Positions 1 to 64,000 of a DNA stretch of 64,000 nucleotides are shown piece after piece. Each line of letters begins with the position of its first letter. Positions within the stretch are counted from its first letter, which is position 1. Location: positions 62,001 through 126,000 of the forward strand of contig JAQTUV010000004.1 in NCBI GenBank assembly GCA_028707175.1, written 5' to 3'. Below the pieces are notes generated by a model, which saw only the letters and a list, made by a program, of their open reading frames with translations, was not told the origin of the DNA and ran no database searches. Source of the DNA: Sideroxydans sp. (GTDB taxonomy: Bacteria > Pseudomonadota > Gammaproteobacteria > Burkholderiales > Gallionellaceae). A program made the translations under genes and the position numbers.

Positions 1-180
1 TTGATAAACCCAGAACGGAACAGATGTTTGATGGTGCGCCCTGAGTGATCGCTGCCCAGTGAAAAGAAAAAAGTAGCCTGCGCATGATGACGCTGCAACG
101 CATCAACCAAACGCGGCACACCTTCACGGGCACCACGAAACGTTTCAACGTCAACCTTTAGAGCGATTTGTTTGAGCATG
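1..180 (-). CDS. arnD: ArnD-like polysaccharide deacetylase (5' part only)
   Basis: The first 60 codons of a gene that runs off the left edge. The visible N-terminus reads MLKQIALKVDVETFRGAREG, followed by VPRLVDALQRHH and TFFFSLGSDHSGR. This closely matches the start of ArnD, which deformylates 4-deoxy-4-formamido-L-arabinose on undecaprenyl phosphate at the inner membrane for lipid A modification and polymyxin resistance. The D in the KVDVETFRG motif is the expected catalytic/metal position of the NodB fold. The start ATG is at 178-180. The Arn neighbours would lie outside the window, so the pathway assignment rests on this N-terminus alone; a general polysaccharide deacetylase is the alternative. 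Confidence 0.75.
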
Positions 181-227
181 ATTCCACTGCTTGTCGGGGG
201 TTAAAAATAGCCGCAGATTTTAACTGA

Positions 228-1568
228 TTAGTCCGAGTGAACCAGACGTTTTTCCTGCACGGTGGCCACCACGCCCCCCATCGCAAAGGTGATGTCCACT
301 GCTTCCCCTAATGCTAATTGCTCACTATTGGACACAATGTTGCCCTGCGCGTCACGCACTAGGCTGTATCCACGTGAGAGGACTTTTTGCGGGTCGAGGT
401 GCTGCAAATACTGTTGAGTTGCGGCTAGGCGAGTTGCTTGTTGCTGCAAAGCGCGTTGCATCGCCGAACCCAAGCGGGTGTGTTGATGATCGATCTGGGT
501 TTGCATTTGCTCGATGTGCGGACGCTGACTTTGAAAACGCTGATGCACTCCGTGCCAACGCCACTGTTGCTGTTGGACGATGCGCACAAACGATAGTTTT
601 AGTCGCTGCTGCGCAGCAACTAATCGTTGCGATTGCACTTCAATCCGCTGCGCAGGATGTACTAAACGACGCTGCGCCATATCGACCTGCTGCATGGCCT
701 GCTCTAAACGCCGCGTCACAGCACGATTCAGTCGTTGGCTTTGTTGCGCCACTTGCTGCCGTAAAACCTGACGATCTGGGACGACCGCTTGTGCGGCAGC
801 AGTGGGCGTGGCCGCACGCAAATCAGCCACAAAATCAGCGATGGTGAAATCGGTCTCATGCCCCACTCCGCTCACCACAGGGATATGGCTATCGGCAATG
901 GCGCGCGCCACAACTTCTTCATTAAAAGCCCACAAGTCTTCAATACTACCGCCGCCACGACACACGATGAGCACATCACATTCAGCTCGTTCACTTGCGG
1001 CGCGGATGGCTGCCGCAATCTTTTGCCCTGCGCCCTCACCTTGCACAGGCGTGGGATACAAAATAACAGGCACATTAGGCATGCGATTGCTCAGCGTACG
1101 CAATACGTCACGTAAAGCAGCTGCTTGCAGTGAAGTGACAATGCCGATCTGTTTGGGCAGCAAGGGTAAATCGCGCTTGCGTTCGCCATCGAACAAGCCT
1201 TCATCACCCAGCTTGCTTTTTAAGCGCTCAAAGGCTTCGAACAGCGCCCCCAACCCTGCGGGGCGCATCTTTTCCAAGGTCAGTTGGAAATCACCTCTCG
1301 CTTCATAAAGTGATGCCAAAGCCAACACTTCGACCTGCATGCCATTGGCGGGTTTGAAATCGAGATACTGGCTCTTGTTGCGAAACATCACACAACGCAC
1401 CTGCGCTGCCTCGTCCTTGAGAGAAAAGTACCAATGCCCAGATGCGGCACTCACAAAATTAGAGATCTCGCCACGCACCCACAGCAAGGGTAATCCGCCT
1501 TCGATGAGCTGCTTGGCTGCGAAATTTAATTCACGCACACTTAATACTTGGTTTTTATCGAAACTCAT
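228..1568 (-). CDS. xseA: Exodeoxyribonuclease VII large subunit
   Basis: XseA is the large subunit of exonuclease VII, which degrades single-stranded DNA from both ends with the small subunit XseB. At 446 residues it has the family's usual length. The N-terminal OB-fold is visible (VRGEISNFVSAASGHWYFSLKD, ssDNA binding), followed by the catalytic core with IGIVTSLQAAALRDVLRTL, CRGGGSIEDLWAFNEE and SGVGHETDFTIADFVADLRA, and then a long Gln/Arg-rich coiled coil (about residues 265-400). xseB is not adjacent. The ArnD-like gene starts 48 bp downstream on the same strand. The start ATG at 1566-1568 has only a weak upstream purine stretch. Confidence 0.97.
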   Translation of the reverse strand: MSFDKNQVLSVRELNFAAKQLIEGGLPLLWVRGEISNFVSAASGHWYFSLKDEAAQVRCVMFRNKSQYLDFKPANGMQVEVLALASLYEARGDFQLTLEKMRPAGLGALFEAFERLKSKLGDEGLFDGERKRDLPLLPKQIGIVTSLQAAALRDVLRTLSNRMPNVPVILYPTPVQGEGAGQKIAAAIRAASERAECDVLIVCRGGGSIEDLWAFNEEVVARAIADSHIPVVSGVGHETDFTIADFVADLRAATPTAAAQAVVPDRQVLRQQVAQQSQRLNRAVTRRLEQAMQQVDMAQRRLVHPAQRIEVQSQRLVAAQQRLKLSFVRIVQQQQWRWHGVHQRFQSQRPHIEQMQTQIDHQHTRLGSAMQRALQQQATRLAATQQYLQHLDPQKVLSRGYSLVRDAQGNIVSNSEQLALGEAVDITFAMGGVVATVQEKRLVHSD

Positions 1569-1630
1569 CGTGATATTTCAGTAGATCTAGACGAGTCGTA
1601 TTATCGCTCAAACCTTCAGCACGACGCCCA

Positions 1631-1671
1631 TAACAAAGCGGACATGGCCTAACTCAAAGACCATGCCCGCT
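1631..1671 (-). terminator. Hairpin terminator between small ORF and xseA
   Basis: On the minus strand AGCGGGCATGG pairs with CCATGTCCGCT around a 13-nt loop, followed by TTTGTTAT. It lies just after the stop of the small gene at 1694-1903 and before xseA, so it would end the small transcript. The T tract is imperfect, hence moderate confidence. Confidence 0.5.
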
Positions 1672-1693
1672 TGGCAGTTTGAAAAATACGTTG

Positions 1694-1903
1694 TTACGCT
1701 ACGACACTGATCACCGAACCAACTGTTTGACCTTGTGTGTTCACTGTTGGCTTTGCTGCCGCTTGCTGTGCTGCCACCGCTTTAGCGGCATCGTCTCGAT
1801 CACGATCGCCCTCTTTTTCACTGACCTTCTCTGCCTGTGTTTGAGGTTGAGGTTGGGCCTGCGAAACGTAGTTACTACCTGAACTGATTCCACTAACTGA
1901 CAT
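1694..1903 (-). CDS. Small Gln/Ala-rich hypothetical protein
   Basis: A 69-residue protein of unknown function. The start is the ATG at 1901-1903 with a good AAAGGAG six bases upstream, rather than the in-frame TTG two codons earlier. The sequence has a Ser/Gly/Gln-rich N-terminus (SVSGISSGSNYVSQ), a highly charged centre (EKVSEKEGDRDRDD) and an Ala/Gln stretch ending in GQTVGSVISVVA. No signal peptide or membrane segment is evident and it is probably largely disordered. Its own hairpin terminator follows, so it looks like a monocistronic expressed gene. The N-terminal SGISSGS pattern occurs in short betaproteobacterial hypotheticals, but I cannot assign a role. Confidence 0.65.
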   Translation of the reverse strand: MSVSGISSGSNYVSQAQPQPQTQAEKVSEKEGDRDRDDAAKAVAAQQAAAKPTVNTQGQTVGSVISVVA

Positions 1904-2085
1904 ATTCAACTCCTTTCATGGTTACAACGCTTACGATTCCTTATCGGCAGTGATTTCAATTCCTTTAGCCCTATTTTTAATTCCAACACTCATTTTCGAT
2001 GTTTAAGTTGAAACAGTAGGGGGCGACTGCTATCCTCGCGCGGCTTTAAATACTTCAATAATCAATACCCTAAAAAGGAATTCGC

Positions 2086-3591
2086 ATGCTCGCCCCAATG
2101 CTCATCGCCAAAAACGACAAAATCGAACTCGGCCTCCTCCCGCACATGGCCAACCGCCACGGTTTGATCACGGGTGCAACCGGCACAGGCAAAACAGTCA
2201 CTTTGCAATCATTGGCCGAGTCGTTCAGCAAGATTGGCGTGCCCGTATTCATGTCCGACATCAAAGGCGACTTGTCTGGCTTATCTAAAGCGGGGGGCAA
2301 CAACCCTAAAGTTCAGGCACGGGTTGAGCAGTTAAAGTTAGAAGGGTTTGAGCATCGCGCTTACCCCGTTACATTTTGGGATGTATTCGGCGAACTGGGA
2401 CATCCCGTGCGCACCACCATCTCGGACATGGGGCCGATGTTGTTGGGACGCATGTTGAACCTGAATGACATCCAACAAGGCGTGTTGACCTTGGTGTTCA
2501 AGATCGCCGATGACAGCGGATTGCTGTTGCTTGACTTCAAAGACCTGCGCGCGATGGTGCAGCAAGTCGGCGACAACGCTAAAGACTTCACCACGGAATA
2601 CGGCAACATCTCTGTCGCCAGCATCGGCGCGATTCAGCGCGGCCTGCTAGAACTGGAAAGCCAAGGCGCAGAACAGTTCTTCGGTGAACCTATGCTCAAC
2701 ATCGAAGATTTGATGCAAACCGATAGCGCCGGTATGGGCATGGTGAACATCCTTGCCGCAGACAAGTTGATGCAATCGCCTAAAGTTTATTCAACCTTGT
2801 TGCTGTGGTTGCTGTCGGAACTGTTCGAAAACTTGCCCGAAGCGGGCGATCTGGAAAAACCCAAACTGGTGTTCTTCTTCGATGAGGCACATTTGCTGTT
2901 CAGCGATGCCCCCACAGCCTTGGTCGATAAGATCGAACAGGTCGTTCGCTTGATTCGCTCTAAAGGCGTGGGTGTGTATTTCATCACCCAAAATCCTGCC
3001 GACGTTCCCGACAAAGTGTTGGGTCAGCTCGGCAACCGTGTGCAACACGCTTTGCGCGCCTTCTCACCACGCGATCAAAAAGCGGTACGCGCTGCGGCTG
3101 AAACCATGCGAGACAATCCCGACCTTGATGAAGAAGCCACCATCACTGAGCTGGGCGTAGGTGAGGCACTGGTTTCTTTGCTAGATGAAAAAGGTCGACC
3201 AACGATGGTTGAGCGCGCACTCATCGTGCCCCCTCATGCACAGATCGGCCCGATCACCCCTGATGAGCGCCAAGCCATCAAATCCAAATCCATGTTGGGA
3301 CGTTATTACGACGAAGTAACTGACCGCGAATCCGCCTACGAAAAACTGAAAGGCCGCGCGGAAGAAAAACAAGCCGCAGTCACGGCTGCCGCTGAAGAAA
3401 AAGCATCAGCTGAAAGTGGCATTGGCGGCATGTTAGGCGGCCTCTTTGGCGGAGGTACGAGTGGCACTTCGACTCGCCGACAAAGTGTTGGCGAGACCCT
3501 TGCAAAAACAGTGGTGCGCACCGTTGGCTCGGAAGTAGGCAGACAAATTGTGCGCGGGATTTTAGGTTCACTATTGGGCGGGAAACGCTAA
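2086..3591 (+). CDS. yjgR: HerA-like ATPase, DUF853 (YjgR family)
   Basis: A P-loop ATPase of the HerA/FtsK superfamily, DUF853 group (YjgR), 501 residues. Walker A is GATGTGKT (about residues 31-38). Walker B is in [12 protein letters not shown] (about 262-273), and the sensor-like [13 protein letters not shown] follows. The C-terminus carries an Ala/Glu-rich helix and a glycine-rich segment ([13 protein letters not shown]). DUF853 proteins are widespread and poorly characterised; they are presumed hexameric DNA- or protein-remodelling ATPases. The start has AAGGAA seven bases upstream. The AlkD-like gene begins two bases after the stop, so the two are probably co-transcribed. The physiological role is unknown. 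Confidence 0.93.
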
Positions 3592-3593
3592 GC

Positions 3594-4304
3594 ATGACAA
3601 CGCGCGCAACTCACATCAGCGCTGAGTTGCGCGCCCTCGCCTCACCCGAACTTGCCACGCTCCAGCAACGATTCTTCAAAACGGGGCCAGGACAATATGG
3701 TGAAGGCGATATTTTCATGGGCATCAAAGTCCCCACCTTACGAGCGTTAGCTAAGCAGCATGGTGTTGTCGATCTGGATACCATCGCCGCACTGTTGCAC
3801 TCGCCCTATCACGAGGAGCGTGTGTTCGCCTTACTGCTGCTCATGCAGTTTTATAAAAAAGCGACCGAACAAGATAGAGAGTCTGCGTTCAAGCTTTATC
3901 TAAGCAATACCACACATATCAATAATTGGGATTTGGTGGATGTGTCAGCGCCGCATATCGTGGGGCATCATCTCGCTACTCGTCCGCGCGACATGCTGCA
4001 TCAGATGGCACGTTCAAATTCCTTGTGGGAAAGGCGCATCGCCATCATCTCGACTTTCCATTTCATTCGCTTGAATGATTTCGATGACACTTTGAACATT
4101 GCAAAAACATTGCTGCATGACCAGCATGATCTGATGCACAAGGCCGTTGGATGGATGTTGCGCGAAGTCGGTAAGCGCGATTTTGCACGTGAAGAAAGCT
4201 TCCTATTGCAACACTACCGCAACATGCCGCGTACGATGTTGCGCTATGCCATCGAACGATTTCCAGAAAATCGCCGTAAAGCATTCCTCAATGGCACTGC
4301 ATAA
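3594..4304 (+). CDS. DNA alkylation repair protein, AlkD-like
   Basis: A 236-residue all-helical HEAT-repeat protein of the AlkC/AlkD DNA glycosylase superfamily. Visible family features are the N-terminal QRFFKTGPGQYGEGDIFMGI with VPTLRALAK, then INNWDLVDVSAPHIVG, SLWERRIAIISTFHFIR and HKAVGWMLREVGKRD. The helical KAVGW and WDLVD blocks are the ones that line the DNA-binding groove in AlkD. Such enzymes remove bulky or positively charged alkylpurines. It is tightly coupled to the yjgR-like gene (2-bp gap), suggesting a shared transcript. Specific substrates cannot be read from the sequence. Confidence 0.9.
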   Translation: MTTRATHISAELRALASPELATLQQRFFKTGPGQYGEGDIFMGIKVPTLRALAKQHGVVDLDTIAALLHSPYHEERVFALLLLMQFYKKATEQDRESAFKLYLSNTTHINNWDLVDVSAPHIVGHHLATRPRDMLHQMARSNSLWERRIAIISTFHFIRLNDFDDTLNIAKTLLHDQHDLMHKAVGWMLREVGKRDFAREESFLLQHYRNMPRTMLRYAIERFPENRRKAFLNGTA

Positions 4305-4385
4305 CACATGGAGAAATCCCTGCTTCCTTGATTCTTATGGCTCGATTCTATAGAGTGACGCACAAATAAACAGAGTCGGACGCGG

Positions 4386-5153
4386 ATGACATTCAAGGTT
4401 CTACAATTCAATATGCAGTTCGGCCAAGGTTGGGATGAAGCTAATCCTGATCATGCTCCTATTGATTTGTCCCAAACCATCGCAGAGATTCAACGCCAAG
4501 ATGCGGATATCGTCTTGTTGCAAGAGGTCGAGCATGCACTACCTGGGGGGCAGCAAATCACCCCACCGCCCAATTACACGCAGCTTTGCCAAGCACTTGC
4601 GGGCTATCACGGTTACTTCTCGTACCCTAAGCTAGACAAACGCGAACTCCCCTTCGGCATCGGCCTAGCTATTCTGTCGAAGACGCCGCTCTACGACTCC
4701 TTCAGATTAGAACTGCCCTCTCCTATGATCGAATTCGATTTTTATGGAGAAACCAAGACACCGACGGATCGTCTACTTGTCGGCGCAAAAACAACTATCG
4801 AAGGCCACGAAATACAGTTATTTAATACGCATCTGTTGGCCTTCTTCATGCTGAAGGCATCTAGCAAGATACATTCTGAACAGCGCAAAATGGTGTTGGA
4901 ACAGCTAAAGCAATCACGTATCCCAACCTTGCTTGGCGGCGACTTCAACGTGAGCAACCATAGTGCTCTAGTACAACAATATGCCCTAGAAGGCTTCCGC
5001 ACCGCGCAGTCTCAAGTACCCACTTGGCGTCGTATGCCCTATGTGTTGGATCACATCTTTTTTGATAAGCAGCTACAAGTCGTCAATCAGTCAGTCATCG
5101 AAACGATGGCATCTGACCACCACATGCTCACCGCAGAAATGAAATTCGTTTAG
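4386..5153 (+). CDS. Endonuclease/exonuclease/phosphatase-fold hydrolase
   Basis: A 255-residue member of the EEP superfamily (DNase I/sphingomyelinase/AP endonuclease fold). Metal and catalytic blocks are present: the first-strand Asn in KVLQFNMQFG, the Glu in DIVLLQEVEHA, IQLFNTHLLAF, the GGDFNVS block with catalytic Asp and Asn, and the C-terminal SDHHML His. No signal peptide is seen, so it is probably cytoplasmic. The substrate is not determinable; candidates include nucleic acid, phospholipid or inositol phosphates. Its stop overlaps the 3' end of yaeQ by four bases in convergent orientation, with no terminator hairpin between them. Confidence 0.87.
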   Translation: MTFKVLQFNMQFGQGWDEANPDHAPIDLSQTIAEIQRQDADIVLLQEVEHALPGGQQITPPPNYTQLCQALAGYHGYFSYPKLDKRELPFGIGLAILSKTPLYDSFRLELPSPMIEFDFYGETKTPTDRLLVGAKTTIEGHEIQLFNTHLLAFFMLKASSKIHSEQRKMVLEQLKQSRIPTLLGGDFNVSNHSALVQQYALEGFRTAQSQVPTWRRMPYVLDHIFFDKQLQVVNQSVIETMASDHHMLTAEMKFV

Positions 5154-5704
5154 GAATTTTCGCCTATTGATTTCAGCGTCACCCGTTCCACCTGCACACT
5201 CGCCACACCATCACTCAACCACACCTGACCATCTTGGATGATGCATTGCAGATTCATCGTGCGCTGGGCTAGCTTGGCCAATTCTTTGGTGGTCTCCACT
5301 GGCAGATTGATGATGGTCAAATTCTTCTGACGCTCGAACTGAGCACGTTCCTTTTCAAACCACATATCTGCCACGCGCCCACCATAGGCATACACCACCA
5401 CTTGCCTTGAACGACCACAGGCTTTACGAATGAGTTTCTCATCAGGGATACCCACATCGATCCATAGGTCGATAGAGCCTGTCAGGTCTTTTTGCCACAC
5501 ATCGGCTTCTTCATCATTGTTCATGCCCTGACCAAACTCAAGGTATTCATGAGCATGGATGGCGAACGCCAGCAGACGCACCATCATGCGTTCATCCGTC
5601 TCTGAAGGATGTCTCGCCAAAGTGAGTTGATGGTCTTTGTAGTAGTAACGTTCCATATCTGCGATCTGCAGATTGGCTTTGAAGATAGTCGCTTTGATTG
5701 CCAT
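5150..5704 (-). CDS. yaeQ: YaeQ family protein
   Basis: A 184-residue YaeQ protein, matching the family's usual length. YaeQ has a PD-(D/E)XK nuclease-like fold; Salmonella and E. coli YaeQ were first studied as RfaH-independent suppressor factors and the biochemical role is unresolved. Recognisable blocks are ATIFKANLQIADMERYYYKDH, TLARHPSETDERMMVRLLAF, DLTGSIDLWIDVGIPDEKLIRKACGRS and QVVVYAYGGR. The D-x-W-I-D-V-G-x-P-D and K-x-x-G-R-S elements correspond to the nuclease-like core. It lies 3 bp downstream of arfB in the same operon; E. coli has the same yaeQ-yaeJ pairing. Confidence 0.95.
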   Translation of the reverse strand: MAIKATIFKANLQIADMERYYYKDHQLTLARHPSETDERMMVRLLAFAIHAHEYLEFGQGMNNDEEADVWQKDLTGSIDLWIDVGIPDEKLIRKACGRSRQVVVYAYGGRVADMWFEKERAQFERQKNLTIINLPVETTKELAKLAQRTMNLQCIIQDGQVWLSDGVASVQVERVTLKSIGENS

Positions 5705-5707
5705 GTG

Positions 5708-6121
5708 TTACTCCGTCACCCTGCCACGCAAAGACTTCGTCGTCGCGTGTTTGGTCTTGCTTTCCAAACGTTTTTTTTGTGAACTACGTGTCGGCTTGGT
5801 GGCGACACGCGGTTTAGGTTTGACCGCCACCGAAAGCAGCATCGCCTTCAAGCGACGTAGTGCCTCGTTGCGATTCTGTTCTTGGTTACGAAATTCTTGC
5901 GCTTTGATAACGACCACGCCGTCTTTGGTGATGCGCTGATCGTTGAGTTGCAGCAAGCGCTCTTTGAACTCATACGGCAGCGACGACGCATTGATATCGA
6001 AACGCAGATGCATCGCGCTCGACACCTTGTTCACGTTCTGCCCGCCCGCCCCTTGCGCACGCACCGCCGTCAACTCGATCTCTCGCTCTAGAATGATGAC
6101 GTTATGTGCGATGTACAACAT
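5708..6121 (-). CDS. arfB: Ribosome rescue peptidyl-tRNA hydrolase ArfB (YaeJ)
   Basis: ArfB releases nascent peptides from ribosomes stalled on non-stop mRNA. The catalytic GGQ motif is at residues 26-28, in the context RAQGAGGQNVNKVSSAMHL, and the long basic C-terminal tail (KPKPRVATKPTRSSQKKR...) is the segment that enters the empty mRNA channel. The 137-residue length is typical. It lies between ybcJ (2 bp upstream) and yaeQ (3 bp downstream) and downstream of prfC, giving a compact translation-termination/rescue operon. Because class I release factors are much longer, misassignment is unlikely. Confidence 0.97.
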   Translation of the reverse strand: MLYIAHNVIILEREIELTAVRAQGAGGQNVNKVSSAMHLRFDINASSLPYEFKERLLQLNDQRITKDGVVVIKAQEFRNQEQNRNEALRRLKAMLLSVAVKPKPRVATKPTRSSQKKRLESKTKHATTKSLRGRVTE

Positions 6122-6123
6122 GG

Positions 6124-6342
6124 CTAGGCGATCACTCGGATCTCAATGTCGCCCAATTCCACCAACTGACCCGCGCGAATTTTTGCTGTCTTGCGCAGTT
6201 CGATCTGCCCATCGACGGACACCACACCTTCAGCCACCAACGCCTTACCTGCGCCGCCACTGTCAGCCACACCGGTGAGTTTGAGCAGGTTACATAGCTC
6301 GATGAACTCACCACGCAATTGGAATTCAAGTTGCTGTGTCAT
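6124..6342 (-). CDS. ybcJ: S4-domain RNA-binding protein YbcJ
   Basis: A 72-residue single-domain S4 protein resembling E. coli YbcJ (70 residues). The S4 core is visible as [20 protein letters not shown] followed by [22 protein letters not shown]4 domains bind structured RNA, usually rRNA; YbcJ has no established function. The start overlaps the prfC stop by four bases (ATGA-type coupling), indicating translational coupling to release factor 3 and arfB. Confidence 0.9.
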
Positions 6343-7979
6343 AGTTTGACTGCGTGCTCACGCGTGGTATGGAACACAACTTTCGGCCAACGCTCTTGCG
6401 TCAATTTCAAGTTCACACTGTTAGGCGCGAGGTAAGCCAAGTTGCCTGCTGCATCGATAGAAAGGTTGTGCGACAACGCCTTCTGGAAATCAGCAAACAC
6501 TTTGGCGTCATCACACGTCACCCAGCGTGCAGTGTTGACGCTGGCGCTCTCGAACATCGCATCCACGCCGTATTCACCTTGCAAACGACTCGCTACTACA
6601 TCGAACTGCAAGATACCGACCGCACCTAGGATCAGCTCTCCGCTATCCAGCGGTTTGAAGACCTGAACCGCGCCCTCTTCACCCAACTGCTGCAAGCCCT
6701 TGTGCAACTGCTTCACCTTGAGCGGATTACGGATGCGCACCGAGCGGAAGAAGTCTGGCGCGAAATACGGGATGCCGGTGTACTGCAACAATTCGCCTTC
6801 AGAGAAGCTATCGCCGATCTGCATGTTGCCGTGGTTGGGTAGGCCGATGATGTCGCCTGCGTAAGCCTCTTCCACTTGCTCGCGTGAATTCGCCATGAAG
6901 GTGACCACGCTAGACACACGAATCTCTTTGCCGATGCGCAGGTGTTTGACCTTCATACCGCGCTCGAAATGGCCGGAGCACACGCGCAAGAAAGCAATGC
7001 GGTCGCGGTGGTTGGCATCCATGTTCGCTTGAATTTTGAAAACGAAACCGGAGAACGGTTGCTCGTTCGGTTGCACTGCACGCACCGAGGCATCACGTTC
7101 GCGCGGTGCAGGCGCCCAATCCAACAGCGCGTTCAAAATCTCGCGCACGCCGAAGTTGTTGATGGCAGAACCGAAGAACACGGGCGTTTGTTTGCCTTCG
7201 AGGAAGCGTTGTAAATCGAAGGGGTGTGATGCTCCATGCACCAACTCCACTTCCATCTTCAACTGTTCGATCTCCAAGGGGAAACGTTCTGCGAGGATAG
7301 GATTGTCGATCCCCTTGATGATCTCCACATCACCATCGGCTTTTTCTTCGCCGGGGGTGAACAGCAAAATCTCGTCACGCAACAAGTGATACACACCACG
7401 GAAGGTCTTGCCCATACCGAGCGGCCAAGTGACGGGTGCGCACTGAATGTTAAGCACCGACTCCACTTCGTCCAACAATTCCAATGAATCGCGCACCTCG
7501 CGGTCCATCTTGTTCATGAAGGTGACGATAGGCGTGTTGCGCATGCGGCACACGTTGAGCAACTTGATGGTCTGTGCTTCCACACCTTTAGCTGCGTCGA
7601 TCACCATCAGCGCGGAGTCCACGGCAGTGAGCACGCGATAAGTATCTTCCGAGAAGTCTTGGTGACCCGGTGTGTCGAGCAGGTTCACCACGTGGTCGCG
7701 GTACTCGAACTGCATCACTGATGAAGCGACCGAGATACCGCGTTGCTTTTCGATTTCCAAAAAGTCTGAGGTCGCATGACGCCCGCTCTTGCGTGCCTTC
7801 ACCGCGCCCGCCATCTGAATCGCTCCAGAGAACAGCAACAGTTTTTCGGTAAGCGTGGTCTTGCCCGCGTCAGGGTGGGAGATGATGCCGAAGGTACGGC
7901 GGCGCGCCACTTCGCGGGCGATCTTGTCGCGCGGAACGGCTGCGGGTTCTTGGGTAGTCTGGTCGATGGCGTCGGACAT
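6339..7979 (-). CDS. prfC: Peptide chain release factor 3
   Basis: RF3 is a translational GTPase that recycles RF1/RF2 from the ribosome after peptide release. The 546-residue protein has G1 [15 protein letters not shown] (about residues 34-48), the switch region [16 protein letters not shown]3 [14 protein letters not shown] and G4 TFMNKMDRE, followed by the EF-G-like domains II and III ([18 protein letters not shown], then the [11 protein letters not shown] block). These features, including the absence of EF-G domains IV-V, are typical of RF3. It is the first gene of the prfC-ybcJ-arfB-yaeQ operon. Confidence 0.98.
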
Positions 7980-8191
7980 GATGCTTGCCTGTGCAAAAAA
8001 GGCCGCAAGTCTAATGATTTACGTGGGGAATGTCTAACCATGAACGCCCGTAAATGAACGATCTCTTGACGAAAAACCTCATACGCGGAAAATTCACACC
8101 AAATCAGTCAACAATATCCGCTCATACCGTAATTTGTGCGTCGTTAAAACAATTCCATCTGAAGAAATCTTTGCCCGCTAGGAGACACGCC

Positions 8192-8410
8192 ATGACCTTC
8201 CAAGCCTACCTCGACAACATTCAAACCAAGACGGGCAAAAGCCCAGATGACTTCATAAAACTCGCCGCGAAGAAAGGCTTCACTGAAAACGGCACGCTAC
8301 GCAAAGGTGTCAAAGCGGGCGAAATCGTAGCGTGGCTGAACGAGGATTTTGAGTTGGGACGCGGGCATGCGATGGCAATCGTGGCGTTGCTCAAAGGAGC
8401 GCCCAAGTAA
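8192..8410 (+). CDS. DUF4287 domain protein
   Basis: A 72-residue DUF4287 protein. The start is the ATG at 8192 with TAGGAGA upstream; the longer open frame to the left has no ribosome-binding site and is not family-like. Recognisable residues are FQAYLDNIQTKTGKSPDDF, AAKKGF, VKAGEIVAWLNEDFELGRGH and AMAIVALLKG, which make up nearly the whole DUF4287 domain. These small helical proteins have no firm function; some occur beside DUF1801 proteins, and here one follows 140 bp downstream. Confidence 0.82.
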   Translation: MTFQAYLDNIQTKTGKSPDDFIKLAAKKGFTENGTLRKGVKAGEIVAWLNEDFELGRGHAMAIVALLKGAPK

Positions 8411-8551
8411 GCTGGTAGTGAGGCACTAAGCACAGCATTTTGAATACGGAAATATTCTGTGCTTCGCAAGCGCACCACCCGCCTAGCGAAAGGCTTTTCC
8501 AATTCCATCAATGGATGTACGGCGGAATCCGCGACTAGCAGAAAGGTCAGC

Positions 8552-8917
8552 ATGAAAAATTCATCAAGCAATCCTACCGACATCGACGACTACATCGCCA
8601 CTTTCCCCGATGAGGTGCAAGTGATATTGAAAAAGCTGCGTCAGACCATCCGCCAAGCCGCCCCCGATGCCACTGAAAAGATTAGCTACCAAATGCCGAC
8701 CTTCTATCTCAACGGCAACCTCGTACATTTCGCGGCATACAAGAAACACATCGGCTTCTATCCCGCCCCGAGTGGCATCGTCGCATTCCAAGATGAACTG
8801 ATGAAATACAAGACCTCGAAAGGTGCGATCCAATTCCCCATTGATGCGGCAATACCTCACGCGCTGGTAAAGAAGATCGTACAGTTTCGCGTCAAAGAGA
8901 ACCTAGTGAAGCGCTGA
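8552..8917 (+). CDS. DUF1801 family protein (YdhG/CyaY-like fold)
   Basis: A 121-residue DUF1801 protein. The start chosen is the ATG at 8552 with GAAAGG upstream. Key family segments are DIDDYIATFPDEVQVILKKL, RQTIRQAAPDATEKISYQMP, TFYLNGNLVHFAAYKKHIGF and the Pro-rich turn YPAPSGI. The fold resembles frataxin (CyaY) and the group is sometimes called YdhG or iron-chaperone-like, but no iron ligands are established. It may be in one transcript with the DUF4287 gene. Function is unknown. Confidence 0.85.
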   Translation: MKNSSSNPTDIDDYIATFPDEVQVILKKLRQTIRQAAPDATEKISYQMPTFYLNGNLVHFAAYKKHIGFYPAPSGIVAFQDELMKYKTSKGAIQFPIDAAIPHALVKKIVQFRVKENLVKR

Positions 8918-8975
8918 TTTAATCCGTTTGCCCTGAGCTTGTCGGAAGGCTTTGCGGCTAGCTCCCTGAATTGAT

Positions 8976-9947
8976 TTATTCCCCGCGAAACTCTCGGCGA
9001 TAGGCTGAAGGTTTGATGCCGAACGCCTGCCCGAAGCTGCGGCGAAACAGTGTGGGAGATGTAAACCCCGCCGCCTCTGCAACCAACTCAATCGGCTTGT
9101 CGGTCATTTCCAGCAGGCGTTGCGCCAAGGCCAAACGCTGATTCAGCAACCATTGCCCGACAGTTGTTCCCGTCACTTGGCGAAAGCGCCGCGTAAAAGT
9201 GCGGCGGCTCATCAAGGCGCGTTCCGCCAATTCGTCCAAGGTGTGCGCCGCATTCAAATTTTGCGTCATCCAATCCATCACTTGTGAAAGCCGGTCGGGT
9301 GCAACGGAATCGAACACGGGTTGCTCGATGAATTGAGCCTGCCCACCTTGTCGGAAAGGGGAAACGACCATGCGCCGCGCAATGTGGTTGGCAACTTCCA
9401 CGCCGTGCTGTGTGCGAATCAAATGCAAGCAGCAATCGATGGCGGCGGCACATCCGGCGGAGGTGACGATGTCGCCCTCGTCCACATACAAAACATCCGG
9501 CTTTACCTTGATGCGCGGATAACGCTGCGCCAACTCAGCCGCCCATTGCCAATGGGTGGTCGCGCTGCGGCCATCCAGCAAACCCGCCGCCGCCAACACA
9601 AACGACCCGAGACAAAAGCTGACGATACGTGTGCCGCGCTGGTGTGCCTTGCACAAGGCATCGAGCAGCTTCTTTGGCGGCGGCACCGAGGTGTCGTTCC
9701 AGCTGGGAACGATGATCGTGCCGACGCCTTTGAGTGCGGCAAGCCCCTGCGGAACCTGAATGGCGTATCCAGCATTGGTTTGTACGGCAGACGGCTCGAC
9801 TGCGCACAGCTTCACCTTGAAATCCGGCACGCTGTTGTTCTTACCGCCCTTCTTGAAAAGGATACACGGCACCGACAAATGGAAGGGGCTGATACCGTCG
9901 AAGACGATGACCGCGTAACTATCCGCGTTGCTGGCTGGATTTTTCAT
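8976..9947 (-). CDS. GlxA-type AraC family regulator (DJ-1/PfpI + AraC HTH)
   Basis: A transcription regulator with an N-terminal DJ-1/PfpI amidotransferase-like sensor domain and a C-terminal AraC HTH. The chosen ATG at 9947 gives 323 residues, the usual GlxA length; the frame is open further upstream but reads across a palindromic repeat. The sensor domain shows IIVPSWNDTS and VSFCLGSFVLAAAGLLDGR, the nucleophile-elbow-like Cys region. The HTH shows LDELAERALMSRRTFTRRFRQ and PIELVAEAAGFTSPTLFRRSF. It is divergent from a cysteine hydrolase gene, a pairing common for GlxA-type activators, so it likely controls the 10142-11172 operon. Confidence 0.92.
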   Translation of the reverse strand: MKNPASNADSYAVIVFDGISPFHLSVPCILFKKGGKNNSVPDFKVKLCAVEPSAVQTNAGYAIQVPQGLAALKGVGTIIVPSWNDTSVPPPKKLLDALCKAHQRGTRIVSFCLGSFVLAAAGLLDGRSATTHWQWAAELAQRYPRIKVKPDVLYVDEGDIVTSAGCAAAIDCCLHLIRTQHGVEVANHIARRMVVSPFRQGGQAQFIEQPVFDSVAPDRLSQVMDWMTQNLNAAHTLDELAERALMSRRTFTRRFRQVTGTTVGQWLLNQRLALAQRLLEMTDKPIELVAEAAGFTSPTLFRRSFGQAFGIKPSAYRREFRGE

Positions 9948-10043
9948 GATGGCCCGATTGTATCTAAAAAAGTCATTCAGGCCACTTATTGAAATGCGCG
10001 CCCAAAGCGATGATGCGTCACCTTTTATCCCAAAAAATTGGGA

Positions 10044-10090
10044 CGTAGGTCGGGCTTCAGCCCGACGTGTCGGATTAAAACCCAACCTAC
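10044..10090. repeat. Palindromic intergenic repeat (GTAGGTCGGG family)
   Basis: GTAGGTCGGGCTTCAGCCCGAC followed by a linker and AACCCAACCTAC forms nested inverted repeats. A shorter copy with the same GTAGGTCGGGTT...CCGACCTACC ends is at 59381-59407, and a degenerate half copy (AAGCCCGATCTAC) is near 18701-18713. This is a REP-like dispersed element. Here it lies between the divergent GlxA-type regulator and the hydrolase operon. Confidence 0.7.
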
Positions 10091-10141
10091 AACGGCTTAT
10101 GAACAATCCGGATTTATTCCATCAACCATAAGGAAACCACC

Positions 10142-10774
10142 ATGCCTCAACCCAAACGCGCTTTGATCGTCATCGACGTGCAGAACGATTACTTCGGGGA
10201 AGCGCTGCCTATCGAGCACCCCGACCCGCAACAATCGCTCGCCAATATCGGCAAGATGATGGACGCAGCTCACGGTGCCGGTATCCCTGTCGTCGTCGTG
10301 CAGAACATCCTGCCCAAACAGTCCCCCATCATGGCGGAAGGCAGCGCCGGTTGCGCACTGCACGAAACCATCGCCGCGCGCCCGCACGACCATCTTGTAA
10401 TCAAAAAGATGCCGAGTGCATTCGCGAATACCGATCTGGCTGAATGGCTGCGCGCGCATGACATCAACACGCTCACCGTCACCGGTTACATGAGTCACAA
10501 CTGCAACCTATCGACCATGCTGCACGCCTTCCACGACGGCTACGCAGTGGAGTACATCAACGATGCCTCGGGCTCCGTCCCCTATGACAACCGGGCTGGC
10601 CGCGCGAGCGCCGAAGAGATCCACCGCGTGATGTGCGTTGTGCTGCAATCGCGCTTCGCCGCCGTCATGTCCGCACAGGAATGGATCGCGATGCAGGCAG
10701 CAGGAACAAAACCTGAGCGGGATTCCATCTACCTCTCCAACCGTCGCGCACGCGGATTGGCGGTGCCCGCATGA
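10142..10774 (+). CDS. Cysteine hydrolase, isochorismatase family
   Basis: A 210-residue isochorismatase-fold cysteine hydrolase. The catalytic triad is readable: Asp12 in LIVIDVQNDYF, a Lys at 88/89 in HLVIKKMPSAFANTDL, and the nucleophile Cys121 in TGYMSHNCNLSTMLHA. Family members cleave C-N or C-O bonds in isochorismate, N-carbamoylsarcosine, nicotinamide or related amides; the exact substrate is unknown here. TAAGGAA precedes the ATG by seven bases. The stop overlaps the start of the VOC gene (ATGA), so the two are translationally coupled, and the divergent GlxA-like regulator probably controls them. Confidence 0.93.
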   Translation: MPQPKRALIVIDVQNDYFGEALPIEHPDPQQSLANIGKMMDAAHGAGIPVVVVQNILPKQSPIMAEGSAGCALHETIAARPHDHLVIKKMPSAFANTDLAEWLRAHDINTLTVTGYMSHNCNLSTMLHAFHDGYAVEYINDASGSVPYDNRAGRASAEEIHRVMCVVLQSRFAAVMSAQEWIAMQAAGTKPERDSIYLSNRRARGLAVPA

Positions 10775-11172
10775 ACACCCCGGTCACAAAAGGCATACAC
10801 CACCTCGGCCTCACCGTGAGCAAACTGGAAGAAAGCGCGAACTTCTTTATCTCACTGCTCGGCTGGAAAGAAGTGCGCAGAAACCCTGAATATCCCGCCA
10901 TCTATGTCAGCGACGGCAGCATCATGCTTTCGCTTTGGGCAAGCAGAGCGCAACCACCGAACCCGTTCAACAAAGACAAAAATGTCGGGCTGCACCATGT
11001 CGCATTTCAGGTTGAGAGCGAGGCTGATTTAAACGGCATTTATACCAAGCTAAAAAATAGCGGAGTGCCCATTGAGTTTGCACCGGAACTACTGGGGAAA
11101 GGGCCTGCGAAACACATGATGTGTTTTGAGCCGAGTGAGATTCGGGTGGAGTTTATTTGGTTGGGGAAATGA
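10771..11172 (+). CDS. VOC family protein (glyoxalase/bleomycin resistance fold)
   Basis: A 133-residue VOC-superfamily protein. It starts with the characteristic first strand GIHHLGLTVSKLEESANFFISLLGW, and the second module begins at VGLHHVAFQVESEADLN. Metal-binding positions of the fold appear as His in the first strand, His/Glu in the second module and Glu in IRVEFIWLGK. The family includes glyoxalase I, dioxygenases and antibiotic-binding proteins; the substrate cannot be inferred. It overlaps the upstream hydrolase gene by four bases, suggesting one pathway handles both substrates. Confidence 0.9.
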   Translation: MNTPVTKGIHHLGLTVSKLEESANFFISLLGWKEVRRNPEYPAIYVSDGSIMLSLWASRAQPPNPFNKDKNVGLHHVAFQVESEADLNGIYTKLKNSGVPIEFAPELLGKGPAKHMMCFEPSEIRVEFIWLGK

Positions 11173-11317
11173 AATGCCCTTCGATAAGCGCATGGCGAAC
11201 GGACGCAATCAGCGCTTTCTTCAGACATGCCCTATGAGCCTCACCCCTCCCCTTTGATGCCTATCAATTCTCGCCAACAGTCCGTTACTATTCGGCTAAC
11301 CATTTGGGGGAATCATT

Positions 11318-11866
11318 ATGCTCAGCAATTCAAAAATACTCGCTGTCGTGAATGGATCAGCAGAAATAATCAGCGCCGACCTATCTCTGCCATCCCACGC
11401 AGCCGCCATCGTTTATCTGCTGAATGAATATGCCGAAGACGACATGGGCGGCGGCGCGGAATTACCGGAATTCGTGAAAGACAATCTCGTTGCCGAACTA
11501 CGCAAACGGCAAGGCGTGCATGTGGTACTCGCCTTCGTGGAAGGAACGCCCGCCGGCATGGCGGTTTGCTTTGAAGGATTCTCCACCTTCGCATGCAAGC
11601 CTCTGCTAAACATCCACGACATCATCGTGGCAAGCCAATATCGGGGGCGCGGCATTTCCAAACGCTTGCTTACCAAGGCAGAAGAAATCGCGCTACACCT
11701 TGGATGCTGCAAGCTCACGCTTGAAGTGCTGGAGGGCAATACGCTGGCGCAAGCAGCCTACAAGGCTAGCGGCTTTGCCGGATACGAACTCGATCCCAAG
11801 ATGGGCAAAGCGATGTTCTGGCAGAAGAAGCTGGGGCAAGCCCCTCTAACATCCCCCGCAGAATAA
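11318..11866 (+). CDS. GNAT family N-acetyltransferase
   Basis: A 182-residue GNAT-fold acetyltransferase. The acetyl-CoA pyrophosphate-binding motif A is IIVASQYRGRGISKRLLTKAEE (Q/RxxGxG as QYRGRG), preceded by strand 4 LLNIHDIIV, with motif B in AYKASGFAGYEL. The start ATG at 11318 follows GGGGGAATC. The acceptor is unknown. It is a single gene lying 145 bp after the VOC gene, with a REP-like CCTTCGATAAG sequence in between. The Cys pair in LGCCKLTLEV is not a family hallmark. Confidence 0.92.
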   Translation: MLSNSKILAVVNGSAEIISADLSLPSHAAAIVYLLNEYAEDDMGGGAELPEFVKDNLVAELRKRQGVHVVLAFVEGTPAGMAVCFEGFSTFACKPLLNIHDIIVASQYRGRGISKRLLTKAEEIALHLGCCKLTLEVLEGNTLAQAAYKASGFAGYELDPKMGKAMFWQKKLGQAPLTSPAE

Positions 11867-11951
11867 AGGATTGAAAAAGTAAGGGGCGGTATACTCATCG
11901 GCGAAAAATAATTCGCCCCCGTTTTGTTTACAAGAAATCGCAGGAGTCCAC

Positions 11952-14747
11952 ATGGCAAAGAAATCAACAGCCCTTTCTGCAGTGAAACCAAAATCTGTCC
12001 TGTCGCAACCTCTCAGTCTCGACATTAAGGGGTTCGCCACTGCACTAGCCAAGGGGGCAGGGCATGTCATGCTGGGAAAGCTCGATGAGCTGGCAAGTGA
12101 TGGGGCGGATGCGTTTGCCGCACTCGGAGTGGAAGGCAACACACCTCAAGCGCTGTTATTCTTGTTGCTGCAACGCTCAATGCAATCTGCTCTTTGCGCA
12201 CTGTTGGAAGACAGCAAAGAGCACCTGCCGGAAACTATCAAGACCGACTCGCTGATCAAACACATTGAAGCTGCGATTACGGATGCGGAAGTGGACAGCG
12301 ATTTCTTCCAGCGTCCCGCGCAATTCCCCGTTGTACAAAGCCTAGTGCAAGCACTGCAAACATGGCTTATTGCCGAGGGCGTAAAACAGCCTATTGCCCA
12401 AACCATTGCCCAACGCCTTCCCGGCTTTTTTCCCAATGCTCTGCACCGAGAGTGGCAGCGCAATGGTGCACATTACGATGCGATACGCCTGCACATGCAG
12501 ACGCCCTTCGTTCAAGCTGCGGAACGCGAGGCAGCTTGGCAAGCCTATGCCGCGCGCCTGCAACAGGTCCTTGAAGAGGGAGTATTCAGCGAGCCATTCG
12601 GCTTGCGTCAGGTTTACATTCCCTTGAACGCCTATTACGAAGAATCACCCAAGAAATCCAAACCAACCGACGAGCCGCTCCGGGAGCGTGAGCATGTAAG
12701 AGTGGTGGTGAGCTTGCAACAGGAATTGGATGGCTGGCTGGGAAAGAACGAAAAAGACGATGCCGTACGCGCCGTCAGCGGCGGACCCGGAAGTGGAAAG
12801 TCGTCATTCGCCAAGATATATGCGGCTCATGTAGCAGAGCAAGGGTACTTAAAAGTGCTGTTCGTCCCTTTGCATCTCATAGACCCAACCCGAGATTTTA
12901 GCGATGAGATTGGTCGTTTCGTGCGCGAAGAGGCAATCCTGAAACACAACCCATTGCACCTCGACACCCGCGATGCGAACATGCTGATTGTCCTAGACGG
13001 CTTAGATGAGCTTGCGAGTCAGGGGCGCGCAGCAGCAGTCACGGCACGGGATTTCATCAGAGCCGTACAGCAAACTGTTGACAGGCGAAATGGACAGGGA
13101 CTGCAACTGCGTATCCTGTTTTGTGGACGGGAAGTTGTCATGCAGGACAGCGAATCCGAATTTCGCCGCCCAGGCCAAGTGTTGACGGTGTTACCTTATT
13201 TTGTGGATAGGCCCAAGCATCGAGCTGCGGCTAGCCACAGTGAGTATGATGAGTATCGAGATCCCGCAAAACTGCTTGAGCGAGATTTGCGGCAAGTCTG
13301 GTGGGCAAATTATGGAAGCCTGACTGGACATAAATACAAGGGGCTGCCAGAAGAGTTGGATCGTGGCGATCTGGTTGAAATTACTGCGCAGCCCTTGCTC
13401 AATTATTTGCTAGCGCTGAGTTTCTGCCGAGGTAAGTTGGATTTTTCCGCTGGGATCAACCTTAACCAGATTTATCACGACTTAGTGGAAGCCGTGTACG
13501 AGCGCGGCTATGAAAATGGCCGACGTCACACATCGGTACGAGATATTAAACCGGAAGATTTTTTTCTGGTGTTAGAAGAAATTGGTCTTGCCGCTTGGCA
13601 TGGCGACGGGCGCACCACTACTGTGGCCGAGATCGAGAAGCACTGCCGCGATGGCGGCTTGGGCAATCAGCTTGATGCTTTTCAGGATGGAGCTAAGCAT
13701 GGGATTACGCGCCTGTTAGCAGCATTCTTTTTTCGCCAGCACGGTGAGCGCCCAAAGGGGGATCACACTTTTGTTTTTACCCATAAGAGTTTTGGCGAAT
13801 ACTTGGCTGCGCGACGACTGGTGCATGCCATGCGGGACATAGTGGAAGAGCGCGAGCGAAGCGACACCCTCAGTCGAGGGAAGGGGTGGAGCGAAACGGA
13901 TGCCTTGCAGCACTGGGCCGAATGGTGCGGCCCTACTGCCATGTCTCATTACATCCATCAATTCTTGATGGATGAGGTTGCTTTGCTGAACAAGAAGGAG
14001 GTTGACAAATGGCAACAGCATTTCACGCGCTTGTTCAGCTATCTGTTGCGTCATGGAATGCCCATGGAGAGGTTACAGTTACCAAATTTTCAGGATGATC
14101 TTTTTCAGTCGCGAAATGCGGAAGAGGCTTTGCTAGCTGCGCTTAATGCTTGCGCCAGAGTTACGCAACAGATAAGCCAGATTGAACACTTGGCTCCTAC
14201 GACTTTTGGTACATGGTTCAAACGTATTCAAGGGCAAAGATTGGGACCAGATTCGGTACTCGCTGCAGGCTGCTTATCTTGGTTGGAACTAAATAATGTT
14301 GGTCTGGATTTTGCCGATCTATATGCAGCGAATTTATCCAAATCAAAAATGCGAAATATCGCTGGATTCGGAATTTCACTTGGCGCAGCCAATCTGAAAA
14401 ACGCTGAACTTAACCGAGCTCAACTTGGGAGAGCTTACCTCGACGGATCCGACCTCAGAAATGCGAATCTCATCGAGGCAGATCTTAATCATGCGAGTCT
14501 CGATGAAGCCAACCTCAGCAATGCGAACCTCAGTGGAGTCAATTTCGATAAAGCCAATCTCAGCAATGCGAATCTCAGTGGAGCCAATCTCAGCAATGCG
14601 AGCTTCATTGAAGCCAATCTTTTCCAAACAAATTTTGAGGGTGCCAATTTGGCGTTGGCCAAATTCGATGAAGGCAAACGACCAATGGAAGGACAAAGTA
14701 AAAAACCAAGATCTAGCCGCAGAATAAAAGGCGGCAAAGCCACTTAA
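11952..14747 (+). CDS. NACHT NTPase with C-terminal pentapeptide repeats (NLR-like)
   Basis: A 931-residue STAND-type protein. Residues 1-250 are helical with no recognised domain and are in the position of an effector. A NACHT NTPase follows: Walker A GGPGSGKS (277-284), Walker B LIVLDGLDE (345-353) with the NACHT-typical small residue and acidic pair, and sensor-like ILFCGREVVM. A helical winged/HETHS-like region runs to about residue 785. The C-terminus (about 788-905) is made of pentapeptide repeats (ANLSN/ANLSG/DLRNA), ending in a basic tail. Bacterial NACHT proteins are NLR relatives and several are anti-phage sensors; that role here is inference. A good AGGAG precedes the ATG. A GGCGAA/TTCGCC hairpin sits in the leader at 11900-11917. 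No partner gene is adjacent in the same direction. Confidence 0.9.
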   Translation: MAKKSTALSAVKPKSVLSQPLSLDIKGFATALAKGAGHVMLGKLDELASDGADAFAALGVEGNTPQALLFLLLQRSMQSALCALLEDSKEHLPETIKTDSLIKHIEAAITDAEVDSDFFQRPAQFPVVQSLVQALQTWLIAEGVKQPIAQTIAQRLPGFFPNALHREWQRNGAHYDAIRLHMQTPFVQAAEREAAWQAYAARLQQVLEEGVFSEPFGLRQVYIPLNAYYEESPKKSKPTDEPLREREHVRVVVSLQQELDGWLGKNEKDDAVRAVSGGPGSGKSSFAKIYAAHVAEQGYLKVLFVPLHLIDPTRDFSDEIGRFVREEAILKHNPLHLDTRDANMLIVLDGLDELASQGRAAAVTARDFIRAVQQTVDRRNGQGLQLRILFCGREVVMQDSESEFRRPGQVLTVLPYFVDRPKHRAAASHSEYDEYRDPAKLLERDLRQVWWANYGSLTGHKYKGLPEELDRGDLVEITAQPLLNYLLALSFCRGKLDFSAGINLNQIYHDLVEAVYERGYENGRRHTSVRDIKPEDFFLVLEEIGLAAWHGDGRTTTVAEIEKHCRDGGLGNQLDAFQDGAKHGITRLLAAFFFRQHGERPKGDHTFVFTHKSFGEYLAARRLVHAMRDIVEERERSDTLSRGKGWSETDALQHWAEWCGPTAMSHYIHQFLMDEVALLNKKEVDKWQQHFTRLFSYLLRHGMPMERLQLPNFQDDLFQSRNAEEALLAALNACARVTQQISQIEHLAPTTFGTWFKRIQGQRLGPDSVLAAGCLSWLELNNVGLDFADLYAANLSKSKMRNIAGFGISLGAANLKNAELNRAQLGRAYLDGSDLRNANLIEADLNHASLDEANLSNANLSGVNFDKANLSNANLSGANLSNASFIEANLFQTNFEGANLALAKFDEGKRPMEGQSKKPRSSRRIKGGKAT

Positions 14748-14762
14748 TCGCATAGAAACTTG

Positions 14763-15344
14763 CTATTTGTTCTCCTCGGATGGAAATGCCTCTCGAATAT
14801 CGCAGAATGCAGTTGCACCAGTTTCCCGCACAAGCGCGTCGAACACGCGATTAACTTCAGAGAAATTTAATAAGGGAAATTCTTTCGTATTGGCACGATC
14901 AGGGTGGCACCAGTGCATTGTTTTAGTGAGCGTCACATGCTTGCGGCAAACAAAAGGCCGGTGTGCGTAGATACTGCAACTATCGTTGCGCAAAAAAGGG
15001 CACGGCGCATCGTACGGGTGGGTAGCTTTCCTGATTTGCTTCGCTCGCTTGATCCCCGCCCCACGTTCGATGAATTCTATTTCCAAGTCGGTGATAGACA
15101 CAGGGTAATGACAGCAAGACGTACAGCCTTTCTTGCATGGCGTGTATCTTGCGACAGTGCCATAGAGCGTTGTCATGAATTCAAACAGTGCGCGCAGTTT
15201 GGTCAACGGATTGCCTTTCAGTCGGGCATACCAGTCAAACAACTCCGCTTCCTTTTTCTCTAGCGGCTTGGGGAGGGACGATGCGACGATTGCATATGTG
15301 GCTCTGGCATTTTCAATTGCAGTCTCAATTAATTGCTCTGTCAT
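14763..15344 (-). CDS. YkgJ family cysteine-cluster protein
   Basis: A 193-residue protein with the YkgJ cysteine cluster. The cluster is visible as CKKGCTSCCHYPVSITDLE, then CPFLRNDSCSIYAHRPFVCRKH, with a further Cys at MHWCHPDR. Such proteins are presumed to coordinate zinc or an iron-sulfur cluster and are often called Fe-S cluster-binding proteins, without a defined reaction. About 90 residues of helical sequence precede the cluster. It is convergent with the NACHT gene, with only 15 bp between the stops. The start ATG at 15342-15344 sits within a TGTCATTTGACA palindrome. Confidence 0.88.
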   Translation of the reverse strand: MTEQLIETAIENARATYAIVASSLPKPLEKKEAELFDWYARLKGNPLTKLRALFEFMTTLYGTVARYTPCKKGCTSCCHYPVSITDLEIEFIERGAGIKRAKQIRKATHPYDAPCPFLRNDSCSIYAHRPFVCRKHVTLTKTMHWCHPDRANTKEFPLLNFSEVNRVFDALVRETGATAFCDIREAFPSEENK

Positions 15345-15436
15345 TTGACAATCCCATCATGGAAGAAAAAAACAACGTCATTTTATTACTACCGCTTCTT
15401 AATCACGAATGAAGCTTCAACCAGTCCGCAGCAACT

Positions 15437-16840
15437 TCACACCGCCCGCTCCATCGCCTTTTCCAGCACGTCAAAAATCTTCGGTGACTGACACTGCGCC
15501 ACGTTGAAGCGCAGAAACGGTGCCGCTGTTTGGCTTAGGCTGAACACGTTGCCGGGGGCGAGCACCACGCCTCCGTGCAAAGCTTCTTGCGACACCTTGG
15601 CAGAGTCCAACCCGTTCGGTAGGCGCACCCACAGGAACATGCCGCCCTGCGGTTTCATCCACGGGGTGATGCCGAGTTTTTCGAGTTTGTGCAGTGTGCG
15701 TCCCATGGTGTCGGCCAAGCGACTGCGCAGTGCTTCGACGTGGTGGCGATAGGCGCCTTGGCGCAGCAGGGAGTGAAGCAGTTCCGCGCCAAGGCCGTTG
15801 CTGCTGAGTGTGGTAGCCAGTTTCAGATCGACAATTTTTTCTGCCCAGTCTTGTCGCACCGCGATGTAGCCGCAGCGCGCCGAGGCGGTTAACACTTTGG
15901 AAAAACTACCGATGTGGATGACCCGATTCAAGCCATCAAATGAGGCCAGCAGGGGCGAAGTGTTCTGCGCGAATTCGGCGAAGATGTCGTCTTCGACGAT
16001 CAGCAGGTTGTGATCCTCTGCGAGCTTGAGTACGCGGTGCGCGACGATGGGCGACAACACGGCGCCGGTCGGGTTGTGAAAAACCGAATTGGTGATGTAC
16101 AGGCGCGGCTTGTGTTGTGCCAGCAGCGCGGCCATGGCCTGCACATCCGGCCCCTGCTCGGTGTACGGCACGGCAACCAGTTGCACGCGATGCGCGCGTA
16201 GCAGTGCCTGAAAGTTGAAGTAACCCGGATCATCGATCAGCACGGTGTCGCCCGGCTCTAGCAAAAAACGGCAGAGTAAGTCGATGGCTTGCGTGCCTGA
16301 ATCGGTCAGGATGATCTGGCGCGCAGAGGCCACCACTCCGCGCTCGCCGAGGCGGCGGCTCAGTAGTTCACGCAAGGCGAAGTGGCCGTAGGGATGCCCG
16401 TATTCCAGCAGCTCGGTTTGCGGGTCTCTGGCTAGTCGGCGCAGGGCGCGGCGAATTTCTTCTTCTGGCAACCATGATGGCGGAAGCCAGCCGCAGCCGG
16501 GTTTGAGCATATCTGAGCTGGATTCAAGCGACTGACGGATGATCCACAGCGGGTCGATGCTGCGATCTTTTGTTGCGCCCACATCGGCCAGCGACAGCGG
16601 CGGCAAATGCCCGCACACATAAAAGCCCGAGCCGCGTTTCGCGGTGATCACACCGTCGGCAGCTAAGCGGTCATAGGCTTCAACGATGGTGTTTTTTGCG
16701 ACGCTTAGACGTTCGGCCATCTGCCGGATGGAGGGTAGTCGTTCGCCCGGCACCAACACTCGTGCGGCCAGTTGTTCGCGGATAGTTTGCATCACGGCTT
16801 CGACGCGGGTGCCGTCTTGCGGGTTGGTGTTTTTCATCAT
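15437..16840 (-). CDS. MocR-type PLP-dependent transcription regulator
   Basis: A 467-residue GntR/MocR regulator. The N-terminal GntR winged helix is EAVMQTIREQLAARVL and LPSIRQMAERLSVAKNTIVE...RGSGFYV (residues ~12-75). It is joined by a linker to a fold-type I aminotransferase domain with the PLP-binding lysine in HIGSFSKVLTASARCGY and the RYGHP-like substrate segments. MocR proteins sense PLP or amino acids, and typically control a neighbouring transporter or metabolic gene. Here an EamA permease lies divergently 190 bp away, so it is the likely target. An AGGGG ribosome-binding site overlaps the candidate operator immediately before the start. Confidence 0.93.
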   Translation of the reverse strand: MMKNTNPQDGTRVEAVMQTIREQLAARVLVPGERLPSIRQMAERLSVAKNTIVEAYDRLAADGVITAKRGSGFYVCGHLPPLSLADVGATKDRSIDPLWIIRQSLESSSDMLKPGCGWLPPSWLPEEEIRRALRRLARDPQTELLEYGHPYGHFALRELLSRRLGERGVVASARQIILTDSGTQAIDLLCRFLLEPGDTVLIDDPGYFNFQALLRAHRVQLVAVPYTEQGPDVQAMAALLAQHKPRLYITNSVFHNPTGAVLSPIVAHRVLKLAEDHNLLIVEDDIFAEFAQNTSPLLASFDGLNRVIHIGSFSKVLTASARCGYIAVRQDWAEKIVDLKLATTLSSNGLGAELLHSLLRQGAYRHHVEALRSRLADTMGRTLHKLEKLGITPWMKPQGGMFLWVRLPNGLDSAKVSQEALHGGVVLAPGNVFSLSQTAAPFLRFNVAQCQSPKIFDVLEKAMERAV

Positions 16841-16883
16841 TTGTACCCCTAAGTTTTACGGACAGTATCTTTAAATTGTACCC
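16841..16883. promoter_or_regulatory. Candidate MocR operator (direct repeats)
   Basis: TTGTACCC occurs at 16841-16848 and again at 16876-16883, 35 bp apart in the same orientation, between the MocR gene and the permease. MocR regulators usually bind direct repeats in such divergent intergenic regions. The first copy overlaps the regulator's own ribosome-binding site on the minus strand, so chance conservation is possible. Confidence 0.4.
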
Positions 16884-17003
16884 ATCTGTCACTGTTTTCC
16901 CGAAAATTTTCAGGAGAAGATGCGGGCATTATTTAGATGAAGAGTCGGGGGAATGAGCATGGAAAAAAGAATCGACCTAGGTGCTTCATTAGCGCCGAGC
17001 CCG

Positions 17004-17029
17004 TCCCTCCCCCTGCAAGGGGGAGGGGA
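17004..17029. repeat. GC-rich palindrome (TCCCCCTGCAAGGGGGA family), half element
   Basis: CCCTCCCCCTGCAAGGGGGA plus flanks forms a nearly perfect hairpin. The same core occurs at 21745-21769, 21821-21843 and 35213-35239. Here only one arm is present, and it sits in the 5' end of the EamA permease open frame, encoding SPSLPLQGGG if translated. Confidence 0.8.
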
Positions 17030-17030
17030 T

Positions 17031-17897
17031 ATGGTGGCTAATCGATTCACGGGCTGGAGCAGCGGGATGTTGGGGGTGCTGATCTTCAGCGGCACGCTGC
17101 CTGCAACACGGGTGGCGGTCGCCACGTTCGATCCAATCTTTTTTACGCTGGCGCGGGCGGCAATTGCCGGGGTGCTTGCCGCATTGATCTTGCTGGTTTT
17201 GCGCCAGCCCCGCCCCGCGCGCAGCGATGGCCGCGCATTGCTGGTGGTGGCGCTCGGTGTGGTGGTGTGCTTTCCGCTGCTGACTGCGCTAGCGCTGCGC
17301 CATGTGAGTGCGGCGCATGCCACGGTGTTCGTTGGTTTGTTGCCGATGGCAACAGTGATGTTCGGCGTGTTACACGGTGATAAAAATCCGCGCTGGTTGT
17401 TCTGGTTGTTTTCTTTGTTGGGAAGTTTGGTCGTGGTGGGTTTTGCGATGAGGCAAGGTATAGGCGTTTCCTTGTTTGATGATCTGCTGATGCTGGTGGC
17501 GATCATCGTGTGCGGGCTGGGCTATGCCGAGGGTGCGCGTCTGGCCCGGCGTATGGGCGGATGGCAGGTGATCTGCTGGGCGTTGGTGTTGGCGCTGCCC
17601 TTGATGTTGCCGCTGTGCCTGTGGACGCTGCCCAGCAATCTTCAACAAGCCGACTGGCCCGCTTGGCTGAGCTTGGGCTATGTCTCGCTGTTCAGCATGT
17701 TGATCGGTTTTTTCTTCTGGTATCGCGGCTTGGCACTCGGCGGCATTGCGTCGGTCAGCCAATTGCAATTGCTGCAACCGTTCTTCGGACTGGGGCTGGC
17801 AGTCGTGCTGCTGGGCGAACACGTTAGCCCGATGATGGTCGCCTCTGCGCTGACGGTTGCGCTGTGTGTGTTCGGGGCGCGGCGGTTTGCTACATAG
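17031..17897 (+). CDS. EamA/DMT superfamily permease
   Basis: A 288-residue inner-membrane permease of the drug/metabolite transporter superfamily with ten predicted hydrophobic segments and two EamA repeats (first from GVLIFSGTLPATRVAV, second from LLMLVAIIVCGLGYAEG). The frame is open to an ATG at 16953, but residues 13-25 of that longer form are encoded by the palindromic repeat at 17004-17029. The ATG at 17031 gives the family's normal length, and the repeat itself supplies a GGGAGGGG ribosome-binding site. The true start is uncertain. The divergent MocR regulator probably controls it; an amino acid or vitamin B6-related export role is inference. Confidence 0.88.
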   Translation: MVANRFTGWSSGMLGVLIFSGTLPATRVAVATFDPIFFTLARAAIAGVLAALILLVLRQPRPARSDGRALLVVALGVVVCFPLLTALALRHVSAAHATVFVGLLPMATVMFGVLHGDKNPRWLFWLFSLLGSLVVVGFAMRQGIGVSLFDDLLMLVAIIVCGLGYAEGARLARRMGGWQVICWALVLALPLMLPLCLWTLPSNLQQADWPAWLSLGYVSLFSMLIGFFFWYRGLALGGIASVSQLQLLQPFFGLGLAVVLLGEHVSPMMVASALTVALCVFGARRFAT

Positions 17898-17959
17898 GCT
17901 CAACAACCCGCTGTAAACTCATCAAACCAAATCCCTCAAAAAACCTGCGAAGGATATTC

Positions 17960-18325
17960 ATGCCCAAATCAACCGCGACCTATTGGAATCCCCTCCTCGC
18001 CTCTAATCAGACGAATTGGATACCCATCAAAGGCATGGAGACGATGGCAGAGGAACTGACTTTGAGCATCGATCTCGACACTGGTGAATACACTCGACTC
18101 ACACGTTTCTTGCCCGGTGCAGATACCTCTGCTGCTGGCGGAAAATCGCATGCCTATCCTGAAGAGATATTCGTCGTGAGTGGCCGTTTATACGATGCCG
18201 CGTTCGATATGTGGTTAGAGACTGGTCACTATGCCAGCAGGCCGCCCGGTGAAAAACACGGCCCCTTCAAAACAGAAACGGGCTGTGTCGTGCTTGAAGT
18301 CTCATTCCCTAATCGTGTTGGGTGA
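17960..18325 (+). CDS. Cupin domain protein
   Basis: A 121-residue single-domain cupin. The start ATG at 17960 is preceded by GAAGGA; the longer open frame to the left runs from inside the permease gene and is not coding. Cupin motif 1 is weakly visible in TRLTRFLPGADTSAAGGKSHAYPEEIFVVSG, with the metal-type residues H and E in SHAYPEEIFVV, and motif 2 in HYASRPPGEKHGPFKTETG with H in GEKHGPF. This resembles the ChrR-like/anti-sigma cupin group. The substrate is unknown. It is followed after 4 bp by the HHH protein gene, so the two are probably one operon. Confidence 0.85.
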   Translation: MPKSTATYWNPLLASNQTNWIPIKGMETMAEELTLSIDLDTGEYTRLTRFLPGADTSAAGGKSHAYPEEIFVVSGRLYDAAFDMWLETGHYASRPPGEKHGPFKTETGCVVLEVSFPNRVG

Positions 18326-18329
18326 TTCG

Positions 18330-18611
18330 ATGAAACTCGAAGACATCCCCAACATCGGCAAGTCCATCGCGGGTGATCTACGTTCGCTCGGCATCTATAC
18401 ACCAGAAGAACTCGCCACATGCGATCCGCTACAGACTTATCTCTTACTCTCCGACAACATGGGCAAGCGCCACGACCCGTGTGTGTTGTACACCTTGCTG
18501 GCGGCCAAACATTTTTTAGAAAGTGGGGAATCAGTCGCGTGGTGGAAATTCACCCAAGCGGGGAAAGACCTGCTTGAAAAGTCTCCCCAAAAATCGCTCA
18601 AAGGGAAATAG
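18330..18611 (+). CDS. Helix-hairpin-helix 'pathogenicity locus' (Cdd1-like) protein
   Basis: A 93-residue helical protein of the Cdd1/'pathogenicity locus' family. It opens with a helix-hairpin-helix-like segment KLEDIPNIGKSIAGDLRSLGI, followed by TPEELATCDPLQTYLLL, the conserved HDPCVLYTLLAAKHFLESGE and WWKFTQAGK. The start chosen is the ATG at 18330, four bases after the cupin stop, with GGGTGA upstream. The family name derives from genomic location in pathogens and has no proven activity; the HhH motif suggests nucleic acid binding. Confidence 0.88.
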   Translation: MKLEDIPNIGKSIAGDLRSLGIYTPEELATCDPLQTYLLLSDNMGKRHDPCVLYTLLAAKHFLESGESVAWWKFTQAGKDLLEKSPQKSLKGK

Positions 18612-18716
18612 GTAGAACTCAGATTAGGCAAACTTGCTGCGCTTAGCTGCCATGAGCATAAGGCATGTTTGATGGGGCTTAATCCACAGCAATCGTGCTC
18701 AAGCCCGATCTACAAT

Positions 18717-20033
18717 TTAGCGCACCACTTCGCCCCACAGATCATGCTCATCTGATCCAATGATTTTGACGGTGACGAATTCGCCCACTTCTAATTGTTC
18801 GTCGTCGATGTACACCACACCATCGATCTCCGGCGCATCGGCCGCTGTACGACCAATTGAGCCATCATCATCTACATCATCGATCAACACTTGCATCGTC
18901 ATACCGACTTTAGCGGCAAGTTTTTCTGCGCTGATCTCTTCTTGCAGATACATCAGGCGTGCGAGGCGGTCTTCTTGAACTTCGGGGTCGATGTGCTCGC
19001 CCATGTCGTTCGCCTCGGCACCTTCCACTGGCGAATATTTGAATGCGCCAACGCGATCCAAACGCGCTTCTTCGATGAAGTCGAGCAGCTCTTCGAACTC
19101 TTCTTCCGTCTCACCGGGGAAGCCGACGATGAAGGTGCTACGTATGATCAGGTCTGGGCATATCTCGCGCCATCCTTGGATGCGTTTGAGCATGTTCTCG
19201 CTGCTGGCGGGACGACGCATCGCCTTGAGGATGCGTTCGTTCGCATGTTGGAACGGGATGTCTAGGTACGGCAATATCTTGCCTTCTGCCATCAAGGGGA
19301 TGACTTCATCCACACTTTGATACGGATAGACGTAATGCAGGCGCGTCCACACACCCAAACTACCAAGCGCTGCGGCCAAGTCAGTCATGCGTGTCTTGAG
19401 CGGGCGACCATTCCAGAAGCCAGTACGATATTTCACATCCACCCCGTAAGCCGAAGTGTCTTGCGAGATGACTAGCAATTCTTTGACGCCAGACTCCACC
19501 AATTTCTCCGCTTCTGCCATCACTTCATGCACAGGGCGGCTCACCAAGTCGCCGCGCAATGATGGGATGATGCAGAAGGTGCAACGATGGTTACAGCCTT
19601 CAGAAATCTTCAGGTAAGCAAAGTGTTCAGGGGTTAGACGCACGCCTTGAGGTGGTACGAGATCGGTGAATGGGTCATGTAATTTCGGCAGGTGTAGATG
19701 CACGGCATCCATCACAGCATCGGTCTCATGCGGGCCGGTGATGGCGAGCACCTTGGGGTGCGTCTGCTGCACGATGTCGCCCTTCGCCCCCAAACATCCG
19801 GTGACGATGACTTTACCGTTCTCTTGCAGCGCTTCGCCGATGGCTTCCAGCGATTCGGCGACCGCGCTGTCGATGAATCCACAGGTGTTCACCACCACCA
19901 GATCCGCTTCTTCATAACTCGGGGTGATGATGTAACCCTCTGCGCGCATGCGGGTGAGGATGTGCTCCGAATCAACAGTTGCCTTGGGGCAACCAAGGGA
20001 AACAAAACCGATCTTGGGTGATGCGTTACTCAT
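18717..20033 (-). CDS. rimO: Ribosomal protein S12 methylthiotransferase RimO
   Basis: RimO is a radical SAM methylthiotransferase that adds a beta-methylthio group to an aspartate of ribosomal protein S12. The 438-residue protein has the N-terminal UPF0004 Fe-S domain ([36 protein letters not shown] with three Cys), the radical-SAM CxxxCxxC in [16 protein letters not shown], and a C-terminal TRAM domain (about 375-438). The ATG at 20033 is preferred over the one six bases upstream because AAAGGA has correct spacing to it. The accessory factor gene ycaO is in this same window at 50601-52346. Confidence 0.98.
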
Positions 20034-20050
20034 GTTCATTCCTTTTTCGT

Positions 20051-20950
20051 TCAATGCTCTAATGAAATATCCGCGAGCGAACGCGGATCTTCTAATGGTT
20101 CTAAATGTGTCGTCAGATGGCTGCACGGCACAGCCGCCCTAATGTCCGCCTCGATGTCCTCAACGACATCATGCCCGCGCTGCACGCTCCACTCTCCCGG
20201 CACCAACACATGCAGAGAGATGAAAGCTTGCCTGCCCGCTTGGCGCGTGCGTAACGCATGAAAATTTAAACCTTGTTCGCGATACGTCGCCAACACCGCT
20301 TCGATGGAAGCGATCTGCTCAGCGGGGATCGCCGCATCCATCAGCCCCGATGCGGATTGCGACATCAGATGCCAGCCCGTCCACACGATATTGGCAGCGA
20401 CCACCAATGCGATGACTGGATCAAGCCACAGCCAACCGCTTAGCCACACCAAGCCGACACCGATGATGACCCCACCTGATGTCCACACATCGGTCATCAG
20501 GTGTTTGGCATCCGCTTCCAGTGTGATGGAGTTATGCGCACGCCCGGCCTTCAGCAATTCGCGTGAGGCAAACAGATTGATGAGCGATGCGACCACCGAA
20601 ACCAACAGCCCCACGCCGACCGCTTCGATCTCTTGCGGATGCAGGAAGCGGTCGATGGCGGTGTAGGCGATGCTGACAGCCGCCAGCAGGATGAGGAAAC
20701 CTTCGAACGCGCTGGAAAAATATTCCGCCTTGCCATGACCGTAGGCATGTTTGTCATCCGCTGGCGATGCCGCCAAAGTCAACATCGCCAACGCCATGAG
20801 CGCACCTGCTAGATTGACGAAAGATTCGAGCGCATCAGACAGCAGACCAACCGAACCCGTGAGCCACCACGCGATGCCCTTGAGCAGGATAGTAGCGACA
20901 GCCGCTGCGATGGAAAGCCATGCGTAGCGTTGCAGATTCGTGGTCGCCAT
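20051..20950 (-). CDS. Cation diffusion facilitator family transporter
   Basis: A 299-residue CDF exporter of divalent metals (FieF/YiiP-like). The TM2 metal-site segment is [19 protein letters not shown] and TM5 is [19 protein letters not shown] with the HxxxD pair. The cytoplasmic C-terminal domain (about 210-299) is present, with [20 protein letters not shown], ending in the variable metal-binding tail. It uses proton exchange to export Zn, Fe, Cd or similar ions. It lies downstream of an outer-membrane-like protein and a ZIP importer on the same strand (7 bp and 165 bp gaps), forming a metal-transport group. Confidence 0.94.
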
Positions 20951-20957
20951 CCGAGGC

Positions 20958-21716
20958 TTACCTTATCTTGCCCAGCAACATCGACACACCGCCAAACAAG
21001 GCGACTCGATGAGAGGCGCTATTGATACCTGCCGACAAACCTGCATCAAGTACAACCTTGTTGCTCAAGGCGTAACTGCTAGCGACCAGCCATTGATTCG
21101 CAGGCAAGAAACCTTTGCGCGTCGTGCCGGACAACTCAACCATCACGCCCCACTTATCATCGATTGGCCTGAACACCGTCCCCGACCAGCCATATTGATA
21201 AGCACTCTCAGTCGCCAATGCATCACCCAACTTAGTGACATTCATATTCACGTCGAGCGAATGACCACTGATGTTGCGGCTGTAGATACCGTTCAGCACG
21301 AGATCGCTCTTGCCACTGCCCAAACCTGTCGCTGCCGTTGGCGCTTTGAAACCATATTCAATACCGAGCGCTGCATCCTCGTTCATCACGAAACGATGTT
21401 TCAACAACAGGAGCGTGTCTCCCATACCTGAAACACGATTGGCATTCGCATCAGTTTGCGATGCGTAAGCGTCACCGCCGATGAGCACACCGAAGTCCTG
21501 CGTAAAGGCCAACTTGGTAAGATACAAAAGACTTTGCTGTTTAGAACCGTCTTTGTTTTCTTGCGTGATGAAACCTGTTTCCAGTTCAAACCACCCCGGC
21601 GCGGACAATCCTGCTGAGTTGGTGACCGTAGGACGATAAGGCGTGACGCTGACCTCTTCAGCAAAGACGGGTGATGCCAGTCCTAGTGCTACACCAAGAA
21701 GTAATGTTCGTTTCAT
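20958..21716 (-). CDS. Secreted outer-membrane-like beta protein (MetA/phenol-degradation-like)
   Basis: A 252-residue exported protein of uncertain role. A clear signal peptide, [19 protein letters not shown], is cleaved before [11 protein letters not shown]. The rest alternates polar and apolar residues with many aromatic-ended strands ([30 protein letters not shown], ending [17 protein letters not shown]), consistent with an outer-membrane beta barrel of the 'MetA pathway of phenol degradation' type. The open frame extends left of the ATG at 21716 only because it reads through a palindromic repeat. Position between the CDF and ZIP genes suggests a link to metal transport, which is inference. 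Confidence 0.75.
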
Positions 21717-21744
21717 CTTAGATAATCCATTAAGCACCACAACA

Positions 21745-21843
21745 TCCCCTCCCCCTTGCAGGGGGAGGGTTAGGGAGGGGGTAGAAGTGCGGGAGTTGCC
21801 CGACTCTACCCCCATCCTAGCCTTCCCCCTGCAAGGGGGAAGG
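21745..21843. repeat. ~100-bp compound palindromic element, full copy
   Basis: Two terminal hairpins (CCCTCCCCCTTGCAGGGGGAGGG at 21747-21769 and the CCTTCCCCCTGCAAGGGGGAAGG type at 21821-21843) flank an inner inverted repeat, AGGGAGGGGGTAGA at 21772-21785 with TCTACCCCCATCCT at 21805-21818. A second full copy is at 35145-35239 and a half copy at 17004-17029. No ORF or transposase is inside, so it is a non-autonomous or REP-like element. It lies just upstream of the outer-membrane-like gene. Confidence 0.8.
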
Positions 21844-21874
21844 AACTGGTTTTGCTCCAACGAATTATCTAGAT

Positions 21875-22654
21875 TCACACCAACTCTCCCATCACCACAC
21901 TGACCAACGCAATGGTCGAGATACCCGCACAGATCAGCACCACTTGCTGCACGGTGTCGCGCATCTGTGTGCGTTTATGTAGCCCCGGGATCAAGTCTGC
22001 GACGGCGACATAGATCATGCTGGAGGCGGCCAACGCCAACAGCGTCGGCACCAAGACCTGCATGTCCTGCAAGACAAAATAACCCAACACACCGCCGATC
22101 AAAGTGGCGAAGCTGGAGATGAGGTTCATCTGGAATGCACGCAACTTGGTGTAGCCGGAATGCAGCAGGATGGCGAAATCGCCAACCTCTTGCGGTATCT
22201 CGTGCGCGATGATGGCGAGTGCGGTGACGATACCAAGATTCACATCGGCCAAGAATGCCGCCGCGATGATGATGCCGTCCACAAAGTTGTGGAAAGTATC
22301 GCCCACGATGACCATGGTGCCGCTGCGACCGTGATCGTGCGGCGTATGTTCATGCGGCTCATGCGCCTCGCAATGGTCGTGGTGACAGTGACGCCAGATG
22401 AGGACTTTTTCCAACGTGAAGAACAACAAGATACCCAACAGCACCGTGGCACTCACGGTCGCCGCATTCGGTGCGAGTTCGATCGCCTCGGGCAAGATGT
22501 CCAAGAATACCGCGCCCAACAGCGCGCCAATGGCATAACTCACCAACCCACTTAGATAGTTGGCGCGCGCATTGAGCGCGAACAGCGCCGCAGCGATCAC
22601 GCTCAAGATACCTCCCAAAAAACTGGCGAGGATGATCCAAGTAAGTATTGTCAT
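21875..22654 (-). CDS. ZIP family metal transporter
   Basis: A 259-residue ZIP transporter (ZupT/ZIPB-like) for import of Zn or other divalent metals. Eight hydrophobic segments are visible. A His-rich cytoplasmic loop lies between TM3 and TM4 (HCHHDHCEAHEPHEHTPHDH), and the binuclear metal site is in TM4 HNFVDGIIIAAAF and TM5 AIIAHEIPQEVGDFAIL. All the expected H/N/D/E ligands are present. It is transcribed toward the outer-membrane-like and CDF genes and may form a metal homeostasis unit with them. No Zur- or Fur-type box was recognised upstream. Confidence 0.94.
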   Translation of the reverse strand: MTILTWIILASFLGGILSVIAAALFALNARANYLSGLVSYAIGALLGAVFLDILPEAIELAPNAATVSATVLLGILLFFTLEKVLIWRHCHHDHCEAHEPHEHTPHDHGRSGTMVIVGDTFHNFVDGIIIAAAFLADVNLGIVTALAIIAHEIPQEVGDFAILLHSGYTKLRAFQMNLISSFATLIGGVLGYFVLQDMQVLVPTLLALAASSMIYVAVADLIPGLHKRTQMRDTVQQVVLICAGISTIALVSVVMGELV

Positions 22655-22831
22655 ATCAGGTGTAAAACTTTAAGGGCGCGCATTGTAACTTATGCACTAA
22701 GAGCGATGCTGGCGTAAGAGTGAGTGGCACACCAGCTGAATCCTTATATCGAAGTAGCTAGATTGATGGTGGGAGGAGGATCTCGTAATGCAAGACTTGA
22801 CCCCATTTTTGTTTCCAAAAATAAACATATC

Positions 22832-23824
22832 TTAAATCGTATTGGCATTCTGGAAGAACAAAGCAGACTTGCCACAATCTTGGCACTCACGATAGAAATT
22901 GAGCCCCTCCTTACGCAACTTTTCCTTGTGACCTGACACACCGCAATCTAATTTAATGTTGGTATTACCCGCACACGAGCCACATTTAAAGTAGTAGCCG
23001 TATTTCCCATACAGTACGGTCAGGCGTTCACTTCCGCAGCTCTTACAGGCAAAAGTAGCAGGAGGCAAGACATCCGACGAGGAGGAAACTTCCGCTTCTT
23101 CAACTTGACTAGCGATGATTCCAAATTTTGCACGGTAGTTAACATTGATGGGCTTATGCATCATTCTCAATCCCGCCGCAAGCATTCTCAAATCATCTGA
23201 ACTTGTCCAATTTATTAGTGATTGAATTACAGAAGATTTATCCATAATTGAATCTACCGCTTTCGCTATAGCATCAGCTTTTATAACTGTTTTCCCAATC
23301 TCAGGATCTTGGGGTCTTATGATTCTTGCGTTGGGACTGATCAAAACGAGCGAGTGATAACGCGGCTTAATCTTTGAACCCTTGTATCTTTCTAAATGCG
23401 CAATCAATTTCTCTAGCACAACTATATGTCGCTCATTCTGCTCAATGGGGGATGGCATACCTACATACTTTTTGCTGTAGTTATCCCACCGTTCAAATTC
23501 TCCTTGCTCAGAAATCTTCACTCCGCTACTAAAGTATTTAGTTTCCAAAACAAACACATTCATTGTTCGATGAATCAGCAGATGGTCAATTTGAGCAACC
23601 TGCCCATCAATCTCAAAGCGCAAGTCGTGAACTACAGCCATCCTATCCGAGTCTTTGAAATGAAAATCAATCAGATATGCGGCTTCACTCTCCCCTTTCA
23701 TCCCACTTCTCATCATGCCGATCTCTTTCTCAATCAACATTTTTTGTTTAGCGTTCGAATCAGACAGCAATGATTCCAATTCTGCAATAGCAACTGATTT
23801 ATCGTCTGCGTGTTTAACAATCAT
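22832..23824 (-). CDS. NERD-domain nuclease-like protein with C-terminal zinc ribbons
   Basis: A 330-residue protein. After a short coiled N-terminus it has a NERD (nuclease-related) domain at about residues 45-165: GMKGESEAAYLIDFHF, VHDLRFEIDGQVAQIDHLLI and MNVFVLETKYFSSG, in which the D of QIDHLLI and the ExK of ETKYF match the PD-(D/E)XK-like core. The C-terminus has two Cys pairs (CKSCGSERLTVLYGKYGYYFKCGSC) and two more Cys-containing turns (RECQDCGKSALFF), forming zinc ribbons. NERD proteins are presumed DNA-processing enzymes. It stands alone between ZIP and MFS genes. Function is unknown; a defence or DNA-repair role is only a possibility. Confidence 0.87.
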   Translation of the reverse strand: MIVKHADDKSVAIAELESLLSDSNAKQKMLIEKEIGMMRSGMKGESEAAYLIDFHFKDSDRMAVVHDLRFEIDGQVAQIDHLLIHRTMNVFVLETKYFSSGVKISEQGEFERWDNYSKKYVGMPSPIEQNERHIVVLEKLIAHLERYKGSKIKPRYHSLVLISPNARIIRPQDPEIGKTVIKADAIAKAVDSIMDKSSVIQSLINWTSSDDLRMLAAGLRMMHKPINVNYRAKFGIIASQVEEAEVSSSSDVLPPATFACKSCGSERLTVLYGKYGYYFKCGSCAGNTNIKLDCGVSGHKEKLRKEGLNFYRECQDCGKSALFFQNANTI

Positions 23825-23830
23825 TCTCTA

Positions 23831-25408
23831 TCACTCCCCTAATTTCACATTCTTCGTCTCGGGTAAAAAGAGCAACCCCACGATGGATGCGAAGATCAGC
23901 ATGCCCACCGGATACCACAATCCCGCGAGTGCATCGCCCGCATTCACCGAGATAAGCGTGACCATGAACGGCGACAACCCGCCAATCCAACCTGCGCTCA
24001 AATTATGTGGCAAAGCGGCTGCGGTGTAGCGCGTGCGCGCCTTGAACAACTCCGCTAACACGGCGGTCTGCGGCCCGGTGATGAGTGCTACCGCCACCAC
24101 TGGAATGATGAGCAGCAAGAACAACATCGTTATGTTCACTTGCGACTTATCGGCTTTTTCAATCCAACCTTTTTTCTTTAACTCGGCTGTCGTTTCAGCT
24201 GGATGAAAGCCATAAATTTCGGCGCTATCGGCGATGTTAAGCGTCACGTCGATTTTGTCGCCCTGCGGTTGCAGGCTGTACGACACACCGTTCTTGATGA
24301 GGAATTCTTGGATACGCTCGCAATCGTTGCTAGCTTTGCGGAACGGGCTGTAGTCACATTCGTTCGCGTACAACGTGACCGCGACTTCGTTGTTAAACCG
24401 TTCTAACTGCGGATTGCCGTAATGCTGCAAACCTTTGAACACAGGCAAGATGGCTATCGCGCCTAATAACAGCCCAGCAAGTAATACAGGTCTGCGCCCT
24501 ACCTTGTCAGATAACCAACCGCACAACAAGGTGAGCGGGAACAATAACAGCGTGCTACTCATCACCAATGTGCTGGCCGTCTGCGCATCCAGTCGCACCA
24601 CGCTTTTCAAAAAGACATTGGTATAGACCTGCGATGAGAAGAACAGCAGCGAGCCGCCCGCTGAGATACAAAAGAACAACAGCGCCATGCCACGCACGGT
24701 CTGCTTATCTTTAAAGCAATCGCGCAACGGCGCTTTGGATACTGTTCCTTGCGCTTGTAATTCTTGGAATACAGGAGACTCTTCCAGATTCATGCGCGTT
24801 TTGATGGAGATAAACAGCAACACCACCGAGAATAAAAATGGCACGCGCCAGCCCCACGCACTGAATTCTTCGGGCGACAGATAAGCTTGCAACAGTACGA
24901 TCTGCAAGGTGGAAACCAAGATGCCGAGTGGCCCCATCAGTTGCAACACGCTGGTGTAAAAGCCTCGGCGTCCATTGGGTGCATGTTCAGTGAGATACAC
25001 CGCCACGCCACCGATCTCACCGCCCACAGCAAAGCCTTGTAGCAAGCGTAGCAACAGTAGCAGTGCAGGCGCCAACATGCCGATTTGCGCATACGTGGGT
25101 AGCAATCCCACCAAGAAAGTCGTGGCCCCCATCAGTGAAATAGTGGTGATGAAGATGGGACGACGTCCATATTTATCTGCCAGCGAACCGAACAGCGCCG
25201 AGCCTAATGGGCGCACCAGCATACCCACGCCAAACGTTGCCAAACTCGCGAGCAAAGCAGCCGTAGGATTATCGGGCGGGAAGAACAGCACGCTGAAATA
25301 AGTGGCCAGCGATGCGAAAGTGAGGAAGTCGTACCACTCTAAAAATGTGCCGAAACAAGCCGCGAGCACAACTTTGCGTTGGGTATGGGTGATAGGTGTG
25401 TGTTCCAT
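23831..25408 (-). CDS. MFS transporter, metabolite:H+ symporter (MHS) type
   Basis: A 525-residue major facilitator of the MHS group (ShiA/KgtP/ProP-like). Family signatures are LAACFGTFLEWYDFLTFASLA at the N-terminus, GSLADKYGRRPIFITTISLM after TM2, and GFAVGGEIGGVAVYLTEHAP. It is longer than the usual 430-450 residues because about 100 residues are inserted between TM8/9 segments (roughly 345-440), containing two Cys in ANECDYSPFRKASNDCERI and predicted to face the periplasm. The substrate is unknown, perhaps an organic acid or compatible solute. It is 6 bp upstream of the NERD gene on the same strand. Confidence 0.92.
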   Translation of the reverse strand: MEHTPITHTQRKVVLAACFGTFLEWYDFLTFASLATYFSVLFFPPDNPTAALLASLATFGVGMLVRPLGSALFGSLADKYGRRPIFITTISLMGATTFLVGLLPTYAQIGMLAPALLLLLRLLQGFAVGGEIGGVAVYLTEHAPNGRRGFYTSVLQLMGPLGILVSTLQIVLLQAYLSPEEFSAWGWRVPFLFSVVLLFISIKTRMNLEESPVFQELQAQGTVSKAPLRDCFKDKQTVRGMALLFFCISAGGSLLFFSSQVYTNVFLKSVVRLDAQTASTLVMSSTLLLFPLTLLCGWLSDKVGRRPVLLAGLLLGAIAILPVFKGLQHYGNPQLERFNNEVAVTLYANECDYSPFRKASNDCERIQEFLIKNGVSYSLQPQGDKIDVTLNIADSAEIYGFHPAETTAELKKKGWIEKADKSQVNITMLFLLLIIPVVAVALITGPQTAVLAELFKARTRYTAAALPHNLSAGWIGGLSPFMVTLISVNAGDALAGLWYPVGMLIFASIVGLLFLPETKNVKLGE

Positions 25409-25428
25409 ATAGCCTTAAAACCCCACTA

Positions 25429-25497
25429 TCCACGAAAGACACGAAAAGCACGAAATAAACAGCGGGGTTGTTCGTGGCATTTTGTGTCTTTCGTGGA
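25429..25497. repeat. Large inverted repeat (CCACGAAAGACACGAA family)
   Basis: TCCACGAAAGACACGAAAAG at 25429-25448, continuing through CACGAA to 25454, is mirrored by TTCGTGGCATTTTGTGTCTT, continuing to TCGTGGA at 25471-25497, giving a long hairpin with a 16-nt loop. It sits between the MFS start and pgeF, where it could stabilise or end transcripts. It looks like a dispersed palindrome rather than a classical terminator. Confidence 0.75.
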
Positions 25498-25529
25498 CAA
25501 ATAGGTTTTGCCTTCTTAAATAGTCAGAC

Positions 25530-26267
25530 TCATTCGAGCCAAATGAATGTGCCCATACGTCCAGTTACATTGTCGCGACGATAGGAAAAGAAAGTGTCGG
25601 CCTCTGCGTAAGTGCAACGCCCACCACCCGACACGCGCGTGATACCCAAGGCATTAAGACGCTGATTCGCCAGCAGGTAGATATCGGCAAGATATTTACC
25701 TGCATTGCCGTGGGCGATGAAAGCCTCAGCCGCCTGCGCTTGATGCGCAATGAAGCCTTCTCGCACTTCGCTCCCCACTTCGAAATGCTGCTGACTAATG
25801 GCAGGGCCAAGCCAAGCCATCAATTTGTGTGGTGCAACACCCATTTCTTTTACCGTGGATTCAATGACGCCCGCTAACAAACCTTTCCACCCGGCGTGCG
25901 CCGCACCAACCACCGTGCCATCTTCATCACACAACAATACCGGCAAACAATCTGCCGTCATCACCACACACACCGAACCGCGTTGACGTGCAATGCTGGC
26001 ATCGGCCTTCTCCACACAGTTCGCTGCGTCAGCGTTGGCGACACGCGTGCCGTGCACCTGCTCCAACCACACAGGCTCACTGGGCATCAAAGGGGAAAGT
26101 AATTGGCGATTATGGGCAACCGCGCGTGGCACATCAGCCACGTGAGTGCCCAAATTGAACGTCTCATACGGCGCAAGACTCACACCGCCATGACGCGTGG
26201 ATTGCAGTGACTTGACGTTCGTTGGTGCTGGCCAGTCAGGATAGATACAACATTCGCGCAGATTCAT
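25530..26267 (-). CDS. pgeF: Peptidoglycan editing factor PgeF (YfiH, laccase-like fold)
   Basis: A 245-residue PgeF/YfiH protein, earlier annotated as polyphenol oxidase. PgeF hydrolyses wrongly incorporated L-Ser from muropeptide precursors in the cytoplasm. The conserved blocks are STRHGGVSLAPYETFNLGTHV, VWLEQVHGTRV, CVVMTADCLPVLLCDEDG, VGAAHAGWKGLLAGVIE, LGPAISQQHFEVG and RCTYAEADTFFSYRRDN. The Cys and His of the ADCLPV and AHAGWKG motifs form the metal site. It is the second gene of the rluD-pgeF unit, as in many proteobacteria. Confidence 0.96.
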   Translation of the reverse strand: MNLRECCIYPDWPAPTNVKSLQSTRHGGVSLAPYETFNLGTHVADVPRAVAHNRQLLSPLMPSEPVWLEQVHGTRVANADAANCVEKADASIARQRGSVCVVMTADCLPVLLCDEDGTVVGAAHAGWKGLLAGVIESTVKEMGVAPHKLMAWLGPAISQQHFEVGSEVREGFIAHQAQAAEAFIAHGNAGKYLADIYLLANQRLNALGITRVSGGGRCTYAEADTFFSYRRDNVTGRMGTFIWLE

Positions 26268-26370
26268 TTCAGTCCAACTACTTCAATATCAATCAAATCT
26301 TTGCTGCGACCTGTGCCCGTTTTCATCACAATCAAATGCTCAGCTGATGCAACGGGAAGCGCAGAAATGC

Positions 26371-27366
26371 TTAAGCAACACCGGCGCTAGCCTCGTCGAT
26401 TTGCTCCAACAGCGTCTCCATATCCTCTGGCAACTCGACATGCCACTCCATCAACTCACCTGTGATGGGATGTTCTAAGGCAAGTTGTGTGGCATGTAAT
26501 GCTTGGCGCGGAAAACCATTCAGGAATTCGCGAATCTCTAACGAGCATTTCTGAATACCTTTTTGATACACCGTATCGCCCACCAAGGGATGGCCGAAAT
26601 GTGTCAGATGGACACGAATCTGATGTGTGCGCCCTGTTTCCAAGCGGCAACGCAACAAAGTGCAGCTGGGGAAATTTTCTTCAACCGAGAAATGGGTAAT
26701 CGCTTCTTTACCTGTATCGATCACCGCCATCTTCACACGCTGCGACGGATGACGACCAATCGGGAGATTGATCGTCCCCGAGTAATCTACTTCACCCCAG
26801 ACCAAGGCGAGATATTCGCGTTTCACACTGCGCGCTTGCATCTGACGTACCAAAGCCGTCTGAGCAATGAGCGATTTGGCGACCACCATCAAACCACTGG
26901 TGTCTTTATCCAAACGATGCACGATACCGGCTCGCGGTACATTTTGCAGTTCAGGGGCATGGAATAACAAAGCATTGAGCAGCGTGCCCGTCCAATTACC
27001 ACTGCCCGGATGCACCACCAGACCGACAGGCTTATTAACCACCAAAATATCGTCGTCTTCATAGACGATATCTAGCGGAATATCTTCTGCTTCATAGGGT
27101 TGTTCGGATGGATGCACCTGTGGGGTGACAATAATCTTCTCACCTCCCCACACCTTTTTCTTGATGCTGCCTGTGTCACCGTTAATCGTCACCAAGCCTT
27201 GCTCGACCCAGTCTTGCAGGCGGCTACGTGAGTATTCGGGAAACATTTTGACCAGTGCTTGATCAAGGCGAAGTCCGCCGTGCTCCATGGGTACCCGCAT
27301 CTCAAGCAAGTCGGCGACGTCGTCGTCTTTGCTATAATCGGGGAAATCTTCATCGGGTTCTATCAT
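26371..27366 (-). CDS. rluD: 23S rRNA pseudouridine synthase RluD
   Basis: RluD makes pseudouridines 1911, 1915 and 1917 in helix 69 of 23S rRNA. The 331-residue protein has an N-terminal S4 domain (GGLRLDQALVKMFPEYSRSRLQDWVEQGLVTING) and the catalytic domain with the key Asp in VHRLDKDTSGLMVVAKS, plus RHPSQRVKMAV and TGRTHQIRVHL. The annotated ATG at 27366 shares bases with the divergent bamD ATG at 27365; a start further in at about 27300 (MRVPMEHGG) would avoid this overlap. The neighbouring order bamD/rluD/pgeF is conserved in proteobacteria. Confidence 0.96.
   Translation of the reverse strand: MIEPDEDFPDYSKDDDVADLLEMRVPMEHGGLRLDQALVKMFPEYSRSRLQDWVEQGLVTINGDTGSIKKKVWGGEKIIVTPQVHPSEQPYEAEDIPLDIVYEDDDILVVNKPVGLVVHPGSGNWTGTLLNALLFHAPELQNVPRAGIVHRLDKDTSGLMVVAKSLIAQTALVRQMQARSVKREYLALVWGEVDYSGTINLPIGRHPSQRVKMAVIDTGKEAITHFSVEENFPSCTLLRCRLETGRTHQIRVHLTHFGHPLVGDTVYQKGIQKCSLEIREFLNGFPRQALHATQLALEHPITGELMEWHVELPEDMETLLEQIDEASAGVA
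27330..27338 (+). promoter_or_regulatory. Extended -10 promoter for bamD
   Basis: TGCTATAAT (extended TGn plus a perfect TATAAT at 27333-27338) lies 27 bp upstream of the bamD ATG, inside the 5' end of rluD on the opposite strand. No good -35 is seen, as expected for an extended -10 promoter. It predicts a 5' leader of about 20 nt. Confidence 0.6.
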
Positions 27367-28162
27367 GCGTCATATTTTAACCGCTTTCCTGCTGCTCTCC
27401 TTAGTTGCTTGCAGTTCCACCCCAACAAAAGAAGACAAATCTGTTTCCGCAGACGAACTTTACGCGCAAGCGAAAGAGGCAATGGACGATCACAGCTGGG
27501 ATCGCGCCGTCAAACGATTAGAAACCTTGCAATCGCGCTACCCCTATGGCCGCTATGCGCAACAAGCGTATATGGAAATCGCCTATGCCTATTTCAAACA
27601 GGGGGAACCCGCTCCTGCAATCGCCTCACTAGACCGCTTTGCTAAACAATTCCCCAATAGCGAATATTTGGACTACAGCTACTATTTGAAGGGCCTCATC
27701 CACTTCAACGAAAACATCAACAGTATTTCAAGCACCCTATTCAGCCAAAGCCCTGCTGAACGTGACCCTGTTGTACTGCGCGAATCGTTCAATGCTTTCA
27801 AAGAACTGGTCGTGCGTTACCCAAACAGCAAATATGCGCCCGATGCGCGTGAACGCATGAAGTTCTTGCTCGTCACCTTAGCGCAACATGAAATCCATAT
27901 TGCCAGCTACTACCTACGTCGTGGCGCGTACGTTGCCGCCGTCAATCGCGCACAAACCGTATTGACCGACTACCCACAAACCCCACAAACACGTGATGCC
28001 CTGCAAATCATGGTGCAGGCTTACAGCAAATTGGGCTTGGAAGACCTGAAAAAAGACACACAACGCATACTCGACACCAACATCGCTAAAGACGGCATCA
28101 AGCCGTCACAATCATATTTCAAAGAACGCGAAACACCTTGGTGGAAGTTCTGGGAGATCTAA
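27365..28162 (+). CDS. bamD: Outer membrane assembly lipoprotein BamD (ComL)
   Basis: BamD is the essential lipoprotein of the Bam complex that inserts beta barrels in the outer membrane. The 265-residue protein has a lipoprotein signal with lipobox LVAC|S at residues 14-18. TPR-like repeats follow: AKEAMDDHSWDRAVKRLETL, ASLDRFAKQFPNSEYLDYSYYLKG, AFKELVVRYPNSKYAPDARERM and AQTVLTDYPQTPQTRDAL. The start codon overlaps the divergent rluD start. The NUDIX gene starts 1 bp after the stop and is probably co-transcribed. Confidence 0.97.
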   Translation: MRHILTAFLLLSLVACSSTPTKEDKSVSADELYAQAKEAMDDHSWDRAVKRLETLQSRYPYGRYAQQAYMEIAYAYFKQGEPAPAIASLDRFAKQFPNSEYLDYSYYLKGLIHFNENINSISSTLFSQSPAERDPVVLRESFNAFKELVVRYPNSKYAPDARERMKFLLVTLAQHEIHIASYYLRRGAYVAAVNRAQTVLTDYPQTPQTRDALQIMVQAYSKLGLEDLKKDTQRILDTNIAKDGIKPSQSYFKERETPWWKFWEI

Positions 28163-28163
28163 A

Positions 28164-28709
28164 TTGAAGTTCTGTGCTGACTGTGGTGCCACTGTCGAAC
28201 TGCGCATCCCGCAGGACGACAGCCGCGAGCGCTACATCTGCACCACCTGCGGCACCATCCATTATCAGAACCCGCGCAATATCGTCGGCTCCATCCCCGT
28301 TTGGGAAGATGGCCGTGTATTGTTATGCCGCCGCGCCATCGAACCGCGTCATGGATTATGGACACTGCCTGCTGGCTTCATGGAGAACGGCGAAACCACC
28401 GAACAAGGTGCAGCACGCGAAACCTTAGAAGAAGCCAACGCCCGCGTAAAAATCCACGAGTTGTACGCCATGTACAACCTCCCCTACATCAACCAAGTGC
28501 AGATGCTCTACCGTGCCACTTTGCTCGATTTAGATTTTTCGCCCGGCGTGGAAAGTCTGGAAGTACGCCTGTTCGAAGAAGAAGAAATACCGTGGGACAC
28601 CCTCGCATTCCGCCCCGTCAAATTCGCACTCCAGCATTACTTCAAGGAGCGCAAGACAGGTGTGTTCACCCTACTCACCGGCGATTTAGATCCGCCTGTT
28701 CGGAAATAG
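28164..28709 (+). CDS. NUDIX hydrolase with N-terminal zinc ribbon
   Basis: A 181-residue NUDIX hydrolase that cleaves nucleoside diphosphate-linked compounds. A C4 zinc ribbon opens the protein (FCADCG and ICTTCG). The NUDIX box is GFMENGETTEQGAARETLEE (the consensus G-x5-E-x7-R-E-x2-E-E). This arrangement resembles the NADH pyrophosphatase-like/YfcD-type short family. The start is a TTG at 28164 with GGGAG nine bases upstream, inside the bamD stop region, so translation is probably coupled to bamD. Substrate specificity cannot be stated. Confidence 0.92.
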   Translation: MKFCADCGATVELRIPQDDSRERYICTTCGTIHYQNPRNIVGSIPVWEDGRVLLCRRAIEPRHGLWTLPAGFMENGETTEQGAARETLEEANARVKIHELYAMYNLPYINQVQMLYRATLLDLDFSPGVESLEVRLFEEEEIPWDTLAFRPVKFALQHYFKERKTGVFTLLTGDLDPPVRK

Positions 28710-28938
28710 ATAAGCTGTTTGCAATTCACTGAGGTGCTCATTTCGGCCATAAGAGACGCTGGGTGGTTTGCTGAACTGCCTGTCTATTCGGACTCCAGTA
28801 GAGTCCGCTTCGCAACCTAGAAGCGGTCTGTTCATAGACATTGAATTGACGGCGCTCGGGGTGCTCTTGCTTACCCATAAGACCCATATCATCAGATGCC
28901 CGCCAACGGACGCTCGACAATAATTTGAGTCCTTTCCG

Positions 28939-31029
28939 CTAGGTTGCAAGTATCTTGTCAATCACCTTTCGCATGCCAGTCGGCTGGTATGATGCATCCT
29001 TCATCATAGATATGATGAGGTTCCTGAAAATTTCATAGGACACTGTATTGGCATGTTTACTTACAAACATTTTAAGTATGTCACGCCCTCTAATCTTTTC
29101 AACCCAAGTACCATCTGCAACACTTGTCAGATATTTCGTTTTCGATTCACTTTCCAACCGCTGCAACGACACCTCACTTAGCTGAGTTTCGTAGGCGGTT
29201 TTTATTCGTTCGAATGACCTAGATGCAGCATTATGCAGCTCTGCTGATACATTTAATGCTTTCGGGTTTGTGGCCGTGTCCACAGCAGCTACCAAAGCAT
29301 TGTTTGCATACACAGCCAAATCATGACGAACTAACTGAGGGATAGAGCTTTCTGCACAATTCCGCAGCTCGTCCAAGATCATTTTCTCATCCATCACAGC
29401 TCCCCCTAGTGCCGCCATGACCTTCAAAATAAATTCGGGTGCGAGGAGATAGTTTTCGATGTGATATACGTCCCATGAAAACATGTTAACTGATGTGGCA
29501 GCGGAAGCTTTTTGATCAGAGTCTCGATCTGTAATTGCGTAGAACTTAAAGGGCAACTGCCCCTTTTTTGAAGCAGCATCTAGAGTTTCGTGCAAAGCCC
29601 TAACTCGCGTTTTGTTACTTCCTGAGACAAGATTGGCATGTTCCACAAGATCAGGGAACAAAGTAGCAACCACACGTTGGTCGAAGTCTGAATCACCCCC
29701 GCCTTCAAATATGACAACCTTTCCATTGGGGCGATAAGAAGCGAGATCGCCGACCAAGTCCACTATTGCCAAGTCCAGATCTGCTGTTACTGAAAGGGGT
29801 TTGAGTTGACTTTCGCCCTTGCCCACCTTACCACAAGGCAACATGTGGAAAACATTGTATCCCGCACGCCCAACCACTTCGCGAAGTAAAGCATCAGAGT
29901 GACTTACAAGCCAAATTTGGTTTCCTAAAGCCTCTCCCAAGTTCTTTTTGTAAAATTGCGGCAACCCTCTTATCAGTCTGGGATTTAGATGCAGCTCCGG
30001 TTCATCCAGAAGAATGATTGAGTTCTTTGGTGCCGAATTTCGTATTCGCAAATATCCGTAAAGAATTTCCTTTTCGCCTGCACTCAATTCATCAAGATCG
30101 TGAATCGCTCCAGATAAGGTTTCAACTGGGAAGGAAAGCGCCCCTGATGTTGTGGCTTTGGGGCCTAGAAACTTTTTTTCAGGGAAGAACGTCGCGAACA
30201 ACTCTTGAAGGGTGCTGGAAAGGGTTGCAGTTTGTGTGTGATTTACACCAGCATGTGTAGCTAATAGTTCTTTGACGAATGATGCCGCCATTTCACCCTT
30301 TACATTCGAGTACTTTGCCCCGTAGTTATATAAGGCTGATTGGCTACGTTGTTGCTCACTCGCTTCTAAGTTTAGATTGATACCCTGAACACTTTCTCGC
30401 CCATAGTGACGTTGGGCGCCATGATAATCAATGACTCCTATCTCTGTAGGACGAAAAGTACTAAAAGCTACTGAAAGAGCCATAGAGTTAATGAGTTGGA
30501 GTGGCCCTCCTGGCAGAACAAAGCACTCACCTCGAATAGTTTGTGCTGCTAACTCTTTCATCAAAAGTGGAAGTTCTACTTTGACTCTTTCTGCTACCTC
30601 AGGCTCCCGATCCCTAAACTGTGCGGCAAACACAGCCATCTGGTGGCCACCCCAGCTATACGCCTCGGGTAATATTGCTCGCCAAATTTTTTCTCGCAGG
30701 AGTTCGTTTGCATGGGTGGTTATGTATTGGCGCTCCTCCTCTGCAAGTCGGAAGTCACATCGAATTCTTAACTCTCTACTACGATCATTAAACATTGATA
30801 CAAAGTCGCTTGATCGACTTGTAAGATTAATCTGGAATTCCCCCATCCATTGCTGCCACTCATTGGCCTGATAACCGCCATATACAGATTTTAGAAGACG
30901 TATCGCATCAAAAATGCATGATTTTCCTGATCCATTTTGGCCTGCCACAATAATAATCGTTCCTAAATCCGAGAGCCGTACATCGCCTATGCCTCGAAAG
31001 TTTGAGATGCTCAGATTTTCTATTTTCAT
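28939..31029 (-). CDS. AAA ATPase fused to DUF4435/TOPRIM-like domain (PARIS/OLD-type)
   Basis: A 696-residue protein. The N-terminal ABC-type ATPase has Walker A GQNGSGKS (30-37), the VIDYHGAQRHYGRES segment (199-213), signature LSAGEK (315-320), Walker B IILLDEPELHLN (338-349) and an H-loop SHSD (376-379). The C-terminus (about 435-560) resembles DUF4435/TOPRIM: VVIFEGGGDSDFD with E442, NLVSGSNKTRVRAL, FYAITDRDSD with D501 and D503, and VYHIENYLLAPEF. PARIS uses such an ATPase (AriA) plus DUF4435 protein (AriB), and merged forms exist; OLD nucleases have a similar layout. A phage-defence role is inference. It stands alone, flanked by 230 and 370 bp without genes. Confidence 0.85.
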   Translation of the reverse strand: MKIENLSISNFRGIGDVRLSDLGTIIIVAGQNGSGKSCIFDAIRLLKSVYGGYQANEWQQWMGEFQINLTSRSSDFVSMFNDRSRELRIRCDFRLAEEERQYITTHANELLREKIWRAILPEAYSWGGHQMAVFAAQFRDREPEVAERVKVELPLLMKELAAQTIRGECFVLPGGPLQLINSMALSVAFSTFRPTEIGVIDYHGAQRHYGRESVQGINLNLEASEQQRSQSALYNYGAKYSNVKGEMAASFVKELLATHAGVNHTQTATLSSTLQELFATFFPEKKFLGPKATTSGALSFPVETLSGAIHDLDELSAGEKEILYGYLRIRNSAPKNSIILLDEPELHLNPRLIRGLPQFYKKNLGEALGNQIWLVSHSDALLREVVGRAGYNVFHMLPCGKVGKGESQLKPLSVTADLDLAIVDLVGDLASYRPNGKVVIFEGGGDSDFDQRVVATLFPDLVEHANLVSGSNKTRVRALHETLDAASKKGQLPFKFYAITDRDSDQKASAATSVNMFSWDVYHIENYLLAPEFILKVMAALGGAVMDEKMILDELRNCAESSIPQLVRHDLAVYANNALVAAVDTATNPKALNVSAELHNAASRSFERIKTAYETQLSEVSLQRLESESKTKYLTSVADGTWVEKIRGRDILKMFVSKHANTVSYEIFRNLIISMMKDASYQPTGMRKVIDKILAT

Positions 31030-31403
31030 GTTGGATCAGTCGAAAGTGTTCCCCCTGTCCAAGTAACACGGGGAGTTGTAAATACATCTCAACAGATATT
31101 GCGCTAGAAATTTCCCGCTTTCAACCAGAAAGAATATATAGACCTGCTCGGTACGCGATAGAAAGGGCAATTCGATGGGGGCGAGAACTTAAATCAAGTG
31201 TCCACATGCGTGTATGTTTGCCCCCCAAGAGGTTCGAATTGATGACAAAAACTTAATATCACGCGAAATATGAATAGCCGGAACGACCGCTTCGGCCGAG
31301 TAAGAGACGAGCAGGTTTTCGTCCGAAGTTTTCTGTGGCAGCCTGAAAAGTAAAAACTGAGCATCTAAGCAAGATGGCCCAATGAGAAGGTTGCGGGAAA
31401 GGC
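31030..31403. other. Gene-poor stretch between the ATPase and the sigma-54 regulator
   Basis: No convincing gene, terminator or RNA. Both neighbours are on the minus strand, so this region holds the promoter of the ATPase-DUF4435 gene and the 3' end of the regulator. A GGTTCGAAT string at 31230-31238 resembles a tRNA T-loop, but no tRNA cloverleaf surrounds it. Confidence 0.6.
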
Positions 31404-33308
31404 TCAGTGCGCAAGGGCGATCTTGCGATACAACGTCTGCCGGCTGATGCCCAAGCGTCGCGCCGCCGCAGAGACGTTGCCGTGGCTGTCTTGCAGGGTC
31501 TGTTGGATGACCGCTAGTGAAACGGCTTTAAGGTTCTGCGGTGAGGTGCTGACACTGGTCGTTAAAAGACTTTGAGCATCCGCCGCCAGATCATCGAGCA
31601 GGTCGTCTGGCAGATGATTCCAATCGATAAACTCTTCATGCGCATCCAACATGGCGCTGGCCGTTCGCAACACGCTGGAATATTGGCGGATGTTGCCAGG
31701 CCACGGATAACGACTCAGCTTCGCGAGCAACTCTGGTTTTAGATAGACGCTACGTTCTGGATTATGTGCGGCCAAGATGCGCTCGGTGAGCGCTTGAAAA
31801 TCGGTGCGCTCACGCAAGGCGGGCAGGTTCACCGTCAAACCATTGATGCGGTAATACAGGTCACTACGGAAGAGTCCGTTGTCCGCGTCCTCACGCAGTT
31901 TGCGATGCGTGGCACAGATCAAGCTGAAATCCACTTCGACTGCTTTGCCGCCACCGAGTGGTGTCACTTGCCGCTCTTGCAACACACGCAACAAGCGCGT
32001 CTGCATGGCAAGTGGCATGTCGCCGATCTCATCCAAGAACAGTGTGCCGCCCTGCGCCTCGCGCAGGCGACCAAGGCAACCCTCACGGCGTGCACCAGTG
32101 AACGCACCGGGCGCATAGCCGAACAGTTCCGCTTCAATGAGATGTTCCGGCAAAGCAGCACAGTTGATGGCGACAAAAGGTTTGTCACGACGCGCGCCAC
32201 TCTCGTGCACGGCACGTGCGAACAATTCTTTGCCCACGCCAGACTCGCCATGCAGCAAGAGTGGGATAGGTTTGCCCGCGACGCGACGTGCTTTGTCGGT
32301 AGCGCTATGCCACAACGAATCGCCGAGGTCGAGCTTGCTCAATGCATCCGTAGGTGTCGCTTGTGCCACAGTGGGGGTCGAGTTGATCGTGCTTTCGACG
32401 GCATGCACTTGCATGAACATGGGTGTGCCATCTTGCAGGTGGATCTGTCTAGGTGAAGCGATGCGATGCGCATTACGCGCGAGCAGCTCATCCAAACGCA
32501 CATCCAGAAAATCGCCTATCTGGGCACTGCCGATGTCGGTGGACGACAGATGCAACATCTCCAATCCGGTTCGATTCGCCCCCACGATCCATCCATCTGC
32601 GGAAAGCGCGATGATGCCTTCGGCCACCGAGCCTATGCCTTCGGGATGTATGTGCAGATGTAATCGAATATGGCGCTGGCAACTGGCAAGTACCAAACGG
32701 TTCTCGATCATGCGCGCAGCCATGCTGACCAATCCTAAGGTATGTGGATGACGACTACGATGATCCCCAGAGATGTCGATGACGCCTAACAACTTACCGT
32801 TCGCCGACATGATGGGCGCTGCCGCACAGGTGAGGAAGCCGTTGCGCTCTAGAAAATGTTCCGCGCCATTGATCTCAATAGAACTCGCTTCTGCTACTGC
32901 GGTGCCGATGGCGTTAGTGCCTCGATATTGTTCTTGCCAGCACGAACCTGAAGACAGTGCGACACGTTCCGCTTTATTCAGAAAATCCACATCGCCCATG
33001 GTGTGCATGAGTGTGGCTTGTTTGTCGGCAAGGATCACCATGCTTTGGCTGTGCTTCACTTGTTGATGCAGGTATTCCATGACAGGGCGTGAATGCGCCA
33101 ACAAGTCTTGGTTGGTCGCTAAGGCGTAACGTAGATCGTTACCTGTGAGTGGATCGACAGCCTGCAGCCTGCCGGTGGGCAACACTCCCGCTTCCAAACT
33201 ACGTCGCCATGAACGTGCGATACGTTCATCGAGTGCGCCGTTGGGACACTCTCCGTATTGCAACAAGTGCGAGCGCGCTTGGCGCAAAGCTAATGCTGAT
33301 TGAGTCAT
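31404..33308 (-). CDS. Sigma-54-dependent activator, AcoR-like
   Basis: A 634-residue enhancer-binding protein resembling the acetoin regulator AcoR. The ATG at 33308 (MTQSALALRQ) is preferred to the longer open frame. A GAF-like sensor occupies about residues 70-200 (SCWQEQYRGTNAIGTA, LTCAAAPIMSANGKLLGVIDISG), a PAS-like region follows, then the AAA+ domain with Walker A LLLHGESGVGKELFARAVH, the sigma-54 contact loop GAFTGARREG, Walker B GGTLFLDEIGDM, and a Fis-type HTH at the C-terminus (NVSAAARRLGISRQTLYRKI). It is divergent from an aldehyde dehydrogenase whose promoter has -24/-12 elements, so it is the likely activator of that gene. Confidence 0.93.
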   Translation of the reverse strand: MTQSALALRQARSHLLQYGECPNGALDERIARSWRRSLEAGVLPTGRLQAVDPLTGNDLRYALATNQDLLAHSRPVMEYLHQQVKHSQSMVILADKQATLMHTMGDVDFLNKAERVALSSGSCWQEQYRGTNAIGTAVAEASSIEINGAEHFLERNGFLTCAAAPIMSANGKLLGVIDISGDHRSRHPHTLGLVSMAARMIENRLVLASCQRHIRLHLHIHPEGIGSVAEGIIALSADGWIVGANRTGLEMLHLSSTDIGSAQIGDFLDVRLDELLARNAHRIASPRQIHLQDGTPMFMQVHAVESTINSTPTVAQATPTDALSKLDLGDSLWHSATDKARRVAGKPIPLLLHGESGVGKELFARAVHESGARRDKPFVAINCAALPEHLIEAELFGYAPGAFTGARREGCLGRLREAQGGTLFLDEIGDMPLAMQTRLLRVLQERQVTPLGGGKAVEVDFSLICATHRKLREDADNGLFRSDLYYRINGLTVNLPALRERTDFQALTERILAAHNPERSVYLKPELLAKLSRYPWPGNIRQYSSVLRTASAMLDAHEEFIDWNHLPDDLLDDLAADAQSLLTTSVSTSPQNLKAVSLAVIQQTLQDSHGNVSAAARRLGISRQTLYRKIALAH

Positions 33309-33406
33309 AAGATCCCGATCTCCCCAAGGTGATGCGCTGAAACGTTGGCGGAGTATAAAAGGATAGCAAGGCGGTGCAATAGCTACGTCCTGAAAACATG
33401 TCCGAC

Positions 33407-33423
33407 TGTCACATTTTGTGACA
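33407..33423. promoter_or_regulatory. Candidate upstream activator site (palindrome)
   Basis: A perfect 17-bp palindrome, TGTCACATTTTGTGACA, lies about 95 bp upstream of the -24/-12 promoter of the aldehyde dehydrogenase gene. Fis-type enhancer-binding proteins bind such dyads 80-150 bp upstream. A second, imperfect TGTC...GACGC-type half lies at 33426-33443. The AcoR-like protein divergent here is the natural ligand. Confidence 0.6.
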
Positions 33424-33518
33424 CCTGTCTCAAATGGGAGCGTCACACCGCCCCTCACGATGAAAACCTCTAAAAAATATTTCGTATGAAATCAATCCCC
33501 TTTACCTAAAGACGGGGT

Positions 33519-33533
33519 TGGCCTGCTCCTTGC
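33519..33533 (+). promoter_or_regulatory. Sigma-54 promoter of the aldehyde dehydrogenase gene
   Basis: TGGCCTGCTCCTTGC matches the -24/-12 consensus: GG at -24/-25 and GC at -12/-13 with the exact 10-bp spacing between them. It lies about 75 bp upstream of the ATG at 33607. Together with the divergent enhancer-binding protein, this predicts aldehyde- or alcohol-inducible, RpoN-dependent expression. Confidence 0.75.
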
Positions 33534-33606
33534 GTAATAGGGTACGCAGCACTGTAGTGGGAGCGATCTGCTTGATCGTCAATCAATATAAAGAGGAGAA
33601 AACATA

Positions 33607-35127
33607 ATGATTTATGCAGCCCCCGGCGCCGCTGGTGCCAAGATTTCCTACAAAGCCAAATACGACAACTTCATCGGCGGCAAATGGGTCGCCCCTGTGA
33701 AGGGTGAATACTTCGATGTCATCACGCCCGTCAGTGGCAAGGTGTACACCAAGGCTGCACGCTCTGGCGCAGAAGACATCGAGCTGGCGCTTGATGCGGC
33801 ACACGCCGCTGCCGACAAATGGGGCAAGGCCTCTATCACCGAGCGTTCTAATGTATTGCTGAAGATCGCCGACCGTATCGAAGCCAATCTGGAAGTGCTG
33901 GCTTATGCCGAGACCGTGGACAACGGCAAAGCCATCCGCGAGACATTGAATGCAGACATTCCTTTGACGGTCGATCACTTCCGCTACTTCGCTGGTTGCC
34001 TGCGCGCACAGGAAGGCAGCCTGACTGAGATCAACGAGAACACAGTCGCTTACCATTTCCACGAACCTTTGGGCGTGGTCGGTCAAATCATTCCGTGGAA
34101 CTTCCCTATCTTGATGGCCGCATGGAAATTAGCGCCAGCGCTGGGTGCGGGAAACTGCGTAGTGCTGAAGCCGGCCGAATCCACCCCGATCAGCATCTTG
34201 ATTTTGATGGAGCTGATCGCAGACCTGTTGCCACCGGGTGTGCTGAACATCGTCAACGGTTTTGGACGCGAAGCGGGTATGCCGCTGGCGACCAGCAAAC
34301 GCATCGCGAAGATCGCGTTCACGGGTTCGACCACCACAGGTCGCGTGATCGCTCAAGCAGCTGCGAATAATCTGATTCCCGCCACACTGGAACTGGGCGG
34401 CAAATCACCCAACATCTTCTTCGCTGACGTGATGGATAAGGATGATGGCTTCCTCGACAAAGCAATCGAAGGTTTGGTGTTGTTCGCGTTCAATCAAGGC
34501 GAAGTTTGCACCTGCCCTTCACGCGCGTTGATCCATGAATCCATTTACGACAAGCTCATGGAGCGTGTGCTGAAACGTGTCGCGGCTATCAAGCAAGGCA
34601 ACCCGCTGGACACCGACACCATGATGGGCGCGCAAGCTTCCAAGGAACAACTCACCAAGATCGTGTCCTACCTCGACCTCGGTAAACAAGAAGGCGCACA
34701 AGTATTGGCAGGCGGTGCACAGGCTAATCTGAGTGGTGATCTGGCAGGTGGCTATTACGTGCAACCTACCCTGTTCAAAGGCCACAACAAGATGCGCATC
34801 TTCCAAGAAGAGATCTTCGGCCCCGTGTTGGCTGTGACGACATTCAAGGACGAAGCCGAAGCGCTGGCGATCGCCAACGACACCTTGTATGGCTTGGGTG
34901 CAGGCGTGTGGAGCCGCAACGGCAACGTGGCGTATCGCATGGGTCGTGCGATCAAAGCAGGTCGTGTGTGGACCAACTGCTACCACGACTATGCAGCGGG
35001 GGCTGCATTCGGTGGCTACAAGGAATCAGGTATCGGTCGCGAGACACACAAGATGATGCTCGACCACTACCAGCAAACGAAGAATCTGTTGGTGAGCTAT
35101 AGCGAACAAAAGCTCGGCTTCTTCTAA
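33607..35127 (+). CDS. NAD-dependent aldehyde dehydrogenase (ExaC/AcoD/AldB-like)
   Basis: A 506-residue aldehyde dehydrogenase oxidising short-chain aldehydes such as acetaldehyde. Catalytic and cofactor positions are clear: [18 protein letters not shown] for NAD binding, [11 protein letters not shown], general base Glu in [13 protein letters not shown], and the nucleophile Cys in [17 protein letters not shown]. The N-terminus [20 protein letters not shown] and C-terminus ...[32 protein letters not shown] are typical of the ExaC/AcoD group. A strong AGAGGAG precedes the ATG. The sigma-54 promoter and AcoR-like regulator lie upstream and DUF779 downstream, a frequent pairing with such dehydrogenases. 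Confidence 0.95.
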
Positions 35128-35144
35128 ATTCGGAAGCAGACCGG

Positions 35145-35239
35145 CTCCTTCCTCCTTGCATGGGGAAGGTTGGGATGGAGTAGTGTAGCCGTGACGCTTC
35201 TACCCCCACCCTAACCCTCCCCCTGCAAGGGGGAGGGGA
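35145..35239. repeat. ~100-bp compound palindromic element, second full copy
   Basis: CTCCTTCCTCCTTGCATGGGG at the left and CCCTCCCCCTGCAAGGGGGAGGG at the right flank an inner GGATGGAGTAG...CTTCTACCCCCACCCT pairing. It is the same architecture as 21745-21843 with more left-arm mismatches. It lies between the aldehyde dehydrogenase stop and its terminator and contains no ORF. Confidence 0.75.
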
Positions 35240-35302
35240 TGCTGGCGTAAATGAAAATGGAATAACACATCGATCCCTTGCCGCCTTCTGGCGGCCTTTA
35301 CG

Positions 35303-35326
35303 GGGCGGGCAACCGCCCTGTTTTTT
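35303..35326 (+). terminator. Intrinsic terminator between aldehyde dehydrogenase and DUF779
   Basis: GGGCGG-GCAA-CCGCCC followed by TGTTTTTT is a classic rho-independent terminator. It lies only 12 bp before the DUF779 start, and the TAGGAG ribosome-binding site follows the T run directly, so it may act as partial readthrough control of DUF779. Confidence 0.85.
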
Positions 35327-35337
35327 AGGAGTCAATC

Positions 35338-35718
35338 ATGGTCGAAAAAGTGATCGCAACTGAGGCAGCACTGGAGCTGATCGAACTCCTCAAACGGAAA
35401 CACGGCGAACTGATGTTCCACCAATCCGGCGGGTGTTGCGACAACAGCGCGGCCAATTGTTATTTACCGGGGGAACTCACGATCGGCGCTGGTGACGAAT
35501 ATCTCGGCGACATCGGTGGCTGCCCTTTCTATATGAGTAAATCGCAATACGAATATTGGCAACACACACAACTCATCATCGATGTGATTGAAGGTCGTGG
35601 CGGCACATTTTCTTTAGAAGGACCTGAAGGAAAAGCTTTTCACACGCGCTCTCGTGTATTCACAGATAGCGAGTGGGCAGAGATTTTGAACGAGCGAGCT
35701 AGGTTGCGCGATGCTTAG
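35338..35718 (+). CDS. DUF779 protein, partner of aldehyde dehydrogenases
   Basis: A 126-residue DUF779 protein, typical length. Family features are HQSGGCCDNSAANCYLPG with its Cys-Cys and Cys cluster, followed by GDEYLGDIGGCPFYMS and the DVIEGRGGTFSLEGPEGKAFHTRS segment. DUF779 genes commonly follow aldehyde dehydrogenase genes; their function is unknown, though the conserved cysteines suggest metal or thiol chemistry. An intrinsic terminator separates it from the upstream dehydrogenase, implying it is made at a lower level or from readthrough. Confidence 0.92.
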   Translation: MVEKVIATEAALELIELLKRKHGELMFHQSGGCCDNSAANCYLPGELTIGAGDEYLGDIGGCPFYMSKSQYEYWQHTQLIIDVIEGRGGTFSLEGPEGKAFHTRSRVFTDSEWAEILNERARLRDA

Positions 35719-35823
35719 CAGTCCATCGCAATCTTGATCAGCTAGATCAAGAGGGTATACCTTAACTTCTGCTTAATTATTCTGGATAGATTCTGGTGCA
35801 ACGACTGCCACTTAAACGGCCCC

Positions 35824-36219
35824 TTACCCCTCTTGATTACGCATAAAGTCAGCTGTCTTGTAGAACGCAGCGCGCAACTCGATACGTAGTGCCTCTTCCT
35901 CAATCACGTCTTCCATCGCTTGCGTCATACACATCATCCACTGATCACGCTCTTCTGCGCCAATGGAGAATGGCAGATGACGCTGGCGCAAACGCGGATG
36001 GCCGAATTTTTCCACAAATAATTGGGGCCCGCCCATCCAGCCCGAGAGGAACATGAATAACTTGTCTTCCGCATTTTTCAAGTCGATGTGGTGCATCTTG
36101 CGGATGCCATACGCTTCTGGCAATTCATCCATCAAATGATAGAAGCGTTGCACGAGGGCACGCACTTTCGGCTCACCGCCGATGCGTTGGTAATGATTCA
36201 ATGTAGCTTGTTCTTGCAT
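35824..36219 (-). CDS. Group II truncated haemoglobin
   Basis: A 131-residue group II (trHbO-type) truncated haemoglobin. Visible features are YQRIGGEPKVRALVQRFYHLM in helices A-B, the distal-site region LFMFLSGWMGGPQLFVEKFG, the proximal His in FGHPRLRQRHLPFSIG, and the RDQWMMCMTQAME G/H helices with the conserved Trp. These proteins bind O2 or NO and may detoxify NO or aid oxygen sensing. It is 13 bp downstream of the methyltransferase gene on the same strand. Confidence 0.95.
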   Translation of the reverse strand: MQEQATLNHYQRIGGEPKVRALVQRFYHLMDELPEAYGIRKMHHIDLKNAEDKLFMFLSGWMGGPQLFVEKFGHPRLRQRHLPFSIGAEERDQWMMCMTQAMEDVIEEEALRIELRAAFYKTADFMRNQEG

Positions 36220-36232
36220 AATTGCCTCTGCT

Positions 36233-37075
36233 TTATTCGGTGAAGAATCGGCCCCGCATCTCTTCCAAGCCTACGCTGCTCAATACTTCTGCCAAACGTT
36301 CTGCTGCACGTTTGCGCGGTAAATTTTTATAACTCGCAATGATGAGTTCGTTCTTCATCGAATGCTCCCATCCCACCAACTCTGTTACCGTCACTTGATA
36401 GCCATGCGCCTCCAGTTGCAAACAGCGCAACACGTTGGTGAGGTGGCTACCAAACTCGCGAGTGTGAATAGGATGCCGCCACAGTTCGATGAGCGCATCT
36501 TTTCCCAACTGCTTGCCTTTGTTTTTGCGTAACACGGCAGCCACTTCAGCCTGACAGCACGGCACCAACACGATGTGTTTGGCCTGCTTCTTCAATGCGA
36601 AGTGGATGGCATCGTCGGTGGCTGTGTTGCAAGCATGTAGCGCAGTCACCACATCTATTTGCGCCGGTAATTTATCTGACACGGTGGATTCTGCAACAGA
36701 TAGATTTTCAAATGACATGCCGCCAAAACCGAGTTGCTGCGCCAACTCGCGGGAGTGCGTAACCAACTCTTCACGCGTTTCGATACCGTAAATGTGTGAG
36801 GCATCTTTTACTGCTTTGAAAAACAGGTCGTACAAGATGAAGCCAAGGTAGGACTTGCCCGCACCATGATCAACCAAGGTGAACGCCCCCTTCTCCTTAC
36901 GCACCTCTTCCAATAGCGGCTCGATGAATTGGTACAGGTGATACACCTGCTTGAGCTTGCGGCGCGAGTCTTGATTCATCTTGCCGTCGCGAGTGAGGAT
37001 GTGCAGTGCCTTCAATAGTTCGATGGACTGGCCTGCACGAATTTCTGGGTACTCTGGTGGGGTTGTTTTTTTCAT
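36233..37075 (-). CDS. Class I SAM-dependent methyltransferase (Methyltransf_32-like)
   Basis: A 280-residue class I SAM-dependent methyltransferase. The AdoMet-binding motif I is ALVDHGAGKSYLGFILYDLF with the DxGxGxxxLGF pattern, motif II is around HIYGIETREELVTHSRELA, and the substrate-region motif is VTALHACNTATDDAIHFAL. Further downstream HIVLVPCCQAEVA carries a conserved Cys pair. These match the Methyltransf_32 group, some members of which modify RNA. The acceptor is not evident. It lies between mnmC and the truncated haemoglobin gene. Confidence 0.9.
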   Translation of the reverse strand: MKKTTPPEYPEIRAGQSIELLKALHILTRDGKMNQDSRRKLKQVYHLYQFIEPLLEEVRKEKGAFTLVDHGAGKSYLGFILYDLFFKAVKDASHIYGIETREELVTHSRELAQQLGFGGMSFENLSVAESTVSDKLPAQIDVVTALHACNTATDDAIHFALKKQAKHIVLVPCCQAEVAAVLRKNKGKQLGKDALIELWRHPIHTREFGSHLTNVLRCLQLEAHGYQVTVTELVGWEHSMKNELIIASYKNLPRKRAAERLAEVLSSVGLEEMRGRFFTE

Positions 37076-37100
37076 GCTGCGCCTTAATTTGAGGGGGCGA

Positions 37101-38267
37101 TTATACGCGTGGGCGCGTTGTGCTCACTCTACGCAAAGGTGTCAATTCATCCAAAATATTTTGCGGTAACGGTGTAGACAGTCCGCACAGCTCTGCCACC
37201 AACACTTCCGCCGAGATACCTGCGGTGAGTAAGCCGCGTGTGCCATGCCCCAAACTGCAATACAGCCCATCCGCTACCCTGCCCACCAAGGGCATTGAAC
37301 CGGGGGCGGAACAACGCACGGAGGCTCTTCCCTGCCAATCTTGTGTTGCCCTCTCACCTAATGCTTGGCGCAAGCTGGGCGCATAAGCGTTGAGATGAGC
37401 TAGATTTTCAGCATGGTCAGCGCTTCTGACTTCTTTCGACTCATCCTCAAACGCATGAGTCGCGCCCAGCACATGCTCATTATTTACGCTAGGCGCACAA
37501 TAACCATCGCCGCACACCACAGCATGTAATGCCTGACTCTCTTGGGTTTGCGCCACCACACTGATTTGGCCGCGCACGGGGGTAAGTTTGAGGTGAGCGA
37601 ACTGCTCGAAGTTTTTGGCGGTGTGCGCACAACACACGACTAATACATCCGCCTCTTCTTGCCATGCGAGGCCTTGTGCGGTTTGGCCAAGCACCTGCCA
37701 GCCTGTTGCTGTTTTCACCAGCGACTCCGCATGATGTCCCAAACGTTGCGTGATACGCACGTCACTCGCCAACTTGGCACACAACACTGGCGGCACGACC
37801 CAACCCCCTGTTGGAAACCACGCGCCGCCAAATTGCATCTCGATGCCCGTCAATTCAGTGGCTTGTTTCTCATCGACAAACTGCATCAAATGCGGCGGCC
37901 ATGTTTGCTGCGCTAATCGGCCGATACGTTTCACTTCCACTGCATTACAAGCCAATTGCAACAATCCACATTGCGCGCGCGCCACCCCGTCAACCGGCAA
38001 CACTTCATCCAACCAACGTAAAGCATGTTGATAGGCAGCCAAGACAAATTGGTGCAACGGGTTGTCCCCAGCACCAAAACGCGCATGCAAAATACCGCGT
38101 GGATTGCCAGAGGCCCCGCTTGCCAAGTGTGGCGCACGATCAATCAACGTCACCACAATGCCTTGCTGCGCTAATGCATAAGCTGCTGCGCAGCCCGCGA
38201 TTCCGCCGCCGATCACGATAGCGGTGCGCGGTGAGGTTTTGTCGGACTGATATGTTTGGTACTGCAT
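37101..38267 (-). CDS. mnmC: tRNA 5-carboxymethylaminomethyl-2-thiouridine oxidoreductase (MnmC C-domain)
   Basis: An FAD-dependent oxidoreductase equal to the C-terminal half of MnmC, about 388 residues. In E. coli, MnmC converts cmnm5U to nm5U in the oxidoreductase half and then to mnm5U in the methyltransferase (MnmD) half. The Rossmann FAD motif is AIVIGGGIAGCAAAYALAQQG, followed by SGASGNPRGILHARFGAGDN and the C-terminal GHGTRGLLTAGISAEVLVAEL typical of MnmC. No MnmD domain is fused or adjacent; the neighbouring methyltransferase is of a different type. The start at 38267 has GGGGAT in position; ATG 38276 is also possible. Confidence 0.9.
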   Translation of the reverse strand: MQYQTYQSDKTSPRTAIVIGGGIAGCAAAYALAQQGIVVTLIDRAPHLASGASGNPRGILHARFGAGDNPLHQFVLAAYQHALRWLDEVLPVDGVARAQCGLLQLACNAVEVKRIGRLAQQTWPPHLMQFVDEKQATELTGIEMQFGGAWFPTGGWVVPPVLCAKLASDVRITQRLGHHAESLVKTATGWQVLGQTAQGLAWQEEADVLVVCCAHTAKNFEQFAHLKLTPVRGQISVVAQTQESQALHAVVCGDGYCAPSVNNEHVLGATHAFEDESKEVRSADHAENLAHLNAYAPSLRQALGERATQDWQGRASVRCSAPGSMPLVGRVADGLYCSLGHGTRGLLTAGISAEVLVAELCGLSTPLPQNILDELTPLRRVSTTRPRV

Positions 38268-38280
38268 AAACGCCATCCCC

Positions 38281-38313
38281 AAAATAAATCCGGCGGGACC
38301 AGCCCGCCGGATT
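38281..38313 (-). terminator. Terminator of the PsiF-like gene
   Basis: AATCCGGCGGG pairs with CCCGCCGGATT around a short loop, followed on the minus strand by TATTTT. It lies 26 bp after the stop of the psiF-like gene and just before mnmC. Confidence 0.85.
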
Positions 38314-38338
38314 CCATGCTACCTAAACGCTCAATAAA

Positions 38339-38614
38339 TTACTTGGCTGCAGCATCTTTCTCGCACTTCTTGATGGAAGCTGCTTTAGCCGCACCAGCCA
38401 GAGGCTTACCCTCTTTGCTCACCGCTTTGCTTTCACACGCAGAAGCCGCTGCAGGAGCTGCGGAATCTTTCTCGCACTTTTTCACAAAAGCGCTTTTAGC
38501 TGCACCAGCCAATGGCTTGCCATTTTTGCCAACAGCCTTGTCTTCGCAAGGTGTTGCAAAAGCTGTGTTAGCAACGAACAATGAAACGATTGCAGCAACG
38601 ATCAAATTACGCAT
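38339..38614 (-). CDS. PsiF-repeat secreted small protein
   Basis: A 91-residue secreted protein with a signal peptide (MRNLIVAAIVSLFVANTAFA) followed by two PsiF repeats: CEDKAVGKNGKPLAGAAKSA and CESKAVSKEGKPLAGAAKAA, each ending KKCEKD. Each repeat holds two Cys that could form disulfides in the periplasm. PsiF proteins are phosphate-starvation-inducible in E. coli, but no Pho box was recognised here. The ATG at 38614 has AGAGGA eight bases upstream, and a strong terminator follows the gene. Confidence 0.85.
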   Translation of the reverse strand: MRNLIVAAIVSLFVANTAFATPCEDKAVGKNGKPLAGAAKSAFVKKCEKDSAAPAAASACESKAVSKEGKPLAGAAKAASIKKCEKDAAAK

Positions 38615-38758
38615 GCTTGTATCCTCTATCAGTTGATGAAATGGCATAGCGAAGGCTTTCGCTATGCGCCGGATTATATCGGCAAATTCATCACTTTTTT
38701 TCGATTGGTGATTGATCCATTTACAAAATACAATCTCCCCATCCAATCACCTCTAATC

Positions 38759-39448
38759 ATGAAAATTTCTATGCGACCTAATTTGCTCCGTATTTGCGCT
38801 TTTGCCTGCACTTTCTATTCACTCAATGCATTCGCACTGTCCGATCAGGAAGCCGCCGAACGTGGTGTTTCACTCTCGACCCAACCCACCCAATCTGGAC
38901 TGCATATGCTGATCAATGGTGGACTCACTTATGGTGGCGACACGATTGCAACAGCCGTTTATACCAATGGATCAAGCACTAATCTAAAAGGGGGTGGCTT
39001 GGTTCAATTCGGTTTAGGTGGCCTCTATCAATTTGCAGAACAACCTGTTGCGGTGCTTTTAAGTGCGAACTATCACTTTCATTCGGCAGGAGGCTCGGCA
39101 GGAAGTATCAACTTTGGACGTATGCCCATCGAAGCTTTGGCTTATTACACAGGAAAAGCGCGTTACCGTATCGGTGGGGGAATACGCATGGTGCAGTCGC
39201 CTGAATACAGTTCAGATGTAAGCAGTGCCACCAGTCCCGTCAAACAAGTAACGTATGAAAATACGCAAGGGATAGTCGCTGAGATCGGCTATCAACTATC
39301 GAGCCAAGGCTGGCTCAATTTCCGCTTCGTCTCTGAAAAGTATCAAGAAAAAACCATGACATTATGGAACGGTGCATCCTCATCTAGGGCTTGGGTGTCA
39401 CCCAAGGATGGATCGCATCTCGGTGTGAATTTTAGCTACGAGTTTTAA
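38759..39448 (+). CDS. Secreted outer-membrane-like beta-barrel protein
   Basis: A 229-residue exported protein. The signal peptide runs to about residue 27 (...FACTFYSLNAFA) and the mature part consists of alternating amphipathic strands ending in the aromatic terminus DGSHLGVNFSYEF, a C-terminal Phe suited to BamA recognition. Strands include GGGLVQFGLGGLYQFAEQPVAVLLSAN and KARYRIGGGIRMVQSP. It has no recognised family; a small outer-membrane protein is inferred. The ATG at 38759 is supported by the signal peptide rather than by a strong ribosome-binding site. Confidence 0.75.
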   Translation: MKISMRPNLLRICAFACTFYSLNAFALSDQEAAERGVSLSTQPTQSGLHMLINGGLTYGGDTIATAVYTNGSSTNLKGGGLVQFGLGGLYQFAEQPVAVLLSANYHFHSAGGSAGSINFGRMPIEALAYYTGKARYRIGGGIRMVQSPEYSSDVSSATSPVKQVTYENTQGIVAEIGYQLSSQGWLNFRFVSEKYQEKTMTLWNGASSSRAWVSPKDGSHLGVNFSYEF

Positions 39449-39468
39449 GACACCCAGTCAGGGGTGAG

Positions 39469-40272
39469 TCAGTGGAAAAACTTCTCGCCCCGTTCGACCA
39501 GACTCAGTACGATCTCGAACAAGATTAATCCGATCACATACCACTCCAAACGATGTAATTTTTTGTTGTCCCATACATCGGCTAGCGTCTGAGCGGTGTC
39601 AGCGATCAAACCCAGCTTTCTATCCAACGCCGACTGACGTTCTTTCAGCTCAAACTCATCCTCTAGGCTGGCGTACAAACCTTCTAAATGTGGGAAGTCC
39701 CACAACGTCTCGGGTCGATCACCTATTTCTGCACGCCCTACCATACGATGTTCGATCAACAACATCGAACCGATCTTCTGCAAAAGCTTTTTAGAATCGG
39801 CGCTGACTTTGCCATGCGTCGCTAACTCTTGCGCGAGCGGCTCGATCTTGTCGAACTCACCCGCGACTTTTTTCTCATAAAGCGACAACACCAAATTTTT
39901 ACTCAAGGCATCAGCAATGAGCTGGAGCTTTTCCAAAGACACTTCATCCAGCGTGACCGCCCCGCTCTGCACGCCGACGCTGTTACGCCCGCTATGAATT
40001 TCCAACTCTTCCGTTTCAGGTATCGCATAAGCATTGGTCAGCAAAGGTGTGAGCGATTCAACGAATTGCACTTCATCCATCGTCTGCACACCAAACAGCA
40101 CCACCACGCCGTATCGAAACAACACCGCGATGCCGCCATTCGCATCGACCTGCAACGTCAGCGGCGTGGTCGCCAGACAATCGGCAATTTTGAATAACTT
40201 CAGATCCAAGCGATCGCCCAACAATAAAGCGCGTGCTTTCATCTCTTGTCGATCCTTCAGTTTCAATTGCAT
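39469..40272 (-). CDS. RMD1/Rmnd1 (DUF155) family protein
   Basis: A 267-residue DUF155 protein, homologous to the eukaryotic mitochondrial RMND1/yeast RMD1 family. Conserved blocks are GGIAVLFRYGVVVLFGVQTMDE, DEVSLEKLQLIADALSKNLVL, LLIEHRMVGRAEIGDRPETLWDFPHLEGLY and the C-terminal hydrophobic anchor WYVIGLILFEIVLSLVERG. Eukaryotic relatives anchor the mitochondrial ribosome or translation machinery to the inner membrane; the bacterial role is unknown. The C-terminal hydrophobic segment suggests membrane association. It is 16 bp downstream of the EamA permease on the same strand. Confidence 0.88.
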   Translation of the reverse strand: MQLKLKDRQEMKARALLLGDRLDLKLFKIADCLATTPLTLQVDANGGIAVLFRYGVVVLFGVQTMDEVQFVESLTPLLTNAYAIPETEELEIHSGRNSVGVQSGAVTLDEVSLEKLQLIADALSKNLVLSLYEKKVAGEFDKIEPLAQELATHGKVSADSKKLLQKIGSMLLIEHRMVGRAEIGDRPETLWDFPHLEGLYASLEDEFELKERQSALDRKLGLIADTAQTLADVWDNKKLHRLEWYVIGLILFEIVLSLVERGEKFFH

Positions 40273-40288
40273 GTTTCGCCTCTCGTCC

Positions 40289-41182
40289 TTATTGATTGCG
40301 AGTATCGCTCAAAGCGCGCACCCAACGCTCACCCCAATGGTGCAATCCTAACCCCAATAAGATACTTGCCGTGCCAAACCATACTTGCGGCAATACCGTC
40401 TCATCGTTCAGCGCATGCCCCAACAGTAACGCCATCACGGGCGTGACCAAAGTAATGAGCGCAACACGCCCCGCTTCCATATTTTTAATCAGGTAGAAAT
40501 ACAAAGCGAAACCGAGCACTGAGCCAAACGTACCGAGATACACCGTAGCCGCCACAGCGCGCTCCGGCAACTCGTTCGGCCAATGGCCATCTGCCAACAA
40601 CCATGCACCACAAAACAGCGGCAATGCCACGGCCAACGTACCCAAGGTCATCGCCAAGGCTGAGCTGTCATCCCCGATGCGCTTGATCCACACCAAGCCT
40701 AACGATTGTGAGGCCATCGCAAATAACACCGCAATGACACCCAGTGCAGAACCTGCGCCCAAATCGAGTCCGCCATGGAACACCAGCCACAAACCGAGCA
40801 GCCCTAACACCATCCCTGCGAGCTTATTCGGCGTGAGTGATTCTTCCTTCAGCCACAGCATCGCGCCCAGACTGGTGGCCAAGGGAGATAAGCCAAACAA
40901 AACAGCAATCATGCCGGAGGTGACAAATTGCGATGCCCAATAAGTCAGCATCATCGCGATGAACATGCTCAATCCGCCCGCCAGATAAGCTTGCACCGCT
41001 TTGCGATGCAAAGGAAAGCGCATCCGTAGCACCGCCAACAGCACAACACATAGCAGCACACCGATGGTCATACGCGAGAACACCGCGAAACTGAAACCGA
41101 CACCGAGCGCGCTCCATTTGATGGCGAGCGGCGTGGTAGACCAGATCAAAATGACCGAAACGAATGCTGCTGGAAGCGACAT
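40289..41182 (-). CDS. EamA/DMT superfamily permease (second paralogue)
   Basis: A 297-residue EamA-type permease with ten hydrophobic segments in two repeats (VSVILIWSTTPLAIKWSALGVG at the start, and SALGVIAVLFAMASQSLGLVWIK in the second). It resembles RhtA/YdcZ-like drug or metabolite exporters. A good GAGGAG precedes the ATG. Unusually, about 60 bp upstream of its ribosome-binding site stands an intrinsic terminator, itself preceded by a structured leader with its own promoter, so it may be under transcription attenuation. The substrate is unknown. Confidence 0.9.
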   Translation of the reverse strand: MSLPAAFVSVILIWSTTPLAIKWSALGVGFSFAVFSRMTIGVLLCVVLLAVLRMRFPLHRKAVQAYLAGGLSMFIAMMLTYWASQFVTSGMIAVLFGLSPLATSLGAMLWLKEESLTPNKLAGMVLGLLGLWLVFHGGLDLGAGSALGVIAVLFAMASQSLGLVWIKRIGDDSSALAMTLGTLAVALPLFCGAWLLADGHWPNELPERAVAATVYLGTFGSVLGFALYFYLIKNMEAGRVALITLVTPVMALLLGHALNDETVLPQVWFGTASILLGLGLHHWGERWVRALSDTRNQ

Positions 41183-41242
41183 GATGCTCTCCTCGGCTCA
41201 AACAACTACCCGCCATTCCACGAGCCTCGCAATGGAATAGCT

Positions 41243-41277
41243 AAAAACAAAAAGGCCACAGAGTTCGTCTGTGGCCT
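41243..41277 (-). terminator. Strong intrinsic terminator in the permease leader
   Basis: AGGCCACAGA-CGAAC-TCTGTGGCCT with a 10-bp perfect stem, followed by TTTTTGTTTTTAG on the minus strand. It lies 61 bp before the EamA permease start and would block transcription from the upstream promoter unless an antiterminator forms. Confidence 0.9.
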
Positions 41278-41303
41278 AGGTAAGATACAACTCAAATGCA
41301 GTG

Positions 41304-41399
41304 TTAACTCTCTAGACCACCTTGCGCGCGATGCAGCGCCTTGCGCATAAAGACGCAGGGGACGACGTGTGCATGACGAATGATGTTCAGAGAGTTCAT
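41304..41399 (-). CDS. Possible leaderless 31-residue leader peptide
   Basis: An ATG at the predicted transcription start opens a 31-codon frame with no ribosome-binding site, so it would be a leaderless message. The peptide starts MNSLNIIRHAHVVPCVFMRK and ends GGLES; the 5' pairing strand of the leader lies at its start and the 3' strand runs into its stop codon. It could be a regulatory leader peptide in the attenuator, or simply an open frame in structured RNA. No codon-usage test was possible. Confidence 0.25.
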   Translation of the reverse strand: MNSLNIIRHAHVVPCVFMRKALHRAQGGLES

Positions 41400-41406
41400 G
41401 CGATGG

Positions 41407-41436
41407 ATTATCGGGGCGTGAATGTAAGCGTGTCAA
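41407..41436 (-). promoter_or_regulatory. Sigma-70 promoter of the leader RNA
   Basis: A consensus -35 TTGACA at 41436-41431 and a -10 GATAAT at 41412-41407 are separated by 18 bp. The predicted start is about 41400, six to seven bases below the -10. It is the best sigma-70 promoter noticed in the window. Confidence 0.8.
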
Positions 41437-41494
41437 CCGCGATTTTTTGAATCGCCTATTTTTCCGATACGCGCGCATCTGCTACAGTTCGGGC

Positions 41495-42214
41495 ATGAGT
41501 AAACACACATTAGATCGCATCCTCCAATCGCAAGGTTTTGGCACCCGTAAATTTTGCTTACGCTTAGTTGAAGATGGCGAAGTCAGCATCAACGGCGAAG
41601 TCATAGCCGATAAGCGCCTCTACCTTGAAACCGAGGGCCTAAGATTCACCGTCTATGGGGAAGAGTGGCTCTACCGCGAACATATCTATATCGCACTGAA
41701 TAAACCCGCCGACTACGAATGCTCGCGCAAACCTAGCCATCACCCTGGCGTGTTGTCTTTACTACCTGAGCAATTCTCGCTACGTGATGTGCAACCCGTA
41801 GGACGGCTAGACCATGACACCACGGGAATGCTGTTGATGTCAGACGATGGCGCATTCATTCACGCGCAATCCTCCCCCAAGCGCCACATTCCTAAAGTGT
41901 ACGTAGCGACCACACAGGAAGCCGTCACCCCAGCGTTGATCTCGCAACTGTTAAAAGGCGTAAAACTCCATGATGAGCCCGCCCCTTTGTCTGCCATCGT
42001 GTGCGAGCAACTCGACACACATCGTTTACAGATCGTGTTGGAACAAGGTAAATATCATCAAGTGAAACGTATGCTCGCGGCAGCAGAGAATCATTGCACA
42101 GCCTTGCGTCGCTCACAGATAGGCGAATTGAAATTAGAAGCGCTTAATCTCGCCGAGGGGCAATGGTGTTATCTCACCGAGGCACAGCTATCCCAGTTAG
42201 TCAGTGGCTCATGA
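41495..42214 (+). CDS. rsuA: 16S rRNA pseudouridine synthase RsuA
   Basis: RsuA makes pseudouridine 516 in 16S rRNA. The 239-residue protein has an N-terminal S4 domain (TLDRILQSQGFGTRKFCLRLVEDGEVSINGEVI) and the RsuA/RluB/E/F catalytic domain with the key Asp in PVGRLDHDTTGMLLMSDDG, followed by KVYVATTQE and YHQVKRMLAA. The start chosen is the ATG at 41495 (MSKHTLDRIL). It is divergent from the leader RNA of the EamA permease. Confidence 0.94.
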   Translation: MSKHTLDRILQSQGFGTRKFCLRLVEDGEVSINGEVIADKRLYLETEGLRFTVYGEEWLYREHIYIALNKPADYECSRKPSHHPGVLSLLPEQFSLRDVQPVGRLDHDTTGMLLMSDDGAFIHAQSSPKRHIPKVYVATTQEAVTPALISQLLKGVKLHDEPAPLSAIVCEQLDTHRLQIVLEQGKYHQVKRMLAAAENHCTALRRSQIGELKLEALNLAEGQWCYLTEAQLSQLVSGS

Positions 42215-42350
42215 TCGGTATTTTGAGCTTCGATGTTATGATGCGCGCCCACAGTTTTGAGCATCTTCCCTAGCTGTATTTATATTTTCAGCAAACCCCA
42301 TCGGTTCGCATTTATCACTCGGTTACACATTTTCAATCAAGGAGAGCATT

Positions 42351-43055
42351 TTGAACGTACCTGCCACTCGCAATTCCGCACTCGCTTTATTAGCCTTACT
42401 CAGCGCTTTCACACTGACAGGCTGTTTTGAATCTAAGCCATCCAGCGAAGAGATCGCCACTCAAGTCAAAGCGGCCGTAGAAGCGGAAAAGGCCAAAGAA
42501 CAAGCTGAAGCAGACAAAACAGCTGCCGCCGTTCAAGCTGCTTTGGCCGCTCAATCTGCTGCATTCGCAGCGACCGCAGCACCAACACCTGCTGCCGCGC
42601 CTGTAGCGAGCAAGCCTGCCGTTGCACCAACACCTCATCCTGTTGCAAAACCGAAGCCAGCTGCCGCACCAGCCGCTGCACCAGCACCAGTGAAGGCTGC
42701 AACGCCCGCACAAAAGAGCGTCTGCGCAGATTGCGGTACTGTACTGGCTGTGAACGTTTCTGAAGTCGCAGGCAAAGCCTCTGGCGCAGGCGTGATGATT
42801 GGTGGTGTTGCAGGCGGATTGCTTGGCAACCAAGTTGGCCATGGCACAGGCAAAGATGTCGCAACTTTGGTGGGTGCAGTCGGTGGCGCAATCGCAGGTA
42901 ACGCCATTGAAAAGAACATGAAAAAAACCAAGGTATATGACGTCGTCGTTAAGATGGACAACGGCACTGAGACCACACTGCGTCATGACACAGATCCTGG
43001 CGTTTCCGCTGGCGACAAAGTCACCGTCAGCAATGGCGTGATTACAAAAAAATAA
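42351..43055 (+). CDS. Glycine-zipper lipoprotein (SlyB/Pcp-like)
   Basis: A 234-residue outer-membrane lipoprotein. The start is a TTG at 42351 with GGAG six bases upstream. The lipobox is LTGC at about residue 25. Residues 55-120 are an Ala/Pro-rich linker (AAPVASKPAVAPTPHPVAKP), followed by a glycine-zipper 2TM segment (ASGAGVMIGGVAGGLLGNQVGHGTGKDVATLVGAVGGAIAGNAIE) and a small C-terminal domain (VYDVVVKMDNGTETTLRHD). This is the SlyB/PcP outer-membrane lipoprotein architecture. It ends at a strong terminator. A stress or envelope-integrity role is inference. Confidence 0.85.
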   Translation: MNVPATRNSALALLALLSAFTLTGCFESKPSSEEIATQVKAAVEAEKAKEQAEADKTAAAVQAALAAQSAAFAATAAPTPAAAPVASKPAVAPTPHPVAKPKPAAAPAAAPAPVKAATPAQKSVCADCGTVLAVNVSEVAGKASGAGVMIGGVAGGLLGNQVGHGTGKDVATLVGAVGGAIAGNAIEKNMKKTKVYDVVVKMDNGTETTLRHDTDPGVSAGDKVTVSNGVITKK

Positions 43056-43081
43056 CGCGTCACACTGCTGCGTATAAAAAA

Positions 43082-43108
43082 GGGAGCTGATTTCAGCTCC
43101 CTTTTTTT
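43082..43108 (+). terminator. Terminator of the glycine-zipper lipoprotein
   Basis: GGGAGCTGA-TT-TCAGCTCCC followed by TTTTTTT, a perfect rho-independent terminator, 26 bp after the lipoprotein stop. Confidence 0.95.
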
Positions 43109-43128
43109 ACGCCTCACGATCCAGTGAT

Positions 43129-43455
43129 TCAAGCCTGCCAAACACCGAACCCCGCCTCACGCAGATCGATCCCCAACGCTACTTCTTTATCAGCCGCCTC
43201 ATCGTAGCCCATTGGGTTGTAGGCTTCGTAAAGGTCTGGCATCAGCATCAGCCCATATTGTTTGACGTAGCGATTGGATTGAATGCCAGCTTTGTGCTTA
43301 TCGAAGCGAATGTCGGGATCAAGCCCTGTCATGCCCACATACACACAAGGCTTCCCTGTGATGTATTGCGGATTACATTTTTTGAATTTTGCTTCGTATA
43401 ACACGTCTTTAGAGAGCTCGATGACATAGACGTTGTAGTGATTGCGCTTGGACAT
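43129..43455 (-). CDS. GIY-YIG-like small nuclease-domain protein
   Basis: A 108-residue protein with a GIY-YIG-like pattern: HYNVYVIELSKDVLYE, PCVYVGMTGLDPDIRFDKHK and QYGLMLMPDLYEAYNP, ending with a Glu-containing ALGIDLREAGFGVWQA helix. The VYVGMT, Arg in IRFDKH and Glu in the C-terminal helix fit the GIY-YIG catalytic set. The start is ATG 43455 (MSKRNHYNVY); the longer open frame overlaps the MFS stop. Cellular role unknown. Confidence 0.75.
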   Translation of the reverse strand: MSKRNHYNVYVIELSKDVLYEAKFKKCNPQYITGKPCVYVGMTGLDPDIRFDKHKAGIQSNRYVKQYGLMLMPDLYEAYNPMGYDEAADKEVALGIDLREAGFGVWQA

Positions 43456-43477
43456 GATGAACGCTCGACGAGCAAAA

Positions 43478-44770
43478 TTAATCTCGCGTGATGTAGGTGC
43501 AATACGTCTCACGAATAAAGAAAGTAGCCAGTAAGCCCATCACAGAAAAACTCATCAAGATAACAATTCCATAACGGTAATCTGACAGGGCCAGTGGCGA
43601 CAGACTTCCTGCGTGCGCATGATCAATCGCCCATCCCACTAGGGGCTGCATGATGGCTGTCCCCATGAATCCGCCGATATTCACCACGCTAGTCGCCATG
43701 CCGGATAGCGCATGAGGATTAACCTCTTTTGCACATGACCAACTCAAGGTAAAGCTGGGGGCACACAATCCCATCACTAGAAACAAGACATAACTTGCCG
43801 CTGAGCTCATCTCTACACCGAACAACATCGGCAACCAACACAAGCTGTATCCCAAGGCACCGGCGATCATCAACGGTTTACGCCTCCCCAAGCGATCCGA
43901 CAGCGTACCGATGAAGAATGCACCGATGGCGAAGCCCGCCAATAACAATGTGGTGTGATCGGTCGCCGCCGCTCTATCCATACCGTACACATCACGCAAG
44001 AAAGGCACAGCCCACAATCCCGCAAAGGCAAACAAGGAACCCGCCAACCCCATATTCACCCACAGCCCCGGCCATGTCGCACGATTCTTCAACACCGTAC
44101 GTAAGCCGTCGAACCAATGTCCCTGATGCGCAGGGTGTGCGGTCTTACCATCTAATTCACGCATCGTTGGCAAGCCAACATCGCTTGGCTGGTTGCGCAC
44201 CAGCCACCAATCCAGCACAGCCAACACCAAAGAAACCACGCCGACCACAACAAACACGGTGCGCCATGAAACAAAACCCAATGCCCAAGCCAAAGGTGCT
44301 GCGGCCAGCAACGAGCCGACGTTACCCATCAAAATGGTAGCGCCCGTCATCGTTGCAAAATGTCGGTCATGGAACCAAGACGCATTCAATTTCAGCAACG
44401 CAATAAACGTCACTGACACACCCAACCCCACCAACAAACGCCCCATCGACGCGATCGTTAAGGTATCGGCCATCCCCAGTAAGATAGAGCCGATCCCTGC
44501 GACCAATCCGCCTAATGCAACAACCTTACGCGAACCCATTGTGTCGACCAGCACGCCCGTGGGGATCTGCATCAACATATAGACGTAAAAGTACGTTGCC
44601 GCTAGACCGCCTAATTCAGCCCCACTTGCGTGAAACGTCTCTTGCAATTCCGTCGAGATCGCTGCGGGTGCAAAACGGTGAAAGAAAGACAACACATAGG
44701 CTAGACCAACAATGACGAATGCCGTCCAGCGCAGACGGGTGAGCCGACTATTTTGTTTGCTGTCTAACAT
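43478..44770 (-). CDS. MFS transporter (12-TM, MFS_1 type)
   Basis: A 430-residue major facilitator with twelve hydrophobic segments. The signature loop after TM2 is GVLVDTMGSRKVVALGGLVAG, and the equivalent after TM8 is GTLSDRLGRRKPLMIAGALGY. The N-terminal VLSFFHRFAPAAISTELQETF is shared with nitrate/hexuronate or peptide-type MFS proteins of unclear substrate. It is 22 bp upstream of the GIY-YIG protein gene on the same strand; whether they are linked is unclear. Confidence 0.92.
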   Translation of the reverse strand: MLDSKQNSRLTRLRWTAFVIVGLAYVLSFFHRFAPAAISTELQETFHASGAELGGLAATYFYVYMLMQIPTGVLVDTMGSRKVVALGGLVAGIGSILLGMADTLTIASMGRLLVGLGVSVTFIALLKLNASWFHDRHFATMTGATILMGNVGSLLAAAPLAWALGFVSWRTVFVVVGVVSLVLAVLDWWLVRNQPSDVGLPTMRELDGKTAHPAHQGHWFDGLRTVLKNRATWPGLWVNMGLAGSLFAFAGLWAVPFLRDVYGMDRAAATDHTTLLLAGFAIGAFFIGTLSDRLGRRKPLMIAGALGYSLCWLPMLFGVEMSSAASYVLFLVMGLCAPSFTLSWSCAKEVNPHALSGMATSVVNIGGFMGTAIMQPLVGWAIDHAHAGSLSPLALSDYRYGIVILMSFSVMGLLATFFIRETYCTYITRD

Positions 44771-44800
44771 GAGGATGATCCAAAAATAGCAGTGACAACA

Positions 44801-45526
44801 TTAAGAGCCCAGCAACTGAATACTCCAAAATACGAGGAAGCCGCTAAATAAAACGAGCGTAGAAATTGGTTTCTCTTCGACCTCATGCGCCTCCATCAAG
44901 AGCTCCTCTGTCACTAGGTATAACAAAGCGGCAGCACTGAATGCCAAGGCCGCGCCAATGACCGCATGAGGTGCATCCGCCAACGCATAGTTACCCACAA
45001 CGGCAAAGGTTAATACCGTCGCCCCCAATGCACCAGAAATGGCAATGATGCGCCACCCAGACAAAGCCTCCGAAGTCAGCGCCAAGCCTAGAAACAGCAA
45101 CTCGACTGACAAACCGAGCGCCAAAATCATGCCCGTCTCACCTCCGGCCGCAAAGCCGGCACCAATGATGAAACCATCCGTAGCCACATCAATAAAAGTA
45201 GCGAGCAGCAATCCTGTACTCATATTTTTTGCTGCATCGACACCCCTAAGCGTCGCTTGATGTTCCAGCCGCATCGTCCATAGCTTCAGCCCATACATGA
45301 ATAGACTACCCAAGGCAAAAGCACCGATGAGCACTGGGCCCGGCGCATGCTCTCGACTGATCTCGGGTAACAACTCGACAGCCAATGCGGCCAACACCAC
45401 ACCCGCAGCAAAGTGCTGAATCAGACTACGCGTTTGGTGACTAGGACTCCATACAGAAGCCATGACCCCGCCCGATAATGCAACGATAGCGGGGATAGCC
45501 ATAATTAATAAGTTATGCGAGTCCAT
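44801..45526 (-). CDS. ZIP-like membrane protein lacking canonical metal ligands
   Basis: A 241-residue eight-TM protein with ZIP topology (SRSLIQHFAAGVVLAALAVELLPE at TM2, ATFIDVATDGFIIGAGFAAG at TM4, GLSVELLFLGLALTSEAL at TM5). In genuine ZIPs TM4 has HNxxDG and TM5 HExPxE; here the TM4 His/Asn are Asp-Val-Ala-Thr-Asp and TM5 has Ser-Val-Glu. Metal binding may therefore use other ligands (Asp, Glu) or be lost. Some annotated relatives are called divalent heavy-metal transporters. It is the last gene before the Grx4 gene on the same strand. Confidence 0.8.
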   Translation of the reverse strand: MDSHNLLIMAIPAIVALSGGVMASVWSPSHQTRSLIQHFAAGVVLAALAVELLPEISREHAPGPVLIGAFALGSLFMYGLKLWTMRLEHQATLRGVDAAKNMSTGLLLATFIDVATDGFIIGAGFAAGGETGMILALGLSVELLFLGLALTSEALSGWRIIAISGALGATVLTFAVVGNYALADAPHAVIGAALAFSAAALLYLVTEELLMEAHEVEEKPISTLVLFSGFLVFWSIQLLGS

Positions 45527-45551
45527 TTAGGTCACCAAATCACGTCAAAAA

Positions 45552-45881
45552 TCAAGCCGTAGCGGCTTCGATCAGGGTTTGCAACTCGCCTTGTTCATAC
45601 ATCGCGACCATGATGTCAGAACCACCGATCAACTCACCTTTGATGTAAAGCTGAGGGAAGGTTGGGAAATCCGCGTAGAACTTCAGATAGTTCCAAGCGC
45701 CTGCATCTTCTAACACGTTCACCGCAACGTATTTCGTCACGCCACATACTTTCAGCACCTGCGCTGCACGGCCTGAGAATCCGCATTGGGGGAATTGTGG
45801 TGTGCCCTTCATGTACAACACGATAGGGTTCTCGGTGACCGTCTTTTTAATGATGTCTAATGCGATTTGTTTTTCGTCCAA
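45552..45881 (-). CDS. grxD: Grx4-type monothiol glutaredoxin
   Basis: A 109-residue CGFS monothiol glutaredoxin. The active-site motif KGTPQFPQCGFSGRA contains the conserved Cys, and the C-terminal GGSDIMVAMYEQGEL matches the GSH-binding Grx4 group. These proteins bind and transfer [2Fe-2S] clusters and work with BolA proteins in iron-sulfur and iron regulation. The start is a TTG at 45881 with GGAG seven bases upstream. The BolA gene lies 15 bp upstream on the same strand, supporting a functional pair. Confidence 0.97.
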   Translation of the reverse strand: MDEKQIALDIIKKTVTENPIVLYMKGTPQFPQCGFSGRAAQVLKVCGVTKYVAVNVLEDAGAWNYLKFYADFPTFPQLYIKGELIGGSDIMVAMYEQGELQTLIEAATA

Positions 45882-45896
45882 TTTGATTCTCCAAAA

Positions 45897-46133
45897 TTAT
45901 TTGTTTGCCCATTGCGTAGGCGTCATCGTCTTCATCGACAAAGCATGGATCTTTTCCATCTTGTCACCCAACACCTGATACACCAACTTGTGCTGCTGCA
46001 ACATGCCTTTACCTTCGAACGCTTTACTCACGATCACCGCCTCAAAATGGCGACCATCGCCTTCGACTTGGATGTGCTCACACTCAAGTCCTTCCAATAT
46101 GAATTCCTTCACGTTATCCGGTGTTACTTTCAT
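45897..46133 (-). CDS. BolA family protein
   Basis: A 78-residue BolA/IbaG-type protein. The start ATG at 46133 (MKVTPDNVKEFILEGLE) is preferred over the longer open frame. The BolA core is VEGDGRHFEAVIVSKAFEGKGMLQQHKLVYQVLGD, with the FxGKxxLxxHxxVYxxLG pattern including the conserved His. BolA proteins bind Fe-S clusters together with CGFS glutaredoxins; the adjacent grxD gene fits this. No transcription-factor role should be assumed. Confidence 0.95.
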   Translation of the reverse strand: MKVTPDNVKEFILEGLECEHIQVEGDGRHFEAVIVSKAFEGKGMLQQHKLVYQVLGDKMEKIHALSMKTMTPTQWANK

Positions 46134-46174
46134 CTCAAACCTTTCCAACTTCTACAGGGGGCGCGATTATCCAT

Positions 46175-47071
46175 TCATACCCCCATCAACAACAACCACA
46201 ATGGAAGTGTGACCACCGCCAGCAAGGTGCTCAACATGATTTGCGCCGCGATGGTATCGCCATCCGCCCCCATACGTTTTGCCAGCACATACGCCACCGT
46301 AGAAACAGGCAAAGCTGCCATCAGCACCGCGATGTGTAGATACACATTCGTCAAACCGAACCCTACGCCCAAGCCCCATGCGATAGCAGGTATTGCCAGC
46401 AACTTCACCGCCACGCCGTACCATAAAGTGCCTTGATGGGCATGCAAGCCCTGTATGCGCAACCCCGCGCCCACCGCGATCAAGCCCATCGGCAACGAAG
46501 CCTGTGCCAACAAGCTCAATGTCTTGTCGAACATCTGCGGCAGATGCAAGCCTGCAAGACTGAAGGTGATCCCACCCGCCGTCGCCAGAATGAGGGGATT
46601 GAGTAATATCTCCTTCAGCCAATGGCTCTCGCTGTGGCGCGCCAACATCAACACCGAAGCCACATTGGCGACGGGCACCATGAATCCCATCAATAGCCCG
46701 ATTGCCGCCAAGCCCTCATTGCCGTGGACACCGCCCGCGATAGCCAAGCCAACATAACTATTGAAACGGAATGACGATTGAAACGTGGCAGAAAAAACTT
46801 TGTCGGGCGCATGGAACACCCACTTCGCCGCATAACCCAAAGCGATGCCTGCCCCCATGTAAAGCAGCGCGACAATCAGCATCGGCGTCGCCGCACCAAA
46901 GTCGATCTGAAAATGCGAGAGTGAACTGAACAGTAAGGCGGGGAAGAAGAGGTAGTAGATGAGCCTATCGAGTTGCGGCCAGAAATCTTGGCTCAGACCG
47001 AACCAGCGGCGCATCGCCGTACCCAACAAAATCAACAGGAAGATGGGGAGGATGACTTGGACGACGGCCAT
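46175..47071 (-). CDS. AEC family (auxin efflux carrier-like) transporter
   Basis: A 298-residue transporter of the AEC/BASS superfamily with ten hydrophobic segments in two inverted halves (VILPIFLLILLGTAMRRWFGLS, FQSSFRFNSYVGLAIAG, GVTFSLAGLHLPQMFDKTLSLL, LAIPAIAWGLGVGFGLTNVYL). It is the usual length. Bacterial AEC members transport malate, malonate or other anions, or are of unknown substrate. The gene starts near a set of 20-bp tandem repeats. No regulator is adjacent. Confidence 0.92.
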   Translation of the reverse strand: MAVVQVILPIFLLILLGTAMRRWFGLSQDFWPQLDRLIYYLFFPALLFSSLSHFQIDFGAATPMLIVALLYMGAGIALGYAAKWVFHAPDKVFSATFQSSFRFNSYVGLAIAGGVHGNEGLAAIGLLMGFMVPVANVASVLMLARHSESHWLKEILLNPLILATAGGITFSLAGLHLPQMFDKTLSLLAQASLPMGLIAVGAGLRIQGLHAHQGTLWYGVAVKLLAIPAIAWGLGVGFGLTNVYLHIAVLMAALPVSTVAYVLAKRMGADGDTIAAQIMLSTLLAVVTLPLWLLLMGV

Positions 47072-47146
47072 GGCTGTACGTTACCTCCCGCAGAGAAGAC
47101 GTGCCGAGCGGGATGCCCGACACATTGGCTACTTTTGGAAATGCGA

Positions 47147-47206
47147 ATTCATTTCCACGTTCGCGAATTAATTTCCCCGTTCGCAGATTCATTTCTCCGT
47201 TCGTGG
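47147..47206. repeat. Three 20-bp tandem direct repeats
   Basis: ATTCATTTCCACGTTCGCGA, ATTAATTTCCCCGTTCGCAG and ATTCATTTCTCCGTTCGTGG are tandem at 47147, 47167 and 47187, differing at a few positions. They lie upstream of the AEC gene start and run into the next REP-like copy. Confidence 0.85.
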
Positions 47207-47289
47207 TGAGCTTGTCGAACCATGAATGGCGAAATAAACAATCCATGGAGTTAAACTCAAAGCCCTTCGACAGGCTCAGGGCGAACCGG
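47200..47289. repeat. Paired REP-like copies (CCTTCGACAGGCTCAGGGCGAAC family)
   Basis: Copy A, TTCGTGGTGAGCTTGTCGAAC, is at 47200-47220 and copy B, CCCTTCGACAGGCTCAGGGC, is at 47263-47282, in opposite orientation. Related sequence is at about 8929-8951 (CCCTGAGCTTGTCGGAAGG) and 11174-11195. These are probably REP-like dispersed palindromes downstream of the FabMG-like gene. Confidence 0.65.
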
Positions 47290-47307
47290 ATAAATCAGCG
47301 CGACTGG

Positions 47308-48624
47308 TTAGTTATGCAGTTGATTAAGCTGCTTCGCAATCACGTCGTGGCTCAACCACAGCACAGGGCCGGATGGATTGGACGACTCGTGGAACATCAA
47401 CGGGCCCGTACCTTCCAACACCAGAGAGCTTAATACATCCGTCACCAGCGCATCACGGCTCTTGTGCATCTTGGTAATGTCATCGGAGGTGCCAATCATC
47501 ACGTCTGCCAACTCGGCCGAGTTCGGCATCGGCCATGCTTCAAAATTACGGAAGCCTGCCATCACGGTGCTGTCGTTGTAATCGTCAATCGTCTTCAACA
47601 ACCCTTCCAAGGTCTGGCCTTCTTGCAACACTTCACGACAAGCCGTCCATTGCGCTTCTGCCCACGCACCGCCGCCCTCTTGCTTCAATGCCTTCAGCAG
47701 TGGGAACAAGGAAAGCTCCACACCAACAAAGATGTCGGATGAATTAGTGCGGATCTCAGGGCAGTTGTAACAGGTGGCTTTGATACCGTTCGCCCACGCC
47801 TCCTCGGCGATGCGCTCCAAGCGCATCTTGGCTTTACCTTGCGTGTAGCTGGTATAGGTCTGCCATTGATATTTACCATCGATGAGAATCTCGGTGCCGT
47901 GATAACCGTAGGCTGTGTAACGCACTTGGCCGCCGGTCTTTTCTAAACGTGCGCGTATCGCGGCACTGCCTTCGATCAGATATTGGAAAGAGTTCGCCGT
48001 GACCTCATCGAAGTTCATCAAGATGAGCTTGCCCAGATCGCTGTTCAACAAAGCGCTGGATGACATGAAGCGCTCACCACGACCTTTGTAGATACGGTTT
48101 GCAATCGCCAAGAACACCTTCACCTTAGGAATACCACCCGCCATGGTGTGCGCAAAAAATGCATTCGCACCATCGGGAATCATGCCATCCAACTCGGCCA
48201 TCACCTTCGCCACGGAATCCTTGAAACGCTTCACGCCCACTTCGCGGCATTTTTCGATATGTGCAAAATCCAGCTTATCGTCTTGCCAAGTCTTCAATGT
48301 CAGCACATCCAACAAATCAGTCGGTGTCTTTTCGCCTGCAGGCGCATCCAAATCAAAACCCGCCATCAGCGGCACATTGATGATGCGCCCCCCCAGATTG
48401 GCTTCTGCGATGGCATGTTCTTCAGCAGTCAGCGCGCGCAATGCATTGTTCTCATCGCGACGGCCCACTGTGATACCCACGATCGTCATGCCCGCATTAC
48501 GCGCTTCATTGACCAAACCATTGGCGTAACCTCGACCGAATAACTCGCCGAACAACACAAATACATCGCCTTTACGGAAGATGTTGGACTGAGGAACGTT
48601 GCGCAGTGGAATAACGGATTTCAT
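47308..48624 (-). CDS. FabMG-like enoyl-ACP reductase family protein (tentative)
   Basis: A 438-residue protein. The N-terminus resembles a Rossmann fold (VFVLFGELFGRGYANGLVNEARNAGMTIVGITVGRRDEN) with an SDR-like glycine pattern, and the middle has a conserved FMSSSALLNSDLGKLILMNFDEVTAN and YTAYGYHGTEILIDGKYQWQTYTSY segment. From memory it matches a family annotated enoyl-ACP reductase FabMG in some databases, but I cannot verify that, and no catalytic Ser-Tyr-Lys set is obvious. It may be a nucleotide-binding oxidoreductase of unknown substrate. It is monocistronic on the minus strand. Confidence 0.55.
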   Translation of the reverse strand: MKSVIPLRNVPQSNIFRKGDVFVLFGELFGRGYANGLVNEARNAGMTIVGITVGRRDENNALRALTAEEHAIAEANLGGRIINVPLMAGFDLDAPAGEKTPTDLLDVLTLKTWQDDKLDFAHIEKCREVGVKRFKDSVAKVMAELDGMIPDGANAFFAHTMAGGIPKVKVFLAIANRIYKGRGERFMSSSALLNSDLGKLILMNFDEVTANSFQYLIEGSAAIRARLEKTGGQVRYTAYGYHGTEILIDGKYQWQTYTSYTQGKAKMRLERIAEEAWANGIKATCYNCPEIRTNSSDIFVGVELSLFPLLKALKQEGGGAWAEAQWTACREVLQEGQTLEGLLKTIDDYNDSTVMAGFRNFEAWPMPNSAELADVMIGTSDDITKMHKSRDALVTDVLSSLVLEGTGPLMFHESSNPSGPVLWLSHDVIAKQLNQLHN

Positions 48625-48756
48625 AACTTAAGACTCCAGTTTATTGATTGATGCAAAACAACAAAATTCATATTTCAAACGAAGGCCGTAATTGTACAGA
48701 ACCCACCAAGGGAAAGACTACGGTTTATTCAGCCGTTTCAGCAAACATCCCAATGC

Positions 48757-49095
48757 TCAAATTTCGCGCGACGGGGCGACTTCGACATCAGAATCGCATC
48801 CAATGCCTGCAGCCACTCGCTTGGACAGCCATCGCCCCACAGGATTGCGCCATCGCGTCGGCACGATGAAAGAAAAACGATCTGGGCAGACGACCATTCC
48901 ACACACATAACGATTCGTTTCAGGCTGCCAAAGTAATGCTCGACAAGTACCTTTGAATTGCAGCAAGAATACATAAGCGACCGGACACGGCTCAGCCGCA
49001 CAGCACACCCCACAGCCGTTGCACGGCACACCCCAAGCAGGCTTACTCGGCGCTGCTCGATGTAACTCGATGACCTGTGATTCAAATTCACTCAT
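48757..49095 (-). CDS. Small cysteine-cluster (YkgJ-like) protein
   Basis: A 112-residue protein with a YkgJ-type cysteine cluster, CNGCGVCCAAEPCPVAYVF, and another Cys pair in YVCGMVVCPDRF. It probably coordinates zinc or an Fe-S cluster. It is shorter than the YkgJ protein at 14763-15344 and has a conserved Trp-Arg C-terminal region (PTRWRNPVGRWLSKRVAAGIGCD). It is 18 bp downstream of pepD on the same strand. Function unknown. Confidence 0.8.
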   Translation of the reverse strand: MSEFESQVIELHRAAPSKPAWGVPCNGCGVCCAAEPCPVAYVFLLQFKGTCRALLWQPETNRYVCGMVVCPDRFSFIVPTRWRNPVGRWLSKRVAAGIGCDSDVEVAPSREI

Positions 49096-49113
49096 CTAAC
49101 TTCCAAGATCGGA

Positions 49114-50565
49114 TCAAGCTTTAGCAAGCGCCCGCAACACCGCCTGCAACAACTGCCAGCAATATGCTACCGATTCAATCTCCACCCGCTCTCCCGGCGC
49201 ATGCGCACCGCGAATATCAGGGCCGAAGGAAATCATATCGAGGTGCGGATGGCTTGCGGCTAACAGCCCACACTCCAGTCCTGCATGAATCACCTGCAAT
49301 GAGGCTGCCTGACCGAACTCCGCGCCATAGACCTGCTGGCACAAGGCCAACAAAGGGGAAGCAGGATTAGGCGTCCAGCCGGGATAGGCGCCATCTTTGT
49401 AAGCATACAAACCGTAGCTCGCAGCATGTGACACCAGTTTGTCCGCCAAAGCCTCTGCGCTGGCATCTTGCAAAGAACGAACTTTGAAAGTCGCCTTAAA
49501 CGCACCTTGCGCCAAGGCTAATACCCCCAAATTACTTGATGTCTCAGTCACGCCAGCGAAGTCTTCACTCATGTGAGAGACGCCATTCGTGGCTACATCC
49601 AAGAAGGTCAAGACACTATCACGCGTCGCCTGTTGCACAGCCTGCCCCACGGGCAAGTCATCCAAGTCATATGTAAACGACACTTTCGGGTCGCTTTCCG
49701 CAAAACGTTGTTGCCACGCCGCAAGGCGCCGCTCTACCCATGCATCCACACCTGACACAACAGACATCGGTAACGCACACACCGCAAACGCCTCGCGCGG
49801 AATGGCATTTCGTGCCGATCCACCTTTCATCTCGATGAGACGCAAATCGGTATGCGCCGACAGATCACGCAAGGCTTCCACTAACAACTTGATGGCATTG
49901 CCGCGCCCAAGATGAATGTCAATTCCAGAGTGACCTCCACGCAAGCCCGACACATCGAAACGCACGATGGCATAGTCTTCAGGAATCGCGACTTGAGCAC
50001 ACTCGTTTCGCACCTCCACATCCACGCCCCCCGCACAACCCAAGTAAAAGTGGCCCCATTCCTCCGTATCTAGATTGATGAGCAACTGCCCCTGCAACGT
50101 ACCCGCAGCTAAACCGCGTGCCCCATCCATGCCTGACTCTTCATTCACGGTGAGCAACACTTCCAGTGCAGGATGCGGCAAATCAGGTTCTTCTAGCGCC
50201 GCCAAAGCCAGCGCCACACCAATGCCGTTGTCCGCCCCTAAAGTGGTGTGCTCTGCAATCAGCCATCCCTCACGCACCACGGTTTGGATGGCATCACGCT
50301 CAAAGTCATGCACCGTTCCCGTATTCGCCTGACACACCATATCTAAATGGCCCTGCAGAATGACGCCAGGAGCCGCTTCATAACCAGCAGTCGCCGGCTT
50401 CTTCAAAATGAGATTCCCTACGCCATCAACCACATTCTCAATGCCACGCGCTTCGGCCCACGCAATGAGATGTTGTTTTAAAGCGGCTTCATGAAGCGAA
50501 GCACGCGGGATCGCACACAGCGTGGCGAAGTGAGACCAGACGGATTGAGGATGTAAATTTTGCAT
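49114..50565 (-). CDS. pepD: Cytosol nonspecific dipeptidase (aminoacyl-histidine dipeptidase) PepD
   Basis: A 483-residue M20 family dipeptidase, normal length for PepD. Metal-ligand motifs are GVILQGHLDMVCQ, AEHTTLGADNGIGVALALA and LLTVNEESGMDGARGL, with a further His-Asp motif in LRGGHSGIDIHLGRGNA. The family hydrolyses Xaa-His and other dipeptides and needs a divalent metal. The enzyme is cytosolic, with no signal peptide. It is followed by the small cysteine-cluster gene and preceded by ycaO. Confidence 0.96.
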   Translation of the reverse strand: MQNLHPQSVWSHFATLCAIPRASLHEAALKQHLIAWAEARGIENVVDGVGNLILKKPATAGYEAAPGVILQGHLDMVCQANTGTVHDFERDAIQTVVREGWLIAEHTTLGADNGIGVALALAALEEPDLPHPALEVLLTVNEESGMDGARGLAAGTLQGQLLINLDTEEWGHFYLGCAGGVDVEVRNECAQVAIPEDYAIVRFDVSGLRGGHSGIDIHLGRGNAIKLLVEALRDLSAHTDLRLIEMKGGSARNAIPREAFAVCALPMSVVSGVDAWVERRLAAWQQRFAESDPKVSFTYDLDDLPVGQAVQQATRDSVLTFLDVATNGVSHMSEDFAGVTETSSNLGVLALAQGAFKATFKVRSLQDASAEALADKLVSHAASYGLYAYKDGAYPGWTPNPASPLLALCQQVYGAEFGQAASLQVIHAGLECGLLAASHPHLDMISFGPDIRGAHAPGERVEIESVAYCWQLLQAVLRALAKA

Positions 50566-50600
50566 AAAATAAATCGCTGCTTATCAAATTGAAAAACCGA

Positions 50601-52346
50601 CTACTTGTGTTTGGACACCTTTGCGTACGCCTCTAACAAACGCTGATGCATGGTGCTGCCTTCCATGTTCGCGCCCAACGTCCCCAGACCAAAGAAGCGC
50701 TCTTCTCCGCTCAATAATCGTTGCGCTTGCTGCAATGTCTCCGCGCCATACATCAAACGCAGATTCGCATCGTAGGCCGCAGTCGAATCCGAATCTGCTA
50801 GCTCTTTTAGTTCCACCAGATGCGCGATGCAGCGATACACACGGGCACGTTTATCCTCTAGTTGGCCGAGTTGCGCGATCCACGCACAGCCTTCCAGAAT
50901 GCCTTCTTCATCGCCCACAGCCAAGGCCAGCAAGGTCTTGAGTTCACCCAAGCGCAGTGCCACCCAAGTAGTGCCGGGGTCGGCTGCTAGTCCGATCAAC
51001 GTTGTGATGGCGAGGTTCTCTGGCAGGTCGAGATCGAGCAAGGTATCGAGCAATTCGTTGCACTCGTCTTCGCTCAATTCAGGCAAGCGCAACAATGCAG
51101 GACGCACCCAGTTACCTACCGTGTTGTTCTGCCATTGCAACTCTTCGATGGGATAGATCTCCGACATGCCGGGTACGAAGATGCGGCAAGCATACACATC
51201 CAAGTGGGTGAAGTCGGCCACGTAGATGTCGTGTCCGCTGGCATGGATGGCATCGCAACACCACTGATAATCTTCTTCCGTCGTCGTGCCAAAGTTCCAA
51301 TCGACGAACTCAAAATCCGGTGTGTCACGCATGAACTCCCAACCGATCACACCGCTGGAATCCACGAAATGGATCTCTTTGTTTTGGTCGTCGGCGATCT
51401 CTTCCTTGTCGAAACTCGGCGCGGGGAAACCTTTCAATGTATCCATCGCGCGACCTTGCAGTAGCTCGGTCAACGCACGTTCCAGCGCCACTTCAAAGCG
51501 CGGATGCGCACCAAAACTGGCGAAGCAACCTTGATCTTCAGGATGCAACAAGGTGACACTCATCACCGGATATTTGCCGCCCAGCGACGCATCTTTCACC
51601 AAGATGCCATAACCCGCCGCGCGAAGCCCTTGTATGCCTGCCGCGATGCGAGGGTAACGTGCGATGACTGCTTCTGGCACATCTGGCAAGCAGATGCAGT
51701 CGCGGATGATGCGGTACTTGATGTCGCGCTCGAAGATCTCGGCGAGTGCCTGCGTGCGCGCCTCCTTCAAGGTATTACCCGCCGACATGCCGTTGCTCAC
51801 GTACAGATTGCCGATGAGATTGACGGGAAACAACACCGTCTTGTCGTCGCGCAGACGCTGGTAAGGAATGGCGCAGATGCCACGCTCGGCATTGCCTGAA
51901 TTCAAGTCGATCAAATGACTCGCCGGTACGCCACCTTCCGGGTTGTAGAACTTTTGCAGCTCGGGTGTGAGTAATGCGGCAGGCCATTTGTCGCCCTTCA
52001 CCGGCAACCATTGTTCGTTGGGGTAATGCACGAATTGGCCGTTGCTGATGGTCTCGCCCAAGTAGAAATGTGTCCAAAAATAATTGGTGCTCAAGCGCTC
52101 GAAGAACTCGCCCAACGCACTGGCACGCGCTGCCAATTCCGAACCACCTTTGCCATTGCTGAACAAGCGAGTGCAATCCCTATCCGTCACATGCACCGAC
52201 CAGATGTTCTCGATCTCATTCAGCCAAGACTTCTCCTGCACATGGAAACCAATGGCTTCCAGTTTGGCCTGCAAGGTGCGGATGGAGGATTCGAGAGAAG
52301 CGTCTTTGCTGGGGATGAAGGTTTCGTTTGTGTTGGCTTGTGTCAT
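50601..52346 (-). CDS. ycaO: YcaO, S12 methylthiotransferase accessory factor
   Basis: YcaO is an ATP-using YcaO-domain protein that supports RimO in beta-methylthiolation of ribosomal protein S12. The 581-residue protein is aligned by eye with E. coli YcaO: TFIPSKDASLE at the start, FSNGKGGSELAARASALGEFFERLSTNYF, NLIGNLYVSNGMSAGNT, CFASFGAHPRFEVALERALTELLQGR and VDSSGVIGWEF. These contain the ATP- and Mg-binding residues of the fold. ATG 52346 matches the E. coli N-terminus; a start at 52385 (MMRAS) is possible. rimO is at 18717-20033, so both partners are in this window. Confidence 0.93.
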   Translation of the reverse strand: MTQANTNETFIPSKDASLESSIRTLQAKLEAIGFHVQEKSWLNEIENIWSVHVTDRDCTRLFSNGKGGSELAARASALGEFFERLSTNYFWTHFYLGETISNGQFVHYPNEQWLPVKGDKWPAALLTPELQKFYNPEGGVPASHLIDLNSGNAERGICAIPYQRLRDDKTVLFPVNLIGNLYVSNGMSAGNTLKEARTQALAEIFERDIKYRIIRDCICLPDVPEAVIARYPRIAAGIQGLRAAGYGILVKDASLGGKYPVMSVTLLHPEDQGCFASFGAHPRFEVALERALTELLQGRAMDTLKGFPAPSFDKEEIADDQNKEIHFVDSSGVIGWEFMRDTPDFEFVDWNFGTTTEEDYQWCCDAIHASGHDIYVADFTHLDVYACRIFVPGMSEIYPIEELQWQNNTVGNWVRPALLRLPELSEDECNELLDTLLDLDLPENLAITTLIGLAADPGTTWVALRLGELKTLLALAVGDEEGILEGCAWIAQLGQLEDKRARVYRCIAHLVELKELADSDSTAAYDANLRLMYGAETLQQAQRLLSGEERFFGLGTLGANMEGSTMHQRLLEAYAKVSKHK

Positions 52347-52562
52347 GAGGGCTGGTGAAGACAATTGATTTGAGGCGCGCATCATACGGGGTTCATCCTA
52401 CATTCCAAAACCAACTCCAATACGAGTTACGGCCATGAAGCACACCACGTTAGCGATGCGATGCCTTAGCCGCCGAGGGCGGCATAGCCACACCAAGCCG
52501 TTTCCTACACTAGGGAAGAGGGATAGCCGCAGGCCAGGATGAACATTGGGATGAAAAAGGAT

Positions 52563-53753
52563 TTAATCAGTACTTTCTAAGACTATTTCCAACTCACGTA
52601 TTTTTTTGCTTTTGCGCTTCTCACTATACATATTTCGATCCGCCACCAAAATCAATTCAGACAGACTGTTGCCATCGTCTGGATAGATCGAACACCCGAC
52701 ACTTCCTCCGATACAGATGCTGTCTGCGCCAATCTCAAAAGGCTCGGCCAATGCTTGTTGTAGCTTTGCAACGACATCACGCACATCCGCAGCATCGTCA
52801 ATCCCATTCACGATCACGGCGAACTCATCACCACCAATACGCGCACAAAAATCACTGGTGCGAACTGTTTCCACAAGGCGTTGTGCCACTGCTCTGAGCA
52901 ATTCATCACCGACAGTGTGCCCATAACGATCATTCACGGGCTTAAAACCGTTCAGATCAATACTCAGCAATCCAAACTTACTCTCGTTGCGCATCGCAAT
53001 ACTCACTGTATGCAGGAACATCTCACCGAAATAACGGCGATTCGCAATCTCGGTCAATGGATCATGTAGCGCCATATGCCGAATCGCTTCTTTAGCCTGT
53101 TTGTGCTCTTGAATCTCATCATGTAGACGTTGCTGAAGTGTGATGGCTTCAACAGCAGTCTGAGAAATAACTCTGGTTTTTTGCAACACCATCGCCTGCC
53201 ATATGAAAGATCCGCAAAACATCATCATGTAGTATTCATCATATTGAATACTGACTTTCCACAGAAAATATAGCGACATGGGAAACAGACTCACGGCATT
53301 CACCAGTAGATAAAAGCGTGGCATCACCGCAAAACTTAATGTGACGAGCGTCACCAACGTAGACAGAATCAAGAATAGGCCCAATTCGATAACATGCTCC
53401 ACATTGCTTGGTAGCAAAAATACTGCTACGCCATAGAACATGGTTGCGAAGACACCCAATGCGATTCGTATATTTAGATATGGTCGATAGTTCTCCAGCG
53501 TGATCGCTGTCGTAGCAACACTTTGCTCAAAAAAAATCAAAGCTGCCGCAACCACAACGAACAGAGAGAACCAAATGATGATGTGCCACAGGGGGACTTC
53601 TGCCACAAACAAAAGGATGGCGATGATTAATCCCCCCGCCAAGAAATAGAACATATTTCCGCGAGCATGCGAAAAATACATCTGCGCCCGTTCGTACTGG
53701 GCGCGCTCCTCGATAGACGACGCTCCACTTACCGAATCTTTCACGCCTACCAC
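52563..53753 (-). CDS. Membrane-bound diguanylate cyclase (GGDEF)
   Basis: A 396-residue GGDEF protein. About six membrane segments occupy the N-terminal half (FYFLAGGLIIAILLFVAEVPLW, HIIIWFSLFVVVAAALIFFE and others), then a coiled linker and the GGDEF domain with LLSIDLNGFKPVNDRYGHTVGDELL and the intact RIGGDEFAV active site. The inhibitory I-site RTSD lies five residues upstream, as expected for allosteric feedback by c-di-GMP. The start is a GTG at 53753 with GGGGGAG upstream. It is 118 bp downstream of the DUF455 gene on the same strand, near EAL and chemoreceptor genes. Confidence 0.94.
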   Translation of the reverse strand: MVGVKDSVSGASSIEERAQYERAQMYFSHARGNMFYFLAGGLIIAILLFVAEVPLWHIIIWFSLFVVVAAALIFFEQSVATTAITLENYRPYLNIRIALGVFATMFYGVAVFLLPSNVEHVIELGLFLILSTLVTLVTLSFAVMPRFYLLVNAVSLFPMSLYFLWKVSIQYDEYYMMMFCGSFIWQAMVLQKTRVISQTAVEAITLQQRLHDEIQEHKQAKEAIRHMALHDPLTEIANRRYFGEMFLHTVSIAMRNESKFGLLSIDLNGFKPVNDRYGHTVGDELLRAVAQRLVETVRTSDFCARIGGDEFAVIVNGIDDAADVRDVVAKLQQALAEPFEIGADSICIGGSVGCSIYPDDGNSLSELILVADRNMYSEKRKSKKIRELEIVLESTD

Positions 53754-53880
53754 AATGCTCCCCCTCTTAATCTGCACACGCTTTGGTACAGATTATCTTT
53801 CGACGCCCCTCGTCTTTTTTCCAATCCTTACTTCAAATGAGAGGCCACACAGGCAACTACTCACGTCTAACATCTTACTC

Positions 53881-54681
53881 CTACGACTTACCTAATCCCA
53901 CCAACTCCTCTTCACTGAATCCCGCCGCACGACGGGCTTCCAGATTGAATGGCCCACGTCGCGGAATGGCGTTGTGTTCAGCAACTAATTTGGCATAAGT
54001 GGAGGATGACGTTAGACCGCGCTGTTCACACAAATAGTTGAACCAGCGATTGCCGATGGACACATGGCCGATTTCATCGCGCATCACAATGTCTAGAATC
54101 GGTGCGATGGCGTGATCGCCAGCCTGCACCAACTTTGCTTTCGTGCCTGGTGTCACGTCTAGACCACGTGCCTCCATCGTCCGCGGCAACAAGGCCATGC
54201 GCTCCAGCACATCATGCTGCGTGCGCAAGGCCATATCCCACAGCCCATCGTGACCAACAAAATCGCCGTAAGCAAAACCCTGCGTGTTCAAATGGGCTGC
54301 CAACAAAGAAAAATGCAGCGCCTCTTCAACCGCCACTTGTAGCCAATCGGTGTAGTAGTCTCGTGGCATATTGGGGAATCGCCACAGTGCATCCAACGCC
54401 AGATTGATCGCATTGAATTCGATATGTGCCAACGCGTGCACCATCGCCGCACGGCCTTCTGGCGTGTTCATCGCGCGACGTTTAACCGTGAGAGGGGAAA
54501 CTAATTCTGGCTTATCGGGACGTCCGGGGATCGGCGCAGTGCTTATCAACACGGAAGACGTCTCTAGGGTGACCTCACCCGCCGCCCAAGACTTGTCCAA
54601 ATGATTCACCGCGTCGACTTTTTCTTGCACGTCGCAAATAGCCAAACATTGCAGTGCGATTTCTCTCAAGTCAGCATTCAT
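53881..54681 (-). CDS. DUF455 ferritin-like protein
   Basis: A 266-residue DUF455 protein with ferritin-like helices. Likely di-iron ligands are the Glu/His in ALAHIEFNAINLALDAL, VEEALHFSLLAAHL (ExxH) and MRDEIGHVSIGNRWF. The N-terminal PELVSPLTVKRRAMNT and C-terminal FNLEARRAAGFSEEELV segments are family hallmarks. The family is sometimes annotated as rhodanese-related or iron-sulfur-associated, without proof. It is 12 bp downstream of the EAL-CZB gene on the same strand. Confidence 0.9.
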   Translation of the reverse strand: MNADLREIALQCLAICDVQEKVDAVNHLDKSWAAGEVTLETSSVLISTAPIPGRPDKPELVSPLTVKRRAMNTPEGRAAMVHALAHIEFNAINLALDALWRFPNMPRDYYTDWLQVAVEEALHFSLLAAHLNTQGFAYGDFVGHDGLWDMALRTQHDVLERMALLPRTMEARGLDVTPGTKAKLVQAGDHAIAPILDIVMRDEIGHVSIGNRWFNYLCEQRGLTSSSTYAKLVAEHNAIPRRGPFNLEARRAAGFSEEELVGLGKS

Positions 54682-54693
54682 AAATTGCGTAGA

Positions 54694-55905
54694 TCAACGC
54701 TCTCGCTCAGGATGCAAGGAATGCGCGATCCATTCCTCATGCGCAGAGTGCATATCAATCAGTCCTTCGTTTTCCAGCGCTTGGAGTTTGCCCAATACAG
54801 TCATCGAATGTTCGGACAATTCGCGTAACAACGGCGTGAGGCTCTCCAAGTCAGCGCCATTACCAACCATACTCACCAAGCGCATCCCCACCTCGTGAAA
54901 ATCACAATGTGGTTTTTCTAGCTCTTGAAATGATTTCCGTTCATTGAAATGTTGGCCTGCACCGTGATACCACAAGCCCAATCTGCACTCGCGGCAAGAC
55001 ATAGGCGGAACGGTCTGATGGGTGCGTCGAGGAGAATCTTTGGGCAGGACCGCGAGTTTAGTCACCTCACTTACCAACTGTTTGCGCCACTGTACGTGAT
55101 CCATAATCGCCATATGAATCAGTCCAATCGGGATACCCGACCAACGTATGTCTGCTTCAACAAAAGCGATAAATCGATCCAGCGGCAACGGCTTGCTGAT
55201 CCAATAACCTTGAATCTTGGTACATCCGGTCTCCAGCAGATGGTGATACTGCTCGTTGCTCTCGACACCCTCCGCCACCACGCTGATCCCTAGCTCGTGT
55301 GCCATACGTACCGATGACTCAACGATGGTCGCACTCTTATCCGAATCCATCATGCGACCGATAATGCCTTTATCCAGCTTGATGATCTTGAACGGCCACC
55401 TGCTCAGGGTATCTAACGAGGAATAGCCCATGCCGAAATCGTCCATCGCCAGACTCACTCCCGCCTCACTGAGTGGCAGGATATTAGAACGAACCACCTC
55501 ACCACCATCGAGCGTGACCGTCTCGGTCAACTCTACTTGGAGACTGTTGTAGGGCAATTGCGCAACATTCACTCTATCCAAGACCATCTTGGCAAATGCA
55601 TCGTCCTCAAAGTCTTTAGCGGAAGCATTGAACGAGACCGTCATCTGATCGTCGATATCAAGCAACACCAACAGATCACTAATGAGTTTAGGAAACATAT
55701 GGCGCGTGATCTCACGAATGAGGCGAGTCTGTTCAGCCAAAGGGATGAACTCATCGGGCATCACCATCTGCCCATCAGGCTTCAGCCAACGTATCAATGC
55801 CTCAGCGCCGATCACCTTCCCAGTGATTAACGAGACCTTGGGCTGATAAAAGAAAGTGAACTCATCCTTCTCTAGCCCTTCGATGATGTCTGACTCAGTA
55901 ACCAT
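54694..55905 (-). CDS. EAL phosphodiesterase with C-terminal CZB zinc-sensor domain
   Basis: A 403-residue c-di-GMP phosphodiesterase. All EAL catalytic blocks are present: EALIRWL (about 33-39), SFNASAKDF, LQVELTET, AMDDFGMGYSSL, FKIIKLDKGII, VVAEGVES and IQGYWISKPL. The C-terminal ~130 residues form a chemoreceptor zinc-binding (CZB) domain: HVQWRKQLVSEV, the CRLGLWYHGAGQHF Cys motif and LEKPHCDFHEVG His motif. This EAL-CZB layout mirrors the zinc-inhibited cyclase DgcZ (CZB-GGDEF). Zinc sensing by this enzyme is inference. The ATG at 55905 (MVTESDII) is preferred over the longer frame; DUF455 and the GGDEF gene follow downstream. Confidence 0.92.
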   Translation of the reverse strand: MVTESDIIEGLEKDEFTFFYQPKVSLITGKVIGAEALIRWLKPDGQMVMPDEFIPLAEQTRLIREITRHMFPKLISDLLVLLDIDDQMTVSFNASAKDFEDDAFAKMVLDRVNVAQLPYNSLQVELTETVTLDGGEVVRSNILPLSEAGVSLAMDDFGMGYSSLDTLSRWPFKIIKLDKGIIGRMMDSDKSATIVESSVRMAHELGISVVAEGVESNEQYHHLLETGCTKIQGYWISKPLPLDRFIAFVEADIRWSGIPIGLIHMAIMDHVQWRKQLVSEVTKLAVLPKDSPRRTHQTVPPMSCRECRLGLWYHGAGQHFNERKSFQELEKPHCDFHEVGMRLVSMVGNGADLESLTPLLRELSEHSMTVLGKLQALENEGLIDMHSAHEEWIAHSLHPERER

Positions 55906-56011
55906 AACTCGCGCTCCGCGAACAAACCGAAAAACGAAGTCTAGCGAAAAACCAGCCCCAAGACCGTACAAATATTGAACAACATTGTTACAACCGCCCC
56001 CGCAAAATATA

Positions 56012-56037
56012 AAAGGCTGGCATCACTGCCAACCTTT
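56012..56037 (-). terminator. Terminator of the DUF167 gene
   Basis: AAAGGTTGGCA-GTGA-TGCCAGCCTTT followed by TATATTTT on the minus strand, after the DUF167 stop. The stem is also usable in the other direction. Confidence 0.8.
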
Positions 56038-56066
56038 ATATTCAAACGCCACCTAGATATTTTTCC

Positions 56067-56366
56067 CTAACGATCCGCCAATTCCTTCTCGATGACCGCC
56101 GGTAATTGCTTGGGAGCCTTGATGCGTAGCTGCTTATTCACATTAAAACGACCGAATACCACCGTGATGTCCTTGGTTGCCACATCGAATTCCCCTGCTA
56201 GAAATTTAACCATGTGATCCGTCGCTTTTCCCCCCACCGGTTTAGCAGTCACACTGATCTTCAGTTGATTACCTTTCCCTTTACCAATGGCATCGCGCTT
56301 ATCACTCGGTTTGCCCAGCACATTGAGCACCAACGTATCGCCATCCCACTGGCAAAATGACTTCAT
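56067..56366 (-). CDS. DUF167 (YggU) family protein
   Basis: A 99-residue YggU/DUF167 protein. Features are LVLNVLGKPSDKRDAIGKGKG, ISVTAKPVGGKATDHMVKFLAGEF and VVFGRFNVNKQLRIKAP. YggU has a small alpha/beta fold and no established function; it is widely conserved in bacteria. The start is ATG 56366 with GGAAG upstream rather than the GTG at 56384. It is between the EAL-CZB gene and mgtC, followed by a strong terminator. Confidence 0.92.
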   Translation of the reverse strand: MKSFCQWDGDTLVLNVLGKPSDKRDAIGKGKGNQLKISVTAKPVGGKATDHMVKFLAGEFDVATKDITVVFGRFNVNKQLRIKAPKQLPAVIEKELADR

Positions 56367-56455
56367 TTTGACTTCCAATTCCACTCTCCGATGCGCTACA
56401 GACTATTTGATTGCGACCTGTTTAAACATGATACCGAACACCGTTCGAGCTCTAT

Positions 56456-57223
56456 TCAATTTCTAGCAAAAGCCAGTTGATAATCTTCAACCCCGTTGAA
56501 CGCGGCTAATTTCTGCGAAAGGCTTGGAATCGAACAATTGGAATTCTTCAATAACGCAATTGCCGCAAAGTGCCAGCGTTGCTTGCCGCTGTGTGAATCG
56601 ATCACCAGCGAACCTTTCGCGATCTCGTAACCGATGTCCTGCATCGCACGATTCAACTCATCCTCGCTCGGTATAAAACCCTGAGTGAAATGTAAATCGA
56701 TAGCGATGGCGTGGCGTGAAGGTAGCCACATCTCCAACTTGGAGACCCACATCATCACCAGCGCGGACATCACTGCCAATGAGATCGCCGCCGCATAAAA
56801 ACCCACGCCAACCAACACACCGATAGCCGATGCAGTCCAGATCGAAGCGGCCGTGGTCAGACCGCTGATGGTGAACCCCTCTTTGATGATTACCCCCGCC
56901 CCCAAGAACCCCACGCCCGTCACGATGCCTTGGATAACGCGCGTGACATCAGGGTTAGATAACACCATCGTTTGCACTGCGACTTGTGCGTGACCGCCAA
57001 ACCAGAGACTGGGATAACCAACGATCACCGTCAGCGCGGCCGAAGCAAGGCACACCAAGCTATAGGTGCGCATCCCTGCCGCCCTGCCGTGATAAGAACG
57101 CTCATACCCCACCACCAAGCCGAGCAGCAATGCCCCCAGCAGATTGAAAAAGATGATGATGTTCGCCTCGACGATAGGCGCTGACCAATAGGCGGACAAG
57201 GATTCAAACGAGAGTAGCGTCAT
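56456..57223 (-). CDS. mgtC: MgtC/SapB family membrane protein
   Basis: A 255-residue MgtC/SapB protein with about five TM segments in the N-terminal half (IIIFFNLLGALLLGLVVGYERSYHGRAAGMRTYSLVCL, VIQGIVTGVGFLGAGVIIKEG, ASIWTASAIGVLVGVGFYAAA) and a soluble C-terminal domain (about 150-255). The signature ERSYHGRAAGMRTYSLVCLA is MgtC's. In Salmonella MgtC inhibits F1Fo ATP synthase and aids growth in low Mg and macrophages; the role here may concern Mg or membrane-potential stress. No upstream Mg2+-responsive leader was recognised. Confidence 0.93.
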   Translation of the reverse strand: MTLLSFESLSAYWSAPIVEANIIIFFNLLGALLLGLVVGYERSYHGRAAGMRTYSLVCLASAALTVIVGYPSLWFGGHAQVAVQTMVLSNPDVTRVIQGIVTGVGFLGAGVIIKEGFTISGLTTAASIWTASAIGVLVGVGFYAAAISLAVMSALVMMWVSKLEMWLPSRHAIAIDLHFTQGFIPSEDELNRAMQDIGYEIAKGSLVIDSHSGKQRWHFAAIALLKNSNCSIPSLSQKLAAFNGVEDYQLAFARN

Positions 57224-57423
57224 TAGAGACTCCTAAGAAGATGTCGTCGCATATTAACTTGCTGATTCACGTTCCCGCAAAACCATTTGCAAGACCGATT
57301 TTTCCCCTTTATTCCCCTTTTTGAGTATGTGGTCATACCAAGATAATTTACCTCGAATAATTAAGTGTATTGAGTGATACATGCGCTCGCGTTCAATCAA
57401 ACGGAATCTGAAAGGAAGTCCCC

Positions 57424-59355
57424 ATGTGGAAAGATATGAAGATAGGTAAACAGCTCACCATTAGTTTTGGGGTGCTGTTCATACTGTTCGGGATCGTGAT
57501 CGGGATAAGCTATAACGGCCTAGCCAAGATAATCGATAGGTCTGAAAAATCGGACGACATGCAAAGTATCGTCATCGATCTACTAGAAGCGCGTCGACAC
57601 GAAAAGAACCTCATCATTCGCCGCGATGTCTCATATCGAGATAAAACGATCAACGCCATTGCTGAAGCAAAGAAGCTGACACTTGATGTCAAAGCACGAT
57701 TCAAAACCTCCGCCAATCAACAGTTAGCGGATGACATTATCAAATCGCTTGATGAATATGAAACTGCCTTCCGCAGCATGTCCGAAGTGTTGCTGTCGAA
57801 TAGCGCACAAGAACAACAGCTCGAAGCACTTGATAAACAAATGGTGACCGCTGCGCGCAAAGCGCAAGAATCATGCGACAAAGCACGCAAAGAACAAATG
57901 GCGCAAATGGATCAGATCGTCCATTCCATCGAAAAGACCATATTGAGCCTCTCACTCATCTCTTTGCTGGCAGGTCTATACCTAGCGTTCGCCATTAGTC
58001 GCGGCATCATCACCTCGCTCCAGCGCGTCGTGGTTGGCACACAAGGGGTCGCTGATGGCAATTTAGCTATCGAGCCCTTGCAAACAGGCGCGAATGAAGT
58101 CGGACAACTGGGCACTTCTTTCAACGGCATGATCACCAACATCAGCTCCGTAGTCAAAAATGTGACTGCCACAGCGGCCAAGGTATCCGTCTCCACTTAC
58201 CATATCCATGCAGTAGCCGATCAGATTAGTAAAACAGCAAGTGATGTCGCGACCGAAGCCGCCAACGTAGCAGATGCGAGTAAAGACATGGCAGCAACAT
58301 CTGCCGACATCGCCAAGAATTGCCAATTGGCTGCGAGCGGTGCCACGCGCGCCTCAGAATCAGCCCGTAGCGGAGCCGAAGTTGTCGACAACGCCATCAA
58401 AGTGATGCGAGAGATTGCAGACACCGTGCAAGAGTCGTCACACACGGTCGCCCGCCTAGGCGAACGTAGCACGCAGATCGGCACCATCATCGGCTCTATC
58501 AAAGAGATCGCAGAGCAAACTAATCTATTGGCACTGAACGCCGCCATCGAAGCCGCACGTGCGGGTGAACAAGGAAGAGGCTTTGCCGTAGTCGCTGACG
58601 AAGTGCGCAAACTAGCCGAACGCACCACCACGGCCACGCGCGAAATCAGCGAAATGATCACCAACATCCAAGGCGAGACCGGCCAGGCCGTCTCCGCAAT
58701 GGAGCGCGGGATGAACCAAGTTCAGACAGGATCTGCTGAAGCGGGACGCTCGGGCGAAGCACTGCGTGAGATATTGTCTCAAATCAATGCCGTGGCCGAT
58801 CAAGTCAGGCAGATCGCCGCTGCCGCCGAAGAACAAACCAAATCAACCGGCAGCATTTCAAAGAACATCGAAACCATCAGAGAAACCATCCATATCACCA
58901 GCCAAGAATCTGCCGCATCAGCCGTGGCGGCGAATGAAATGAATGCCATCGCGGAAGAACTGATGGGCGGAGTGGGGAAATTCAAGATTCATGAAGATGC
59001 CACACTCGCCATCAACAAAGCCAAGAGCGCGCACATGATATTCATCGGCAAGATCAAAGCACATCTTGATAACAACGGTAAAGTTGACCCCAACGCCTTA
59101 CCCACTCATCAGACCTGCGCCTTTGGCAAGTGGTATCAAACACAAGGACAATCCAGCTGCGCCAACTTTGCTGAATTCCGCGAGATCGATGCGCCCCACG
59201 CACAGGTTCACGAGCTCGGCAAACAAGCCGTCAATGCCTTCGATTCAGGTGATCGCAACAAAGCATTCGCACTATGCGAAAAGATGGAAGCCGCATCCAT
59301 GCAACTGGTCGGCATCCTCGACAAACTGAACCACTCGATAGCGACACGAAGATAA
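57424..59355 (+). CDS. Methyl-accepting chemotaxis protein with CZB zinc-binding domain
   Basis: A 643-residue chemoreceptor. TM1 is [22 protein letters not shown] (about 11-32), a periplasmic helical sensor follows (33-180), TM2 is [21 protein letters not shown], then HAMP (about 200-250), the MA signalling domain with the trimer tip [44 protein letters not shown], and a C-terminal CZB domain (about 535-643) with the zinc motif [13 protein letters not shown] and [14 protein letters not shown] domains bind zinc, and in some chemoreceptors they sense oxidants. AAGGAAG precedes the ATG. The EAL-CZB gene lies about 1.5 kb away. Confidence 0.96.
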
Positions 59356-59380
59356 GGAAGGTCTGATTTATCCGTGATTG

Positions 59381-59407
59381 GTAGGTCGGGTTAAAATCCG
59401 ACCTACC
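59381..59407. repeat. Palindromic intergenic repeat (GTAGGTCGGG family)
   Basis: GTAGGTCGGGTT-AAAA-TCCGACCTACC is a perfect short inverted repeat after the MCP stop. It matches the ends of the element at 10044-10090 and is a REP-like dispersed palindrome. Confidence 0.75.
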
Positions 59408-59434
59408 TTCAATATTAAAATGCTCCGAATCAAT

Positions 59435-59474
59435 AAATAAACATGCCGACTTTTATGTCGGCACGTTTATTTTT
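59435..59474. terminator. Bidirectional terminator between the two chemoreceptor genes
   Basis: AAATAAACATGCCGAC pairs with GTCGGCACGTTTATTTT around TTTTAT. A run of A on the left and T on the right makes it usable from both directions, for the MCP at 57424 and the MCP at 59525 which converge here. Confidence 0.85.
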
Positions 59475-59524
59475 AGAAGACAGAGAATGTCTCTAGCAAT
59501 GAATTCTGCGATACAACATACGAA

Positions 59525-61150
59525 TCAAACTTTAAACTGGCTGATCAATTGTTGCAGCTCTGATGCGATACGCGCCAGATCATCAGCCATGCGTCCGACA
59601 TTTTGAATGTCCGATCCATTCTCTTCAGTCACAACAGCGATCTCGTCCAGATTTTTAGAGACGCTTTGTGTCGATGCAGCTTGATCCTGCGTGCTGGTGA
59701 CGATGTTACCCACCGACTGGGTGGCCTTGCTTGCGGCATCCACTATTTGTGTTAACAATTCGTCGGTCAGCTGGCTTAACTGCGCACCTTTTTTCACCTC
59801 GACCTCAATATTCCCCATCGCACTGACCGCGCTATCGGTTTCCGCACGAATCGCATTGATAACACCAGATATCTCCTGCGTACTGGACGAAGTGCGTTCC
59901 GCCAGCTTTCTCACCTCATCGGCAACAACAGCGAATCCTCGTCCTTGCTCACCCGCACGAGCGGCTTCGATAGCGGCATTGAGCGCCAACAAATTAGTCT
60001 GATCCGCGATCTCTTTGATGACCGTCGCTATCTGATCGATCTTGTAGATGGATTGGTTCAATTGGCTCACGATACTCACAGAGTTATTGACGGTCGTAAC
60101 CACGCCGCCAATCACTTCCATGTTTTTAGCCACATTCATATTCCCATCATGCGCAAGCCGCTCATTCAAACGCACCGCCGTCGCCGCACTGGCAGCCATC
60201 TCTGCGACTTCCGCATTGGAAACCGAGATCGCATCCAAATTGCTTGCGACTGTGGTCACCTTTGCACTGAAATGTTTGTCGCGTTCTATCAGGCGCTCTA
60301 CTTGGGAAGAAAGCGAAACGGAATGTGCTGCCGCATTATCAGCGGCGAATTTAACGCCAGACACAATCTGTTGCAGACGGCTAGCCGTTTCTTCCAAAGA
60401 CTTGGACATCACGCCAAATTCATCCTCACTCTTATAACTTCCTTGCAAGAGCAAATTGCCTTGAGATATTTGCGAAAAAGCAGATTGCAGTGCGGATAAA
60501 CCCTTGGACAGACTGGATAACACGAGCGAGCCGAAATAAATCTGAAGCAAAAGGCTGATGCTAAAAATAGAGATGCCCACGATCACCAATTGTTGCCCTT
60601 TGGCTTTCCCGTTTTCGTAGGTCTGCTTAACCGCCTGTTGCTGCTCGGGCAACAGTAACGAGATTGGCTTGATTACCCCGCCTTGAAATGCAGGCCACTC
60701 ATCTTCCAGCATCGGCGTAATAAGTGACTTTTGATCTGAAGCATAAGCTGCATCGAGCTTATCCAAAAAGGCGGGAAGCAAAACAATTTGTTTATCGATC
60801 TTGGTGATCTGCGCTTTGGCTTCATCGCTAAAATCGTTGTTGGCTGTGGCAGCTTTAAAGTCGCTCCAGTCCGTTGATATTTTTCCGCGAACCTCCTTCA
60901 GGTGATTGCGCGAGCCGACCGTTGGCATTTGATCCAGTAACACACCCGCCATCCTGAAGCGGATCTCTTTGACCGAACTATCTATCTCTTGCAACGCCAT
61001 GGTGGGGAGCATTTGGTTCTCATAAACATTCGCCAGCGCGCTATTGCTCTTCCTCACGCTATACACATCCACAGCCGTTAGTATCAAAGAGGCGAACACC
61101 GCCAAGATGAAACTGATTGTTAATTTCGATTTAAGTGTTTTGAGATTCAT
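59525..61150 (-). CDS. Methyl-accepting chemotaxis protein (four-helix-bundle sensor)
   Basis: A 541-residue chemoreceptor. TM1 is [22 protein letters not shown] (about 8-29), then a periplasmic four-helix bundle sensor (30-190, with [14 protein letters not shown] and [16 protein letters not shown]), TM2 [23 protein letters not shown], a HAMP-like segment ([21 protein letters not shown]) and the MA signalling domain with the tip [30 protein letters not shown]. No CZB domain is present. ATG 61150 follows GGGGGG. It is convergent with the MCP-CZB gene. Confidence 0.95.
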
Positions 61151-61335
61151 GATGCCCCCCGACCTCTGGAAATACATGACAACGTAAGAAACCTTAGCAA
61201 TTCAAAGCAAGTATCCATGACTGGGTGAGCCAGCCCCAGATGGTTGATCTATTCGACTTTGCCTTACGCGCGAAAGCGAAACCCATTAACGAGTAGAGTT
61301 CGCCTTCGCGAGGATTTTAAACAGACCGATATCCC

Positions 61336-61803
61336 TTATTCCGCTGGATATCCCTTAGCTTTCCATTCTGGGAAACCCAAGCGTAACCAATATACTGACT
61401 TATAGCCGCCCTTGATTGCCGCTACGGCAGCTTTATAGCCTTTCCAGCATTCAGCGCCATTGCAATAAAAGACCAAGTTTGCTCCTTTATTTGCAGGCAA
61501 TTTTGCCAGATCGATACTGTCCAGACTGGCATCAAAATCAACTGCTTTCGCACTTTTTTCTTTATACGGGACGCTGATCGCGCCTTTGATGTGACCTTCC
61601 GCATATTCATTGGCAACACGGGCATCAACCGCTTGCGCGCCACCATCGATCAATGATTTCGCTTTAGCCGCATCAACCAAAGTTGCGCCCTTTAAAGCAT
61701 TAGGTGTTTCAGCCGCCAGAATGCTATTGCTGAAAATCAACATCGCAGCAGTGAAAATTGAAATCCCCGTTTTTGTTACAAGACCTGCGTGACTTAAGTT
61801 CAT
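61336..61803 (-). CDS. Periplasmic rhodanese-like protein
   Basis: A 155-residue exported rhodanese-domain protein. The signal peptide (about 1-30, ...ISIFTAAMLIFSNSILAAE) is followed by DAAKAKSLIDGGAQAVDARVANEYAEGHIKGAISVPYK and the active-site loop NLVFYCNGAECWKGYKAAVAAI. The putative catalytic Cys is in FYCNGAEC; a second Cys lies at the end of this loop. Rhodaneses transfer sulfane sulfur to thiols or cyanide. AGGAG seven bases before ATG 61803 supports the start. Its periplasmic location suggests a redox or sulfur-handling role. A 43-nt hairpin (61268-61310) lies downstream without a T run. Confidence 0.9.
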   Translation of the reverse strand: MNLSHAGLVTKTGISIFTAAMLIFSNSILAAETPNALKGATLVDAAKAKSLIDGGAQAVDARVANEYAEGHIKGAISVPYKEKSAKAVDFDASLDSIDLAKLPANKGANLVFYCNGAECWKGYKAAVAAIKGGYKSVYWLRLGFPEWKAKGYPAE

Positions 61804-62045
61804 AGCGAAACTCCTAATTAAATAGAAAACAGTCCGGTGAAATAGCAAACTCCTGAAACACACTCTCAACTCACTTTGCGTGTGTCATGTTTATCTCGGC
61901 ACAAAATCCATAAAACTTAGGGGAAATATGGCTACTTCATGAAAATTTAATTATTTCCACCGTAGTAGCTTGATTGTGCGATTACTTTTTACTGGGATAG
62001 CGCGTAGACCATCAGCGCACATTGAATGAATGGATCGGAACGCGA

Positions 62046-63119
62046 TCACTTGTTCTTATGCTTCAACACCGTCTTCACCATCTTGCCGAACGCTTTGTCC
62101 TTCTTACGTTTATCCACGTATGACATCTCGTTGAAATCGGATTCCGCTTTGAGCTTGAGGTAACTTAGGTAATGCTCGGGATTCAACTCACCGTCTTCAA
62201 TCGCCTTGCGGATCACGCAGCCCGGTTCGTTGTTATGGCTGCAATCGGCGAAACGGCAACGGCCAGCAAGTGCTTTGATATCGGCGAAGCTATCGTCCAG
62301 ACCATCGCCTGTACTCAAGATGCCTAACTCGCGCATACCCGGCATGTCGATGAGCAGCGCGCCGTTGTTCAGCGTCACCAGATGGCGGCGCGTGGTGGTG
62401 TGCCTACCCTCGCCCGTGCCGCTCACCACGCCTGTCTCTAGCTCATCCTTTCCGAGTAACAGATTGATCAGCGTCGTCTTGCCCACACCAGAAGAGCCCA
62501 GCAAGCAATAAGTCTTACTCGGCACCACCAGCGCCTTCACCTCATCTATGCCCTCGCCCGTCATACTGCTGAGGGTGATGATGCGCGCCGTGATGCCGGC
62601 CGCGCGGATGTTGCCAAGCATGTGCTGCAGCTCTTCCGCACTCACCAAGTCCGTCTTGGTCAGCAACAGCACTGGCTCGATATGCCCTTCATTCACCATC
62701 ACCAGATAACGCTCTAGCCTGCGCACGTTGAAATCGAAATGGCACGACTGCACGATGAACGCCACATCGATGTTCGCCGCGATCATCTGGAAATCGATGT
62801 TCTTACCGGGAGACTTGCGCCTCAAGAATGACCTGCACGGCACCACATCATGGATGCTCGCATGCGACTCTGCATCGTGATACTCGACACACACCCAATC
62901 GCCCACACATGGCATATCCACCGAGGATGCGGCAGTGTGAAGGAACTTGCCTGTCAGCTCGGCGGGCACTTCACCGTTTTCGTTGCGCACGATATAACGC
63001 CCGCGATCTACCGCCGTCACCCGCGCCACGCGCTGGGCGGAAGCACACAAGCGCTTCGCCTGTTCCGCAAACTCGCTATCCAAACCAAGCTCAGTCAGCT
63101 CCATAACAAACCTATTCAT
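62046..63119 (-). CDS. rsgA: Ribosome small-subunit-dependent GTPase RsgA
   Basis: A 357-residue RsgA (YjeQ/YloQ) GTPase with the circularly permuted order: OB-fold first (about 45-115, with RYIVRNENGEVPAELTGKFL), then G4 LLTKTDLVSA, G1 CLLGSSGVGKTTLINLLLG, G2 HTTTRRHL and G3 IDMPGMRELG. A C-terminal zinc motif follows (CRFADCSHNNEPGC). RsgA aids late 30S assembly. The ATG at 63119 (MNRFVMELTELG) is chosen; a perfect hairpin lies 14 bp upstream. This version is longer than the common short RsgA. Confidence 0.95.
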   Translation of the reverse strand: MNRFVMELTELGLDSEFAEQAKRLCASAQRVARVTAVDRGRYIVRNENGEVPAELTGKFLHTAASSVDMPCVGDWVCVEYHDAESHASIHDVVPCRSFLRRKSPGKNIDFQMIAANIDVAFIVQSCHFDFNVRRLERYLVMVNEGHIEPVLLLTKTDLVSAEELQHMLGNIRAAGITARIITLSSMTGEGIDEVKALVVPSKTYCLLGSSGVGKTTLINLLLGKDELETGVVSGTGEGRHTTTRRHLVTLNNGALLIDMPGMRELGILSTGDGLDDSFADIKALAGRCRFADCSHNNEPGCVIRKAIEDGELNPEHYLSYLKLKAESDFNEMSYVDKRKKDKAFGKMVKTVLKHKNK

Positions 63120-63132
63120 GATCCAGAAACGA

Positions 63133-63154
63133 ACATCGCCCAAAAGGGCGATGT
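63133..63154. promoter_or_regulatory. Perfect hairpin upstream of rsgA
   Basis: ACATCGCCC-AAAA-GGGCGATGT forms a 9-bp perfect hairpin located 14 bp before the rsgA ATG on the minus strand. It could be a terminator-like or translational control element in the leader, but no T run follows in the direction of rsgA. It may also end the microprotein transcript. Confidence 0.5.
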
Positions 63155-63190
63155 CGTGTAACTACAAATGTGATGCCTTCCAACACCAAA

Positions 63191-63265
63191 TCACTTGCCA
63201 GCTGGTACTGGCTTTGGCAGTGGTTTCTTACCCTTTGATTCCTTCTTCTTGTCTTTACTTCCCAT
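63191..63265 (-). CDS. 24-residue basic microprotein
   Basis: A tiny open frame of 24 codons too short for the usual ORF threshold. It starts MGSKDKKKESKGKKPLPKP and ends PVPAGK, with nine Lys and no aromatic residue. An excellent ribosome-binding site, CCAGGAGAG, lies six bases before the ATG at 63265, which is the main reason to believe it is translated. It is upstream of rsgA, with a hairpin in between. No known family is recognised. It could bind rRNA or be a leader peptide. Confidence 0.55.
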   Translation of the reverse strand: MGSKDKKKESKGKKPLPKPVPAGK

Positions 63266-63331
63266 GATGATCTCTCCTGGTTGTTAACGACGGGGACTTG
63301 CTGCGAATTATTCTACTCCACACACCACGCT

Positions 63332-63778
63332 TTAATCCGGGATCTCTGGCTCGACCAGTTTCGCCAATTGTTCTAGAGACTCTTGCCAGCCGAGATAACA
63401 CATCTCGGTCGGGATCACCTCGGGGATACCTTCTTGCACGATGGATATCTCAGTACCGCACAACACCGGCGTCAGCATCACCGTCGTCTTCATTGTTCCC
63501 GGTAGATTCGAATCATCGAACTTGTCTGAATAACAGAGCTTTTGCGAGGGTACGAGTTCGAGATATTCGCCACCGAAAGAGTGACCGTTGCCCGTGGTGA
63601 AGTTGGTGAACGACATCTTAAAAGTGCCGCCCACCTTGGCATCCAGATGGTGGACTGTGCAGGTAAAGCCGTAAGGTGGAAGCCACTTAGCCATTGCCTC
63701 CGCACTCAAGAAGGCTTTGTAGATACGCTCTGGTTTGCTGCGGAGTACGCGATGAAGACGAACAGTGCCTGTGGACAT
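63332..63778 (-). CDS. SRPBCC family protein (AHSA1/CalC-like)
   Basis: A 148-residue START/SRPBCC-fold protein of the AHSA1 (activator of Hsp90 ATPase) group. The N-terminal signature is VRLHRVLRSKPERIYKAFLSAEAMAKWLPPYGFTC, followed by KVGGTFKMSFTNFTTGNGHSFGGEYLELVPSQKLCY and the C-terminal helix GWQESLEQLAKLVEPE. Such proteins bind hydrophobic ligands; no partner is evident. It is the last complete gene in the window, on the minus strand. Confidence 0.93.
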   Translation of the reverse strand: MSTGTVRLHRVLRSKPERIYKAFLSAEAMAKWLPPYGFTCTVHHLDAKVGGTFKMSFTNFTTGNGHSFGGEYLELVPSQKLCYSDKFDDSNLPGTMKTTVMLTPVLCGTEISIVQEGIPEVIPTEMCYLGWQESLEQLAKLVEPEIPD

Positions 63779-64000
63779 GATCTACTCTCCTTTCGATTTG
63801 TTGCACGATAAAAACAGACGTCCACATCGACAACGGAAGCGAGGCTCAACTTTCACCCTACTTCACTGCACCACCAGCGTACCGCTAATGACGACCTGTT
63901 TGAGGATGCAGACATCGTATCTCGCCAGTATGAGTCAACGCCCATCTCGTATTCGAGACAGACGCAGTATGCCGCAACTCGGAGAAAAACACGCCCTCGA
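63779..64000. other. Right-edge stretch without a recognised gene
   Basis: No supported gene. A minus-strand frame is open to the window edge through about 63900 (encoding ...HTASVSNTRWALTHTGE...), which could be the end of a gene starting outside the window, but no family was recognised. A short plus-strand ATG at 63932 has no ribosome-binding site. Confidence 0.4.

Follow-up and report, generated by a model that had tools for sequence, protein, structure and literature searches.

In the window, by which we mean the whole 64,000-nucleotide stretch of Sideroxydans sp. DNA analysed here, a gene for an EamA-type (DMT) transporter is preceded by a promoter and an intrinsic terminator, which raises the question of what decides whether transcription continues into the gene. 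A preliminary description of the sequence had left two options for this leader, a ligand-sensing RNA or a leader-peptide-controlled element. The conserved feature turned out to be a reading frame with a codon-specific signal, which speaks against a riboswitch or ligand aptamer and for control by a leader peptide. With a probability of about three in four we take the element to be a leaderless leader-peptide attenuator, in which termination of transcription would depend on a translating ribosome.

Layout of the leader and its transporter gene

All features of the element are encoded on the minus strand (Table 1). The TTGACA-18-GATAAT promoter and the perfect 10-bp terminator before EamA that had been described previously were both recovered, and in an alignment of relatives the -35 and -10 elements are kept while the spacer drifts. 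The leader ORF and the conserved antiterminator had been missed. The 158-nt leader RNA is more stable than its shuffled versions (z -2.56, 2 of 200 as good); within 2.1 kb, promoter-like sites are not enriched (2 vs. 1.9 expected) and terminator-like sites number 7 vs. 2.7 expected.

Table 1. Positions of the leader features and the EamA gene in the window
Feature	Position	Strand	Basis
Sigma-70-type promoter TTGACA-18-GATAAT; -35 TTGACA at 41436-41431, 18-nt spacer, -10 GATAAT at 41412-41407	41407..41436	-	sequence; elements conserved in relatives
Leader ORF (putative), 31 codons, MNSLNIIRHAHVVPCVFMRKALHRAQGGLES; ATG (41399) 7 nt past the -10, stop ends at 41304	41304..41399	-	invariant ATG and codon-like substitutions in relatives
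Region 1 (AACUCUCU), pairs with ORF end (1:2 helix): AACTCTCT 41396-41389 complementary to AGAGAGTT 41313-41306	41389..41396	-	folding and pairing statistics
Codon 22, CTG (Leu), Trp in most relatives; 16 nt 5' of region 2	41334..41336	-	
Region 2, GUGGUCUAGAGAGUU, final ORF codons	41306..41320	-	
Region 3, CUAGGCCAC, antiterminator partner, overlaps terminator 5' arm; conserved helix GUGGUCUAG (41320-41312) with CUAGGCCAC (41279-41271)	41271..41279	-	
Intrinsic terminator, 10-bp stem, 5-nt loop, U tract: AGGCCACAGA-CGAAC-TCTGTGGCCT at 41277-41253, then TTTTGTTTTT to 41243	41243..41277	-	
EamA (DMT) transporter gene; ATG at 41182, 60 nt past the terminator; own ribosome site GAGGAG at 41194-41189	40289..41182	-	Pfam EamA 1.3e-31; fold

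The encoded protein has EamA domains and the DMT fold, a likeness that it shares with YddG and other EamA/DMT transporters. A PDB sequence search with it gave 0 matches at E 0.01, and an assignment to the aromatic amino-acid exporter YddG was rejected (NCBIfam scores of 16.8 bits for the window and 37.6 bits for locus L137 vs. a cut-off of 300). The fold family also includes an importer, and the export of a metabolite that had been suggested was an assumption without support. RibN is an EamA-type importer.

Distribution, reading frame and Trp codon of the leader

The leader was found by sequence search in 75 of 114 loci (E < 0.01), which represent 58 distinct sequences with several genomes present twice. 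Among 80 EamA loci fetched by protein it was detected in the same way in 53, and inspection of the other 27 by eye or pattern gave 9 diverged leaders, 5 loci with promoter and/or terminator remnants only, 1 ORF without Trp, and 12 loci in which none was seen. Five EamA loci (L052, L066, L072, L080, L087) have a terminator, some also a promoter, and no leader ORF between them. With model R1 (E <= 0.001), 27 of the 399 order-level genomes and 49 of the 99 family-level genomes had matches; with model R2 the figures were 64 of 369 for the class and, at a threshold of 0.0005, 20 of 249 for the phylum, all of these totals including false matches.

Of 29 order-level loci that were read, the window genome's three included, 21 lie directly before EamA, two before a chorismate mutase gene followed by EamA, and six before neither. 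Among the 29 best-scoring class-level loci, with those of the window's genome excluded, 27 precede EamA; 26 of these 27 leaders carry a Trp codon in the ORF, and at most class-level loci the gene behind the leader starts 14-40 nt past the match. At the phylum level EamA follows in only two of ten loci read (L174 and L177), both with Trp, although L177 belongs to the same class as the window and its ORF was read by eye in the absence of a promoter match. For a sample independent of the RNA, the N-terminal 60 residues of an EamA protein served as query against 114 class genomes; 36 matched, and the best 30 loci were used, one being the window's own. A readable leader was present in 27 of the other 29 (none was seen in L204 and L206), with an in-frame Trp in 25 (24 of 26 full ORFs plus the contig-cut L203); L196 and L212 lack it. 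The script found no terminator in L197 and no promoter in L198, L211 and L212. A second or third Trp occurs in 11 of the 24 Trp-containing ORFs, mostly closer to the end. Eight of the 26 peptides of this sample recur in the class-level set. Relatives of the leader thus precede orthologous EamA genes in Gallionellaceae and in many other families of the class.

Several loci differ in what follows the leader. In L106, L109, L110, L137 and L138 the leader terminator and EamA are separated by a small chorismate-mutase-like gene; all that is left there in L111 is a short ORF resembling it at the N-terminus. In L160 a complete leader, Trp codon and terminator included, stands before an unrelated hydrolase-like ORF, a possible re-use or rearrangement, and L163 has a promoter, an ATG 6 nt past the -10, a 30-codon ORF without Trp and a terminator, upstream of an aminotransferase-like gene; both were rejected as EamA leaders, being either not this element or not before EamA. 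L140, L141, L143 and L122 were likewise set aside since no EamA was found.

The leader ATG is invariant in all 52 alignment rows. Permissive -35/-10 elements could be parsed in 97 of 99 pooled leaders, with the ATG 6 nt (n=52), 7 nt (n=35), 8 nt (n=8) or 5 nt (n=2) past the -10, a spacing that is partly given by construction, as ATGs were chosen partly by their place after the -10 motif. From this spacing the leader RNA probably starts at or beside the ATG and would be leaderless. The ORF measures 29-38 codons in 54 of 56 leaders and 46 codons in one; one further leader was mis-parsed. An open frame by itself is weak evidence, as frame 2 is also open over a span of 29 codons in 47 of 56 leaders and 40% of shuffled leaders keep an open frame. 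The substitution pattern fits frame 0 (0.62 vs. a null of -0.08, sd 0.07), with values of -0.65 and -0.08 for frames 1 and 2, as computed from 134 leader pairs that are not independent. Together with the conserved start, these codon-like substitutions mark a putative translated short ORF. Its peptide matched no family in Pfam or NCBIfam, and the peptides of different families are nearly unalignable across the class apart from the Trp.

In the pooled set a Trp codon is present in 84 of 91 parsed leaders, and it lies 10-20 nt before region 2 in 67 of 91, compared to a mean of 12.3 (sd 3.2, maximum 23) when codons were permuted in 1000 runs; 8 of 99 leaders had been left out because their terminator was not parsed, and cases in which the region-2 finder picked a GUGUGGC that shares bases with the Trp codon (distances of about -2) were counted as misses. 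Trp accounts for 61 of 198 codons at the pause site vs. 7 of 1620 upstream. TGG triplets in frames 0, 1 and 2 number 88, 35 and 9 within codons 15-25 and 28, 45 and 63 elsewhere in the ORF, a bias indicating that the codon, more than the RNA letters, is under conservation. In leaders with a GGCCGC arm, which UGG fits less well, Trp is found at the site in 14 of 21 and somewhere in the ORF in 20 of 21. At the order level 66 of 72 leaders have Trp, 59 of 72 at a distance of 12-19 nt from region 2, most commonly 16 (27 leaders). Other residues occupy the site in L007 (Gly) and in L020, L042 and L070 (Cys), and L133 has Trp only inside region 2. Many peptides carry basic residues just before the conserved Trp. 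A ribosome with a codon in its P site reaches about 16 nt downstream, so a ribosome paused on the Trp codon would extend just to region 2. The placement in 67 of 91 leaders is therefore such that region 2 would be free under a stalled ribosome.

Competing pairings

The pairing between the 5' segment of the RNA and a later segment that the preliminary description proposed is indeed complementary and is partly conserved, with 69.5% of cells paired over 52 rows vs. 18-47% in slid controls and 7 of 500 shuffles as high. When own partners were compared with permuted ones, 5 of 3000 permutations (72 order-level leaders) and 9 of 3000 (26 class-level leaders) did as well, the control segment being not significant (1540 and 992 of 3000), and the own partner beat distant ones in 43 of 72 and 19 of 26 leaders. 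For the whole upstream ORF, pairing with region 2 is not significant (mean z -0.14, 846 of 2000 permutations), and we therefore regard only the 5' codons as region 1. The 1:2 helix at the 5' end is weaker than the antiterminator but genuine.

The same description had also recognised mutually exclusive pairings with a competing terminator before EamA, and this holds; the competitor it named does not. The motif AACTCT does lie in the terminator loop and 3' arm, but only 10 of 52 rows have it, and the conserved competitor is the 5' arm of the terminator. Region 2 pairs best with its own arm (0 of 5000 permutations as good, also within arm type), in a test that left out 10 of 99 leaders with no suitably placed Trp or an unparsed terminator. 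The arm change from GGCCAC to GGCCGC is accompanied by a change in region 2: the 19 GGCCGC leaders give -15.0 with their own arm, -12.4 with arms of the same type and -9.3 with those of the other type, whereas the 70 GGCCAC leaders barely discriminate (-13.6, -13.3 and -13.1). The flanking extension of the antiterminator fits its own partner better than permuted ones (0 of 3000 at the order level, 72 leaders; 3 of 3000 at the class level, 26 leaders; own beats distant partners in 48 of 72 and 17 of 26), bearing in mind that partner permutations do not remove relatedness. The core is nearly invariant, with no pair changed on both sides, or two on a wider alignment, and for the core alone own partners had no advantage over permuted ones (430 of 2000; 56 order-level leaders). 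Terminator and antiterminator are thus mutually exclusive, and their core is conserved more than covarying. The consensus fold of the 52 rows contains only the terminator and a 3-bp stem inside the ORF.

In transcripts truncated after the terminator 5' arm the antiterminator is part of the best fold in 92 of 98 leaders (1 of 99 was not parsed), a count that leans toward this fold because region 2 was selected as the best partner of the arm. In 73 of 98 its stability equals or exceeds that of the terminator. The two are about equal in the window (-17.1 and -17.5), where the truncated transcript forms the antiterminator but addition of the 3' arm shifts the preference to the terminator. With a ribosome at the pause site, the equilibrium fold of the remaining free RNA is the terminator (-23.5), so that a switch in the window would have to be kinetic.

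A possible attenuation mechanism and its alternatives

In the attenuator that we favour, transcription would start at or next to the ATG and a ribosome would translate the 31-codon ORF behind RNA polymerase. A ribosome at the stop codon would cover region 2 (the last five codons), leaving region 3 free to build the terminator, and transcription would end before eamA. A pause about 16 nt upstream of region 2 would leave it just exposed, and it could then pair with region 3 ahead of the synthesis of the 3' arm, so that the terminator would be delayed and eamA transcribed. Without translation the 5' codons would pair with region 2 (1:2 helix) and the terminator would form. As the pause codon of the family would usually be the one conserved Trp codon, a shortage of charged tRNA-Trp is the most probable signal, and such an on-signal would better fit an importer or a scavenging role than an exporter. 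This polarity sits badly with an exporter, and also with chorismate mutase, which diverts chorismate from Trp. The leader family looks like a Trp-codon attenuator of an uncharacterised DMT transporter. We put forward only tentatively, at somewhat less than even odds, the fuller picture of class-wide leaderless attenuators, usually with one Trp codon as sensor, that control an orphan DMT transporter (and in certain lineages chorismate mutase as well) for Trp or an aromatic metabolite; the transporter would be expressed at low charged tRNA-Trp and could be an importer although classed in an "exporter" family, and the window's clade would be losing the sensor.

The window itself has CTG (Leu) in place of the Trp codon and no Trp in the whole peptide, so the Trp part of the model is not applicable to it as it stands. 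In a tree of EamA proteins (81 rows) the window groups with L036, which has Val at the site, and with L035 and L037, in which no leader was found (support 100/95); among named organisms, its EamA is closest to those of Sideroxydans and Gallionella metagenome-assembled genomes. As judged from these comparisons, the window's lineage has lost the putative sensor codon and the rest of the element is kept in this species. With Leu at the site, the Trp response is probably lost here, and the copy is probably a decaying or re-purposed attenuator. For the window alone, it is a real possibility, if one we hold slightly less probable than its opposite, that the leader is a relic without regulation whose terminator gives a fixed low readthrough, as the lost codon and the clade of loci with Val at the site or no leader at all would suggest; against this, promoter, ORF, region 2, antiterminator partner and terminator are all intact.

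For the family, the polarity problem would disappear if the peptide were a Trp-dependent arrest peptide, with free Trp or another compound stalling the ribosome via the nascent chain and the transporter being switched on when the compound is abundant. Such a system would better fit an exporter and chorismate mutase, and the basic residues preceding the conserved Trp in many peptides are consistent with it. Known arrest peptides keep several residues, and since the peptides here are nearly unalignable across the class apart from the Trp, we consider this reading unlikely. One critical Trp is also a feature of the leader peptide TnaC of the tna operon, which arrests at the stop codon and blocks Rho; unlike there, a ribosome at the stop codon of the EamA leader would hide region 2. 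Its own promoter and terminator could also make the leader a stand-alone gene for a small RNA or small protein that merely precedes eamA, and a study on Sinorhizobium meliloti describes attenuator RNAs and leader peptides (rnTrpL/peTrpL) that can act in trans (PMC7298713). We regard this as highly improbable, given that 23 of the 29 order-level loci and 27 of the 29 class-level ones have the element tied to EamA or to chorismate mutase and EamA, that in most of the latter the gene starts so shortly past the match, and that the antiterminator is conserved. We give almost no credence to a ligand-binding riboswitch with attenuator, to which the structured RNA and competing terminator had pointed: substitutions follow the reading frame, and the RNA 5' of region 2 varies widely between families in which the ATG, the Trp codon and regions 2 and 3 recur. 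Rfam gave 0 matches at gathering score in the window and in 20 related loci; at permissive thresholds nothing credible appeared, the sole weak match around the leader being mir-379 (17.5 bits vs. 56).

The ribosome-dependent attenuator proposed here has the general design of trp/his/leu-type attenuators (Rfam Trp_leader RF00513 and kin), namely a short ORF with a control codon, 1:2, 2:3 and 3:4 helices and an intrinsic terminator before the gene. It differs in being apparently leaderless, in usually having one Trp codon instead of a run, in the position of region 1 at the start of the ORF and not at the control codon, in its transporter target and in its lack of an Rfam match. One control codon is few; the Arg- and Leu-type leaders at other genes carry runs. 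According to a survey, attenuators in Rfam mainly control biosynthesis operons (PMC3766115). A further likeness is to S. meliloti trpL, a Trp attenuator whose transcript begins with the ATG of its leader ORF (PMC7298713), and which differs in its length of 14 aa, its several consecutive Trp codons and its place before trpE(G). Among the open-licence papers listed, none dealt with an EamA leader peptide, and B. subtilis EamA transporters were, according to one study, hardly expressed under the conditions studied, with inducers unknown (PMC11005379).

Leaders of a similar layout were observed at other genes. In the window's own genome (L142; contig C10, about 53480-53695) an Arg-rich leader ORF, MNRTYTSHQRIAAARATRARRARRAAFERCVESGSGLM, and a terminator stand before an argD-like aminotransferase gene, and in L139 an aminotransferase gene lies behind an Arg-rich leader with RRRR. 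Both were rejected as examples of the present element and look like arginine attenuators, L142 being apparently leaderless. On the minus strand of L180, an ORF with LLLLL that starts close to a promoter is found with a terminator just before a leuA-like ORF, an apparent leucine attenuator. These codon-run leaders suggest that attenuators of this layout are in use in these bacteria.

If our reading is correct, sequence alone would yield an inducing signal open to testing and a probable class of substrates for a widespread uncharacterised transporter, and amino-acid attenuation would reach beyond biosynthesis operons to transport. It would also mean that a control codon is kept across a class while the remaining peptide drifts, with the loci offering a natural series from an intact switch via a switch without Trp to none.
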